Origin: Apoda limacodes
Lineage: Eukaryota > Arthropoda > Insecta > Lepidoptera > Limacodidae
Assembly (NCBI GenBank): GCA_946406115.1
Contig: OX291553.1
Location: forward strand, 3,849,001 to 3,913,000
DNA length: 64,000 bases
Direction: 5' to 3'
Shown: positions 1 through 64,000 of the stretch, one piece after another
How the letters are laid out: each line of letters begins with the position of its first letter
Numbering within the stretch: the stretch's first letter is position 1
Translations under genes and position numbers: made by a program
The notes under the pieces: model-generated
Told to the model about the DNA's origin: nothing
Seen by the model: the letters and a program-made list of their open reading frames with translations, nothing else
Database searches by the model: none

Positions 1-293
1 ATTATTATTTGTCATTAGGCACCTACGACATATAATTGTCTTAATTTAATTATTGTACACCAAAAAACGATAATTGCTATATTAAAAAGCTATTTTCAAT
101 AAATATTTTATTAAGATTAACTAGACTCGGGAAACCGTAGAGAGGTTTACTCCTTATTCCATATAATTGAATGAAAATGAAACAAACTTTCTGGCACGAC
201 CGGCGATAGATATCGTAAAAACGTTAATACCCGACCAAATGAACAGGTTTTAGATTAAATTGCTAAGGTTGAACGAAATATATATACTTTCTT

Positions 294-328
294 AAATATT
301 TCCTCCTTCTTATAAGGAGGAAATATTT
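294..328. repeat. Perfect 13-bp inverted repeat (hairpin)
   Basis: Arms 294-306 and 316-328 are exact reverse complements around a 9-base loop. There is no U-run or gene next to it, so this is more likely a small foldback relic than a regulatory structure. Confidence 0.7.
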
Positions 329-336
329 GATAGTTT

Positions 337-425
337 CTTTTTTTTCTATAATTGAGGAGCTGCCGTAAGAACCTACGCCGATAACGAAACTTTGCGCGGG
401 CGAAGCCGCTGGCAGAAGCTAGTTA
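337..425 (-). repeat. RTE-like interspersed repeat, 5' end
   Basis: The reverse complement matches the starts of repeats at 55907 and 9297: a GCTAGT-type start, GCGGCTTCGCCCGC, GTTATCGGCGTA, then ACTCTTCAATTATAGAAAAAA. At least four related copies occur in this window (also 45570-45700). The family is of lepidopteran RTE-like type; the exact name needs a repeat library. Confidence 0.65.
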
Positions 426-1357
426 TTAATATAAATATGTTGCATTCACAAACATGGATAAGCTTCTGTTCTTATACTATAATAGTTAGGATAAGTGGAT
501 TCTACTAAACTATTTACAACGTTTTGAACTGGCAATCCTAAACAACTTCCAATTCTAACTGTTTACAGCGCCATCTGCGAAATTTATATAAAATTAAATT
601 GTATACTAGTAAATAAATTACTATCTGATTTGGGGGACAGCTGGCAACACTTTCCTTTGATTATTTATTTTGTACTAAGATGACACAGCATGGTGGCCAG
701 TGTTGATCGACCCCGCTGCCACAGACGTCGAGGACGATGGATTAAAAAGAAATAAAGGCAGGATCGCGGGAACTCATAAGTTTTTCGTTTTATTTTTTAA
801 ATTTAAATCTGTAATTTGATTTACATTTAAGAATTGCCCAAATATAAATAACATAACATAATCTGCGTCATTTTTATTCTTTAACGTTTTTTTTATATGT
901 CTGTTTTCTATTCCCTGTGTTATTTTAGTAAAGCTCTATACAAGACTCGGCCGTGACGCTTTTGCTGGTTGCCTTTTATTACTGTACCGTAGGTAAGGCC
1001 GTCTAACTCTACTTATCCAGCAAAGGTTTACTTTCGCGGCCTCGTCAGTAATGTGCTATTAGCTTTATTGGTATTAATTAACCGATTTCATTATTGCTTG
1101 GCGTGCGAACAACTTACATAGGTCCAACCGCTTTGAGCTCTGTTTCGCGCGCATACCGCTTATGAAATACACAAAAACTAAACCCTTACTCATTGATAGC
1201 TTTATTGCTGTTATTGACATAGTTAAAATCGGTTATATTGGACGAGCCCGAACTATCGAGCTGTATTGAACCTAATGTCTAAATCGGAAGTATAACGAGA
1301 GCCTTTGCATCCCGGTTCTGCTTCTTGTATAATATTTTATTTTAAGAATTTGGTTAA

Positions 1358-1424
1358 AACAGTGCCCACGGCTGCTTTTTACCATCGCACCGCTCTTCAT
1401 CGGCAGGAAGTTCATCCTCACACC
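1358..1424 (+). mobile_element. Fragment of the window's main LINE family, left part
   Basis: The translation gives a PTAAFYHRTALHRQ-like peptide, the same segment seen near the C-terminus of the longer LINE copy at 13975-14040. The fragment is cut by the hAT element that begins at 1425. Its right-hand continuation resumes after the duplicated target at 2231, where CCTAAATAGTTACGT resembles CCTAAATGGTCGCGT in the longer copy. Confidence 0.75.
1417..1424. repeat. Target site duplication, left copy (8 bp)
   Basis: CTCACACC, repeated exactly at 2231-2238. The two copies flank the hAT element; 8 bp is the duplication length typical of hAT transposons. Confidence 0.85.
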
Positions 1425-1440
1425 TAGTGATCCGCAAAAA

Positions 1441-1556
1441 GTATCGATACTTGAGTAGTATCGATACTTGCGTTGCGATACCTAGTATTTTCGTACTCGA
1501 TACTTTTGTTCCGATACTTTACTAGGTATCGATACTTTCTGATGTACTCGATACTT
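1441..1556. repeat. Left subterminal TATCGATA repeat cluster
   Basis: Exact TATCGATA palindromes at 1442, 1459 and 1527, with related CGATACTTT units between them. The right cluster shares TACTCGATACTTTT-type units. Such subterminal repeats are usual transposase binding sites in hAT elements. TATCGATA is also the known DNA replication-related element bound by the BED-finger protein DREF in Drosophila. Confidence 0.8.
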
Positions 1557-1840
1557 TTTACATTTCACTATGATTGAGCCAGATTCTCTATACTAGGGTT
1601 ATCCCCGAAAGCGGTTATGTCAGTTATGTGCGATCAATTGAGTACTTTAATCGGATCTTGGTATTATTCAAAAGATGAGGATGATTTCATGAATGATATC
1701 TTATTAATTGTCTTAGAAAACTTTGCATATTATTTACTATTTGAACGTACCTATTATCATGACAATAACTTGTACGTGCATATTATTATGAATGAATTTG
1801 TATTAAATTTAGGCAAATTAGATACAAATTAAATTAATAT

Positions 1841-1973
1841 TCCACCAAATACCTAATAATACCCGGAACATCAGTGCCGTCTGAAATACTTTTCTCAAAG
1901 GCTTGATAACGTCTGCAAGAAACCGCCTCACAGGTTCACGCGTCAATAAATTATTATTTATGTCTGATTGTAA
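1841..1973 (+). pseudogene. hAT transposase C-terminal (hATC) domain relic
   Basis: In the frame starting at 1841 the translation gives TSVPSEILFSKA before a stop. Shifting frame after 1903 continues with ARNRLTGSRVNKLLF. This is the expected order of hATC motifs (P-x-TS-x-PSER-x-FS, then RN-x-L-x-x-x-x-V-x-x-L-x-F). The Arg of the usual PSER is Ile here. At least one frameshift makes it non-functional. Confidence 0.85.
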
Positions 1974-2134
1974 CGAAAAAGACTGGGGGTTTACAAAATA
2001 AATTAGTAGTAGTAATAAGTATTGTGTTAGTATTCTTTAAAGTACAGAATGTAGTTTTTTTTTATTTTTGAATAAAGATTTTAATTAAAAAGGTACTTTT
2101 TTTGAAATTTTTAACACGATTCCCGGGGCAAAAA

Positions 2135-2215
2135 AGTACTCGATACTGAGTAGTATCGATACTTTTGATCCGATACTTTTATCGGTATCGATACTTTTGA
2201 TACAATACTTGGTAT
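2135..2215. repeat. Right subterminal TATCGATA repeat cluster
   Basis: Exact TATCGATA at 2154 and 2186, plus CGATAC units. GAGTAGTATCGATACTT is shared almost exactly with 1453-1470 in the left cluster. Confidence 0.8.
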
Positions 2216-2230
2216 TGGAGCAGAACCCTA

Positions 2231-2253
2231 CTCACACCTAAATAGTTACGTTG
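2231..2253 (+). mobile_element. LINE fragment, right part after hAT insertion
   Basis: This starts with the second copy of the target duplication (2231-2238) and continues with sequence resembling 14040-14056 of the longer LINE copy. It shows that the hAT element landed inside an older LINE remnant. Confidence 0.6.
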
Positions 2254-2363
2254 CTAATCAATTGCAATAATCAGGCTAGCTATCTTTAGGTCTTAATTTT
2301 TTTTCTCTATAATCCGTTTTGTGAATAATGGATAAGGGTCTTTATGAACTGTTTTCGCTGCAG

Positions 2364-2520
2364 CGGAAGACGACACATCTCTGTACGACGAGGACGCAGC
2401 GGTGGAGGCGGCGGCAGCGTTTGCGCGAGCCTGCGCTCCCGATACGCAGCGACTGCTAGCGCCCGCCGACACAGGGTACACGCATCACACACCGCGACGT
2501 CGCATCGACGACCATGAGCA
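2364..2520 (+). CDS. Internal coding exon, probable GDAP2 linker exon
   Basis: A 157-nt exon bounded by a pyrimidine-rich ...CGCTGCAG acceptor and a consensus GTGAGT donor. One frame is open throughout and encodes 51 full codons: an acidic start (EDDTSLYDEDAAVEA), then Ala-rich sequence, then TPRRRIDDHE. GC content is much higher than the flanks. It ends with two bases (CA) of a split codon; the next recognised exon at 37897 supplies one base, giving CAA (Gln) and HEQ-YDRLLRRART. In the GDAP2 family a variable linker lies between the macro domain and the C-terminal CRAL-TRIO-like domain, and this exon fits there. I do not recognise the peptide itself, and the joining intron would be about 35 kb. 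Another gene cannot be excluded; the exons before it lie outside the window. Confidence 0.6.
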
Positions 2521-2530
2521 GTGAGTATAC

Positions 2531-5500
2531 ACCTTAACTTACAAGGTTTTTATCTATAGTATCTAGGATATCTATAACATCTGAATGCCAGCAAAGACTA
2601 CTTAATCAAGTTGTTTTTATTTTAAGTAATTGCGAAAAATTTCATAACGTTTTCCGGGTTCCTTTTTAACATTATCTGTTAACCTTATTCGTTGCACGTA
2701 TGTATGTATCAGTACAAACAGGAATATTCACTTTAGCCACTCAGACTTCCTACAAAGTTAGAGCTGCACTTTAAGTAAATTATAAAATATACTGATTCTT
2801 ACATCATGAGGATAAAATGTTATATCCATGGAGCCACGACGTGCGCTGCTGCGACGTCCATGGTAAGCGACGACGCACCTTAGTATTCCTGCAGTCTCAT
2901 ATCTGTCAATATTTTAGGATTTTCAAATTGTTTTTTATTTCTGCTTCATATATCTACGTAACGCCATATCTTCATTTTTACTAATTAAAATATATCACCT
3001 GTACGTTTTCTCGAATGAAACTACTGTCTTACTATATATTTATTCTTTGCAATTAACCCTCTTTAATCCTGGTCTTCTGAGGTTAGGAATCGGCTTATGT
3101 GAGATTTCTACTTACTACAACCTTCTGGAATTAATGGGTTCCATTTGCACCTTTATTGCACCAGTGCCTCCCATGCACAAATGTACATCTCAACACTGAC
3201 TATTCCACAGTCTTCACTACGTTAATAGTATCCCGCAGTGCTACCATCCTACCCGGGATCGTCTAATTCAACGGCTTAAGCCTCCCACTCACGAACACCA
3301 TGTTCCCTTTTAGTCGAATTTTGTCGTTTCCACCGTGTCCTGTCGTAGGCAGGGATTACCGTGGCCAAAACTAGTAACCCGAAACTAGTGGGCGTGCAAC
3401 TTAACCTAGTTGTAACTTAACGTAACCCTGCACAAAGAATTACCTGGAGCATGTGTACGAGTACATAATTCTGCGTTTGATGAAGTAACACTCATTTACT
3501 TTCTAACAGCGAACGTAATTTGTTATATAGATAACTACTGTATTGTGGCCGGAAAACTTTTTTGTCTAGACATTTAATAGTTAATGTATCCTTGTCCTTT
3601 GTGTCTAATTATATGACTGATGTTTTTTTCTATGTAACACCTTGTGTGACGACAACATTACATAATCTGACTGTCACGTCTGACTGATGAAGCCGTGACA
3701 TTGTAGACAGAACAAACGCGCCTGCATCGCTATGTTTTGTTTCTTGATTGATGAGCCTCTAAGGACTTTATACGTCTTTTAGTGACTCAGGAGGTCTTAC
3801 CTCATATCTGTGTAGGTAAATATTATATAAGCAGTGCATTTCAAAAGATTTATTGGAAAAAAGTTTGAAAATAGATCGTAGCTTACCTACCTCTGCCTAT
3901 TTTCGTGCTGAACTGACTCTGACTCTTTCCGTCTCTTGCTCTCTATTTATTTATGAAAACATAAATAAAATCCGTTCTCTATTTACATACAAAATTGAAC
4001 ACAGACAGACAGACAGAGGCGAAAGGACAGGACAATTATGTAACTTCTATTTTGAGCTCAAAGAGTACGACAAACATACTTTTATTTTAATATTTAATAT
4101 TATCTAGTAATTTATTCAATTTGTTAAAATATAAATATAATATGTGCATGCATTAATTACCCTACCCCATTGTAAAATGTAGGAAAAGGCATCAACAATG
4201 ATTTACTTATTTCTTTAAGTGCCTTGTTAACTTAATTGCTTTACCTATTTAAAATACATTATTTAAAATGAATACTTTAAACTAAATATCTTGATCCTAA
4301 TATGATCAAGATATTTATTTTGAATACTTTACAAAACAATATTAAATTAGAATTTATATATACCGCGCTAGGATATAATGTGCCTGAACTTAAATAGGAT
4401 AACATTGATTATTAAAATCATATTCTGAAAGTAGACCATAGATTATCTAATAAGCGGGTTGAATGTGAAACGTGTCGGCCCGTAGGCCGAAAAGTAGGGA
4501 GCTAGTAAATAGTAATTTACTTTAATTTTCCTTTTTTTAAGTATCCAAATATGGAAATTGACTGTGTGTAAAAATTCATTTGTTGAACTCTATATTAGGA
4601 TCAGAACATTGTTACTGACCTGGTCAAGGAGAGCTAGGTTCGACCTTCACCGCTATGCAGATGTTCCGCTGATATTCACACATACTGATAAGCCGCCATT
4701 GTCTTGTGTCATGTTTACATTAAGTGTACGCAAGCTGCGCCCAAGTTACGAGAGGTAGCGGGCGAGATTAAGCCGCAGATTTTGGCTGGTATAAAATGAA
4801 GGTGGAAGAGGAAGATTTTGATATCGGTTTTTTATGTTTCCGTATAACGAAACAGAATTCGAGACTAATTTCGTGATGTAATGGGACTTTTTATTGAAGA
4901 TAGTAGAAAATAGTACATTATGTAATTAACTACATAAAAATTAAGGTGGTAAGGAGAAAATTACCAACGCAAGGCTATATAGGAGCCTAAGGCCGAAGAT
5001 TTTAAGAGGAAATACCCCAACATTGTTATACACTATTACTATGTCTATTAAACATGAGAGCTCTAATATCAAATTCGAGATAGAAAACAGGAGAATACGT
5101 TTGTATGGTGAAAAACAGCGGAATATTTCCAATTGATGACTCGAGTTTATAATTTCTGTATCGCCCTTGTTACACAATGTTTTTCATCACATTAACGATT
5201 AAATAAATGAAAATAAAAGGCAGAAAAAAAAAATCACTAAAACACAATTAAAATAGCGGGAATAGAGAACGCCACACATAGAGAATTTATGAATTACTTG
5301 TTACTTTGGCGGAAGTTAAAACTTGTAATTGCTCGTTTGGGGCGCTTTGATCGCGCTTTTATACATACTTTACAGAATAGACAGAACGTAAAGCGCGCGC
5401 GGTGCCGTCATCTGTCATTATCGCTCGTAGGGTGTATGAACTCCTGCTATGCTTTGTGGAAAGTAAATACAGATAAAAGGGTGTAATTAAGGTTTTAGCA

Positions 5501-6764
5501 ACCGCTTTACTAGCACGTAATGATACTTTTTACGAGTGTGATGAAACATATTTTAAATGCAATAATTAGAATCTAATAACCTTGCATGTTCTCTAGTTTG
5601 TTATTTTTTTACATAGTTCCCACCAAATACTGATCTGTTTACCATCCCACGAATAAACGTATTCTTTGATTTCGAATAACAAATTTTAAAATGCTGAGTG
5701 TCGATTGTGAGTTTGTCTATTATGGACTAATGTGTTCCCGTAAACGAAATAAAAAGGTAGCAGTGCCGCCAGCGGACTTAGTATAGGATATTTTTTCTTC
5801 TGTCAGCTTTCCGTTTTTATTTGCACCACAGGCTATTTTAAACTACTGTAGGAGCTAGGTGATGAAAAACATTTTCGCGTATTGTTTTAATTGTCCAGTA
5901 AATAACATACATATTCTTTGTAAACGATTGTGATAGCCAACCAGTCTTTATGTCTGTACTAGCACAGCAGGAGTTTCAACTTTAATGGTTATAAGGGGTA
6001 ATAGTTGAGTTACTAGTATGTTTATATAGTTAAAATTAGCATTTTTAGGATTCTATAGTCCAGTAAGAGTCTCAGTCGATCTTAGTGGGATACTATTCAG
6101 AACATACGTATAAAAAGTTAATGGGACCACCGTTTCACACCCCTTTAACCCAAACTCGCTAACAAATACATCTTAGAGAAAGTTGCCTGAAATTTTTTTT
6201 AGGAACTGTAAAAATTATAGTGTGTTACATACGAACCTATGGACATAGGTTCTGATTTTGCCATTTGGCATTTTTGCATTATTCTAACTTACACCTTCTT
6301 TGTATTGCTCCTTCAATAAATAGTATCTACAGGTTGTATAGTTTCTCGAGCTTTGAGATAATTAAGCACCGTCTTGAGATCTATTGTTGATCGATCATCA
6401 GAGTGATTTTGAGGTTGCATCATCAGAAGCAGAAATAGTATTAATTGTAAGATACAATGTTTTAAATTAATTCCGAGTAACGTTTATTACCGTAAAACAA
6501 AACAAGTAGGTACAATGTTGTGTGCATAGAATATTTAACCTGCTTCAGAACAATGGTTTTAGGTTTAACTATTAGGTACGTACTATAGTTATCCCCGTGA
6601 CTTTGTTTGCATTTTAGAATAACGTCAAAAAGCCTATAAATTATCACTCCGCCCTCGATTTTATTGTATTTCATCGCAACGAGACATGTTTTGTACTCAC
6701 CGCATTTCTTTTAATCTTTATCAATATCAAACGTATACCTAGAGTTTTTTTATGTGTTGCTTTA
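2531..6764. other. AT-rich non-coding stretch
   Basis: Nothing coding recognised. Open frames here are short and lack splice context or family resemblance. It contains a perfect hairpin (4284-4316), a short (ACAG)n run near 4001-4016 and a 9-bp-arm palindrome GAACCTATG/CATAGGTTC near 6233-6252. Confidence 0.5.
4284..4316. repeat. Perfect 13-bp inverted repeat
   Basis: AAATATCTTGATC at 4284-4296 and its exact reverse complement at 4304-4316, with a 7-base loop. A longer imperfect symmetry (GAATACTTTA outside both arms) suggests a small foldback element. Confidence 0.65.
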
Positions 6765-6870
6765 GGCTGGCCGCATACTACAACAGTGTTTTAGATATAG
6801 TACAAAATGCATGCACGGAGTGCGCGAGAATTTTTCTATCGGAAATTTCTCGTAATGTGTGACCGGCCGC
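6765..6870. mobile_element. Short MITE-like repeat, copy 1 (GGCCGGCCGC ends)
   Basis: It begins GGCTGGCCGC and ends CCGGCCGC and shares TAGTACAAAATG..TGCACGGAGT with the copy at 27714-27855. Both copies have near-palindromic GC-rich ends in AT-rich surroundings, as expected of a non-autonomous DNA element. Confidence 0.5.
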
Positions 6871-7021
6871 AACAAACAGAAAAAATCGAAAGATTTTTAT
6901 TTTGCTCTGTTTTTACGCGCGACACATTCTCGTTCGCTATTACTATGACCACAGAATAATTAATAGCGGTACCTACTATGACCTCGTAATGCTATGGTAT
7001 GCTCTGTAAAATAGGTCAATT

Positions 7022-7447
7022 GTTATATATACATACTACATAGTATAAAACAAAGTCGCTTCCAGCTGTCAGTAGCAATGTACGCTTAGATCTTTTAAAC
7101 TACATCCATCCATAGGCTACGGTGATCGCTTACCATCAGGCGGACCGTAAGCTTGTTTGCCACCTTAGTCGTATAAAAAAAAAAAAACTTCGCAACGGAT
7201 TTTGATGCGGTTTTCATTGATAGTCAGAGTGATTCAAGAGGATGATTGATACGTATAGTTTAATATTGTTTTGTGTTAATTTGTTGAAATATGACGATAT
7301 TATAATTCTTTAAAATGTCGGAAAAAATCATACCGAGCGAGCTTTACATGGCGTGCGCTGGCTAAGAGTTACATATATTTCTAACAGATGGCATTCATGT
7401 CCAGATTGGGTGTATCTAATTAATAGAAACCCGCGCGAGTGAAGCCG
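7022..7447 (-). mobile_element. RTE-like repeat, interrupted by a LINE tail
   Basis: Read on the minus strand it starts near 7447 with a CGCGCGGGTTT-type start. It passes through GAAAACCGCATCAAAATCCGTTGCG and ends with GCGACTTTGTTTTATACTATG near 7040, a 3' end I know from many lepidopteran genomes. The LINE tail at 7106-7186 is inserted into it. Confidence 0.65.
7106..7186 (+). mobile_element. LINE copy F: 5'-truncated tail only
   Basis: This holds only the last ~80 bases of the family: CATAGGCTACGGTGATCGCTTACC, then TTTGCCACCTTAG, then an A-run. It is nearly identical to 14210-14290. The flanks AAACTAC (left) and AAACTTC (right) look like a 7-bp target duplication with one mismatch. Extreme 5' truncation is typical of LINE insertion. 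Confidence 0.8.
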
Positions 7448-7996
7448 TGGATATCAACTTTAAGGGCAGAACAACGTCAAAATAATTGTTTACGAACATT
7501 TTTATGGCGTTAATTCAGACTTTTCATTTATTTATTTTTACATTGATTTCACGTCTGAAATTCAATCGCAATGATTTTATATCATGGTAGCTACTGAAAC
7601 TGAGATATAAATAATGATTTTTGTGATCAGTTAACTTACGAAATATATTGACTCAGTTTCAACGTATACTTCAATGTGCCGTGTTTGAACTATTTAAGAA
7701 TAATAAGCTTTACCTCGTACTCACTCAAACACCTTTGTGACTGACATTAACACTGTAAACATTAGAAAAATCTAAATAATGTCTTAAAATTGAGTGTAAA
7801 GAATTAATGCTATTTGTCGCAGTCTGTATCAAGGTAAGAAGCAAAAGCAACGTATGAAATGCTGTGCATATTCACTTGCTACTCAGGAAATGTACTCTAC
7901 CTTACAATGCTACAGGTGTAAACATTTGCCTTGACGATCTCCGTGCCATATGACTTATTAATATACAGTGAGGCCGCTTAGTTAAGTTTTTTTACC

Positions 7997-8054
7997 ATAG
8001 AAGGTGTCACCTACATATTATTACTATAGAAGGTGTCACCTGCATATTATGAAG
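7997..8054. repeat. 2 x 29-bp tandem duplication
   Basis: ATAGAAGGTGTCACCT starts at 7997 and again at 8026; the following CTACATATTATTAC and CTGCATATTATGAAG are near copies. Confidence 0.75.
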
Positions 8055-9296
8055 TATTAGTATGATTTATTTTGCATTTCTGTTAAAATCCATATTTGGG
8101 GTACCACGGATAACAAACGTATTTTTAAGACAGGCATTGTTTATTTACCTTCAGCCTGCTGGCTTGTATATTTGCTGTAACTAAATCCGTCAAAGATAGA
8201 AGTGAAATTCAAAAACACAAAACAAGTTAAACGCTATGAGTTGTAGTAAATTTAAAGGCGTAAAAAATGCTTAAGTGTGATTGAAAAAAAATATTTAAAA
8301 CAACTAACAATAGAGAAACAGTACCTAGTCACTTCTGCGACATCGCTTATCTTAATTAAAATTGTTTTGTTTCACAATGTGTGTATAATTTTAACATAGG
8401 TTCTTGCACGTTGAATAACGAAAGCGTGAAAAGTTAAACAATAATATCTTCTATGATACGTTGTACACGTAACGTGACACGATGGGACGCCACGTATCCG
8501 CAGTGTGACAACAGCCGTCCTGAATCAGAGCACTGAGCAGTGTACAAAGCTGTCACGGCGAGCGTGTCACTCATTGTCACACGTAGGGCGTCACCTTTTG
8601 TTATTTATGTGTAGCTACAAATTTCAGCTGTTTTAAATTACAGTCGTCACAATCGTACCTTAAAGATTTTAAATTCTAATGCAAAGTTAGGTATAAATCG
8701 CGGCACGTAAGTTAATCCTGCGCATTAACATATTTTCATGATGTATTACATCTGATATAGCTAATATCCTATCCTATTATGATAAATTAGTAGTTTTTTG
8801 CATACTTTATAAGCGTCATTTTCTTTAAAATTAGTCTAGTCGTTTTGCAACGAAGACTTAAACAGAATGTCTGACTCATAGGTATTCTAGTTTGTAATAA
8901 GTATACCTACAAGTTTTATCCTGAGGTTTCACCCGCGCAGGATTTGCTCGTCGCCGTGGGATTCCTTTAGGAATTGTTTCATTACCTGGGATACAATTAA
9001 TAAATTCAGTGTTGTTCTCCGCCTTTCTAGCTATATATGTGCTAAATAGTATTTCGCCCTGTTGATTCTTATCAAATTGAAAACTTATTTCGGTCAAAAT
9101 ATAATATTGCTTATAAATACCTACTTTATTTTATTACAGTAAAAGATTTTTTATAAACGGTGCAATAGTTCTACTACTGAAGTCAAAGAAATGAATTAAA
9201 TCTATTTGTATTACTTAGTACGTATAGATGTTAGAGTGTGCATTTAATAATTTGATATTATGTAACATTTTGTATTTAGTTTATTGGTTAACTAGC

Positions 9297-9367
9297 TAAA
9301 TACACCGCCCTAAATTCTGTTATCGGTGTAGGATTTTAACAGCAACTCTTCAATTATAGAAAAAAAC
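9297..9367 (+). repeat. RTE-like repeat, 5' end fragment
   Basis: CGCCCTAAATTCTGTTATCG, GTGTAGG, then AACTCTTCAATTATAGAAAAA, matching the start of the longer copy at 55907-55990. Confidence 0.65.
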
Positions 9368-10559
9368 CGTCTCACACTTTTTAAAGTTTTCAAGTGACTG
9401 CGAGAAAATAAAAAGTACTACATTTTACTTACTTTTCAGTTACTATATTAATATTTTTCACATTATTTATACATATTTTGGTATATATTCGGTAATTATT
9501 ACCGGTTATAAGAGAACAATTACATAAAACAGCCACAATAACAATTAAAACAATTTAACAACTGTTCCAAATTCAAAATATTTCTATTCACCCAGTGAGT
9601 AAAAGTTAGCTATATTCACTGTTATCGATGAATAAAATGCCCTTTTTCGACTTGCAATGGTAAAAAATAAATTGATAATATAATTTTTGTTTTTCACTTC
9701 GCAGCACATATAATAATAAAACGAATAAAGCTTGTTTAAATATTAAACAACGGGAACAAATAGCAGGCAGGAAGTATTAGAGTTAGTCAAACAAAAATAT
9801 GTAAAACGTAAGAAACCTGATATCGGCATTATGTATTTGAAAATGCCTCTTTTACGACTATTTGCACGGATTTTGAATTGACAACTCAAATAAGTGAGAA
9901 TTTGGTTTTATATCGTTAGGTAGATATAGAAACTTTAAACATACGTATTAAATACCTACTTACCTGTATCATTTATACTTACTAGTCTTATTTTCTTTTT
10001 TGTATCGTGCTTATTCTTTCATTCTGCTTATCAAGATTTCTAAACCACTGAAAGCCGCATAAACAACAAATTTATTCTTTCACTCTCAATGCTCTCATTT
10101 TTATAGAATAAATTATACTTTCGTGCTTTGAATGCCATGAACAGCAAAATATGCCTTTTCTGGACGACTCCTAACTTCTTATAAGGATATGCACCCAGGT
10201 GAACTAAAACCTTAAGCATACACATTTTTGCATTTGTTTTAGTTGTAATTGACTTCTCTTCACATTTATTGTTAGCTTCCTACTAATACATAGTCTGACT
10301 TGGTGTCCAGATATACAAGCCAGAACTCTGCTCGACAAATATTTGACCAGTGGACTGTTTTTTTTTTTTTGCATTTATTGACTGACAGTGAGGTAACCGC
10401 TAACCCTAACTCATTTTTAATACTAAACTCATATTAACTGGTGTTAATATAAATGTAAGTACTTAATAAGCTTGTAAATATCGACTACTTGACTATACAA
10501 TATCAGGCTAGCTAATTTATTGAGCAGTAGTCGTTATTTTTGACTGTACTAGAAGGCTT

Positions 10560-10682
10560 AGTGGGGAATAGTATAGTCTAATAATCTGAAGAAGGGTCGA
10601 ACCCCGCACAGGACAAATGTTTGTGTTTGTCTTGGGTCTGGGTGTTTTCTATGTGTAATAAGTATGTATGTAGGTATTTACA
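10560..10682 (+). mobile_element. tRNA-derived SINE
   Basis: A B-box-like GGTCGAACCCCG near 10595 is followed by CACAGGACAAATG and by TTGTCTTGGGTCTGGGTG with a GTATGTATGTAGGT tail. This layout is common in Lepidoptera, and a related copy in minus orientation is at 49530-49740. Confidence 0.6.
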
Positions 10683-12428
10683 GAATATAACATTGGTTTC
10701 AATTGCCTGAAACCTTTTGTATATAAGCCTTCATGAGTTTTGTTGGAATCATCAGATGGCGTTGTGTTGTGTTATATGTCCAGAAATATTTATGTTTTAA
10801 TTACAGCGTCCCATGGGTAAACCAGTCCTTTCCTTATTCTTCGCCATAATATAAATTGCTGCAGTTTTGACAAATAATCCACGCAACGAGTCGACGTTCC
10901 GGCCTGTAGAGTGTGAAGATGAGACGTTATGTATCGTTTTACAATCTACCTTTTTCCAGACACTTCGTCTATTGTCAGACATTCATCCACAAATTAACAG
11001 ACATTTAATTAAAGCTAAGTTGTGCTTTGAATTATTTTGACGTGACAACGTCGTATAAATTGGTTTGCCGGGTGACACTTCAAGAAACTGCGTTACGCTC
11101 CGCTCACGTTATGCGCTCACAATGAGAGCGAGTGAGAGGCACGCGCCCGCCTAAGAGCGAGAGAGACAGACATAAAATCATTGTCACGTAAAACTTTCGC
11201 CCGTATACCGACTTTACAGGCAACCAGTTTTTTTTATTAAGTACATCGATACCAAATTGCTACAGTCGACAGACTCGTAATAACCACAGCGCTGTTACTA
11301 AGGCCGACACCGTCTCTCGTCGCTTTCGTCGTCCTGTCAAGTTTCAATTGACTTTTGCTGCTTGTAACTGGTTTTAGTATCAGTTTTAATTAATCTCTAG
11401 GAACTAATTAACTTTAAATATCTAAGTATTTTATTTGTTTATCTAATGACGTTCACAAAACCAGCTAAGTTCAGCTTTGTTGTAGAAACCTTTTATTTAA
11501 AATAATTTTATATGAATAAAATCGTTTTTTTTAACTTTTCTTTTGTCTGAAACAGCATTGTGTTAGCTCAACAAGCTACTAACAAGACCTTTCAGTCCGC
11601 GAGGCACAGCCATGAAGTGTTTTCACGTCACTCCACTGAAACACTCCATGACGGCCATTTTTAAAAACGCCCCTTGTCGCTTGTAATTAGGTTATTTCTT
11701 GATGTGATGTCTCTGACATCACTTTCTGACTAGAGTAGCCAGGTTATATGAAAGGACGTCATGTTTTTCTTTGCACTGCTAAAGCTAAGTAGTTCTCGTA
11801 TCTATGCGTGCCTATACAGGTCTCATAGCGGTGACACGGACGTAACTCGACTCTTCACGCACCTGAGTTTGACGACTGACAAATTTCTAGAGCAGTAGAA
11901 CTAGTTATTTTGGGAGACTTTAACGTCCACCATCGCGAGTGGCTCAGTTCTCGAACCAATAACTATGCTGGGATATCTGTTCATGAATTTGCTCTGACCT
12001 ATGGATTCTCACAGCTGGATCCTTCTAGGCCAACTAATTAGCGTCGTGTGTGGCACTATAAGTCAGCAGACTGGGATGGATTGCGAGAATTTTGCGCATC
12101 GTACCCGTGGAGGCAGATCTGCTTTAACTCAGAAGATCCTGACGTCTGCGCAGCCGCAGTCACTGAGGCAATCCTTGCTGGAATGGAATGCTATATTCCT
12201 AACCCGCGAGTAGCTGCCGGCGTCAAAAAACGACCATGGTTTAATAGGTCTTGCAGAAAAGCTAAAATTCTTAAGCAAAATGCATATTAGGCTTGGACCA
12301 CGGCTCGTAATAATAAAGATCCGAATATTTCTGAGTTAAAACGCAAATTAAATGCTGCCTCGAGGTTCAGTAAGAAAGCAACTGCCAGAGCAAAATTCCA
12401 ATTCATCGGCAAAATAGGTGGGCGACTT

Positions 12429-13232
12429 GTGAGATATCCTTCTGGGAGTCGTGCTTTCTGGTCGCTTGCCAAAGCTGCCGAAGGGAACTTTTGCCAGTCG
12501 TCGTTACCACCACTGCGAAAGACCGATGGTGACTTGGCCCATAGTGCTAAAGAGAAAGCCGATCTACTGGGCAGTCTCTTTGCCTCGAACTCGAATATGA
12601 ACGATGAAGGCGCTGTACCACCTACTATACCGTGGTGCGGTAAGACCATGCTGGAAATCACCATAACGCAGCGGGAGGTCCGGCGGGCGTTGCTTTCTCT
12701 AGACGTTCATAAGTCGAGTGGGCCAGACGGTATACCAGCAGTGGTGCTTAAGCAGTGTGCTCCTGAGTTATGTCCTGTACTCACGCGCCTCTTCGCGCTT
12801 TCCTACCACACTAGGCAATTTCCGTCTTCATGGAAGACTGCGAATGTGCACCCGGTGCCCAAAAAGGGCGATAGATCAGATCCATCGAATTACAAGCCTA
12901 TCGCTATTACCTCTCTCCTCTCTAAGCTGATGGAGCGTGTGATCAACACACAGCTTCTAAGATACCTAGAAGTACACAATCTGGTCAGTGACCGTCAATA
13001 TGGCTTTCGCCGCGGTCGCTCGACTGGTGACCTTCTGGTGTATCTCACACACCGATGGGCACTAGCCATTGAGAGTCAGGGGGAGGCATTGGCATGTAGC
13101 CTGGACATAGCGAAGGCGTTCGATCGGGTCTGGCACCGGGGTCTTCTATCGAAGTTGCCATCTTACGGAGTGCCCGAGGTTTGTGCAAATGGGTGGCTAG
13201 CTTTTTGTCCGGCAGACGCATACGAACCGTAG
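12429..13232 (+). pseudogene. Reverse transcriptase fragment of LINE copy A (fingers/palm)
   Basis: A continuous frame covers RT domains 0-A, ending just after motif A when a frameshift near 13195 leads into a stop. Visible motifs are SSGPDGIP, PSNYKPIAITSLLSK, RQYGFRRGRSTGDLL and CSLDIAKAFDRVWH with the first catalytic Asp. It is part of the transposon and not a host gene. Confidence 0.88.
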
Positions 13233-13672
13233 TTGACGGTAGTTGCTCTGATAGCATGGACATTAATGCTGGTGTCCCGCAAGGCTCTGTGCTGTCGCCT
13301 ACGCTGTTTCTACCGCATATCAATGACATGTTGGACATCAACAACATACATTGATATGCAGATGACAGTACTGGAGACGCTTATTACACGGGTCGTGCAA
13401 ACATCCCTCGTTCCGTTGTGGAGAAAACCGCGGAGAACTTGTATCTCAAATCGAGACCACACTGTCCCAGGTCTCTGACTGGGGACGGGTTAACTTGGTC
13501 CGATTCAACCCTACAAAGACACAAGTGTGCGCGTTCACCGCTAAGAAAACTCCATTCACTGTAGTCCCACAATTCCAGAACAGAGGGGAGCCTCTCCATC
13601 TCCAAGACCATTGGGATCCTTGGTGTCGACATCCCCAGCGATGTTCAGTTCCGAGATCATTTACAAGATAAG

Positions 13673-14218
13673 GTGAAGCTGGCGTCCAAAAAACTTGGTG
13701 TACTCAACAGAGCGAAGTATCACGTCGGGGCAAAGGTTCTTACTTTACAAGTCGCAAGTTCGGCCCCATATGGAGTACTGATGCCATCTCCGGGCAGGCG
13801 GGTGCACCAGCTTGGCCCTTTTGACTCGGTTCAACGACGGGCTGTGAGAATTGTCGACGATTCCAAACTTACATGCGGTATCGAGCCCTTAAGTCTGAGG
13901 AGAGACTTTGCCTCCCTGTGTGTGTTCTACCGCGTGTACAATGGGCTGTGTTCTGAGGAATCTTTCGAAATGATCCCTACGGCTACTTTTTACCATCGCA
14001 CCGCTCGCCATCGGCAGGGAATACATTCTCACACTTTAGGACCTAAATGGTCGCGTACAGTGCGGTTTCAGAGAAACTTCCTCCTGCGAATGCTTAAGTT
14101 GTGGAATGAGCTCCCTGCCAAGGTTTTCTGCAAGGACTACAGAATGGATTTCTTCAAGAAAGAAGTTATTAGATTTCTGAAGGGTCGGCAACGCGCAAGG
14201 TGTTGCAAGCGTCCATAG
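13673..14218 (+). pseudogene. C-terminal RT/thumb fragment of LINE copy A
   Basis: This open frame encodes the part after the polymerase motifs: LGPFDSVQRRAVRIVDD, ATFYHRTARHRQG, and LKLWNELPAKVF followed by FFKKEVIRFLKGRQRA. The same peptides recur, in pieces, in the copies at 1358, 33350, 35308 and 59959. Confidence 0.85.
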
Positions 14219-15399
14219 GCTACGGTAACCGCTTACCATCAGGTGGACCGTAAGCTTGTTTGCCACCTTAGTGGTATAAAAAAAAAAAAACGAGTTGCAC
14301 TCCGGGAGTGCCGGCAGAAGTGAAAACCTTTACACACGATTCGCGCTTAACACTCAAATATGTAACAAGACATGTCTTTGACATTGTCAAGAAATAATAA
14401 TGTTTGTTTATTTACTTTTTTGACGTACTATATTTGACATCGCAATCTGTCATAGAATTAAAATTCCATATCCAACCTCCCTGTACTACTAATAATCGCG
14501 AATACTAAAAATAAAAATTATAATAGGCGTGGCATTACGGTTTCCGTCTTACGAATTTCCACGATTAGGACACGTGATCTGACGCGAGTTTATCATTTTT
14601 TACCCATACCAAAAAAAGTGCACAACACCGCTAAAGAAGTTTTCACTTCAAAAAAAAAGACGAGTAAATTTTGTTTTTTTTTTCCACAAAAGGTTCGATA
14701 TTGAGGCCGTGTACATATTTTTGACATACATGAATCACCCTAATTTTCACCTGCTACGAGTGCTAGGTTTGTTTCATCAACTAACAGAAGTCAAACATTA
14801 AGTAAAATAATATTAATTGGTTCCGGTAAAATAATATTAATTGCGGATATCTTTTGACAGATTTTGTTCAAAACTACAAAACAATCAAATTTAAACGAAT
14901 TCAAGATTTAAAACTAACAGAAGTGAATGTCAAACACGCATTAAGTTAGGGTTCCATAGAATAAAGCATATTACTTTGGATATTAATCTGTGTTTTGGAG
15001 CTAACAACGTGCAAAATAGTCTTAGAGAAATAATTACTTTAAAACTATAAATACACTGTTAAAGACCTGTCCACGAAACTCTACAATATGAGAGAAAAAC
15101 AAAAATATCCCTCAAATCAATGTATGGAGACGCTTGGCCAATTATGGCAGTTCACAGAAGACATTTTTCTGTAAAATTTCATTAGAACGATACAAAAGAT
15201 GATTTCTAAGGTTGTGACATAAGAACGAACGGTTATGACAAAACTTTAAGGGTTATGCTTACGGAACCCCAAAAAGAGATAAAATCATAATCTTCCCTAA
15301 TAATGTACCTACAACATGTGCAAAACCTTTTCTTTTAGTGCCACCAGAGTAGTTACCAAGAAGAAATACAAACTAGAATAAGTACCTATCAGTCGATCA

Positions 15400-15475
15400 G
15401 TTGTCCGGCCGACCCGTGTCTGGCATCCGCGTGGGCGGGCGGGACGTGGCGCGTGGGGCGTGGGGGCGAAAGAAA
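15400..15475. promoter_or_regulatory. GC-rich patch with GC boxes, function unknown
   Basis: A short G-rich stretch (GGGCGGGCGGGACG, then GGGGCGTGGGGGCG) in strongly AT-rich DNA. It could be a decayed promoter or a GC-rich transposon end. There is no TATA box, initiator or adjacent exon to decide. Confidence 0.25.
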
Positions 15476-17820
15476 TACTTGTAGAAACTTCGGTTTTTCT
15501 GATAGACACTAATATTGCCAGCTCTTTGAAATCGTTCTAGCTATTGACGTTGATATTGATAAATACGTATATATTATTAAATTATTAACTATTATTTTAT
15601 AGTTCGATTCAAAACACCCACATCTGCTAAAGATTTATTTAAAAATAAAGGCGATGTATTACGAGCTTGCGACCAAATTTTTTTTATAAAAACTGTGTTA
15701 CATTATATATTTGACACACAAATATTTTGCCTCTCAAAACGCGTTTTTACCATATATCACTTTTTACCATAGTCCCAATAACATATTCATCCAAAATGCT
15801 AGTGAATAATTACTTAATAACCAGTAAAAAATACTGAACGGCAAACATACATAAATTACTTTATCGATTTGATGTATAAACAAACACATATCATATTCGA
15901 TATTAGCAGACAACTATGACATCTAGAAATCGGCAAAAATGTGTTATAAAGCTGAAATCGAGCCGTTCGTGAATAGAGTATTTAATTCCTAAAATTGAGT
16001 CGTAATAAAGTACACACAGTCCTTTATATTCTCTAACACAAGAGACAGCGCGTAGAGTAGTTATTGTATTAAAACCTATAGCGCCGCCTAATACCCCAAT
16101 TATTGGGTAATTTACCCTTGAACAATATGGCAAGAGCGTCGTTCGCGACGCGCAGCATTTTCTGCGTCCCTGCTTTTTCAGTCTTTCCGCGATGCTCGTG
16201 TAGAAGTAACGTTTGTTGCCGCTTATGTAGTTTTTTCTGCACATTAATATTTAACCTAATAGTTGGTGTTATTACTCATTGCATTATTTCGTGTCAGTGT
16301 TTTGTGTGTGTTAATAAATAGGAACAGTTATTTTGCTTGTATTTTATCGAGGTAATTGACGTTACGCTGGTGTTTTTATCCGTATTGCATTAATTGAAAC
16401 GATTTGGTAATTAATAAGATGTATTTTTCATCTTAAATTTTAATTAATGTTATACCTACGTCTAATCTTACGTTTACAATTTTGTGTACCTAAGCACTTA
16501 ATTTATGTTATGCACATTACTTACAATTTTGAGTACCCAAGCACTTAATTCATGAAACGCACATTACTTTCAATGAAATATATTTACAGGCAGGGGTGGA
16601 TTTTGAGGGTTGTGTTCTCTCCTCCCCTTTGGCATATTTTTTTATCAAAGTTTTTTTTTATGAAATCAAACGAAATGCAATTTTCGTGCATTAATAAATT
16701 AATAAAATCTTGTAGTTTAATATAAATTATGTAGGTATTTGGAAAGTTGTTACTTATTGTCTGAGTGGTCTGAGTTCAAACGCCTTGCTGACTACAGGTT
16801 TCGTAAAGGACTGCCGATGGTTTTCGTCAAATACTCTTGCGTAAAAACGTTTATTTATTTACTTAACATTTTTAATCCCGAAAAAAAAAAAGCGAAATTT
16901 TGTTCTTTGATTTTTCTTAAAAAGTGCAAGTTTGTTTACTCATCGCAACCCGCTTTCATTCGACTCGCGCTTTAATATAACCTAACCCTAATTCTTATTA
17001 GTACCAAGCTACATAGACCGAGACTTTCTTAAGAAAAATTGTAAGTTATATTCTCACAGTTTAAAATTATTCCTAAAGCTTTGATAAAATAGTACTTTAC
17101 CGTAGCCTCGTTACTGGATACATTTTAAAGTCACATATTATTTATTTAAATTAAGTGTAATTTTGATTTACAAAATGTATTTAGTAGTCGTTTCTACAGT
17201 GTATTATACTAAGAAAAATAATAGGATTGGTCTAGTTAGTGGTGCGATTTATTATCTCCCGTCCCTTACAAAACAAATTAGACCATTTAATCGTTTGAAA
17301 AAGGTTTTTTTTTATCTGATTGTTTTTGAAAGCTTTGAGCTTTTATTGTTATATGTTAATCAGGTGGATTCTTTATTATTACTTGTAGATTTATTTTATC
17401 GTTATAGGTTATGGTGTTGCCACACCACATACCCAAACGAGTTAAGTTTGCAGGAATTTGATTAATTTTGTTACAGTCCTGAGTGCACTTTTTGATGTGA
17501 AAGAATATATGTTAAAGGTCGAACCTTAATTAAGTAAATTTGCTCATATTATTATAATTTGCCAATTAAAACATTCAGAAAAAAATATCTGACTCTCTAT
17601 TTTTTAAACTTTAATTAAAATTGTTTGGAAAACTAAGAGTGATATTCTCTTGAATTCTTATTTCTTAAAATATACCTATATTATTATGACCAGGTGATAG
17701 TTCTTAATAAATATTTGAATTTTATACCGACAAAATCTGAGAAAATCGAGATTTTCAACATGCGGTCACGCCTATCGTACGTGGAACTGTGTCTCTTTGC
17801 ATACTTCAATAGTATAATTT

Positions 17821-17876
17821 GCCTTTGTACCCTGGTCGAAACGGCACGCTTTTGCCAGGGTATGCCATAGCCTTAA
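17821..17876. repeat. Inverted repeat arm, left
   Basis: The reverse complement of this 56-bp segment closely matches 19504-19555. Shared core: GGCTATGGCATACCCT, a CAAAAGCGT block and CCGTTTTGACCAG. Confidence 0.7.
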
Positions 17877-19503
17877 GGAACCTAATGGTATAAGCTACCC
17901 AGTTTTGTCTATAAAGACAATGTTATCAGTTTTGATATAGAAGCATATTTATAAACAATAATTAGATACTCGGTTTTTTTCGGTGTTTGCCTCGCGATCT
18001 AATAGGCGAAAGTGCTAGCCTGGCGTGTACAATGAGTCTTTTTCTTAATTTCTCAAGAACTTTCTCAGTTAACACCGCTGTCTTTTCGGTAAAAGACAAT
18101 ATCGTGCGTACGTCAAGAAGACTTGCGTGATGGAACATATCTCAAATCGCCCTCCGTGTCGGTCGCCCGGCCCCGGCCGTGCCCTAACAAGTTATTAGTT
18201 AGTTATTCTTTTGGTATAAGTGTCCCACCTAAATCATAAGAATAGCTAATCTGTATCGCATGTTGTTACGATCTAAATGTTAATCTAATTGCACATAATT
18301 TATATATTAACATATTTGCATAATTTTAATTTAACGAAACTTATATACGATAAATGTTACGCATCGCATTCACTTTTACTGCAAAATCAAACCGACTTTT
18401 CTCTAATTAATTTTTATAACAACAATATTGTAACCGGAAATAAAAACTGCAATGCTCGAACCCGTAATCACTTTCATTGTGCATTCGACTTTAGTTCATG
18501 CGTCCTTTTGATACGAGCTATGTAATGTAGATATAGCGCCTAATGCAATAGTTGTACACATTGCTAGCGTGAGCCGTGCAGTGCAATGCGGTAGCACGGC
18601 AAACAGTGCGCGCGCGCTGTGATTCAACCTCTCGTACTATTAATTGATGTTTATTTGCAGTTTATGGTTGTATGGCAGGATATGTTTCTGCAGGATTCTT
18701 TCAGGATATGCGTTCCATTACAACACATTCAGTGCATCTCTTTGTACTTTTCACCTCATTTCTTTGACGTATTTGGACTTAAATACTACAAACTTAAAGA
18801 GATATTATTATTTAGGCATAACACTAAATTCTTGTAGTATGCAAAGCAGAGATTGATAGATCTAACTACAATTTTCAGACTAAATGGGAATGTCCATTTT
18901 TTGCTAAACAATGGCCAGAAAATTTGATTTACCTAAAAACTTTTTTTTTAAATACTGCCAGAGACAATTTTTGTTCCCTTGGTTCAAAGGAAGAAAGTTT
19001 CGTAGGAGAGCCATAATATGTTTTTGTCCCTTTGGTTTTGTTACTTGGTTACAAAAAAGAAACGGCTACGTTATTTTCTAGAATGGCTATTAATGAAACC
19101 TAATTATAGATAAGCCTTTTAACCTAGCCTCGCACTGTAATGACTTTTTAAAACCGATCATATTAAGACGACTGCATTTCAGTATTTACAAAAAAATCTC
19201 TGAAAACTTTACCTGACTAAATGTCGTCACCGAAGTACACACAAGTAGCAAAAAAATGATTAGTTGTTTAATAATTTTTTAACTTATAAAAACATAAAGC
19301 CTTCCCTTCCTTAAAATTTGAATAGAACAAAGTTAACGAAATTACTACATAACCTTTGAGAATTATTGCGTAGTAAATCCAATTATTTTTGTTTTTTTTC
19401 CAACCCTGATTTTGATCTTTACGGTGACCTGAGAACTAAGTTTATCATGTATTTGATGTTCTATAATACCTAAACTAAACGTTGAATTACATGTTTAAAA
19501 TGT

Positions 19504-19575
19504 TTAAGGCTATGGCATACCCTAGCAAAAGCGTACCGTTTTGACCAGTGTAAAAATAACTCGTTTGGGTATGCC
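19504..19575. repeat. Inverted repeat arm, right
   Basis: The first ~52 bp mirror 17821-17876. The segment is itself framed by GGCATACC and GGTATGCC, so each arm may be an independent small foldback MITE. Confidence 0.65.
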
Positions 19576-20236
19576 AACAACTTGAATGCCGGTTTTTGTC
19601 CCAAACTTAATCTTTAAAACAAAACATCATCTATGCTATTTATATATGTACAAAGGTGTGTATGTACTGTCAGTATACCTATGATAAAATGATTATGTGT
19701 CATGAAATATAAAGATTTTTATCATCTTGACACATCTCAGAGGCAGAGATATAAGTGAGCACTGTAAATAGATTATATCCAAAAGACAACAGATAACGAA
19801 ATTTTGGTCATATGAAATCTGATAGTTGACTCCCAACTACGATCGCGTAGTTGTGCAACAAACAAAAGTCACTTCCTTTTACAACTTAAAACTTACGCGA
19901 AATTCCGATTACATTTTCTAAATTACAAATTGAAATGATTCAGTCATGTTTTATGTATTGAAAAGTAAAACCTTAACCTTTAAATAAAAGTAGAAAGTAT
20001 TTGGTTTGGTAATTTAGTTGTTAATAACTTTTGACAATTTTGACATTTGTAAAACAAATGTCGCGCTTCATGAATGTTAAAAACATCAATAATCCATGCA
20101 TATTTATTTTATAGCTAAATTTTTTGGTCCCGTGAGTCCATTTTTAAATACCAATCCTTATAATGAACACTTCCAAAATTTCGCAATTTGCGCAACAATC
20201 GCGGCACGATACCAATCTATACGTAACTAGAGCATA

Positions 20237-20344
20237 ATCTCAGTACATCTCAGCAGCTCCTTTCTCTTGAAAATCTCAGTACATCTCAGCAGCTCCTATC
20301 TCTTGAAAATCTCAGTACATCTCAGCAGCTCCTATCTCTTGAAA
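20237..20344. repeat. Tandem repeat, 3 x 36 bp
   Basis: The unit starts ATCTCAGTACATCTCAGCAG and continues CTCCTATCTCTTGAAA. Copies start at 20237, 20273 and 20309 and differ by a single base (TTTCTC/TATCTC), so the expansion is recent. Confidence 0.9.
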
Positions 20345-22199
20345 ATCTCTATATCTGTGCACGTCCATGGCCGCATCGTGATGAAGTCTCGTATTGCTTA
20401 TGCTACCTCTTTTGTAGACGACATTCATTATTCTTAATTAAAATTATACAATCAACCTATAATTGTATTTTATAATTTTAAAATTAACTAAGGTATGCCT
20501 CGTTCAATAGTGTTCTTCTTCTTATGTACATACATATAAGCAAAATAAAAACAATGTTCAAATTTGTTTATTGTGTTACGTAGTTTTTTTACATTACATT
20601 ACTGTGCCCGAACTGAACAACTTTACACATTGTCCAGCCACAAAACGCAGTCGCAACAATTAGCATGAATTCTCTAGTATTAATTATCTCACGAATTTAA
20701 TGATTTCCTACCATTCGTTCTCGCAACAATGTCAATCGGCTTCAATACCTCTAAAACGTGATGCTTATTACTTTTTAAAACCCTTAAAAGATATGAATAA
20801 TTAAAGATATGAATAATTAAAGAAAATTGCGATGAATTTGTGCTTGTCTTTTTAAATTTAAAGAATAATTTAATAGATTATGTATAATAAACAAAGAATA
20901 ATGAATACAAATTTAACTAACTTGAAGCTACTTTTTTTCTATAGCGTTTTTATGAATAAAACTATACAAGTACCTATTAGTTAAGTAGTAGAAGCTAGTA
21001 ACTACGTTTAATAGAGACTGACTACTGACTACGATGACCAGTGTTGGTTGACTATGACAAATATAAAGATCGACTATTTAATGTCTTACATTTTACTGGT
21101 TTGTAATACAATCTTACGTGCATTTTTATCAAATTATTTAAACTACATCAATCTGTTTCAATTAATCCAGTATTGTAAGATGGCCGCGCCGGATGAAGTC
21201 TTTACGTTTCATTTAACGTAAGTCACGTTTCATGTCCAGTCTAAGGTTTCCACGTGTACCTACTACACTTATATACCAAGGACTTGGTTTGTCGCTGTAG
21301 TAGGAAATTGCGTTTCTTCATACGGTCGCATTTACCGTGTTATTGTTATTATAGCGCCATCCTTAGTCCACCATTCACAGTGTAACGCAATAACATCTTA
21401 AAAAAACAATTTATTTGAAACGATTTATGAACGATTTTGTAATGATCCCCCTTTATACAATTGGTGGGGTTTAGGAACATTACTGGTCAATGAAGTCCGA
21501 AGACAGTAATTCTATAAAAAGTTGTATTCACATAAAATTAATAAATTAAATTGATCTAGTTCGTTTTCTTCTTAAAATTATTTACAAGAGAAAAGGATTT
21601 ATAAATTTTTATGTAAAAAACTGGTTTGATCAAAAATGAAGCTACGACTGTATCAAAATCAAAATTAAATGTCCATTTGACAGTTATACAAATTTAGAAA
21701 TTAAAAATTATAATTTTGAGTGAAGTTAAAAATTTTTTTTATTGTCTTGATTTAAAATGCTTAGTATGTGTGATCTAATGCCACTAAATATAATAGTATA
21801 TGAAGAGCTAAAGTGTTGTTTGGTTTTGTTATTGTCAATATTGATATTGATTTCTTTCTGAATCTAGTTTTGTTTGATGTCTTTTTAGATTAGTAGATTT
21901 ATCTCCATCATCACCTCACACTGAACATTAAGTATTACCAATGGTTCCTATTCCACGAATGGTTGTGCTGGTTCTTTGTTTTCTTTATTCTTTCTTCATC
22001 AACTTTTCGCTTCCTTCAACTTACTACCCATCAGATCCATCTAGAAATCCAGAGTATGCAGTTTTTCAAAATCTGATTTGTTTTACTATCTTAATTAAAA
22101 TGTAGTTGTCTGTTGTTGAAACATCTGGGTTTATCTTGACATTCTTGATCTAGTTCGTTTGTCATAATTTGTCTTCATCAGTGCCTACAATTAGAAGTA

Positions 22200-22211
22200 T
22201 ATATATATATA
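22200..22211. repeat. Short (TA)n run
   Basis: Simple dinucleotide repeat; no feature attached. Confidence 0.7.
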
Positions 22212-22742
22212 TGTTCTTTACAAAACAAAAATCTGTTTTTTTGCAAAAAGTTTATCTTCTGTGTCCTAAGTTATGTAACTACCTCAGCGTCCATTACTTT
22301 ATATATTGACAATTCAAGGCAAATCAGGATAAACTATGAAGGTAGGTACTCGATATAAATTGTAAAGAAAACATCCGTTTCTTATCGAAGATGATTTATT
22401 TTAATGCTTCGTTCAATTAGCTGTTTCTTTTTATCTCTTACAATTCTGGCAATGTGTTCAACATCAGTCGGTTTAAAGAAAAACATAGTATTTGGTGTAC
22501 GAAAATAGTTCCCCTACGCTCCATATTTCGGTACACAAATCCGATAAACAGTCCCGAAATAAATTTCTGCGCATTGGTATCAGATATTTTTAACAAACAT
22601 GTGCACCCGCCATCCATAAAAACACCAGAATTCTTCCTCGATAAAGTCTTGTAATGCAATTGTATAAAAATAAATTTTTGGTTTAAGAATTAATGAGGAT
22701 GTTATTCTTTTGTGGAAAAGTGATATATTAACAAGTGTAAAC

Positions 22743-22828
22743 ATGGCGATGGACACGATGGCAGTAGAACTGCCGGATTTGAACACTCACCAGACTCGAC
22801 CATCTTTAGAGGAAACGCCGGAAGAAAA
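22743..22828 (+). CDS. Possible first coding exon (29 codons), gene unknown
   Basis: An ATG in a good context (AAACATGG) opens a frame that begins MAMDTMAVELPDL and ends SLEETPEE, then two bases of a split codon, directly at a consensus GTGAGT donor (22829). Base composition is richer in GC than the surroundings. The phase (2 bases left) matches the GDAP2 exon at 37897, which would give ...TPEEK-YDRLLRRART, so it may be an alternative start producing a GDAP2 isoform without the macro domain. Equally it may belong to another gene whose other exons I do not see. I do not recognise the peptide. A phase match by chance has about one in three odds. Confidence 0.45.
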
Positions 22829-25800
22829 GTGAGTACGAACGGTGATTGCGTATTTTAATGCAAGTGAAGCGATTTACCACTTTATGATATACCCACTACT
22901 AACATGGTTGCAACTCTAAAAGCCAGTGACAATGGACTTATTTGATAAATAACTTATATTGTTAAATTCGTTACTTCTTTTGTTATTTTCAGTTCTCTCT
23001 ATTCACGCGATAACTCCGTTAAAAACTTATTTCAAATACTTGATTCTTTAAGGGTTGTCTCATAATTTAGCTGTTAAGTAATTTTGGATCGTTTTATTAT
23101 TCATATCAACAATAATTCATGTATCTGAATCATCCTTTATTTATGTAGTTAAATCACTTGAACAATGTTTATATTATAATTTATTTTAAGTGACACATTT
23201 ATCGTAGGCAGTCAGTAGAAGATTATTGCATGAAATGATAAGCAGTAGCGACCTAATAGCTAATACAGACACGGCCATAAACTGACTTCTATCGCGTGCA
23301 AAGTGTTTTCGTGTTATTCTTTAAATTATTTCCATTGTTTGAACAAATCGTGCAGTTTTGCTTTAATTTGTCAGGCGATGGCGTCTCTTTGTTTTTGTTC
23401 GTTGACACAAATTAACGAGGTGCGTTCTTTATTTTACTCTGTGGAATGTAATAGAATTAATTTTTGTTCGTATATCGTAGGATTTCCGTCTATCTTTATT
23501 CTTATATGCGTATCGAAACTCAATCGGCACACAATAAAATAAATTTTATTAGTTTTATTCTATAAGCCTTTCTAGTTATTCTGGGTCACATCTGTTTTAA
23601 AAATTCAAATTACCATCTACAATCCTGTTTTCTCTTTTGAAGGAAAGTTGAATCACATTTCACTGAATCGCTAAATATTTTATCCGCCCGAGCACAAGGT
23701 TAAGGTCTTTCAAGGTCATCATATCTGGATGCCCGATGCCTGCCGGATTTACGACGGAATACAAACAACTTTAATTCTGTTTGATTTTAATATATATTTT
23801 ACTGTTTGAATATTTATATAAGTATCAGGCTCGATGCTTAAACATTCATTACCTTGGGATTCTATTTCGACTGCAAATTTTCTGAAGGTCAAAGGTAAAA
23901 AAAATAGATTGTATTACAAGGGGGCAAATTAGTATTTCTATGACGAGGACGCAGTTTTAAATCCAGAATGTCGCGAAGGATTCAGTATACGTCGCCCTAG
24001 CTAAAAATATTTTGTGACCGAGTGATACACCCTAACTTTCATCTCCCTCTTTAAAAAAAGAAATTAAAGCCGCTTTTAGACACAAAAAAATTATATTTAC
24101 ATTTGAAACATTAAAAACGGTCATCGTTTTGAAATTTTATGTTTAATAAACTATCGTTGAAAAGAGAAGAGAACAAGGACTGTGATGTATGCAACAGCTT
24201 ATACTACCAACTGTAGACTAATCTATATACATATATAAAAACATTTTCTGATTACGATTATTTGAACAAAACTGGTACACGATTGCTTCTTACTTTTACC
24301 TGATAATAATTTTATTCGTCCAATATTAGACTTAATGGTTTCTACTTTTAAAAAGTTGAATCGAAACAAATCAAGTAAAACAATCAATCACATCAATTGA
24401 ATCCGCAATTAAAATTCAATTACCCTTATTTATTGTTATCTTTGATCGTCACCGTTGTAAATTTGTTTGTTTGTAGTTCGCTGCGTATGATAATTTAAGA
24501 TTACCTACCGTGTTGTCAGGTTAAATACGGTAGTTTTCGGGCTCATGTTGCATATTACTGAAATGTCTTTTGATAGGTAGAGTTGGGTCACAAATTGTAC
24601 CTACAGACAGCACAAGCTTACAACTAGTTACCTCTATCGAGTATGATTATTCATATATGCATAACGAATCTAAATTGCAATTTTTCTTAAGTTTTTATTA
24701 GTTTACCGTAGGGCTATCTATATGTTCTAATAATACAATAAAAATAAATAAATAACAAAAGCCGAATGTAAGCATTGTGGTGCTACTACAATGTTTTGTT
24801 ACAAATTAATGTTTCAAGTACTAAATAAAGATTTTGTATTTTATTGTATTAAATACTAGTTTCTTCTGGGAATAAGAAATTGCCGATGAGCTAGTGAAGA
24901 TAGCGAGCCAACATTAAAGCAACGTTGGGTATTCTCCTTTCTGTAAGTAAAATTGAACCGTAATTCATATTCCAATTACGGTTCGGTTACCGTAGTGTAG
25001 GTAGGTGGTAAATTTGGTAGTTAGAGGACACTGGTTCTATTATCAAGGTCGACATACTATTTGTTGGTACTTGTAACTTTCTGCTGCGCTAGTCTGGCCT
25101 CTTCGCCACATAATTAGATATCTAGTTAATCACTGTTTTTGTTAAGACGTCGTTTATTAAAAAAATAACCTGCTTTTCTATTTCAAGTATATAAATATAT
25201 AATAGAGTCAAAATTAATAAGTGAGTTCAACCGGAATTTCAGTGGAATTCCATATTTCCTTAAAGGTTGAAATATATGATATATCTCATAAATACACGGT
25301 TTTAAAAATGTAGGGATAGAAATATAGCAATTGAGAGATTGAAAATAAATAAATATAGAACTTACTTTTGTCTTGTACATGACCTTACTGAGTGATTATA
25401 TAGTGTTTAATAATTAAAAAAAGTCTAAAGGTAAGGAAGATTCCAACACTTGTGCAAATTTATAAAGCTTGTACTTATTGCATTTGTTTGTTGTGTAAGT
25501 AATAATAGTTTATTTTAAATAATCATTTTTCCTTTAATTCGTGACATTAATAAAATTTTTTTCCATGATAGTTTTGTTAACCAAATTTTTTTTTAGAAGA
25601 GTAACTATTAAGTTTCTTGCCGGATTCTTCTCGGTAGAAATCCACATTGTGAACCGGAAAAAAATAAAAATAGTATTTAATAACTTTGACGATTCAAAAG
25701 TGTTTGCAAAAACCTAATTTGAATAAAAAAAAAAGGATTTTTTGTGCATTGAGTTGAGATACTTCATCAATAATATTCTTGATATGCCTTTAACTGTACT

Positions 25801-25982
25801 TACTGCGTAGTAATTTTCATATGACATCACTATGAAATATAGCGACAGACTTTTCTTTAACAGTTAGGGTGACATGAAGGTTACACTGTTTTATTTTTAA
25901 CAAAAACACGTGCCTATTTTATTTTGAACAGTTATATTAAAGTATAAAAGATCCGATTTTAAAAGGTTGTTGTTAGAAACGT
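22829..25982. other. AT-rich non-coding stretch
   Basis: No exon recognised. It contains one perfect 11-bp-arm hairpin (24955-24984). Open frames such as 23303-23542 are AT-rich and lack splice or family support. Confidence 0.5.
24955..24984. repeat. Perfect 11-bp inverted repeat
   Basis: GAACCGTAATT and its reverse complement AATTACGGTTC, separated by 8 bases. Confidence 0.65.
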
Positions 25983-26106
25983 AGTATGAGAGGGCGCGCC
26001 CTGGCGGTGACGTCACTCGTCAATGGGCGGGCGGCGGCGCGGCGGGCGACAGACTTTCTCCCCTTCTCCCCCGCGGTGAGGCACCCCCTAACTCCGCACT
26101 GTAAGT
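25983..26106 (+). promoter_or_regulatory. GC-rich promoter-like island with donor site
   Basis: A sharp GC/CpG-rich island in AT-rich DNA. It contains a full CRE palindrome TGACGTCA (26008-26015), overlapping GC boxes GGGCGGGCGG (26025-26034) and a pyrimidine-rich stretch. It ends in a perfect donor, ACT|GTAAGT at 26101. The layout is that of a TATA-less promoter with a short non-coding first exon reading to the right. It could be an internal promoter of the GDAP2 locus or of a non-coding RNA; no downstream partner exon is proven. Confidence 0.45.
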
Positions 26107-26177
26107 CTCGTCTCTGTAAATACTTGTTTTCACTATACTTTAACGATATTTGAGTAGAAGTAGTAGCTGGGCGCACA

Positions 26178-26202
26178 GTGTGTGTGTGTGTGTGTGTGTG
26201 TG
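26178..26202. repeat. (TG)n microsatellite
   Basis: About 12 TG units, just downstream of the GC-rich island; likely polymorphic. Confidence 0.95.
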
Positions 26203-26317
26203 CGGCGTTCAGACTTTTAGTTACATGAAAAAGATTCTGTTCTGTCGTATATTGAAATCACCAAAGCATTGATTTCAATATATGCATACTAATGGCCGAA
26301 GCTTATTGTACTTCATA

Positions 26318-26465
26318 TGTGAGCAAAGTAGCACAGTAGTAGTGCGTTGAACTGGCAAAGGTCCTGGGTTCGGCTCACAGTAGTGGTAACTAAATATTAC
26401 TACTTTGTGTATCGTGAAATTTGTCTTGAGTCTGGTAAGTGTCAGATAAACAATTGTAGGCCCAA
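26318..26465 (+). mobile_element. tRNA-derived SINE, degenerate
   Basis: A B-box-like GGGTTCGGCTC (26368-26378 region) follows AACTGGCAAAGGTCCT. A TTTGTGTATCGTGAAATTTG and TTGAGTCTGGTAAGTGT tail follows, as in other lepidopteran SINEs of this type. Confidence 0.5.
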
Positions 26466-26751
26466 TCCCCAAAACAAATAAATGTAGTACTTACTTACTC
26501 ATAATTTTGTCCATTCTTATAATAATTATTAATTCGATTAAATATTACCGATGTTAAATCAATGTACCAAAATAATGTTTTTGAAACAAATTATCCTACA
26601 GTTATATGCGTAAATGTTAAATAAAAAGCTACAAATTTTAAATTCCAACAACCTTAGATAATAGTTTTCACAAACGTTGACAAAAATAAATTTAACCAGA
26701 TTATAATTAGTCAATTAAAGTTATTTTTATGATATAGGTCGTATAGTTATC

Positions 26752-26770
26752 TATATATATATATATATAT
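26752..26770. repeat. (TA)n microsatellite
   Basis: Simple dinucleotide run. Confidence 0.9.
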
Positions 26771-27460
26771 GTAGGTATATTAGTTTTTTCCTTCCTTATA
26801 TCTGCACCTTAGTGCCTCAAATATTCAAAGCTTGGCTGAATTAAAAAAAACATTTCAAGCGATAAATTTGCTCTTAATTCCAAAATTCCAATTTGTAATT
26901 CTAAAGCTTGTTTAATCGTTAATAAAAGCTGGAATATCAGATTGATCGCACAAGCTTGAGAGAGCTATAGATTGTGTGCTGCGTTAGGTAGGTACCTACT
27001 CGAATACTTCAAAGCATTTCAGATGTATAATTGGTAGTATGTATCTAAACGTACAACGCATCCGTAATTTGAGCATAGGAAAGTTGAGTTATTGTTTGAA
27101 GGTTAACACGCATTCATTCATGAACATTTCATTCAAAACTATTTCCAATCGCCCTTGGCGCTTTCTGGGTGAAGCTAAAATAGCGCATTAGTTAACGTTG
27201 AAATACGCAGTTGAAGTTAAAACGTTCAGATGAGTATTTTCTACGCCAAATATTATATAAGTAAGGGTTGAGTCAATACCTTAAGGCATTTCCTTTTTTT
27301 TGTGAACGTATGTAGAAGTTATAGTATACTTTAATTTACATCGATATAACGCTTTTTGAATAATTTAATGAATACAATTCCTTGTCTATTCAAATTTCAG
27401 CAACAAATAAACTGCAGAGCCTCTAATACATCAACTCTTGTAGATGTAATTATTAAATAA

Positions 27461-27509
27461 ACTTACTTAAACTGTAATATTTTGATGATTACAGTTTAAG
27501 TATGTAAGT
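27461..27509. repeat. Hairpin with ~20-bp arms
   Basis: Left arm 27461-27478 pairs with 27488-27509 (TTAAACTGTAAT/ATTACAGTTTAA exact, then ACTTAC/GTAAGT across a 4-base bulge), loop 9 bases. The arm length is in the range of miRNA precursors, but the loop is short and the hairpin small; a foldback relic is more likely. Confidence 0.55.
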
Positions 27510-27713
27510 ATATTTAATAAAAACAAACGCAAAATAAAAATATTATGATCCTGTGTATGTATATTTTTCAGCATAGTAAGTTGTTTTCAATATAGATCAA
27601 ATACATAAAAAATATAATAAATTTAAATTGTTACTAAAAGGTATCTTGGCGCGAAATTGGAAAACTCGTATGAAGATATTTTACTGGTTCTACTGTGGTT
27701 ATGGTCACATTTA

Positions 27714-27855
27714 GGCCGGCCGCACACTGTGAGAAATTTCTCGTACACGCTAGACGGGCACTTTGTGCATACATTTTGTCACGAAAAATTTTCTTACAGT
27801 GTGTGGGGTCTAGTACAAAATGTGTGCACGGAGTTCTTGTAATGTGCGCTCGGCC
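27714..27855. mobile_element. Short MITE-like repeat, copy 2 (GGCCGGCCGC ends)
   Basis: It starts GGCCGGCCGCACACTG and ends TGTGCGCTCGGCC, partly inverted, and shares TAGTACAAAATGTGTGCACGG with the copy at 6765-6870. It also holds an internal palindrome GAGAAATTTCTC. Overlapping open frames here are shadows of the repeat. Confidence 0.55.
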
Positions 27856-28744
27856 TTATACTTTACGAGGCCAGTCCAAAGATATATGTATGTCCCAACT
27901 ACCTCGAACGTAGGTGATTCATCGCTGTACCTTGAGCAAAAAAACTTGCATTATTACACTTCGATGTTGCTCTGCTATTGTAATTGAAGGCTAACTGGAC
28001 AGTTGCCAAAATATAGATTACATGTGGTACGAAGTAAATATATTATGTTCTAACTAATAACATAGGTTAAGACGAATCTAGCGTTATCTCGCTCTATAAG
28101 CCTTGACCGGAGATGATGTTCAAAGGAGAACTTACTCAATATACTGTGCTAATAATGTAAATAAAATAGGTAGCGAATTTATATCGTTTTTAGAATTTAA
28201 TCAACTGCTCTTAATAACTTTACTTGAGGGAAGTATAAGTCCGAAAATCGAAATCGCTAAATTTGCGTTTTGTTTACGTTTTGAGACCTGGAGAATCGTT
28301 TGCCATTATTTTTAGAGTGATGTCTGTGTGTTTGTAGGTTAGCTTTTTTTGCTCCTCGATATCTCAAGAACCAATGGACTAATTTGTCTCGTGAACATAT
28401 TGATCGATACGCCACGGCATGACTTACATGGTACAAATTTTTTGTTCCTTAGACAAGTGTGCATAGCTGCGGACCGTAGAAATGTTGTTACCTAACCAAA
28501 TAAAGAAGATATTTTAGGTTACACCTTACTAAATAATCCGTATCGATTTGGTCGGGTAATAAGTATTCTGTCCGCTATCCGTCTTGCACAACCGGATAGC
28601 TACTAAAGTTTTGTGTTGGAAACCTCAACTGCGTAAAATACAAAATATTAGCCAACGGAAACCCCTACACAGGAAATGGAATACAACTCGTTCATTGGCG
28701 TCGTCATGGCATTAACTTGTAAGAGATAGCTGGTTATACGTAGG

Positions 28745-28815
28745 TAGGTAACTAAATACCCACTGCAGGGGCCCAAGCTTCTTGTTGGGATAAGGCTTGG
28801 GCCATAGGCCACCCC
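28745..28815. repeat. Degenerate lepidopteran repeat (CCCACTGCAGGGG type)
   Basis: CCCACTGCAGGGGCCCAAGC, then GGGCCATAGGCCACCCCACT, resembles the CCACTGCTGGGC-type repeat seen at 35545 and 47850. Family not certain. Confidence 0.4.
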
Positions 28816-29089
28816 ACTGACAGTGTGATATAGCAGACGTTGGCGAGCTAGTGGCCATTCGACTCGACAGCTTGAAATCTCCATAATATACCTTTAACTT
28901 TATTTGACTTTTGACAGCTGTCGTTATTAACGACATTTACAAACTGCAGAAGTATTTAGGCGTTTACACTTCCAGGTCCTCGTCTGTCTGCGGCCGACGT
29001 TGTTTAACTTCTCTGCTTGCCTTCGATCAGCTATCGTAAATAGGCTTTAACCGCTTTCGAGATATTATTTATAATCGTTTTTAGGGTTC

Positions 29090-29360
29090 CGTACCTGAAA
29101 GGTAATTAGGAACCCTATTACTAAGGCTCCGCTGTCCGTCCGTCCGTATCTCATGAACCGTTATAGTTAGACAGTTTAAATTTTCACAGAAGATGTATTT
29201 CTGTTGCCGCTATAACAACAAATACTAAAAATCAGAAAAAAAAAATATTTAAGGGGGCTCCTATACAACATACGTGATTTTTTGCTCGCTTTTGTAGATA
29301 TTGGTACGGAACTCTTCGCCAGCGAGTCCGACTCGCACTTGGCCGATTTTTAGTTATTTT
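29090..29360 (+). mobile_element. Interspersed repeat of GGGTTCCGTAC...CGAGTCCGACTCGCAC type
   Basis: It begins AGGGTTCCGTACCTGAAAGG and has the (CCGT)n patch GTCCGTCCGTCCGT. It ends CGAGTCCGACTCGCACTTGG CC, an arrangement I know from many lepidopteran genomes. A related start (GGGTTCCATAGCCAAATGGC) occurs at 57205. The superfamily is uncertain (probably a LINE 3' end). Confidence 0.55.
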
Positions 29361-29558
29361 CTTAAAAAATTAAAATGGCGGAATTTATGCGCTTTAATGT
29401 GCTGACTAAAAAAAATTTTTTTAAGACCCTCGAGTTACTATCAAAATAAAGGGCTTTAAAAGGAGAGTACGAAAATTACTAACACTTATAGCAAAAAAGT
29501 CAAGCTTGAGTAAAAAAATATATAAAAATAGCACACACTAAAAAGCTGTGAATAAAAA

Positions 29559-29813
29559 TTAAATAAATAAAAAATACCCGACTGCAAAAACATTAAGAAC
29601 TAAACAGAAATTAAAACATATCAAATATGTATTTAACTATAAGCAGACGGAAGCAGCCTCATTTTAAGGTAATTACTATAGTGTGAGCTCTCTGTACAGT
29701 ATTTGAACTTGCATTGAAATGAGTCCCGCCTGCTTATTGTTAAATATTTGGTATGTTTTAATTTCTTTTTAGTTCTTAATGTTTTTGCAGTCGGGTTTTT
29801 TTTATTTATTTTT
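29559..29813. mobile_element. MITE with ~100-bp inverted arms
   Basis: Left arm (29559-29660) and right arm (29715-29813) are reverse complements over about 90-100 bp with few mismatches, e.g. CCCGACTGCAAAAACATTAA on the left and its complement at 29770-29793. The spacer is only ~55 bp, so the element is nearly all terminal repeat. Confidence 0.75.
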
Positions 29814-30774
29814 GTAATCTTAGGTATTACAAACTTTAATTATACTTAACATGTTTAGGTATTGTAGATATAGTAACGTAGTTGATTTGAGACTAATTCT
29901 TGCAGGTAAATTTGCAACCAGTTCATCGTAATCGAAAAAGGGAAAATTTAGGTTTATTTGACTAATTGATAATTCAATATAGTATTGTATCCTAAAATAT
30001 CGTACAAAATCTAACACGGAGGATGCCCTGAGATGGCGAGATCTTTTTTTGGAGACTGGTTTTGAACAAATAGACACCTGTGAAATTTTTAAACGATAGG
30101 CGGCGCAGCTCCAACCTAGCGACACAAGCGCGCCTTAAGGATAGGTGTATTGAAGCGGTTATCTTATACGCATAGCGGAAAAATTAGCTTGAATTAAATG
30201 ATTTTTATTAGTTAAGGTAAATTTCTTTAGATATTTACACGTTTTGTACGAAAGCTGACAGAAGTAACGGGTCTGTACGTTAGCACTATTACTTTATTTT
30301 GTGTACGAAAGAAACAAAAATGTTTTTTCAAATTAAGAAACTCATTTTAGAATAATTATGGCCACTGTCAGTTAATACACAAAATTTAAAACCATTGTCA
30401 ACCTTTTACGTTAGTAACTTAAGTGAGAACTCCTCGAGTTTCCCCTCATCTATCGTGACTTGTGACCAATGTAACCCAATAACATATTTTCGTTGACTTT
30501 GTTCAGCTATGACGTCATAATCTACTTCAGTTTCGTTATTCAATTAGATATCTGTTGTATTAACAGCTAATACGACACGCAATACAAAACCAACACCGTC
30601 CGTTGATTATAACTTGTAACATAATGAACTTTCATGATTGTTAATAATCAGACAATTATATTAAGATTATCGTATTTCTCATATACCCACATATTTAAAT
30701 CAAAGTCAGATACGAACTTAGCGACAGTTAAGTTATAAAAAATACTGCAACACTTCAGTGACTGTGTACGTATA

Positions 30775-30860
30775 ATCCGATGGCCACGTCCCAAGTGGCG
30801 GAGGTTCGAATCCCGGAGTCGGCGTGTACCAATGAGTGTACGAGTCTAGACTATCCACGC
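30775..30860 (+). mobile_element. tRNA-derived SINE head, + copy
   Basis: CCCAAGTGGCGGAGGTTCGA followed by ATCCCGG contains a perfect RNA polymerase III B box (30803-30813). The same head, in the opposite orientation, is at 36455-36500. No tRNA cloverleaf was found, so it is not a tRNA gene. Confidence 0.6.
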
Positions 30861-30879
30861 ACAGGCCAAACTACCTACT

Positions 30880-31200
30880 GGGTCTAGAAACATGAAATTT
30901 AGCACAAACGGTTTTTTAAAATTCGTCCCCTAAAGGGTAAAATGGGGATTGGAAGTTAGCATGGAAATCCGACATTTCTGAAGCTAAATGCATAAACCCT
31001 GGTATTGACCTTTAGTTTGAAGATATATTGTGGTATTTCACTGTTTTGTAAAAGTTATCCCCCTAGAAGGCAAATAAGGGGATAAAAATTAGTATGATAA
31101 TACCGATATTTTTGAGGGTCAAGCCATTAACAGTTACCTAAAAACTTACAAAACTTTGCAAAAGTCCACATGGACATAATCGCGGGTATAAGCTAGTCTA
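30880..31200 (+). repeat. RTE-like repeat body
   Basis: Contains ATGAAATTTAGCACAAACGG, CCCCTAAAGGGTAAAATGGG, GGGGATAAAAATTAG and ends CGCGGGTATAAGCTAGT. This is the order found in lepidopteran RTE-like repeats. No coding capacity remains. Confidence 0.6.
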
Positions 31201-31678
31201 GTTTCTTTCTTAGTCTAGTTTTTTATTTTATTGCCTATAAATAAATAAACGCAATATTTAAAGAGAGGATCGCATTTCGCAATATTCCTCAACGCGTCAT
31301 ACCTACATTTCCACTACGCAGCGCAGTGACAAAACTGACGTCATTTTACTGAATCATTTCAAGCATTAGCGCTCAGTTAGCGTCATACTTTTAAATATTG
31401 ATCTAGAAAAATCTAACTTGGTCTCATTTTAGTACATAGTCTGTATCCTACTATTATATGAGAAATATTGATAAATGTGTTTGTTTGTTTTTAATTGCGT
31501 TCTTAAAAACAGCAGTAACCATCTCCATGAAATTTGCCACGTGTGAGTTACGCGGGCGAAATATTGATCTAGTTAGGTCTCATTTTTAATTCGTCTTTTC
31601 CCCGTTTTCACGCACAAAGCAACGTACTTGACTTTCCCACGCAGTATAAGAATTTCCCCATAAAGCAGCTTTCGCAAT

Positions 31679-31733
31679 AGCCCAGTGGCTAAGCCCGTAC
31701 ATAGGTACCACGCCGCGAGTTCTGAATCCTGCA
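31679..31733 (+). mobile_element. tRNA-like SINE head
   Basis: A-box-like TAGCCCAGTGGCTAAGCCC followed 30 bases later by B-box-like GAGTTCTGAATCCTG. It is too degenerate for a tRNA. Confidence 0.45.
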
Positions 31734-31793
31734 ATTTTTATTTTTTGTTGTAACGATTTGGATAAGGAAAATATTAAGATATGTTTTACTTCC

Positions 31794-31802
31794 TAAGTTT
31801 AT
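31794..31802. repeat. Target duplication, left (TAAGTTTAT)
   Basis: Exact 9-bp repeat of 32337-32345 flanking the foldback element. Confidence 0.75.
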
Positions 31803-32336
31803 AACGTATGTCAAGCCAGCAGATCACATATCTAAACCCCGTATGCTAAATGGGTGTAGAATTTGTAGGTAATTTGTAGTAAATTTATAGTAAAGAAATT
31901 AATTTTGTTGAGACCATAGATTTTTAGGAATTGAGTGATCCGCTGGCTTGATATCAACTTGTCACTGAATACCTGAAAATCATATCTGTTTCTTCGATAT
32001 ACTTTGACCGATTTGTAGTAAATTTGTAGCCAAAGAAATAATTTAGTAGGGTCCATAGGTTCCTAGAAAAGCTGATGATCTACTAGCTTGATATCAATAT
32101 CGGTTTCTTGGGTATATTTCGACCAGCTGCATTGCTTATTTTGTAGATAATTTGTAGTAAAAGAATTAATTTTGTAGGGTTCATAGGTTCCAAGTAACCA
32201 ATATCACTCGATTCCTGAAAAACTATGGGCTCTGCAACATTAATTCCTTCACTATAAACTTACTACAAATTACCTACAAATTCTACATCTATTTATCATT
32301 TGGGGTCAGATATGTGATCTGCTGGCTTGCCATACG
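31803..32336. mobile_element. Foldback/MITE element, 534 bp, 9-bp target duplication
   Basis: The outer ~100 bp form an inverted repeat: CAAGCCAGCAGATCACATATCT on the left mirrors AGATATGTGATCTGCTGGCTTG on the right, and both arms carry AGAATTTGTAGGTAATTTG or its complement. The interior repeats TGATATCAA and TTTGTAGTAAA units. A 9-bp duplication with long terminal repeats is the pattern of Mutator-like elements; no transposase is present. The 74-codon open frame at 31832-32056 is a shadow. Confidence 0.8.
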
Positions 32337-32345
32337 TAAGTTTAT
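32337..32345. repeat. Target duplication, right (TAAGTTTAT)
   Basis: Matches 31794-31802 exactly. Confidence 0.75.
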
Positions 32346-32517
32346 CTAAATAGGTGTCGAAAAACTCTAAAGTCGCCGAGCAAAGCTCAGTCTCCTAGCA
32401 GGTGTAGATATAGTTAAACCAAAGTGCATAGCGCTCGCGCGGCGCCGCGCCCAAATAATAACAAAAAGTAATTTAGGTAGAAATTCGTTTTGTTAAGAAA
32501 TGTAGTCTATAATCTGC

Positions 32518-32835
32518 TTAAGAGAATCGGATTCTCGGCGCCTTGCATCGTGTTTCATACAAACGAATTTCCTACTTGTTTTGGACATTTACTGATCGCA
32601 TACTGTGAAATTTTGTAGGCATAACCTCAAGCCGAATATTTATGTCTGTGGTTTTCCAAAATCCTAAAAACAGTTTTTCTTAACTTTTAATCTTATTCGA
32701 GATCATTTGTATGAAAAACTAGAATCCTGCATAGCACGTCTTAAAAATTTTATGGTGTTTGTAAGTGTCACATATAAGTGGGGAATTCGTTTGTATGAAG
32801 CGCGCTGCGAGGCGCCGCGAATCCGATCCTCTTAA
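32518..32835. mobile_element. TTAA-flanked MITE, copy 1
   Basis: TTAA at 32518-32521 and 32832-32835 enclose a 310-bp element with terminal inverted repeats: GAGAATCGGATTC..GGCGCC, TTTCATACAAACGAATT on the left; AATTCGTTTGTATGAAG, GAGGCGCCGCGAATCC..CTC on the right. The same family is at 62086-62476. TTAA duplication is characteristic of piggyBac-type transposases; the assignment is inferred from that alone. Confidence 0.8.
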
Positions 32836-33349
32836 TAAGTGAATAAGATATTGCACAGATTTTTACGAAATAAGTTTTTGTGGTGTAGGTATAGATGTAC
32901 GGAACCCTTTGTGCGCAGCTTATTATTTTTAATATCAGCAAAATCTAATTAAATTTTACCCACCAACCTTTGATAGATATGATATTTATGGACAACTGCT
33001 CGGCAAAGTCACCTCTCGTGACCGGACAGATGTTACCAGTGTATCATCATAAATTATAAGTATAGGTACATAGGTAAAACAACTTCAAATTGGACACGTT
33101 CTTAAGCAAATAACGATACCGAGGATAGTTTTTGCTATTCATGGTGGGATAAAATAGGTTGTGGAAGTTTGTATGGTACGGGGAAAGTAAAACCTCGCTG
33201 GTAACTCGTTGGGAATCAGATAGCTATAAGCTTATTTACTATTGATCTACGCTATGTACTCAAAGTTTTCTTATTTTAGCTAGTTTACTAAAAAAAAAAC
33301 AGAGACAAAATAGGTTATCTTAGATTGACAGTTTAATATACATAACCTT
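32836..33349. other. Non-coding stretch
   Basis: Nothing recognised. Confidence 0.5.
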
Positions 33350-34187
33350 TAGCCTATGGACACTTGCAACACCAGGGGAATCACTCGCGCGTTGCCGACC
33401 CTTCAAAAATCCAATTACTTCTGTTTTGAAGCACCTCATACTGTAGTTCTTAGAGAAAACCTTGGCAGGGAGCTCAGTCCACAACCAAAACGTACGCTGG
33501 AGGAAATTTCTCTGAAACCGCACCGTGCGCGACCATTTAGGTTCTAAAGTGTGAGAATGAATTCCCTGCCGATGGCGAGCGGTGCGATGGTAGAAAGTAG
33601 CCGTGGACATCATTTCAAACAATTTTTAAAACACATCCCATTGCACAAGCGGTAGAACACACACAGGGAGGCAATGTCTCTCCTTAGACTTTAGGGCTCG
33701 ATACGGCAAGAGAGTTTGGAATCGTCGACAATTCGCATAACCCGTCATTGAACCGAGTTAAAAGGTCCAAGCTGGTAATCCGAGTTGACCCGCCCAGAGA
33801 TAGCAGCAGTTGTCCATATGGGGCCGGACTTGCGACTTGGAAAGCAGCCACCTTTGCCCCGACGTGAAGTAACGCTTCGCTCTGTTGAGTACACCAATTT
33901 TTTGGGACGCCAGCTTCACCTTGTCTTGCAGATGATCTCAGCAGAACTGAACATCGCAAGGAGATGTCAACACCAAGGAACCCAATGTTTTTGGAAATGG
34001 AGAGGGGGGGTGTTCTGAAATTGTGGGACCACAGTGAATGGGGTTTTTATAGCGGTAAACGCGCACACTTGTGTCTTTGTAGGGTTTAATCGGACCAAGA
34101 TGTCCCGTTCCCATTCAGAGACTGAGATTTAAGACACAAGACAAAAAGACGGATGCTTGCGCGACGGGTGTAATAAGCGTCTCCAGT
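33350..34187 (-). mobile_element. LINE copy C, minus strand, both ends truncated
   Basis: The minus-strand translation gives FEMMSTATFYHRTARHRQG, KWSRTVRFQRNFLQR, LPAKVFSKNYS and FFK/CFKTEVIGFLKGRQRA, then further upstream fragments of the region after the YADD motif. The A-tail is missing at the 33350 end. Frame breaks are frequent, so this is an old copy. Confidence 0.85.
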
Positions 34188-35307
34188 TAATTTTTTTTGT
34201 TTGGAATTGAAATTTTTTACCGTTTTGTATTGTCATATTTTTTTGCTTAAACATATACATAGTCAGTTTACTAGATATAAATGAATTATAATTATTTTAA
34301 TTAACTTATCGAACATCTAACTGCAATACACGCTTTAAAAAATTACCCAAGTGTTAGAGTAATGCTCAATTTCAATTTTTTTAAGCATTAAATACAATAA
34401 AAGGAATTACTGAATAAGATAACGCACTAGACAAAAGCAAGTCTTTATATATGTAATTCTTCTGTACGTGTGTAATTCACTGAACTCCTTAACGAATGTA
34501 CTAATGGGTCCCTGGATGATTTAAATTCACAATAGGACCCGTAAAGAGAGGGGAAATAGGGGGTTGAGGCTGTGTACAATTTATATTAATTCTTCAAATG
34601 TAAACTTGCGCGAAATAACTTTTTTCAAAGTTATTTTTTTATAGACTTTAGTAGGGTAGCTGTAATATTTCTACAAACTTGTACTTGCCTATATCTTAGC
34701 TTTAACAAAATACGTTTTTGATTTTAATAATACCGGTTTCCTTTCCATACAGATCTATTCCCTACTTAGATGGATCAATTTTCGTACTCCTTTAAGGGTT
34801 TGTAGGAGCTTCTGTGCTTGATAGCGAACTTGGCTCCAAGCAATAAACTAAATTTGGGTCAAATAAAAAGATTTTTTAAATTGCTTTTAAAAATAAGCGA
34901 GTTCACGATAATCCTAACAAAGTATGGTCACAAATAATTAATTAAACAGAAATGTTAAACATTTGATATTATGACTAAAGTAGTACTACGTATTCTGAAA
35001 GCGCTAATGTTCTAGAACTGACTCGCTGTCTAACACGTACGCGATAAAAGTGAAAAGGTACAAAGTAGGTTTTCACTTCTTTAACTGTTCTAAATGCCTA
35101 TCTGGTTAACTTTACAGACATAAACCTAGTTTTAAGAGAACGTATATGCAAGAAATCTGAAACCCATTTATCTGAAAAAAAAAACACAAAATAAAATAGA
35201 GATAGATATAGGTACTAGAGATCGTTACAGAGTCCAAAACATGGTTACGTATACTTTTCTCGATAATTTTTTTTATAAATATGATCTTAAGAATAAAGTT
35301 AATAATC
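34188..35307. other. AT-rich non-coding stretch
   Basis: Nothing recognised. Confidence 0.5.
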
Positions 35308-35447
35308 AGTGCGGTTTCAAAGAAACTTCCTCCTGCGAACGCTTGGGTTGTGGAATGAGCTCCCTGCCAAGGTATTCTCTAAAGACTACAGTATGGGGTT
35401 CTTTAAGAAAGAAGTTATTGGATTATTTAAGGGTTGGCAACGCTGAT
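35308..35447 (+). mobile_element. LINE copy D, internal fragment
   Basis: A 140-bp piece matching 14060-14190 of the longest copy: GTGCGGTTTCAAAGAAACTT, LWNELPAKVF-type coding and FFKKEVIGLFKGWQR. The A-tail is lost. Confidence 0.85.
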
Positions 35448-35544
35448 TTGAATGTTATCATTTTATGAATTTTATTCAGCCCTAGGAAGCACCGAGGGCC
35501 CAAATCTTTAGCGGAATAGTTTTTAAATATTTTTTTTTCTAAAA

Positions 35545-35630
35545 CTTTCAAGGCTTGCCAGCCTTCATACGTCCCCACTGCTGGGCCATAGTCCACACGC
35601 GGGCCCAGTGCAGATTGTGGACTTCACATA
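35545..35630 (-). repeat. Lepidopteran repeat (CCCCACTGCTGGGCC type)
   Basis: Its reverse complement (GTCCACAATCTGCACTGGGC, GTGTGGACTATGGCC) matches 47850-47905. Probably a LINE/SINE 3' segment; family uncertain. Confidence 0.55.
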
Positions 35631-37896
35631 CGTGTTAAGAAAAGACTCATTGATACACGCCGACCCCGCACGGAGAAAAAACTTAAGTAGCTACAAGTAA
35701 ATAATACTAATAACCACTAAAATATAAGTGATTCCGAGGACAAGTAAATTACACTGACGGTTACCAATGAGTTTTACTTATTGTATTTATTAACAGAAAT
35801 AAAACTAGTCTTGTTGGAATAACAGTGTTGTTTACTAAAAACAAGTAAAATTTATTGGAATGCGTAAAACTATAAACACGCTTACAATCAACGTTTAATT
35901 ACACCGGTACGAGTAGGGTCCTGATGAAGATCTGTGATGCGAAGCGTACGCAGTTGATACCTGTCAGTGTACATGGTAAGATGAAGGAAGGGAGGGCTGC
36001 GGCGTCACAAATCTGTTCAGCTCAGCGGCGATCAACGGGAATCCCCCGCCATGAGAGGAGTTATGCCTAGAGAACACCTTGTCATACTTGCCTTTCAGTA
36101 TGTCGGTATATACGCGAACTATCGAAAAAGCTTCGATAGCGCGATGTAGGACGCGTAACGTCAACCTTAATTCGCAGCAGTACTATATGACGTTTGTTAT
36201 TAGTAAACTTCACTAATTCTTTGAAAAGTGTTTGTAAACGTTAATTAGCCTTCATTGTAATGACAAGTAGTGTTTTATCTACCCACTTTAAAAAACTTTT
36301 TGTAATCTTTAGTAAGCTTTATATATTCGAGAAACGTTTTATAGGATTTGTAAAATTCTGTAATCCGAAGTACAAATTATTAATTACGGAAATAAATAAA
36401 ACTATTTTGTTATTATTTTATGGCATTAATAAAATGTGCTAAAATTTATATTGTTTTGCCACGGAGAGTGCGGGGTTTGAACCTCCGCCACTTGGCACAT
36501 GAAGTGAAATTTATACCCCTCGACCACCACCAGCTCAAGACTGAATAATATGTACATTAAATAAAAAAAACAAACCATCAACGCATTAGCACACTCCTAA
36601 CTTAATTTAATTATTTTCAAACAAAGAGTAATATATTGGCTACTAGCCATGCTGGCAGCAATTTCTTAATCGGCTGCACAAAGCTGCACAGACGGTTTTG
36701 TATCTGTACAAATAACAATAAAGTATAATAGATCAAATAATAAAAATGATACAGGTGCCCGTAACTTAGCTGCAGACTCAATAAAACAAAGTAACTCGTA
36801 AAATATAGACAATAAAATATCAATTTAGGCAGCAGTCAACTTCGAACAGCGAACTACCAAGAGTGTAGTATGGCCGTAGCAAAACAAACACAAACCGTGT
36901 ACATGATAATTACGGATGACTAATTTATTGTTGCGGCGACATCGGGATTACATGCAGATCTTTTGTTCAGTATTGTTGGACGATGTATAGTATAGTATGT
37001 TAGGTACAAATTATATATATTTATTTGAGTATTGACATTTAATTTAATCTATGTTTTATTTAGTTGATTAATGCAAGTAATACAAAACCGTTTTATTAAT
37101 AAAGCTAGCGTTTTAAAACGATTTCTGATGATGATTACTTGAATTTCGAATATATATAATCATTAATTGTTACGAATAATTCAATTATTATATATTGGAA
37201 ACTTTTTCAGACACCTTTTTAAAAGAAAAGGGTTTCTTCACATATCGTCCATTGATCCATTGGTAAATAAAAAAGATATTAGCAAGATGTCGCATCTATG
37301 ACATTTAATAGCGCAGAGTAATAAGCTTCTACATATTGTGATTCTCGTGATTGTGATCTCAAAAGATTATTAGGTATATAAAATATTATTTTTAGTCAGA
37401 GAGATCGGCCGCCGTGTAATTAATATTTATATTACAAAATTGTTTAATCAGCTATGTCGTGTCGGTTCTTGTTGGGAATACCAAACTCTAAGTCGTTGAC
37501 TTATATACTTACCTAAAGCAATTAGTGCAGTAAGGTAGGTGCAGCTTTGAGGAAAAGGTCAGTCGAAGAATCCAATCCGGCTTTTTTTTGGCTTTTAGTT
37601 TGTGAAAGTTCGAGAGTGTAACTTTGTTATCCAAAATACCTTAGTATCAAACACGAAAGTGTACATTGCCAGTGATAAGCTCTAACTAGAAATCCATGTA
37701 ATTTGGACAAAAAACCAGCCACCGACATTGCTCAAATAGCTAATAAGCAAGCTAAAGTGACAATAGCTCGGGGCACATCACTCGTCAAACCGATAGCCGA
37801 TGGGGAAATAAATGTTATATAATGAATGTATTATAAATATATTAAAAAAACATAATAAAAAATATATGTCTAATAATAGTTGTTATTTATTTATAG
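35631..37896. other. Non-coding stretch before GDAP2 exon
   Basis: Apart from the SINE head at 36455-36500 nothing is recognised. A GC-richer patch at 35990-36160 has an open minus frame without family resemblance. Confidence 0.5.
36455..36500 (-). mobile_element. tRNA-derived SINE head, minus copy
   Basis: Reverse complement: CCAAGTGGCGGAGGTTCAAA CCCC, with a B box at 36473-36483, the same head as 30775-30860. Confidence 0.6.
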
Positions 37897-38050
37897 ATAT
37901 GACCGTCTACTGCGTCGCGCGCGCACGGAGGACCTGAGCTCTGTGTCCGGCATCGGATGTCTGTACCAGAGCGGCGTGGACCGGCTCGGCCGACCCGTCG
38001 TCGTCTTCATCGGAAAGTGGTTCCCAATCGGAGACATCGACCTCGACAAG
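37897..38050 (+). CDS. GDAP2 homologue, exon b (start of CRAL-TRIO-like domain)
   Basis: First of five linked exons of a ganglioside-induced differentiation-associated protein 2 (GDAP2) homologue. GDAP2 has an N-terminal macro domain (ADP-ribose-binding type; outside this window) and a C-terminal CRAL-TRIO/SEC14-like domain. The biochemical role is not established. This 154-nt exon encodes 51 codons: YDRLLRRARTEDLSSVSG, CLYQSGVDRLGRPVVVFIGKWFP, DIDLDK. The pattern ARxEDLS..LYQTGVD..GR..VV is the family's signature at this point. Acceptor TTTATAG, donor GTTTGT at 38051. It begins with one base of a split codon (phase 2), so a preceding coding exon must exist; 2364-2520 or 22743-22828 both fit by phase. 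Confidence 0.9.
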
Positions 38051-39468
38051 GTTTGTGTAACAATTAGAGCACAGACAACTCTTCGACAGATATGAGAATA
38101 TTGAGATTAAAGACAAAACATAATATATCTAAGTTCAGGCAAGATACATGCATGAAAAAATAGAATTTAGAAAAAAGACTGTTCCGTTTAGTTAGAAATA
38201 AGATAATGACCTTGACATAAGAGTGCATTTTTTTATACAATGCGATAGGCATTGTATAAAAATTGTTCTATTCCCCAAATGTGAACAAACAAGATGGCTG
38301 ATCACTATTTTTGCATTTATGCATTCACTATTCAATCGGCCAAGCAGGTGCTGTGGAACGAATGCAGTATTATAATTTATATGGATGTAATAAACATTAA
38401 TCCAATATTTTACTAGGTATATTCAAAAAACTATTTTATTTGAAAAGAACATTTTAAAACCCCCTGCAATCGTGCTTGTGCGTGCCCAAGTATCTAAGTA
38501 GATCCGCTCGACCTTTACTGCGTTCGCTCCTTCATAATACGGTACGTGAATAAGCACTAACTGGGCCGCTACTGTCAGCATTCGCGTACTTCCAGCGAAA
38601 CCTGCTATTTCCATTGTTCTGTGATGGAACATGAAAAGAATAAATGTCATTTTATTAGTAGTTAAAGACGTTGGAGCCCTCAAAGTCCCCAGGATATCAA
38701 TATCCAGTTGATAAACGATCAGCCAGCAAAGCAAAGAAGATAGGTAAATGGACAATGGTGAGCTTTTGGAGATCGTGTACAGCACATACGACTTATCCAC
38801 AGATTGTCACTAGATAAGTTCACGTAAAATCCGGCTCCAATAAGAATGCGTCGATGACGTCATATCGAAACTCTGCTACGGATAGCAACATAACCATACT
38901 GAGACCCGACACAAGACGAACGCGTGAAATGAATTGTCAGCGGGAAAACGAAACGGAGCATTTGTACTGCTGGTCAAAATCAGCCACAGTTAATGTTATG
39001 CAAAGGTACTTAATTGTATTATGCTTACCAAATGAGTTGGCCGATGCATGTTCAGACGCCATAATTTTGGCCGAAGTTCGTACCTAGTAACGAGCACAGA
39101 GCAAAACGTACCAACTTACGTACATTGTGCCGCCAATGTGGCACTAATATGACGCCTGAGCATAGCCAACTAATTTAAAACGCATAGTAGGTACTATATC
39201 ATTAAAACGGCTTTTAATAGTAAGTGGGTATAGTAACTCTCATAGGTCTGTCGGGCCGCAGTATCAGTCCCAGATTTCTTCAACTAAAAACTGCTGTAAT
39301 CGTTAAATATTAGCAAACGAACCAACGACTAACACAATGTAACACTGCTTATTATGTAAAAAAAAAATTAAGCCTGTAATCGAAACCAGGCATTATCATT
39401 CTGGCGTACTATTTGAACATGTTTAGTTGTGAGCCGAATATATATTTGTAATAATTTCTGTGTTCCAG
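38051..39468 (+). other. GDAP2 intron b/c
   Basis: 1.4 kb, no repeat family named with confidence. Open frames at 38423-38800 (minus) and 38854-39087 (plus) cross a GC-richer block but match nothing I recognise; an old transposon is likely. Confidence 0.6.
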
Positions 39469-39608
39469 GCTCTCTTATATCTGATAAAGTTGCTGGACCC
39501 GATCGTGCGCGGGGACTACGTCATCGCGTACTTCCACACGCTCGCCTCCTCCGCCAACCACCCTCCCTTCTCCTGGCTGAAAGAGGTCTACACCGTGCTG
39601 CCTTACAA
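39469..39608 (+). CDS. GDAP2 homologue, exon c
   Basis: A 140-nt exon in phase 0: ALLYLIKLLDPIVRGDYVIAY, FHTLASSANHPPFSWLKEVY, TVLPYK. The ALLY-I-(K/H)-x-D-x-I-V..DYV..YFHT core is the central helix-strand part of the CRAL-TRIO domain in this family. It ends two bases into a Lys codon before GTCAGT; the next exon completes it. The acceptor is TGTTCCAG. GC-rich third codon positions contrast with the AT-rich introns. Confidence 0.93.
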
Positions 39609-40417
39609 GTCAGTACATTATAGATATACCAACGTATATGTATACTATCACCTGTAGGTACAATCTCATAGCTACAGTTGAGGTCTCCGTCGCTTCGTCA
39701 CGCTTAGACAAAAGTTGCAATCGCATGCAAGCTATTCTCGCCCTAACCTGGGAAAATTACAAAGATCTCAACTTACATAATTGCAGGTGCTTGCTAACAA
39801 GTCAATATAACATAGCTACAAGACAGTAGTTCATACATGCAGTAGCTTAAAAGTCAATATAACATAGGTAAAAATCAGTAGTTTATAAATGGAGTCACTT
39901 ACAAGTTAGTAGTTTCTACATACAGTTTACTTGTAAGCACAAGTCTATATAACAAAGATACAAGTCAGTAGTTTGTACATGCAGTAGCTTACAAATCAAT
40001 ATAACATAGCTGTAAGTCAAGAGTTTATACATGAAGTTGCTTACAAGTTATTATTTTAAACATACCTCACTTGATGATTATAAGACATAAGTAAACGATT
40101 AACGTTTGTTTCAAATACTATGTATCAATGAATAATGTAAAATTGAAAGGCTGATCTATTATTTTTTGTTAAGTGTTTAAACAAAAACTATGCAGTGCGC
40201 TTTAGATGTGCAAAGGGAGGTTTACACTGACTTACGAGTTGCTTGCCAAAACTTATCAGTTAGTATCTTATATACACATGGTTCACCAAACAAGACTTAC
40301 ACAAACCTTGAGATTAAGCAACCAACGACGTTACTGCAACCTACGGAATAATTTGTGATAGTTATGCACTTAAAATGTAAATACCCATTTTAACTTAATT
40401 TTTTTTTTTTTTTTCAG
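39609..40417 (+). other. GDAP2 intron c/d with degenerate minisatellite
   Basis: It contains the ~53-bp tandem repeat at 39787-40065 and a long T-run just before the acceptor (40399-40414). Confidence 0.7.
39787..40065. repeat. Degenerate ~53-bp tandem repeat in GDAP2 intron
   Basis: Recurring blocks AAGTCAATATAACATAGCTA, CAGTAGTTTATACATG and CAGTAGCTTACAAG appear about five times with substitutions and gaps. Confidence 0.75.
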
Positions 40418-40472
40418 ATACAAAAAGAACTTAAAAGCATTTTACATCGTTCATCCAACGTTTTGGACCAAG
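40418..40472 (+). CDS. GDAP2 homologue, exon d
   Basis: A 55-nt exon: one base completing the split Lys codon, then YKKNLKAFYIVHPTFWTK, followed by the donor GTAACT. The peptide YK(K/R)NLKA.Y.VHPTF is a highly conserved block of GDAP2. It was too short to stand out as an open frame; it is found from its splice sites and family pattern. Confidence 0.93.
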
Positions 40473-41782
40473 GTAACTATTTTATTACTTAAGTGTATAA
40501 TACTGCGTCGATGGCTCCATTGGCAGTAATGCTGCCTGCTGGGCACTGCATGTACGTCTTAAATCTGTTTTCTATGCGTTATGTACTGTCATGGTCATGA
40601 AATCAAGAACTGTTAATATAAGACATTATAAAATTTTCAAAAATTCAAAAATACTACTACCTATATACTACTAACTAGTATATTTACAAAGCAACCATAT
40701 TCGACAGGAAAAAACAAATAATTATTTAGATATGTTTAATTTTTATTACAAGTACCTGGAGAACCGAGTTTTGCTCGTTTTTTTACCAACGCCATCGATT
40801 ATTAAGTAGCTTTAGTGTTGCTGTGTCGGCAAAAACAATCGTATTACCACTCGCCAATAGATGTCAGAAGGAGTCATATTTTTCAGTTTATCATTGCCCG
40901 AAAACACGGATGAAACGACGTTTTCTAAAAATGGAACCTAGCTAGATTGATTCATCGTCCTCGGAACCCCCTGCATGTTAAATTTGAGATTCGTTAATTA
41001 TTAATTGAATTCAATTAAAATGAAAATCGTTGGATCCGTTTCTGAGATTCAGATTATAAAGATATTTCTTTATATACATATATACAAGAATTGCTCGTTT
41101 AAAGCTATTAGATATTGCTAAGATCGCAATCGGTTTCGACAAATAATTAACACATAAAATATAAGGGGGGGAACATATTGTACTGTTTGTAACTTGATTA
41201 AGGTCAGCGCATGTGCTGTAAGATAGGAAGACATCGTTTTAATAAAAAAAACTAAGCAGCCTTTAAATTTCCCCAAAAATTACTAAATAGGTCTCTACAT
41301 GGTCCATTTAACACTAAAGTTAAAATTTCTAACCTAACCATTATCAGACCCCTCTGGAGGTTCGAACCCTTCCTTATGAACAGTCTAGTCAAGTAATGGG
41401 ACAAATCGTCAAAACTATTACGAAATGGGGATTACATTAAGAAATTTCGTCGACCATCCATGTCCTTCTAGCTGTTGCTGTGCCAAAAACTTGTTCACCC
41501 CGGCTGATGTGAACGAATAGTGCTTCGGATTAGTGCGGAGCGAAGAAGCGACTTCTTCTGTGGTAGGAGCCTGTGCTTAAGAGTTTTCGTCGCCCGTAGA
41601 AACTTTCGATCAGTGTAATAATATCTAAGAAATTGGTTGCGACGTACAGCAATAACAAACAAACAAATAAACATACTTTCACGAATATTAGATTAGTTTG
41701 GATTTGGATTATAACCAAACCTTAATACATTTACCACCTGTTACTAAATCGTGTAATAAGTAGTGTAATGTTTGTTTTATAG
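40473..41782 (+). other. GDAP2 intron d/e
   Basis: 1.3 kb, nothing recognised. A B-box-like GGTTCGAACCC near 41360 is isolated. Confidence 0.6.
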
Positions 41783-41926
41783 ATGATGACGTGGTGGTTC
41801 ACAACGTTCATGGCGCCCGCGATAAAGCACAAGGTACACAACCTGCCCGGCGTCGAGTTCCTCTACTCGGTGATGGCGAGAGACCAGCTTGAAGTGCCCG
41901 CCTTCGTCACAGAGTACGACATGACG
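41783..41926 (+). CDS. GDAP2 homologue, exon e
   Basis: A 144-nt exon, phase 0 at both ends: MMTWWFTTFMAPAIKHKVHN, LPGVEFLYSVMARDQLEVP, AFVTEYDMT. The WFFTTF-like segment, K-(V/I)-H, and (I/V)-P-x-(F/Y)-(V/I)-x-EYD are the end of the CRAL-TRIO fold in this family. Acceptor TTTATAG, donor GTTAGT. The nearby 42-kb open frames on the other strand are shadows of this exon. Confidence 0.93.
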
Positions 41927-42300
41927 GTTAGTTGATAGCACTCGTTGCCTATGGCGTTGTTTATCCCCCCAAATGGACGCTCCTTCCTTCCTTCTCATAA
42001 AAAGGAGGCTAAGGCTATAGTCCACCGTGCTGGCGTAGTGCGAATTGACAAACCGCCCCGGAGGCCTCCGACTTGGTTTAACTTAGATATATTTTCAGCT
42101 TGTACAAACTACCTGTGGAAATTTTGTATGTGTTCATGAACGATAAGTAAAATTGTTGATTTAAGAAATGACACCTGTAGCTACTTTACGTTTATTATAA
42201 TGTATGTGTGTTATTTATTATATTATAATGTATGTGTGTTATTATATTATAATGTATGTGTGTTATTATATCATAATGTATTTGTGTTATTACATTCCAG
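41927..42300 (+). other. GDAP2 intron e/f
   Basis: 374 bp. It carries a repeat fragment (AAAAAGGAGGCTAAGGCTAT, CCACCGTGCTGGCGTAGTGC) near 41995-42045 and the TATAATGTATGTGTG repeat that runs into the acceptor. Confidence 0.7.
42193..42288. repeat. ~24-bp tandem repeat next to the last acceptor
   Basis: Four copies of TATAATGTATGTGTGTTATT, the last one diverged (TTTGTG). The repeat ends ten bases before the ACATTCCAG acceptor of the last GDAP2 exon. Confidence 0.85.
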
Positions 42301-42345
42301 ATAAACGGTCTTCATTACTTCCAGCCCGACACCAACAACACGTAG
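42301..42345 (+). CDS. GDAP2 homologue, terminal exon f
   Basis: Fourteen codons and a TAG stop: INGLHYFQPDTNNT. It follows the acceptor ACATTCCAG in phase 0, completing ...TEYDMT-INGLHYF, which matches the family's short C-terminal tail (NG-x-(H/Y)-Y). It was too short to appear as an open frame. The last codons after this exon are untranslated sequence. Confidence 0.88.
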   Translation: MNGLHYFQPDTNNT

Positions 42346-44276
42346 GCACCGTCTTTGTTACCTTAGCCTTACATATATTGGTTGTTAATGATATAGAGCA
42401 GCGTTATTATTCCCTGGCTCGTTATATTCAGTCCGCTTCTCTCGAAAAAATTATGCATTTTTATTTTAGAAGCAATTGGCCTTTTTATAATTAAAATGTA
42501 TAATTCATGTAAAAGTCTCGTTAGCCTAAAGAATTTTATCTTAAAAAGTAATCTATGCAATAAAAAATTAAAAAGTTCCAATACATTTGTCAAGCTATGT
42601 ATTACTTTTACTTTAACTAAAGCGGTCATAACTTAGTGAGCTTAAAAGTATCAAGATCGTTACAATATATATTGAGTACGGGTCGACCAATGAGATGTTG
42701 TTATTTAAATAGAGACTTGTGATTGGTTGACGCTTAGCAGTTGATTTTAAAGTAGACTTTTAAACGACACGTTTGTGTTTTAGTGCAATCTTCACTTATT
42801 TTATTTGTGTATCGATAAGTGAGGATTGAGCTAAAATCATTTGTTGAAATTATATCATGTACTATAGTATTAGTGGTGCATTTTTATATGGTCTAGTTAT
42901 AGTTAGCTGTAAGGGAAATAAGTACCACATTTCAATCTACTCTCATATTTAAAGGTACTTTTACTATCACAATATTCATTCCATTTTCGTATGACGTCTA
43001 ATAACATTATTATTATGATATAAATCCTAATATTTAATGTTATGTATTTTATTATATTTTATTGATAAGATTAATTTTATGAATCACATAATTTCTGACT
43101 ATCAATTGTACCCTGATTTTTTTTAATCGAATACTGAATGGACCAAACATTTTACGTAATTTTTTGTGTAACAGAAAAAATATCTTAAAATTATTAACAA
43201 ATTGTAAATATTAAAATATTAAATCAACTTGAGAAAAAAAAGGCCAACAAGATTTAAGCTAATCACTACCTCACAAAATTTGACACTTCTTTTGTCTTAT
43301 GGCTAAGGAATATATAAATTGAATGCATAGAAAAATGCAAATATAGTAATATTATGTCAAGAAGTCGATATATAATTTTCAGTTACGAATGTTGCCATGA
43401 TAAGGTTTTTTTAATACCTAAAGTTTATAGTAAAATGTACATACAGTTGGAATGCAATAAAAGTTTGAGGCAGCTTGTGTGCACTGTTTTAGTATTATTT
43501 GAATGTGTTAAGAATGTGATGCAAAAAACTAAAGAAATATTTTTTTACAAAATATATGAGGATTTTTTCTAGTGTTGCCAAAGTTAATTTCAAAATTTCC
43601 TAGACCGATACTTTATAACGAAAGTTTTTTATAACTATTTTTGTAGTAAACGTGTTGGTCAAAATTGACGATACATTAATTTATATTTTTGACCTGTGTA
43701 AAAATATTTCTGAAACAGTCGTAAATTAGTAATTATATTGTGAATCGACGGCAATACTATTATGGTTGAATGTTGCTACCAGAGATATAGAACATGTATT
43801 TTGTGGACACTGTCCTCTAATTTTATTGAATAGTGCCAGTGATCTTCTGTAAATTGCACTGTTTAAGGTAATGGTTTGTTAAGAGCCGTAGGTGTGTTAA
43901 CATTTGGTATTTTCTAGGTGCCGCAAAGTTTAAACTGTTACATTTGATACTAGAGTACCCAGTACCAGGGTTGTTGCTATAAAATTTAGATTTAAATTAA
44001 ATATTGTGATCAAGCAAATTGGTTAAGTTTCATATTTTATTAAATGAATGATATAAATAAGCCATGTAAATATTTTAAAAATATACAGAAATAAAGTTAC
44101 TAATTTACTACAGCTGTTTTAGTTATTATCTTGTAATTTTTTCCTCTATATCTGTGGTATTATAGAAACCTGCCCTTTTATTGATTAGAATTTTGAGATG
44201 CGTAGTTCTAACATAATATCTACGGAGACACAGGGGGAAAGAGCGGGGTATAATGAAGTTATATTGATAAGAACCT
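42346..44276 (+). other. GDAP2 3'UTR and downstream flank
   Basis: Very AT-rich. The first poly(A) signal AATAAA is at 42559-42564, about 215 bases after the stop; others lie near 43458 and 44090, so alternative long 3'UTRs are possible. No other gene recognised. Confidence 0.6.
42559..42564 (+). terminator. First poly(A) signal of GDAP2
   Basis: AATAAA 214 bases past the stop codon at 42343-42345. Use of this site rather than later ones cannot be decided from sequence. Confidence 0.5.
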
Positions 44277-44700
44277 AACGTCTGCGCCGCAGTCACTGAG
44301 ACAATATTTCGCTGGTATGGAACGTTTTACTTCCGAACCGCGTGTAGCTACCGGTATCAAAAAACGGCCGTGGTGTAATCGGTCTTGCAGTGAAGCTAAA
44401 ATTCTGAAGCTAACTGCGTATGAGGCTTGAACCACGGCTCGTAACAATAAGGATACGAATATTTTTGAGTTAAAACTCAAATTAAATGCTGCCTCGAGGT
44501 TCAGTAAGAAAGCAACTGCCAGTGGTTAACTTCATTTCATCGGCAAAATAGGTGGATGACTTGCAAGCTAGCCCTATCGTGCTTTCTGGTCACTTGCTAA
44601 AGCTGCCGAAGGGAACTTTTACAAGTTGTCGTTACTACCACTGCAAAAGAATGATGGTGACTTGGCCCACATGGCCGATCTACTGGACAGTCTTTTTTGC
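44277..44700 (+). mobile_element. LINE copy E, internal fragment
   Basis: Matches 12140-12590 of the longest copy: the CCGCAGTCACTGAG start, AAAAAACGGCCGTGG, AAATTAAATGCTGCCTCGAG, GAAAGCAACTGCCAG, then TTTCTGGTCACTTGC. There are many stops and small deletions. It breaks off in the region before the RT domain. Confidence 0.85.
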
Positions 44701-46149
44701 GATAGTGACCTTGGGAACTAAGGAGAGACAACGGTAAGTAAGAATCATCAGTAGGAACTAGAGACCGAAAGGAGAATATTAAGAAAATAAAAAGAGCAGT
44801 CAAAATCAAATTACAAAATAAAATGTGTACCATTTATAGGTATGTGTAAGTGTGAGGGGCAACATGATGTATAACTGCCAAATTTTGAATTTTTGCAACA
44901 AAACTAATAGGGCAGCTGACTAAGTCAGTAAAATCCATTTGGTTCCGAGATGACTGACATACATGTATTGTCCATTTACTTTAGTTTTAAAGAAAAAATG
45001 AATAGAATAACTGTTTAATCAGCAATGTAGGTCTTAAAAATTAACCTATACTTACTTGAATGAGATTGCAATATAGACATAGCGTAATAACTACTAATAG
45101 TAAGGTAACTCGGCCGTCTAGAGATGAGGTCTATGGTCTGTGATCTAACGATGAGGTGCGGTGCAGTCTTGGGCGAGGACTGTCCGTTTATTGTAAATGT
45201 TTGTATATCAAAACTCCAGTAACGAGTAACAAAAGATTTTATTACTCGAAAATATTACTTTGTTAAAAGTATTAGTGCTAAAAAATATGTATTAGGTAAG
45301 TTTTGTTGGGTTTAAATACTTTAATATTAGCAGTGGTTAATAATACGTTATGAATACAGAATAAAAGTAACATTAAAGTTTTAAGGCACAAAAGGCAGCA
45401 ATTATTTTGTACCTCTCAGGGTAAGATGAAATAGCAACCGTTGGTTTAAGTTAAGAAGACATAGTATGTCATCTTATCTGTAGTTATTATATAGTAAATC
45501 GGGATAACAGAGTAAAACAAACAATAGCTGCACCTATAGCTTGCTATAGCAAACTTAATTAGTAAACCTTATTAAGGAGTTCCTCGCCGATAACCGAAAT
45601 TAGGACGGGCGGTGTCGCTGCCAAATTAGTACACCTAATTACGGTGTTCCTCGCCGATAACCGAATTTAGGGCGGGCGGAGCCGCTGGCAAAGTCTAGTC
45701 AACTATGAATTTAGCACTGATAATTTGATATGTCAACTTAGACTGATGTGTGTCATCTTACCCACATGGACGTGTTGTTTTTTTTATTATTTTATTTCAA
45801 TTATTTACTTTCCTAAAGCGTCAAGATTCATTTTTGTGCTCGTAAATTAACGTTTTTAATACATAACCCAAAATTTATTTAATAATTGTTTGAATTTTTA
45901 GATATTTGCCTTAAAACAAAACGAATGTCATCTTCAGCCCAATTCCCCTTCTCTACCTACCGTAGTATTTGTACCTCTCTTTACATTTGACCTTTTGAGA
46001 AAAAGTACTTCACGATTTTCGGAAAATCATCCCACAGGGGGTAAATTTTGCAAACCATAAAAATTTGAATATTTTACTTCTAAGTACAAATAAAGGATCT
46101 CCTAAGTGTGTGAAAAGGGGTGTAAAGGTTTAATTAACTCTAAACTGGG
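44701..46149. other. Non-coding stretch with RTE-like repeat
   Basis: Only the tandem RTE-like fragments at 45570-45700 are recognised. Confidence 0.5.
45570..45700 (-). repeat. RTE-like repeat 5' end, 63-bp tandem duplication
   Basis: CCTCGCCGATAACCGAA occurs at 45583 and 45646, each followed by GGGCGG and GCCGCTG on this strand. It is the reverse of the GCGGCTTCGCCCGCC start seen at 55907. Two units in tandem are unusual for an interspersed repeat. Confidence 0.65.
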
Positions 46150-46470
46150 TATTACCCCGCCCCTAATAGGGCCTCCCCCCTAACACAGCGCCGACGTCCC
46201 TGGGTTCATCGGCGACCGCAAGGATACACGAGGTATCAAAGAGTGCCAGGGCGCTCCTCGCCCCAACTCAATCGCACCCGCGTAACGGGGAACTCCCCTC
46301 CTGGCGATGACTCATCTTCGGGTTCTAGGCTCACGCTGGTCGAAGGGACAACCCGGCGGGGAGCCCTTGCGCGTCGCGCGCTATATGGGCTGAGACTCCT
46401 TCAGAGTCTCTCCCCAAAAGTCCGGTGAAGCAGTAATGGCTGCAACAGCCAACTGCATAGTCAGCTCAGA
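46150..46470 (+). other. GC-rich block, origin unknown
   Basis: About 320 bp that is clearly richer in GC than anything near it (e.g. CGCCGACGTCCCTGG, AACCCGGCGGGGAGCCC, GCGCGTCGCGCGC). An open frame runs 46243-46428. It has no exon-like splice sites that I can support. It resembles GC-rich 5' regions of LINEs and may be a truncated 5' leader, but no motif proves this. Confidence 0.35.
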
Positions 46471-46779
46471 AAAAAAAGGGTATTGCATCTTGCTAGCTCT
46501 TGAACACAATTAATGAAGTGCATGTTACAGGTTTTTTTTTATTGCAGTACCTAAAGGGGGTCATAAAACAGCTTGCATGAGATAAAATATTTCTTTGCTC
46601 AATTAACTTGAAACTTGATACCTGCCCAGTTTAAACATTAATAAACGAGAATTTTTGAGGGGTTTATTTTTTGCAGTTTGTATTTAATTGTGACATTTTT
46701 TTTTAATAGTCTCATTTTTTTTTTTTTATTTATTTATTTAAACTTACTGCACTACAATAAATAAAATATATATATGGGT
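46471..46779. other. AT-rich spacer
   Basis: T-rich runs; nothing recognised. Confidence 0.5.
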
Positions 46780-46960
46780 AAAATACCAGTACGGTAACTA
46801 ATTTATCTTCCATACCGTCACAAATGTCCTCGGTTACTTTTAGCAGCGCGGTGCAAGTGCTGTGTCCTAAACGAAAACCAGACTGAAAAGAGGATAGCAG
46901 CTCATTTTTACATACGTGATTGGATAGTTGCTGATGCACCACTGCCACAAGTAATTTAGA
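46780..46960 (-). mobile_element. Reverse transcriptase fragment of a second LINE family
   Basis: Minus-strand translation: VVHQQLSNHVCKNELLSSFQ, SGFRLGHSTCTALLKVTEDI, MEDKLVTVLVF. The QSGFR-x-GHSTxTALLKVT-(D/E)-DI block is RT domain 2 of Jockey/CR1-type elements. It is distinct from the main family here, which has QYGFRRGRSTGDLLV. It ends just before catalytic motif A. Confidence 0.75.
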
Positions 46961-47445
46961 CTAAAAGGTAAAATAGAGATGGGTCTAAAATTATTTAAAG
47001 TTACGGGATTGCAAGAAAGTTCGTATCAACTGTCTTCAATTTAAACCAAAAACACTTACTTCGAGGTTTTCTTTAAAATTCAACCCCTAAGAGATGAAAG
47101 TGGGTGGCAAAGTTTGTATGAGAAGCAATATTTTTGATGTCAAATTTACATATAACAAGGTATGCATATTCTTCAACACAATTAATGTAACAAGTATTTT
47201 AGTGTTTCTAAAACTGAGGTCCTATAACAAGGTATGCATATTCTTCAACACAATTAATTTAACAAGTATTTTAGTGTTTCTAAAACTGAGGTCCTGAGAG
47301 AAAGGGATTGGCAAAGTGTATATGAGAAATCCAAATCTATCAACATATAAAAATGGCAATGACCCGACTAACTCATTATCGCCCAGCCAAAACTTCTAAG
47401 TATACAAATTTGAAATTCGGACAAAGAGTCAAATACGGTACCATG
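46961..47445. other. Non-coding, includes a 72-bp duplication
   Basis: AT-rich with RTE-like phrasing (TTCAACCCCTAAGAGATGAA). The only sharp feature is the 72-bp duplication at 47151-47294. Confidence 0.5.
47151..47294. repeat. 2 x 72-bp tandem duplication
   Basis: Copies at 47151-47222 and 47223-47294 differ at one visible position (AATTAATG/AATTAATT). The open frame across both is only a consequence of the multiple-of-3 length. Confidence 0.9.
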
Positions 47446-47761
47446 TTCGTGGGTACATTTAACTACCTTTAAAAAATTCCTTGATGACTCCAATATATCA
47501 GAAGTAGCTCAACAAGGCATCAAATTTCCCTTTGCGACACCTTACTCCCCTCATATGAATGGATTATCTAAAGCAGCCATCTGATCTACGGCGATACATC
47601 TGAAAAGGCTTTTAAATTTAACGCATTTCACTTTTAAGGAAATTACCACTTGCTTTGCTCAAATAGAGGCAGTATTAAATTCGCAACCTCTTACACCTTT
47701 CTCCTCTGATCCCTTAGATTTATCTGTCCTTACACCTTCTCATTTCTTGATTGGACACTAA
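47446..47761 (+). pseudogene. BEL/Pao retrotransposon integrase relic
   Basis: The translation, with one frameshift near 47470 and an internal stop, gives FVGTFNYLKKFLDD, GIKFPFATPYSPHMNGLSKA, THFTFKEITTCFAQIEAVLN, SQPLTPFSSDPLDLSVLTP and HFLIGH. This is the integrase core and its C-terminal LNSRPLTPLSxDPxDLxxLTPxHFLIG signature of BEL/Pao LTR elements. The catalytic Glu position in G-L-x-E-A-A is Lys here. No LTRs or gag/pol flanks remain. Confidence 0.85.
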
Positions 47762-47849
47762 TATCACTATAACTCATATAAATTATTACATACAAGTTGG
47801 TGGTGGCCAAGGGGTTTTGATTTCACCTGGAGTTCTGAGAGGCGGAGAT

Positions 47850-47910
47850 TCCACCCAGGAGTCCACAATCGGCACTGGGCCTGTGTGTGGACTATGGTTG
47901 TGATGATAGG
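47850..47910 (+). repeat. Lepidopteran repeat (GTCCACAATC..CACTGGGCC type)
   Basis: GAGTCCACAATCGGCACTGG, GTGTGGACTATGG. Opposite orientation to the copy at 35545-35630. Confidence 0.5.
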
Positions 47911-48028
47911 CCATGCCACAACAATGAGGATGTACGAGGCTAATAAGATATCATTTGTATCCACTGCTAGACTGAATGGACTTCAAGCAAAGTACTAACA
48001 TAACAATTGGTAGTAAAAAAAAAGGGTA

Positions 48029-48034
48029 TTTATT
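48029..48034 (-). terminator. Candidate poly(A) signal of PIGF
   Basis: TTTATT on the plus strand (AATAAA on the minus), about 320 bases past the PIGF stop. It is a plausible but unproven 3' end. Confidence 0.35.
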
Positions 48035-48350
48035 AATTATCTCAAATACAAAAAATCCTACAATAAAGCTGATTCATATTTTTTGGCTTTTAATTTGTAA
48101 ATTTAAATACTTGAAACTAAACAACTAGTTGATTCCAAATATTTGGTTTCCATGGCAAACAAATTGGTTTACTATCCTACCCAGGAAAAAGATTTAATAT
48201 ACTTAATATGTGGCCTATTCTTTCCATCTTTCCAAGGTCCTCTATGCAAAAAATCATGTACCTTCATTTCTCTGTAAGGTATCACGTCAAGGAAGGGCAA
48301 ACAAACAAACATAATTTTACATTTATATATTGGTCAGGTTGTTTCATCAC

Positions 48351-49077
48351 TTATTTTGGTATATGAATCTTATTCAAAATGTTTACAATTATATTTAGTA
48401 CTGGATATTTAAAAGCTGTGGATATCAATGAAATTCTTAATATTGCTAACACATTGGAGAGTATGTACCCTCCAATAGCACCAAGATAGCAAGGTATGGG
48501 CCACTGCTGCCACGGAGTGTTCCAATCTAATGGGATTACTACTGCACCAAGCCACGCTCCACCAACTGTAAATAATGCATTGTTCACAAGCATTTCTATT
48601 GCTGTGTCCTTAATCAAAGCTTTTACACCAAACAACAGCTGCATTGTTGCTTCCACACCAGTATGTAAGATTAAAGGAAACACTGTCAGTAAGGTTAATA
48701 ATGCAGAGAGCATCAAGGTTTCTTCATGTGAGTCGAGGAACGGAGCACCGAATAGTATCATTCCAACAAAAAAGCTGAACACAGCGCACAAGAAAAATAT
48801 GCAAGATTTCAACAATTCTCCAATCCGAATCCTTCCTGGTTTGTTTCTCTTTCCATTAGTTTCGGGAGCGGAATTCAAATAAAACGATTTTAAAAGTTCA
48901 GCTACGAAAATCAGTATTAAAATGTAAAAAGAAGAAGCTTTGCCTACTGAATAAAGGACACCTAGATAAGATACAACAGTTACTATACTTGGTAAATAAA
49001 TACATGTTATCAAACATGAAACATTTATTCTTCTCAATTCTAATCTATTATCCGAGGAAAACATCACAGTTATAATT
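48351..49077 (-). CDS. PIGF, GPI ethanolamine-phosphate transferase subunit
   Basis: Phosphatidylinositol-glycan class F protein, an ER membrane partner that stabilises the GPI ethanolamine-phosphate transferases PIGO and PIGG in GPI-anchor synthesis. The coding part is one exon: ATG at 49064, stop at 48351, 237 aa, close to the family length of about 220. Several hydrophobic segments span the protein (roughly 15-60, 85-130, 160-235). The family signature is clear at residues 169-190: GAWLGA..IPLDWNTPWQQWP, followed by CYLGAIGGY. An acceptor TTCTTTCAG sits at 49078-49080, so 13 bases of 5'UTR (49065-49077) are spliced from an upstream exon. A GTG three bases before the ATG is not a eukaryotic start. 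PIGF is divergent from ALAS. Confidence 0.93.
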
Positions 49078-49888
49078 CTGAAAGAATTAAAACAAAATAA
49101 CTGTTTTAAGGTTATTTTTTGGTTTTCTTTTCACCCTTCCTTGTCTAAGGACAGACTTACTAAGGTCTTATACTATGATGCCTAGTCTTTAATCTTTCTT
49201 CATTCTTAGTAATTGTTAAAAAATAATTAGTCTCTATTCACTTCCCAATTTATATTAGGTATAGAAACGAGTAATTCTTGGACACTGTATATCAAAGTAT
49301 TAAAATTTACAAAGCCACATCCTCAGATGTTGTATAGGTACCCTATACATTCTTTTTCCCAATTTTTTTATTAGTTTTATGCTATTTTGTTTCATCCCTA
49401 CTGGTGAAAGAATTTGATACATGTGTGCCATATATTAAAGACGTATATTATACCTACATAGTCCGATCATGTACGTAGTGTTAATAATAATAATGTATTT
49501 TTTAGACATATTACACAGCGCTATCTGGTTCCAAACTAGGTAAAAAAGCGTGTATTATGTAAACGGTTACAAATACTTGTATACTTTTTTTATAAATACA
49601 TACATATCATATGTAAATACACGCGAACTCAAGACAAATATAAATGTTTATCACATAAAAGTGTGTCCTGTGCGGAAATCAAACCACACCTTTTGCACAG
49701 CAGCCGGCCACACTAACAACTAGGCAGCGAGAGAGTACGCCATGATGTACAACATTTTGCGCTTAATGTCAATAATCCAACCAAAGAGAACGAGCACATA
49801 TTTGTGCAGTGTGTCACACAGAATTTACCTTTTTTTACCTTGGCTTGATTATTACATTAAACGCATTGAAGCAGTAAACAGTACTCAC
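49078..49888. other. Putative intron upstream of PIGF
   Basis: AT-rich; contains a minus-strand SINE (49530-49740). A short open stretch at about 49280-49385 on the minus strand has a weak acceptor but no convincing coding signal. Confidence 0.45.
49530..49740 (-). mobile_element. tRNA-derived SINE, minus strand
   Basis: Reverse complement: TGCCTAGTTGTTAGTGTGG, a B-box-like GGTTTGATTTCCG, CACAGGACACACTTT, TTGTCTTGAGTTCGCGTG and an AT-rich tail. Related to the copy at 10560-10682. Confidence 0.6.
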
Positions 49889-50024
49889 TTAAACTTTTCT
49901 GACCCGACGGTCGAACATCAAAACCATAGTCACTATGAACTGTTTGGGATGCAGAACTATTTTTATTTTCGTTTATTTGGTCATCGGTCTTCCTTCCATC
50001 CATCCTTGTTTTGTCGTTTGTCAT
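49889..50024 (-). CDS. Candidate first coding exon, 45 codons, gene unknown
   Basis: ATG at 50024 opens a frame with an in-frame stop upstream. It encodes a hydrophilic peptide starting MTNDKTRMDGRKTDDQ and ending YGFDVRPSGQKSL, and stops one base into a codon at a consensus GTGAGT donor (49888-49883). The composition looks coding (charged, Lys/Asp/Asn-rich). If joined to the PIGF exon at 49077, its frame ends after two codons (Lys-Leu-stop), just upstream of the PIGF ATG. In that case it would be an upstream open reading frame of PIGF and not part of PIGF itself. Otherwise it belongs to another gene. I do not recognise the peptide. Confidence 0.4.
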
Positions 50025-51388
50025 GTTAGCGTTGGTGTCAAAAATTTCAAAATTTTAGTATCATATGTTACAAACTGTCAAGCGTTCGTTTAAGATATTA
50101 TTTTTTTGTTGTTGCCACCAAGAAATGAACCTTTAGAGTTAGACCCATCTCTGGAGCTGCCTATAAATATTCATTATTAATGGTATTTATATTATCGTAG
50201 TGTGTATATGTTACAACTTACCTCACATACGTGACATGTTTGTCTTGAAGGATGTAAAATCTCATGGACACTCAAGAAGGCACCTTCTTACTATCACGCG
50301 CTTCAGATCAGAAACCAATCTTGCACACCACTTTCTGAGTAATCATGTTGTGGAAAGTTGGAACAAATTGCCGGCCAGTGTAGTTTCAGCCGATTCAGCC
50401 AACTCTTCTAAAAATGGACTAGACAAATGGTTTAAAGACTTCAAATATGTGGACTTACAAGAATGAAATATTAAGTAAATAATATTTTAATGACAAAGAC
50501 ATTTCTACCACTTTAGATAGACACACCAGCATCTCATGCTACTCGTCTATAATTTTAATATTAATAATAATGTTAACCGTTCGCTTTGCAACTAATCATT
50601 TTTGCAGTAAAAAGTTTCAAACCTACGCGAACGATAGAGGTGTCAATGACAAAATGGCGTTATCAAAAGTGTGAAAAGTATTAAACGTGGGAGCTCTTTA
50701 TTCCAAAACGAACATATTACAATGGTATTTTTACTTTTAAAAAACCAAATTTTTCAAAATAATTGCCAAGTGGCTATTGCCTTATACATAAAAACCTTTT
50801 TTTTTTTTTTGCAAAATTTTCTGCGTGGCCTCGTAATGTTCAATCCCTTAGCCATCGCCAATGGAATCGATAAAAAAATATGTGGATTGCTTTGTCGAAT
50901 TAGACGCAATTTTTTACCTCTTTAAATCAAATAAACCTTCGTTGGTTAAATTGTCAAACTATAAGACATAATCTAATCACATCAACTGTCATTCAATTAT
51001 AAACCTAAATAAAATGTGTACATATATTTTTATAATTTTTATTGATAACAACAAAAAGTAGTTACTCTGACCGGAATATTTACAAAATCTTGATTTTGTT
51101 TTATTTATTTTATTATTATAATAATTAAAGAATGAGAGTAGTAAGTCGTAGCAAGTGGCAAGTCTTTGGTCTCTGCCTACCACTCTGGTAAACAGGCGTG
51201 ATGTTATGTATGTATGTTTGAGAAGTAAAAGTTAATACAAAGATTGGGCTTCTTTTTTTATTACCAATGGCCAAAAGCTGTAGTATTCGAGCAAAAAGAA
51301 TTAAAAAAAAAACCAAACAAAATGAAAGAAAAATTGTGAGTGATTATTTTCTGCGAAACAACATAATCGATAATGACACTGTTTGGGT
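50025..51388. other. Intergenic region between PIGF and ALAS
   Basis: Holds a LINE RT C-terminal fragment (50200-50466); otherwise nothing recognised. Confidence 0.6.
50200..50466 (+). mobile_element. LINE RT C-terminal fragment (CR1/other type)
   Basis: Translation: SHGHSRRHLLTITRFRSETN, HHFLSNHVVESWNKLPASVV, NSSKNGLDKWFKDF. The FF(S)xRVVxxWNxLPxxVVxAxSxxxFKxxLD pattern is the standard tail of CR1-like and related LINE polymerases. It is a third LINE family in this window, ~950 bp upstream of the ALAS start. Confidence 0.8.
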
Positions 51389-51395
51389 TATAAAT
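51389..51395 (+). promoter_or_regulatory. TATA box of ALAS
   Basis: TATAAAT placed 32 bases upstream of an initiator at 51419-51424, the canonical spacing. Confidence 0.7.
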
Positions 51396-51418
51396 GGAAG
51401 GCGCTAACGTTCTTGCAA

Positions 51419-51424
51419 TCAGTT
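51419..51424 (+). promoter_or_regulatory. Initiator (TCAGTT), predicted ALAS transcription start
   Basis: TCAGTT matches the arthropod initiator TCAKTY, with the A at 51421 as +1. The spacing to the TATA box supports it. The resulting 5'UTR is 125 nt and contains no upstream ATG. Confidence 0.65.
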
Positions 51425-51444
51425 GCACGTAACAACTTAAGCGA

Positions 51445-51473
51445 AACGTTCGGCTACAGTGTGAGCCAACGTT
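51445..51473 (+). promoter_or_regulatory. Putative iron-responsive element (IRE) in ALAS 5'UTR
   Basis: Read as RNA: AACGUU (51445-51450), unpaired C (51451), GGCUA (51452-51456), loop CAGUGU (51457-51462), GAGCC (51463-51467), AACGUU (51468-51473). The lower stem has six Watson-Crick pairs. The upper stem has four pairs plus one A/G mismatch next to the loop. The loop fits CAGUGN, and the C bulge sits exactly five positions 5' of the loop, the IRE geometry recognised by IRP/aconitase-type proteins. It starts 25 bases after the predicted cap site, within the cap-proximal range needed for translational block. Vertebrate erythroid ALAS2 has an IRE in the same place. The mismatch may weaken binding. 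Confidence 0.65.
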
Positions 51474-51545
51474 AAATTACTTAATCGAAATATTAATATT
51501 ACGAGTGGTCTAAGTGTTAAGGTGAATCTTATCGATTACATAAAA

Positions 51546-53069
51546 ATGCCTTGTCCTTTCTTAGGATCGTTGAACCAAGCCTTCGTAAGAAATTACGGGG
51601 CAGTTTTGGTGAAACAATATGGAAATTACTGCCCAGTCATGGCTCGAAGTTTCCGCTCACTTGGAAACGATGAAACGAAGTGCCCTTTCATTCAGAAGAA
51701 CTCAATAATTGCAGAAGCTCCTAGAGAAATGACAGAAGACATTGTTTACAACCGGCCTTCTTACCAATATGAAAAATTCTTCAATGATCAAATCAGTGCT
51801 AAGAAGAATGATTATTCTTATCGTGTATTCAGGAAGGTGTCCCGTTTAGCTGCTGATGGAATGTACCCACAAGCTTTAGAAGGTCAGGAGAATCGCCAAG
51901 TGACAGTATGGTGTGCAAATGATTATCTTGGAGCTTCTCGTCATCCTGTTGTTCAAGATGCTGCTATTGCTTCCATTAAGTCATATGGTACTGGGGCAGG
52001 TGGGACCCGTAATATTGCTGGAAATTCTCAGATGACTGAGAAACTTGAGGCTGAAATAGCTAAACTTCATAAAAAGCCTGCAGCATTAATATTCAGTTCT
52101 TGTTTTGTTGCAAATGATGCAACATTGTCTACTCTTGGAAAGCTATTGCCTGGGTGTGTTATATATTCTGACGCAGGGAATCACGCTTCAATGATACAAG
52201 GTATTAGAAATAGTCGAGCACCAAAACATATATTTAGGCACAATGATCCCAATCATCTAAGGGAATTACTGGCAGCATCACCAGTTGGTGTTCCAAAACT
52301 AGTCGTTTTTGAGACTGTTCATTCCATGAGTGGTGCTATTTGCCCTCTTGAGGAAATGTGCAATATAGCACATGAATATGGAGCTTTAACTTTTGTGGAT
52401 GAAGTTCATGCTGTGGGATTATATGGAAAACATGGTGCTGGTATTGGGGAAGAGAGAGGTCTGCAGCATATGATAGATATTGTTTCTGGAACATTAGGGA
52501 AAGCATTTGGGAATGTCGGAGGTTACATTGCTGGATCATCACTGTTGGTAGATACAATAAGATCGCTGGCACCAGGTTTCATATTTACAACAGCACTCCC
52601 TCCTCCTACCTTAGCTGGATCTTTAGCAGCCATAAGGTTGTTGGCTAGTGAGGAAGGGAGAACACTCCGAGCAAAGCACCAAGCTATTGTTAAATATTTA
52701 AAAATGTCTTTACTCGTCGCAGGGCTTCCACAGTTACCTTCTGTGAGTCACATAGTGCCTGTTCCTATAAAAGGAGCAGATAAAGTAGCTTTAGTTGCTG
52801 AATCTCTAATGAAAAAGGGGCATTATGTGCAAGCAATAAACTATCCCACCGTAGCACGGGGAGAAGAGAGACTGCGTTTTGCACCAGGACCATACCACAC
52901 TCCTGTAATGATTGATAATTTAATCACTGCCCTCATTGATGCATTCCATGAAAACAACATAAGTTTTAATGAATTTGTTAAAAATGGTGCTTGCCGTGAG
53001 TGTAGTATGGAGTACAAACTCGATGTGGGATATGAAGAACTTCTTAAAGTCCCCATGCAAGTAGCTTAA
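51546..53069 (+). CDS. 5-aminolevulinate synthase (ALAS), complete
   Basis: Mitochondrial PLP enzyme joining glycine and succinyl-CoA to 5-aminolevulinate, the first and rate-limiting step of animal heme synthesis. 507 aa from the first ATG (context ATAAAAATGC); the eight codons before it begin with GTG and are untranslated. The full coding region is uninterrupted. Residues 1-55 are the basic presequence, with three Cys-Pro heme-regulatory-type pairs (C3P4, C29P30, C46P47). The catalytic core is class-II alpha-oxoamine synthase: [13 protein letters not shown] (122-134), [12 protein letters not shown] (148-159), [11 protein letters not shown] (D285 for the PLP ring nitrogen, H288), [12 protein letters not shown] (K319, Schiff base), and [11 protein letters not shown] near 442-452. 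No key residue is missing. Insect ALAS proteins are usually of similar length. It is divergent from PIGF and convergent with CDC40. Confidence 0.98.
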
Positions 53070-53174
53070 TTTGAAAATAATAGTTGTCATCTGTTTGCAA
53101 AGCATAAAAAAATGACAAAAAAAAATATATTGTTAAGCAACATTTTATAGTTTATTTGACTTGTTTTTTGGTAA

Positions 53175-53180
53175 TTTATT
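53175..53180 (-). terminator. Candidate poly(A) signal of CDC40
   Basis: TTTATT on the plus strand, i.e. AATAAA on the minus strand, about 70 bases past the CDC40 stop. A closer TTTATT at 53243-53248 overlaps the stop codon. Confidence 0.5.
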
Positions 53181-53205
53181 GGTATATGGTAATTGTGTTC
53201 AGGGA

Positions 53206-53211
53206 AATAAA
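53206..53211 (+). terminator. Poly(A) signal of ALAS
   Basis: AATAAA 137 bases after the ALAS stop; a second AATAAA-like stretch follows at 53225. The expected cleavage site, about 53225-53235, lies only ~20 bases from the CDC40 stop codon on the other strand. Confidence 0.65.
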
Positions 53212-53247
53212 AGATAAAAGTTTTAATAAATTATTTGATCTTTTTAT

Positions 53248-53425
53248 TTAATCCCAATATTTGATAACACCATCCCAACCAGCAGTTAGCAGTTTGCTGG
53301 GCTCATGGGGATGCCACAGAGATGTGATGCAGACTCCATCATGAGCTTTCCACTTCTTGTATAGCTTGGTTGTTTTCCAATCCCAAATGTAACATTTCCC
53401 GTCTGCATCACCAGATACTAGGTAG
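53248..53425 (-). CDS. CDC40/PRP17 pre-mRNA splicing factor, terminal exon
   Basis: Last exon of the WD40-repeat splicing factor CDC40 (PRP17), needed for the second catalytic step of pre-mRNA splicing in the nucleus. After the acceptor TTGTTACAG the exon gives one base of a split codon, then YLVSGDADGKCYIWDWKTTK, LYKKWKAHDGVCITSLWHPH and EPSKLLTAGWDGVIKYWD before TAA. These are the last two WD40 blades: the GD-x-(D/N)-GK-x-x-IWDWKTTKLY motif and the C-terminal GWDG-x-IK-x-WD-stop are family hallmarks. The upstream exons should lie at higher coordinates or beyond the window; I could not identify them in 53426-64000. Confidence 0.93.
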
Positions 53426-55906
53426 CTGTAACAAACAGAAATCTAAATTGGCGTTTTCAGATATTGATAATCCAATGGCCTGTTAAGGCACTTTTAGGGT
53501 GTCTTTATAAATAGCAAAAACTTAAACCTTGAGTTTAAAAATTGCTTACACTGGATAAATAAGTTGAGTTAGATTTTATTATACAGTAGAATTAAATTAT
53601 TAATATTATAAAAAAAGAAAATAATCGTAAAAAATTGTTGATGTTTTTATTTACTTAAAACAGTTTTTCCCTGGGACTCTGGCCTGAGATGAAATATTGC
53701 TATAGTAAGATAAGACACAGGCAAAAACTAGTGTTTATATTATAAAATATACTCTATTGGTAAAAAGCACATTAAAATGTCTTAAATAGTTAGCATTTAT
53801 GACATACATGCACATAGAAATTAGGTTGAAAGTTACGAAATACGATCTGGTACTCGAACATGACAATTATCATATAATAATATTGAACTATAATTAACAA
53901 TAATTGAAAGTAGTAATTTATAAATCTGATAATTACAATTTTTCATTGATGATCAAACAGAATTACTGTTATTGGAATATTTCAATGTATCATTAGCAGA
54001 TCATAACCAAATCACAGATTAATTAATAGTTGACCAAATGTTACATTGTCCTATTTATTACCCACTTAATTAATTATAGTGAAATAGAAATCGCAGTGCT
54101 AACTGCTAATATAGTAGAAATGCCAAATCGAAAGTGATTATTATTATGTTACTTCACACCTTTATGCTAAAGCTGACTATCGAAATGAAAAAATTTATAA
54201 TATCGTCTCCGAAATTACCTTCGCCACCCTACTTTAAAATATCAACGCCTATACAGAGTAGCTTAATACCTATACTCTTGAAATATGTATTAAACACGTA
54301 GGTTTACTCGTAGTCCAGGAGCCAGCAATCCTGAAAGACCCGTCATCGCGGATTCTAAAATTTTTAATGAAAATTTATAGTTAATACTCACACGTATAAA
54401 ATGCGCTTGGTCGGCTTGGATTTTATTAGCCGGTAATGATTTAAATAAACTATATATGGTTAAATTCATTTAATGTTTTACCATCATCGTGGATTTTAAT
54501 TTTCCTATGGGTGATTTTGTGCAAAATGTTGTACTTAATTAGAAAAAAATCGGCCGACCAACATTTTTTAGCCGGAAAGGGTTCGCAACCCTATATAAAT
54601 GATATTAGAGGGGGTAAAATTTTTCCGTTATCACGGATTTCTTTTGTTTTTTTTTATTTTACGCGTTTTAATATCAGTTTTAAAAATATCTTGGTATGCC
54701 TGCTTAGAAATAGCCGGAAGAATCCCGCATACCAGTTTTTATTATTTCGCTAAGCATCATGCATTGTACTACTTTGAAGACTCTTTCTTTTGGAGTAATT
54801 TATGCTTATTATATTAATATGCCGTAAGTAGCAGTGGGTCGAAAATATTAGCTAACGACATCTAGCATTTCTCGTTGAATACTTACTGTTATACTTGTAG
54901 CAACATATCGAGCCATACGACAAAACATCGCGAATCGCGATCCTACATATTTTTATCATAAAGTAGGAAGACGAGGAAGTTTATTGCGAAAAAGTCGCGA
55001 TCGGTCTTGCTTTTTTCGGATCGTGCCTTTTTCTGGGAAATGTAAATGGAAGTACATCTTACCTCTCAAGATTTAGAAAAAAAGGTCTTAAGTGGAGAGT
55101 TGCAATTCCATAAATTTGCCCCCCGCAATAAGCTCTGAGATTTCAGTCAATTAAATATTATCTAGGTAATGTTAGTAGTTAGTAGTAAATTAGATTTTTT
55201 CAACTAGTTATTCAAATTTAAAATAATAATGTTACAAGGAGATATGTCATGAAAATATATATCTACCTATTATTTCACAGTATTTTTTATAACCAATCGA
55301 CAACGATCCAAAATGCAGATATCAATGCAAGTTAGGAAAATTACTAGGTAGGCACCTAATAAATATGTAAAAGTAGGGAGATACATAATAAAATTATAAT
55401 CGAAAGCTAAAACGCTACAGTTAGGAGCAGTACATTTTTTTCGTTATATTTTTTTACAACCGGTATGGATTAGGGGGTCAAAGGTGTTTAAAAGTTTCTA
55501 CCGAATTTCTTTGTTTGCGTCAGGTAATTTACAGGAAATTTGGTATTGAGGTTTAAGATTAAAAATATGTAATGATGGAAGCTTTTTCAAGTACGAAATA
55601 AGGGGGCCAAAAGGTGGGTTTAATTAGTTTAAAGGGTAGGTAAAATAAAAAAAAAAAATTTTAGGAGCATAACATTTTATAACAATTTTTTGGGCCTGTT
55701 TATAATTTAAAATAGTTTACTAATGAAAAAATTCTCACCAAACGCACGGATGTAAAAAACCCAAAAGTAAAATTATTATTAAATGACAGATGTTTTGTGA
55801 TCAAATTATTTTTTGAAAATACTATGTTTTTGTGTTAGATGCTAGTATTTGGTGGGTGTTGAGATTAAAATTTTAAAATGAATTCGTATTATCATAAATA
55901 TATGTA
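53426..55906. other. CDC40 intron or intergenic, AT-rich
   Basis: No exon recognised. It contains the ~142-bp degenerate tandem repeat (54345-54770). Confidence 0.55.
54345..54770. repeat. Degenerate tandem repeat, ~142-bp unit, three copies
   Basis: Two landmark motifs recur at constant spacing. ATCRYGGATT occurs at 54345, 54486 and 54630 (141 and 144 apart). TAGCCGG occurs at 54427, 54569 and 54711 (142 and 142 apart). TCGGCCGACC/TCGGCTTGG-like sequence precedes two of the TAGCCGG sites. The rest is much diverged. Confidence 0.7.
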
Positions 55907-56706
55907 ACTAGCCTTTGCCAGCGGCTTCGCCCGCCCTAAATTTGGTTATCGGCGTACAATTCTTACGGCAACTCTTCAATTATAGAAAAAAAACTTAGAA
56001 GGTCAAAATATTTTTAAATAATAGGTATCGCCCTTTCCGCCGGCCTTGCACATCATAAATGCGCGAGCAGTACTTGAGCATTATTTTGCTGACATGTTAT
56101 TTAAAACTGCGATATCTCCTAAGATATTCATTGAAATCGAATGATGTTAAGACCCGGTATTCCGATTAGAAATTTAAGGATTTACCCGCCCACTTCATAT
56201 GACAGTTTGAAACACAGCTATCTAATATCACGTGCACTTGAGTGAGACAAAAGACCACAGCGCTTTTCAGTATAAGTAAACGTGAGCATCAAATCGGTTT
56301 TTAGGTATTTATTGGAAAACTAACTCGATTTTTTATTTTTAATTTATTTCAGAACGAGTTTGGTTTGCAAAATAAGGAGCCAACCTTAAAAGATAGACAT
56401 ATACTGTCGCGGAATTTTTCAAAGAACTTGGAACAATTCTGTCACACATGATTTTTGCGAAACTTAAACCGTTTACGCAGCGTACGGAGCGAAGCTCTCA
56501 AAAGGAAAACAAAACTCCTGATTTTGAAACATTCTTCATTGGTGCTCCGCTCCTATTGGTCTTAGCGTAATGATATATAATAGCCTATAGCCTTCCTAGA
56601 TAAATGGGCTATCTGACGCTGAAAGAATTTTCAAATCGAACCAATAGTTTCTACGATTAGCGCGTTCAAACAAACAAACTCTTCAGCTTTATATATTAGT
56701 ATAGAC
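55907..56706 (+). mobile_element. RTE-like non-autonomous repeat, near full length
   Basis: It starts AACTAGCCTTTGCCAGCGGC, TTCGCCCGCCC, and ends AACAAACAAACTCTTCAGCT, TTATATATTAGTATAGAC, the 5' and 3' ends of a very common lepidopteran repeat. About 800 bp with no open frame left. Confidence 0.75.
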
Positions 56707-57204
56707 AATACGTACAAAAGAGTCGTGATAAGGAGACCGAAAGGTGGTTGAATGTTTAGGTATCTAAAATTCCTAAGATATTTTTTACTAGCTTTTGCCC
56801 GTGACTCCGTAGAATAACGTAGCTATCGTCAAAATGCACATTTGGTTAGGGCACATGACTAAACCTACAGACTGATAGCTTCAATCAACCGGCGCTAGCG
56901 AGAGCACTACTACAAGCACGGGTATGTGTGCGTGACCTGTCACTGACACGGCGCGCGTCAGTGGAAAAAGGAAATTTCCTTTTTTACATACCTAAAAGAT
57001 CTTGACGGGTAAATACCTATATTTTTTTATTCTAAGTTGTCTCAATAATTACTTAAGGAAGGTGAATCTTAAAAAACGTAGGTACGTAGGTAGGTACCTA
57101 CGATAATAATGATACATATAAACATGCATATATTAATGTATATGCATAATTATATTAATGGTACCTCCCTATTGAATACAAATTAAATCAGAGATCTTTG
57201 TTAG
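56707..57204. other. Non-coding spacer
   Basis: Short GC-rich bit GACACGGCGCGCGTCAGTGG near 56945-56965; otherwise nothing recognised. Confidence 0.5.
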
Positions 57205-57475
57205 GGTTCCATAGCCAAATGGCAAAAAGGTCTGTTATAAATCCATCATATACTTCCGTCTATCCGTATGTCACAGCGTTATAATTCCGCTATCTTTGCA
57301 TATGTAGATTGTGATGAAATTTTACAGGAAAGTCTTATGTGAACCACCAAACAGATTTGTACTGTAATTAAGAAAAAATATTTAGGTGTTGCTCCATACA
57401 TTGAACTGACGGACGAAATCGATATCAGCTATCTATTGATTTAATTTACTGAATGTGTCAGTTAAAAACCCTACC
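57205..57475 (+). mobile_element. Interspersed repeat of GGGTTCCATAGCCAAATGGC type
   Basis: AGGGTTCCATAGCCAAATGG, CTTCCGTCTATCCGTATGTC ACAG, GTGATGAAATTTTACAGG. Related to 29090-29360. Decayed and without coding capacity. Confidence 0.55.
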
Positions 57476-57691
57476 AGTTTAGGTATGATTCTTGAAACGT
57501 TGTTCTAAGCTATCAGTCTGGTGGGTTATTTAGTCATGTGGTTAGGAAGTCTAGTAAGCAACATTTACCTATGCTATGCAATGCATATGCATATATGCAT
57601 TTCTATCCGACAGCCAAGTTAAGAATATCTGACTTCAAGTCGCAACCGCTGGAGGCAGGGGTACAACGGCAATTTCGCTCGAAAACCGCAA

Positions 57692-57989
57692 ATCTATGTA
57701 GAGTTTAGCCGTTTGGCACACAGGTACTTCAGGGCAAAACAATAATTTGAGCCGCAGTTCTTCAAAATATTTTCCTTAAGCAATTTGGAAAATATTAAAA
57801 TTTTGTATTTTTTTTGAATTTTTGAATATTGCAATGTGAGACGGTTCCTTAAACTTCAGATCTTTATGAGACTTATGTGGAACTGTACTGTACCCTGCTG
57901 CTTCTGTTAATATTTTGTAGAACTGCGGCTCATAATTATTGTTTTGCCTTGAAGTACCTGTGTGCCAAACGGCTAAACTCTACATCGAT
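57692..57989. mobile_element. Long-hairpin element (298 bp, ~80-bp arms)
   Basis: Arms 57692-57772 and 57908-57989 are reverse complements with few mismatches: ATCTATGTAGAGTTTAGCCG, TTGGCACACAGGTACTTCAG and AACAATAATT on the left, mirrored on the right. The loop is about 135 bp. The transcript would form a long, near-perfect double strand. The 68-codon frame at 57877-58083 is a shadow. Confidence 0.8.
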
Positions 57990-59958
57990 TTTGGTAAGTA
58001 CCTACACCTATTATTCAGTGACACTGAAAATTTATTATCTAAAACGGCACGTAGTTCAATTTATTGCCGCAATTTCAATTTAGTACAACGACCTCATTGA
58101 ATTTAAGTAAAATTTTGAAAATTTAATAAAGGCGCCCATTACTTCATTTTTGTTAGCTTAAGGGACATTTTGATATTAAAACAATATTTTTTAAGGGTCG
58201 GTTACTTTTATTTTTCAATATATTAACAACCTAAATAACAAATCGATACACACAACGCCATCTATTGATATGAATTTAAATCATATCTGTGTTGTTTGAG
58301 ATAAGACCCCGTGACTACGTGTTGAAAAATTTCGCAGTACCTCACTATCCTAGTTTGTTAGTTTTATGTGATATGAATATTTTTCGTGCGTGTACCCAGC
58401 CACTGGTTAGATTAAAGTGAGCCTGTGGGGCAGAGTTATAACCACGTACCTACAAATTGAGCTAAATGCTACAACCACAATTACACAAATATGCCTCGCG
58501 GTCGTGTTAAACGACATATCAAGTGCTGTTATATATTAAAGAGCTTTTCTTTTATTCCACCAAGGAGGCGAACAAACTTACGATTCTCATGATGCATGGT
58601 GTCTAATTGGTCTACGGGATCTCAATACATGACTGCCCTTCAGTCATAAGCCAGCATTGAGCAATAAACCTTGGGAGTTTTACACCTTGGTGCCTAATTA
58701 AGAATTCAAAAGAAGATTTATAAAAAAGCGTAATCATGTATTGTATCAGTTGAATTATCGTCATCATAATTTTGCTATTGAGTATGAAAGTTCAATATTT
58801 TAGAAACAGTTTTTGGATCAGTTATTTTCTAGTCATATATAAAGATAGATAACTGCATATTTTTTTTAATAATGACAAATATGTATCCATTTAATCTAAT
58901 TTCTAACACTGAACCTAACGTAGAAGTTATACGTAGATACCTACGTGCGTCAGTGTAATTTTAAATTCCAATAAAGCAACCTTGCCCTGCCCCTTTAGCC
59001 TTGCCTGTTGCTCTTTGTTTTGCAACCAAAGTAATTATATAAAATTGTTTTATAAGCACAATTTGATTCAAGAGTTGATTTTTTCTGTAACAAACTGGAT
59101 CAAATCAATTAAAAGATATGAATAATAAAAATATCAGGGATGTGTAGTGTAAATATTAACTCCGCAAACTGGGAGATGTCGATTTTTTTTTTTTTTTCAT
59201 CAAATTACGACCTTAAACTTGGAAACAAACGCTCAAATAGACATACATACAACACATATTTATTTTACGTTCTAGACTGGTCCCTACTGTAAAATATAAA
59301 TCATTTTCAAATATTTTTTAATAAAATATAGTATAATAATAATAATAACAATTTGAACGGACAATTATTGATAAGGGTTCCGTTTTTACTTCTCCCTTAT
59401 CGAACCAAAGTCATTTTTTTTATTCAAATTAGGCTTTTAAAAACACTTGAATCGTCAAAGTTAGTCATCGTCAGGTTATGAATATGAGGACCTCATTGAA
59501 GCTTTGAGTCCAGCGTTATGCCAAGAAAGACTGTTGAATTAACAACTTCTAATTGCTCGCCATTAAAATAAATACATGTCTGGATTTGACTAACATTTGG
59601 TAATGTAAATTTAACACATTTGGTTTTTTCTCATTATGTAATCATATCAAATCATATCATGTCTGTCGTCTCTTAGAAAGAGGTGTCGTCAGCATATAAG
59701 ACAATAATATATGTGGGAGATCATGAATGTAAATAGGAAATATAAAAGAACCTAAAATTGAGCCCTGAGAGACCATAGTGACTGTTCCCGAAGTTCATAA
59801 TAGTTTAGTGTAGTACATTGTGTATATAGGGTGGTAAAGTAAAATTCACTAATGAGAGGCTATTTGGAAGCATCAACTGAAGGCCAAAAGCTTTAGTTTC
59901 TCAAGTTTTTAATTTCCGTCCGCCCGTCTACACAATCTTCATCACAGTCCCGAGTAAA
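57990..59958. other. AT-rich non-coding stretch
   Basis: A degenerate version of the LINE tail may lie at 58553-58620 (CCACCAAGGAGGCGAACAAA resembles CCACTAAGGTGGCAAACAAG). Nothing else recognised. Confidence 0.45.
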
Positions 59959-61636
59959 TTTTTTTTTTTTTTATATACCACTAAGGTGGCAAACAAGCAC
60001 ACGGTCCGCTTGATGGTAAGCGGTCACCATGGCCTACGGACGCTTGTAACACCAGGGGTAATACTCGCGCGTTGCCAACCCTTCAAAAATCGAATAACTT
60101 CTTTCTTGAAGAACCCCATACTGTAGTCCTTAGAGAAAACCTTGGCAGGGAGGTCATTCCACAACCCAAGCGTTAGCGGGTAAGTTTCTCTGTAACCGCA
60201 CTGTACGCGACCATTTCGGTTTAAGAGTGTAAGAATAAATTTCCTGCCGATGGCGAGCGGTGCGATGGTAGAAATTGCCGTGGGCATCATTTCGAACAAT
60301 TCCTCAGAACACATCCCATTGTACAAGTGTTAGAACACACACAGGGAGACAGTCTCTCCTCAGACTTAAGGTTTCGATACGGCAAGTGAGTTTGGGATCG
60401 TCGACAATTTTCACAGCCCGTCGTTGAACCGAGTCAAAAGGGCCAAGCTGGTATCCGGGTGCACCCGCCCAGAGATGGCAGCAGTACTCCATATGGGGCC
60501 GAACTTGCGACTTGTATAGCAGCAACCTCTGCTCCGACATGAAGTACTGCCTCGCTCTGTTGAGTACACCTAGTTTTTTGGACGCCAAGGCTCCCAATGC
60601 TCTTGGAGATGGAGAGGGGACTGTTCTGGAATTGTGGGACTACAGTGAATAGGGTTTTCTTAGCGGTGTACGCACAGACTTGTGTCTTTATATGGTTGAA
60701 TCGGACCAAGTTTACCCGTCCCCAGTCAGAGACCTTGGACAGTGTGGTCTCGATTTGAGACACAAGTTCTCCGCGGCTTTCCTCCACAACGGCACGAGGG
60801 ATGTTTGCACGACCCGTGTAATAAGCGTCTACAGTACTGTCATCTGCATAGCAATTCATGTTGTTGATGTCCAACATATCATTGATATGCAGTTGAAACA
60901 GCGTAGGAGACAGCACAGAGCCTTGCGGGACACCAGCATTAACGTCTATGCTATCAGAGCAACTACCGTCAACTACGGTTCGTATGCGTCTGCCGGACAA
61001 AAAGCTAGCCACCCATTTGCACAAACCCTCGGGCACTCCGTGCCAGACCCGATCGAACGCCATCGCTATGTTCAGGCTACATGCCAATGCCTCCCCCTGA
61101 CTCTCAATGGCTAGTGCCCAGCGGTGTGTTAAATACACTAGAAGGTCATCAGTCGAGCGACCGTGGCGAAAGCCATATTGACGGTCACTGACCAGGTCGT
61201 GTTCTTCTAGGTATCTTAGAAGCTGTATGTTGATCACACGCTCCATCACCTTGGAGAGGAGAGAGGTAATAGCGATAGGCCTGTAATTCGATGGATCTGA
61301 GCTACCGCCTTTTTTGGGCAGCGGATGCACATTCGCAGTTTTCCATGAAGACGGATATTGCCTAGTGTGGTAGGAAAGCGCGAAGAGGCGCGTGAGTACA
61401 GGACATTACTCAGGAGCACACTGCTTAAGCAGCACTGCTGGTATACCGCCTGGCCCACTCGACTTATGAACGTCTAGAGAAAGCAACGCCCGCCGGACCT
61501 CCCGCTGTGTTATGGAGATTTCCGGCATGGTCTTACCGCTCCACGGTATAGTAGGTGGTACAGCGCCTTCATCGTTCATATTCGAGTTTGAGACAAAGAG
61601 ACTGCCCAGTCAGCAGATCGGCTTTCTCTTTTTTTC
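59959..61636 (-). mobile_element. LINE copy B, minus strand, 5'-truncated, best-preserved RT core
   Basis: T-run (A-tail on the minus strand) at 59959-59972, then the family tail. Upstream on the minus strand the RT is open from 61330 to 60434: PSNYRPIAITSLLSKVMERV, RQYGFRHGRSTDDLLVYLTH, LNIAMAFDRVWHG (motif A Asp kept), NAGVPQGSVLSPTLFQLHIN (motif B), NCYADDSTVD (motif C intact). About ten residues after motif A are deleted in frame compared with copy A, and there is a stop near 61400. The C-terminal part is shifted in frame (60304-60597, 60024-60326). The element is cut at 61636 in the pre-RT region. Confidence 0.9.
60434..61330 (-). pseudogene. LINE copy B reverse transcriptase core
   Basis: A 298-codon open frame containing RT motifs A (AFDRVWH), B (GVPQGSVLSP) and C (YADDS). 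It is incomplete at both ends relative to the intact ORF2 of such elements, lacks the endonuclease and ends in a shifted frame, so it is not functional. Opposite-strand open frames (60680-61114) are shadows. Confidence 0.88.
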
Positions 61637-62085
61637 TCGAGAATCTATGAATTAAAAAGTTTTGGTTTTTAAACTTGTAATTGCTCAGTTGTAGTGTGCG
61701 CTACAATAGGTTTCATAAATACTAGAGAGAATAGGCGCGTCATTACCGCCCGCGAGTTCTATCGCTTTGCTACAAGAAAAGTAAAATTTACAAAAAAAGC
61801 CCGTGGGAGTAATTAAGCACTTAGCAACCGCTTTGCCTGCACGTAATGATACTGTTTACGTACGAGTAAGTGTGAGGAAAAATATAAAAGGTATTTTTAG
61901 TTTCAGTTGATAGCAAAAAGCGACTGGAAATAAATTTCTTGTTTGTAGTAAATATTTTATTTTATTTTACCAAAAAAAACTCAATTAGAATAAGCAATTA
62001 TAAGGGGCAACGGCCATTACTTTCTAACTTGGCTTAACAACTGCTGTCATAAAATAACTGTGATGTGGAATTATACTAGTTTTGC
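61637..62085. other. Non-coding spacer
   Basis: It contains sequence similar to 5280-5530 (e.g. GCAACCGCTTTRCYWGCACGTAATGATACT near 61825 and 5500), apparently a diverged repeat pair. No gene. Confidence 0.45.
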
Positions 62086-62476
62086 TTAAGAGGATACACT
62101 TCGCGGCGCCTCGCAGCGGGCTTCATACAAACGAATTTTCCACTTATTTTTGACACTTGTTGATCAAACACAACGAAATTTTGAAGACGTGTTCTAATAA
62201 TAAATATCTAGGTCTGCAGCGTGCCAGTTTTGTATAAAATTTTATAGTTTAAAAGTTATACAGGATTCTAGTTTTTCATACAAATGGTTTTAAAAAAGAT
62301 TTCTAGGTAATAGAACGTTTTACAAGATTTTGGAAAAACCACCACCAGACATAGGCATTCGGCTTGGGATAATGACTAAGTAATTTCACACTGATTGATC
62401 AGCAAATGTCAAAAACAAATGAATAATTCATTTGTATGAAGCCCGCTGCGAGGCGCCGCGAAGTGTATCCTCTTAA
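62086..62476. mobile_element. TTAA-flanked MITE, copy 2
   Basis: TTAA at 62086-62089 and 62473-62476 enclose a 383-bp element with ~50-bp, nearly perfect inverted ends: GAGGATACACTTCGCGGCGC, CTCGCAGCGGGCTTCATACA on the left, mirrored on the right. Inside, GGATTCTAGTTTTTCATACA is the inverse of the interior of copy 1 (32720), so the two copies lie in opposite orientation. Confidence 0.85.
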
Positions 62477-62919
62477 GTAAGGGTATCAGTCACAGCGGTC
62501 TTGTATTTATTTACATCTAGACTCATTTCAGCTGCCACCTGTTCAAACCAACCTCGTACAAATCATGTTCAAACAAGTAACTACGTTTTAGCATTTTGAC
62601 TACCTACGTATTTGAGACCAAACACGAGTGGAAGGGCGGAAAAAAAAACCGTCCCTACATAAAGAAGAAGAAAGGAGATGTGTGTATTATAATATTTTCT
62701 TTGGTACGCACAGGAAACATAGGTGCCAGTTTTAGTATTTACCGGGTCTGGGTCCTCCTGACTAAATGTAAGTGGTAAAGTAAAGGTCGCATTCAAGCGA
62801 TCTTTTTGCTGAAACTAGTTTCCAGCAACTTTTCAAGTTTCGATGTAGGTACATTATGGCGCCTAAGAAAGGGCAATATCAGGTGCTATCCTATCCTATA
62901 CCTAGCATATGCCTTTCGG

Positions 62920-63013
62920 TCGCGCATGGTGACTTGTGGCTCGCGTATGTGACTCGTGGCTCGCGCATGGTGACTCGTAGCTCGCGCATGGTGACTCGCG
63001 GCTCGCGCGGCGG
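62920..63013. repeat. ~21-bp GC-rich tandem repeat, 4.5 copies
   Basis: The unit TCGCGCATGGTGACTCGTGGC starts at 62920, 62941 (20-bp variant), 62961, 62982 and 63003 (partial). The 20-bp unit breaks the reading frame of the repeat, so the open frame at 62856-63050 is not a real repeat protein. Confidence 0.85.
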
Positions 63014-63169
63014 CTCAGAATCGGTGCTGCTCTCGGACTACCTACATTAACCGCTTTCCTCTCTATTACACTACTTAATCACCCACCTTATTTATTTCTG
63101 CAGTGAATTTCATTTTCTAAACCTATCGTAGTTACTCTTAAGGCTAACATAGGCTAAATTTTTGCGGGA

Positions 63170-63181
63170 CCCCCCCCCCCC
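63170..63181. repeat. C12 homopolymer
   Basis: A G/C homopolymer run, unusual in this AT-rich window; likely length-variable or an assembly-sensitive spot. Confidence 0.9.
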
Positions 63182-64000
63182 TCTCGAGCCTCACGTGATT
63201 AATGGACGGCCCCTAAGGTTATAAATAAGCGCACTTTCATATGTATAATATTAGTCAGGATTAGAGTACCTAAGCAATAGATATACAAATCATTATTGAA
63301 TTCTAAAAATAATTGTATTTTAAGTGCCACACCAAAATGTATAATTTATTCAGCTGTAGGTCTTTGAAGTTAGCATATTACTTTTAGTAAAATATTTTGG
63401 TATATACTTTATTTTGCATTTGATAAAAATGGTATGCTATCTTCAAACACTTTTCAGCTGCCTAGCCTACCTATAAATACTTTAATTCGTTACGACACCT
63501 GATTGATATGATGATGACAGATTTATTAAAATGTCAATAACTGTGTTTTGTTTTTCCAACAGACGGATTCATTTCAAACGTATTCTTTTTGGACATTTTC
63601 CAATCAAGATTTGACGGAGACGGTTTTTGTGTGAATTGACTTTTATATCCCATATTCTATATTTAATTAAATAATGTTTTTATATAGATAGTACGCTAAA
63701 TACCTATATATTTAGTGCGCGGAAAAAGAAGCAGAATAAGATTTTTGCAGACGAGCTCTTAATAATATAAAACGCTGTATCGTACTAAATGCTCACATTT
63801 TAACATGGAGGCTCACTACGCAACAGAGGTCAAATTAATACAAGACAAACCACTAGTCTACCGATGATATTTGTCAGACTCATCATGACAAGAGATCTGT
63901 TTCGTCATGATGACTATACGTAATTAACGCCAAAGTATGTATAATTCTATCATAATTCCTAGTTTTAGATGCTCAAAAGTACTGTGCCTGTGGAATATGA

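Follow-up and report, generated by a model that had tools for sequence, protein, structure and literature searches.

Where an iron-responsive element (IRE) lies close to the cap, a bound IRP blocks loading of the 43S complex, and this is the general mechanism of IRE control. Position relative to the cap is described as a crucial factor in IRE translational control in the available part of PMC5666808, which also gives a predicted IRE on the ferritin heavy chain of the eri-silkworm and Bombyx. One of the ten verified IRE genes listed in PMC8466369 (in excerpt) is vertebrate ALAS2. The survey of Tzou et al. 2014, as far as its accessible text goes, predicts IREs in the leaders of 5-aminolevulinate synthase (ALAS) mRNAs of the honey bee (medium quality), a tunicate (high), a sea urchin (high) and a sea anemone (medium), corresponding to 1/2 arthropods, 1/2 chordates (the tunicate), 1/1 sea urchin and 1/1 sea anemone (PMC3904948). 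The same text reports a predicted IRE on ALAS2 in five of five mammals and on ALAS1 in none of the five, with three of four teleosts carrying one on ALAS1. The case described here has a parallel in Drosophila, where the mRNA of another mitochondrial enzyme, SdhB, carries a 5' IRE that the excerpt of PMC6884552 calls validated. The literature excerpts consulted contained no lepidopteran ALAS IRE, and an earlier mention in Piccinelli and Samuelsson 2007 is possible. By these partial sources, IREs have already been predicted in other invertebrate ALAS leaders, and a lepidopteran ALAS adds a new lineage to them.

The window (the whole 64-kb stretch of Apoda limacodes DNA that was analysed) contains an ALAS gene whose frame matches Aminotran_1_2 with 204 bits and Preseq_ALAS with 22.9 bits (cut-off 21), both above cut-off. 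Among 120 relatives listed, the named lepidopteran ALAS proteins (Loxostege, Cydia, Papilio, Diatraea, Pieris, Zerene, Pectinophora, Eumeta and a shorter Phthorimaea record) are 83-88% identical to it, and the named non-lepidopteran arthropod ALAS proteins are 49-62% identical. These matches bear out the first-pass annotation, made from the sequence of the window, in assigning the gene to insect ALAS. The genome (800.3 Mb, 31 contigs) yielded a single full-length ALAS, together with four further partial matches, 36-44% identical, that appear to be other enzymes sharing its fold. The coding region has no intron, while ALAS records from several other insects carry isoform names (X1/X2); the lack of introns would be consistent with an old retrocopy that took the place of its parent. 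An ALAS scan of a viral contig collection returned seven loci at 47-48% identity, none of them near the lepidopteran range, and a DNA pattern for the MPCPFL start was present in no viral contig and in six genome contigs, all titled bacterial MAGs. Three Cys-Pro pairs at the ALAS N terminus (MPCPFL, YCPVM and KCPFI) were considered as heme regulatory motifs; by eye, none of the three follows the strict HRM_t rule as worded in the available text of PMC3904948.

The + strand at 51445-51473 reads AACGTT-C-GGCTA-CAGTGT-GAGCC-AACGTT (letters: AACGTTCGGCTACAGTGTGAGCCAACGTT), and both the coordinates and the fold proposed in the first-pass annotation, AACGUU, a bulged C, GGCUA, a CAGUGU loop, GAGCC and AACGUU, are exact. 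With residues numbered by the last two digits of their position (514xx), the lower stem pairs A45-U73, A46-U72, C47-G71, G48-C70, U49-A69 and U50-A68, C51 is bulged, and the upper stem pairs G52-C67, G53-C66, C54-G65 and U55-A64, followed by the A56/G63 mismatch and a loop from C57 to U62. The canonical register gives 10 of 11 stem pairs (lower 6/6, upper 4/5; Table 1). The loop is a CAGUGN hexaloop at the level of sequence, and the unpaired C is exactly five nucleotides 5' of it, flanked by pairs with probabilities of 0.97 and 1.00. The N7-N25 position is paired as U50-A68, and N25 is not G, in line with the H25 rule given in a figure legend of PMC7034838. A five-bp upper stem is expected and four pairs are observed, the mismatch adjoining the loop. 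The loop, the C bulge in its register and the fully paired lower stem had been named as IRE features and the A/G pair as the only departure, and both statements were confirmed.

Table 1. Coordinates of the ALAS locus and of other IRE-like sites. Positions are those of the window unless a contig or locus is given; fractions are paired positions in the upper (of five) and lower (of six) stem.
Feature	Position	Strand	Remarks
TATA box TATAAAT	51389..51395	+	first T at -32 from predicted transcription start
Initiator TCAGTT	51419..51424	+	predicted transcription start A51421, from motif and spacing
Predicted 125-nt 5' leader	51421..51545	+	from predicted transcription start to ALAS ATG
IRE-like hairpin	51445..51473	+	+25 to +53 from predicted cap
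Lower stem, 5' strand AACGUU	51445..51450	+	6/6 paired with 51468-51473
Bulged C, IRE position C8	51451..51451	+	predicted fold
Upper stem, 5' strand GGCUA	51452..51456	+	4 Watson-Crick pairs, A56/G63 mismatch
Apical loop CAGUGU (SIREs motif 1)	51457..51462	+	sequence; motif table in excerpt of PMC12230718
Upper stem, 3' strand GAGCC	51463..51467	+	predicted pairing
Lower stem, 3' strand AACGUU	51468..51473	+	predicted pairing
5-Aminolevulinate synthase (ALAS), 507 aa	51546..53069	+	uninterrupted frame, stop TAA 53067-53069
Weaker IRE-like site	14057	+	4/5, 3/6 (widened scan)
Weaker IRE-like site	near 33498-33526	-	4/5, 3/6 (widened scan; position converted by hand)
Weaker IRE-like site	near 13461-13489	-	4/5, 4/6 (widened scan; position converted by hand)
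Ferritin heavy-chain IRE AGCCTT-C-TGCAC-CAGTGA-GTGTA-AAGGCT	C3:8450835-8450863 (L016:5835-5863)	+	5/5, 6/6
Ferritin light-chain IRE TGCCTT-C-TGCGC-CAGTGT-GTGTA-AAGGTT	C3:8449893-8449921 (L016:4893-4921)	-	5/5, 5/6

The isolated 29 nucleotides fold at -10.2 kcal/mol (ViennaRNA), and 4 of 200 shuffles were equally stable. Addition of 10 nt of flank on each side raised this count to 19 of 200 (ViennaRNA), and the whole 126-nt leader is of ordinary stability, with 69 of 200 shuffles as good. When the 128-nt leader is folded, each of the ten canonical pairs reaches a probability of 0.85 to 1.00. Because the leader is no stabler than its shuffles, the case rests on the specific architecture and not on general stability.

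The A56/G63 position is the sole departure from the canonical rule, and the predicted apices that involve it differ in what they do to the loop. A nested apex with A56-U62 and C57-G61 pairs and G63 extruded folds at -9.5 versus -10.2 kcal/mol, a cost of 0.7 kcal/mol, and has a probability of 0.20. A competing apex of the isolated hairpin, with C57-G63 at 0.41 and A58-U62 at 0.27, would spoil the loop and is predicted more often (0.41) than the favoured A56-U62/C57-G61 form (0.20). In the canonical IRE bound to IRP1, loop base 6 is the extruded base. In the favoured apex, A56 would pair with this loop base, U62, and stack under C57-G61, and G63 would be extruded in its place; the AGU triloop and the 5'-strand spacing to the bulged C would both be retained. 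It is a guess that IRP1 binding could select this competent apex over the C57-G63 form. The available part of PMC4977773 describes non-canonical IREs whose upper stems are mismatched or bulged on the 3' side, and SIREs permits one upper-stem mismatch according to the same legend of PMC7034838. Judged from the modelled folds, the A/G position is probably tolerated.

The rarity of the motif was measured with a pattern of CAGTG preceded six bases earlier by C, counting the upper pairs out of five and the lower pairs out of six. Scanning both strands of the 64-kb window returned one site with at least 4/5 upper and 6/6 lower pairs, the ALAS hairpin, which was still the single site when the thresholds were relaxed to at least 3/5 and at least 4/6. 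Widening the scan to CAGAG at thresholds of at least 4/5 and at least 3/6 added three sites, all weaker than the ALAS hairpin. From the dinucleotide composition of the window, the chance expectation at the level of at least 4/5 and 6/6 is ~3e-6 per 126-nt leader and 0.003-0.006 per window. CAGTG is commoner in the window than this model predicts (119 seen versus 74 expected), which would raise the per-leader chance to ~5e-6. A control of 17 stretches of the same genome (170 kb, both strands) contained no site at thresholds of at least 4/5 and at least 4/6 and two at the looser setting of at least 3/5 and at least 4/6. Scaled from the window estimate, ~43 equally good sites are expected by chance over 800 Mb, and the hairpin is therefore informative through its position before ALAS. 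SIREs 3.0 assigns good-quality IREs to 12.13% of human transcripts, and motif prediction alone is unspecific (PMC12230718, in part).

Rfam (IRE models RF00037 and RF02253) at the gathering threshold gave no IRE match in the 64-kb window. Under permissive settings IRE_II aligned end to end at 51444-51474 with 25.4 bits and E = 0.014, compared with a gathering score of 30, and IRE_I did not list the ALAS hairpin at E of 10 or less. The genome's two ferritin IREs reach 22.3 bits (IRE_I, cut-off 34) and 21.7 bits (IRE_II, cut-off 30), and within IRE_II the ALAS hairpin stands 3.7 bits above the light-chain ferritin IRE. Neither the ALAS hairpin nor either ferritin IRE reaches its cut-off, which is a tool threshold and not a biological feature. 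Since the ferritin IREs are likewise below cut-off, the missed gathering score of the ALAS hairpin counts little, and the Rfam miss probably reflects models fitted to other lineages. A genome-wide Rfam IRE run, in which 82 of 260,668 and 87 of 96,571 candidates were scored, gave one IRE_I match (C28, 22.2 bits, E = 8); it missed the ALAS hairpin as well as both ferritin IREs and is for this reason uninformative on the number of IREs in the genome.

Transcription is predicted to start at A51421 from a TATA box and an initiator at suitable spacing. The expected number of such pairs in 64 kb is 0.41 per strand; two were seen on the + strand (51389 and 58719) and none on the - strand, or 2 versus 0.8 expected for both strands together. 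With the start placed by these motifs, the hairpin begins 24 nt after the predicted cap. The stretch 51421-51548 contains no upstream AUG, its sole ATG being the ALAS start at 51546, and it has no pyrimidine-rich splice acceptor and one donor-like GTRAG word, at 51461. The palindrome AACGTT occurs three times within 68 bases around the predicted start, at 51406-51411, 51445-51450 and 51468-51473, and the copy at 51406 is upstream of that start. Across the window AACGTT is not enriched, with 25 seen versus 21.8 expected.

The same genome was searched for the partners of an IRE. In 59 kb surrounding the ferritin cluster, the CAGTG scan gave exactly two sites at every setting from at least 4/5 and at least 5/6 down to at least 3/5 and at least 4/6. 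A looser scan (CAGTG or CAGAG, at least 4/5, at least 3/6) returned five sites, the two ferritin IREs and three with only 3/6 lower pairs. The heavy-chain IRE precedes, by 89 nt, the first ATG of a start that resembles a signal peptide, and the + strand exon downstream of it matches Ferritin heavy chain 1z6o_M with 71 bits. The light-chain IRE is followed by a splice-donor-like GTAAGT, and the - strand exon downstream of it matches Ferritin light chain 1z6o_A with 131 bits. From order and strand we infer that each IRE shares a transcript with the exons downstream of it. The two ferritin genes are head-to-head with one IRE each, ~0.9 kb apart. Another ferritin-domain frame, 158 aa long and without introns, is located on the - strand at C13:9918519-9918932, and its 3.4-kb locus contained no IRE-like site at thresholds of at least 4/5 and at least 4/6.

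The aconitase family is represented by 12 exon-type matches in the genome, seven on C2 over 79 kb and five on C11. The one C2 exon compared scored 90 bits with IRP1 2b3x, 89 with 3sn2/3snp and 36 with mitochondrial aconitase, and the one C11 exon compared scored 122 bits with mitochondrial aconitase and 26 with IRP1. By these scores an IRP1-type gene is present on C2, where the matches may make up one or two genes. The arginine in the HLR motif is kept in the C2 exon, and we take it to be an IRE-contacting arginine of IRP1. On this sequence evidence the species runs an IRE system. Two SDHB-like genes (C25:20107161 and C24:14799816) each have a Fer2_3 domain in one open frame. No IRE-like site (CAGTG/CAGAG, down to 3/5 and 3/6, gene strand) was present in the 680 and 630 nt upstream of them; in the C25 gene an ATG is closely preceded by TTTTTTTAG, and a first exon may accordingly lie 5' of the scanned stretch.

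The ALAS hairpin shares with vertebrate ALAS2 the type of mRNA, the 5' location of the IRE, the C bulge and the CAGUGN loop, and the expected mode is likewise translational repression by IRP in low iron. It differs in its A/G position adjoining the loop and in its host, since the predicted IRE of Apoda limacodes is on the only full-length ALAS found, whereas the mammalian IRE is on erythroid ALAS2 and not on ALAS1. The predicted ALAS IREs of the honey bee, tunicate, sea urchin and sea anemone have the same 5' UTR location; Lepidoptera are not among the cases named in the available text of that survey, and the comparison covers their location (PMC3904948). The lepidopteran ferritin IREs of the same genome have the same bulged C and CAGUGN loop and were found by the same scan. 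Both ferritin IREs have 5/5 upper pairs compared with 4/5 in the ALAS hairpin, and the stems differ (heavy chain TGCAC/GTGTA and AGCCTT/AAGGCT versus ALAS GGCTA/GAGCC and AACGTT/AACGTT).

We consider it likely that 51445-51473 is a genuine IRE. It lies in the predicted leader of the one full-length ALAS identified in the genome, and at low iron it is predicted to allow IRP1 to stop translation of the mRNA. If the cap is at 51421, the hairpin would be near enough to it for bound IRP1 to hinder 43S loading. In iron-replete cells IRP1 would take up an Fe-S cluster and leave the RNA, and ALAS would be made; in iron-poor cells heme synthesis would be repressed and porphyrins would not accumulate. 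The first-pass interpretation, that heme synthesis in this insect is coupled to iron at translation, is supported in part. An IRE-shaped hairpin on a lepidopteran ALAS, cap-proximal if the TATA/initiator prediction is right, and the ferritin IREs and IRP1-type gene in the genome favour it; an IRE in an invertebrate ALAS leader is the part that is not new (PMC3904948, in excerpt).

Points against a genuine IRE are the A/G position beside the loop, the competing apex, the IRE_II score below cut-off with no IRE_I listing, the low specificity of motif prediction and the further AACGTT at 51406. It also counts against it that the hairpin comes from one species, that the start site is placed by motifs, that the leader's overall fold is ordinary and that one of the two arthropod ALAS leaders in the published survey is without an IRE (PMC3904948, in the part available). 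The single species and the ordinary fold, together with the A/G mismatch adjoining the loop and the ~43 comparable sites expected somewhere in 800 Mb, also speak for a chance hairpin, in which CAGTGT happens to fall inside a short inverted repeat and binds no IRP. This is unlikely: the expectation is ~3e-6 per leader, the 170 kb of the same genome contained no such site, and the hairpin is in the predicted cap-proximal leader of an enzyme whose erythroid form is a vertebrate IRE target.

The mismatch could also mark an ancestral ALAS-leader IRE that is degenerating, the A/G change having lowered the affinity for IRP1 to a point where little or no iron control is left. The sole canonical departure does adjoin the loop, the loop-spoiling C57-G63 apex is predicted at 0.41, both ferritin IREs of the genome have complete upper stems, and the predicted bee and deuterostome ALAS IREs make inheritance possible (PMC3904948, in part). 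Decay of this kind is nonetheless quite improbable, with 10/11 pairs, C8 and the loop sequence all intact and a continuous apical stack available through A56-U62 at a cost of 0.7 kcal/mol. It is very improbable that the element acts in DNA, with the AACGTT palindromes (51406, 51445 and 51468) as promoter-proximal transcription-factor sites and the hairpin as their by-product; the three copies in 68 bases around the predicted start would suit such sites, but AACGTT is not enriched in the window, and the bulged C, the GGCU/AGCC stem and the CAGUGU loop in exact IRE register would be left unexplained.

If the hairpin is a genuine IRE, iron would directly gate heme synthesis in an insect order that eats mostly iron-poor plant tissue and needs heme for detoxifying P450s. 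Because only one full-length ALAS was found, housekeeping heme would also be under this control, in contrast to mammals, which divide the task between ALAS1 and ALAS2. Taken with the predictions for bee, tunicate, sea urchin and sea anemone, it makes testable whether animals inherited iron control of ALAS from a common ancestor and lost it repeatedly or gained it several times. A more far-reaching proposal is doubtful and is put forward tentatively. It holds that the hairpin is a shifted-apex IRE, in which the stem pairs with loop base 6 and the base after it is extruded, in a form compatible with IRP1, and that in Lepidoptera iron acts through this one IRE, on a single-copy ALAS free of introns, to switch the whole heme supply, and not only a blood-cell branch, at the level of translation.

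Further features were noted on the - strand of the window around the ALAS gene. The last exon of a convergent gene, with Pre-mRNA-processing factor 17 among its closest solved relatives, is at 53251-53400, and the stop of this gene is ~180 bases past the ALAS stop. A frame at 48354-49130 encodes PIG-F, a GPI-anchor biosynthesis protein. A retroelement reverse-transcriptase frame (RVT_1) is located at 60437-61405, and similar peptides are present in the ferritin cluster.
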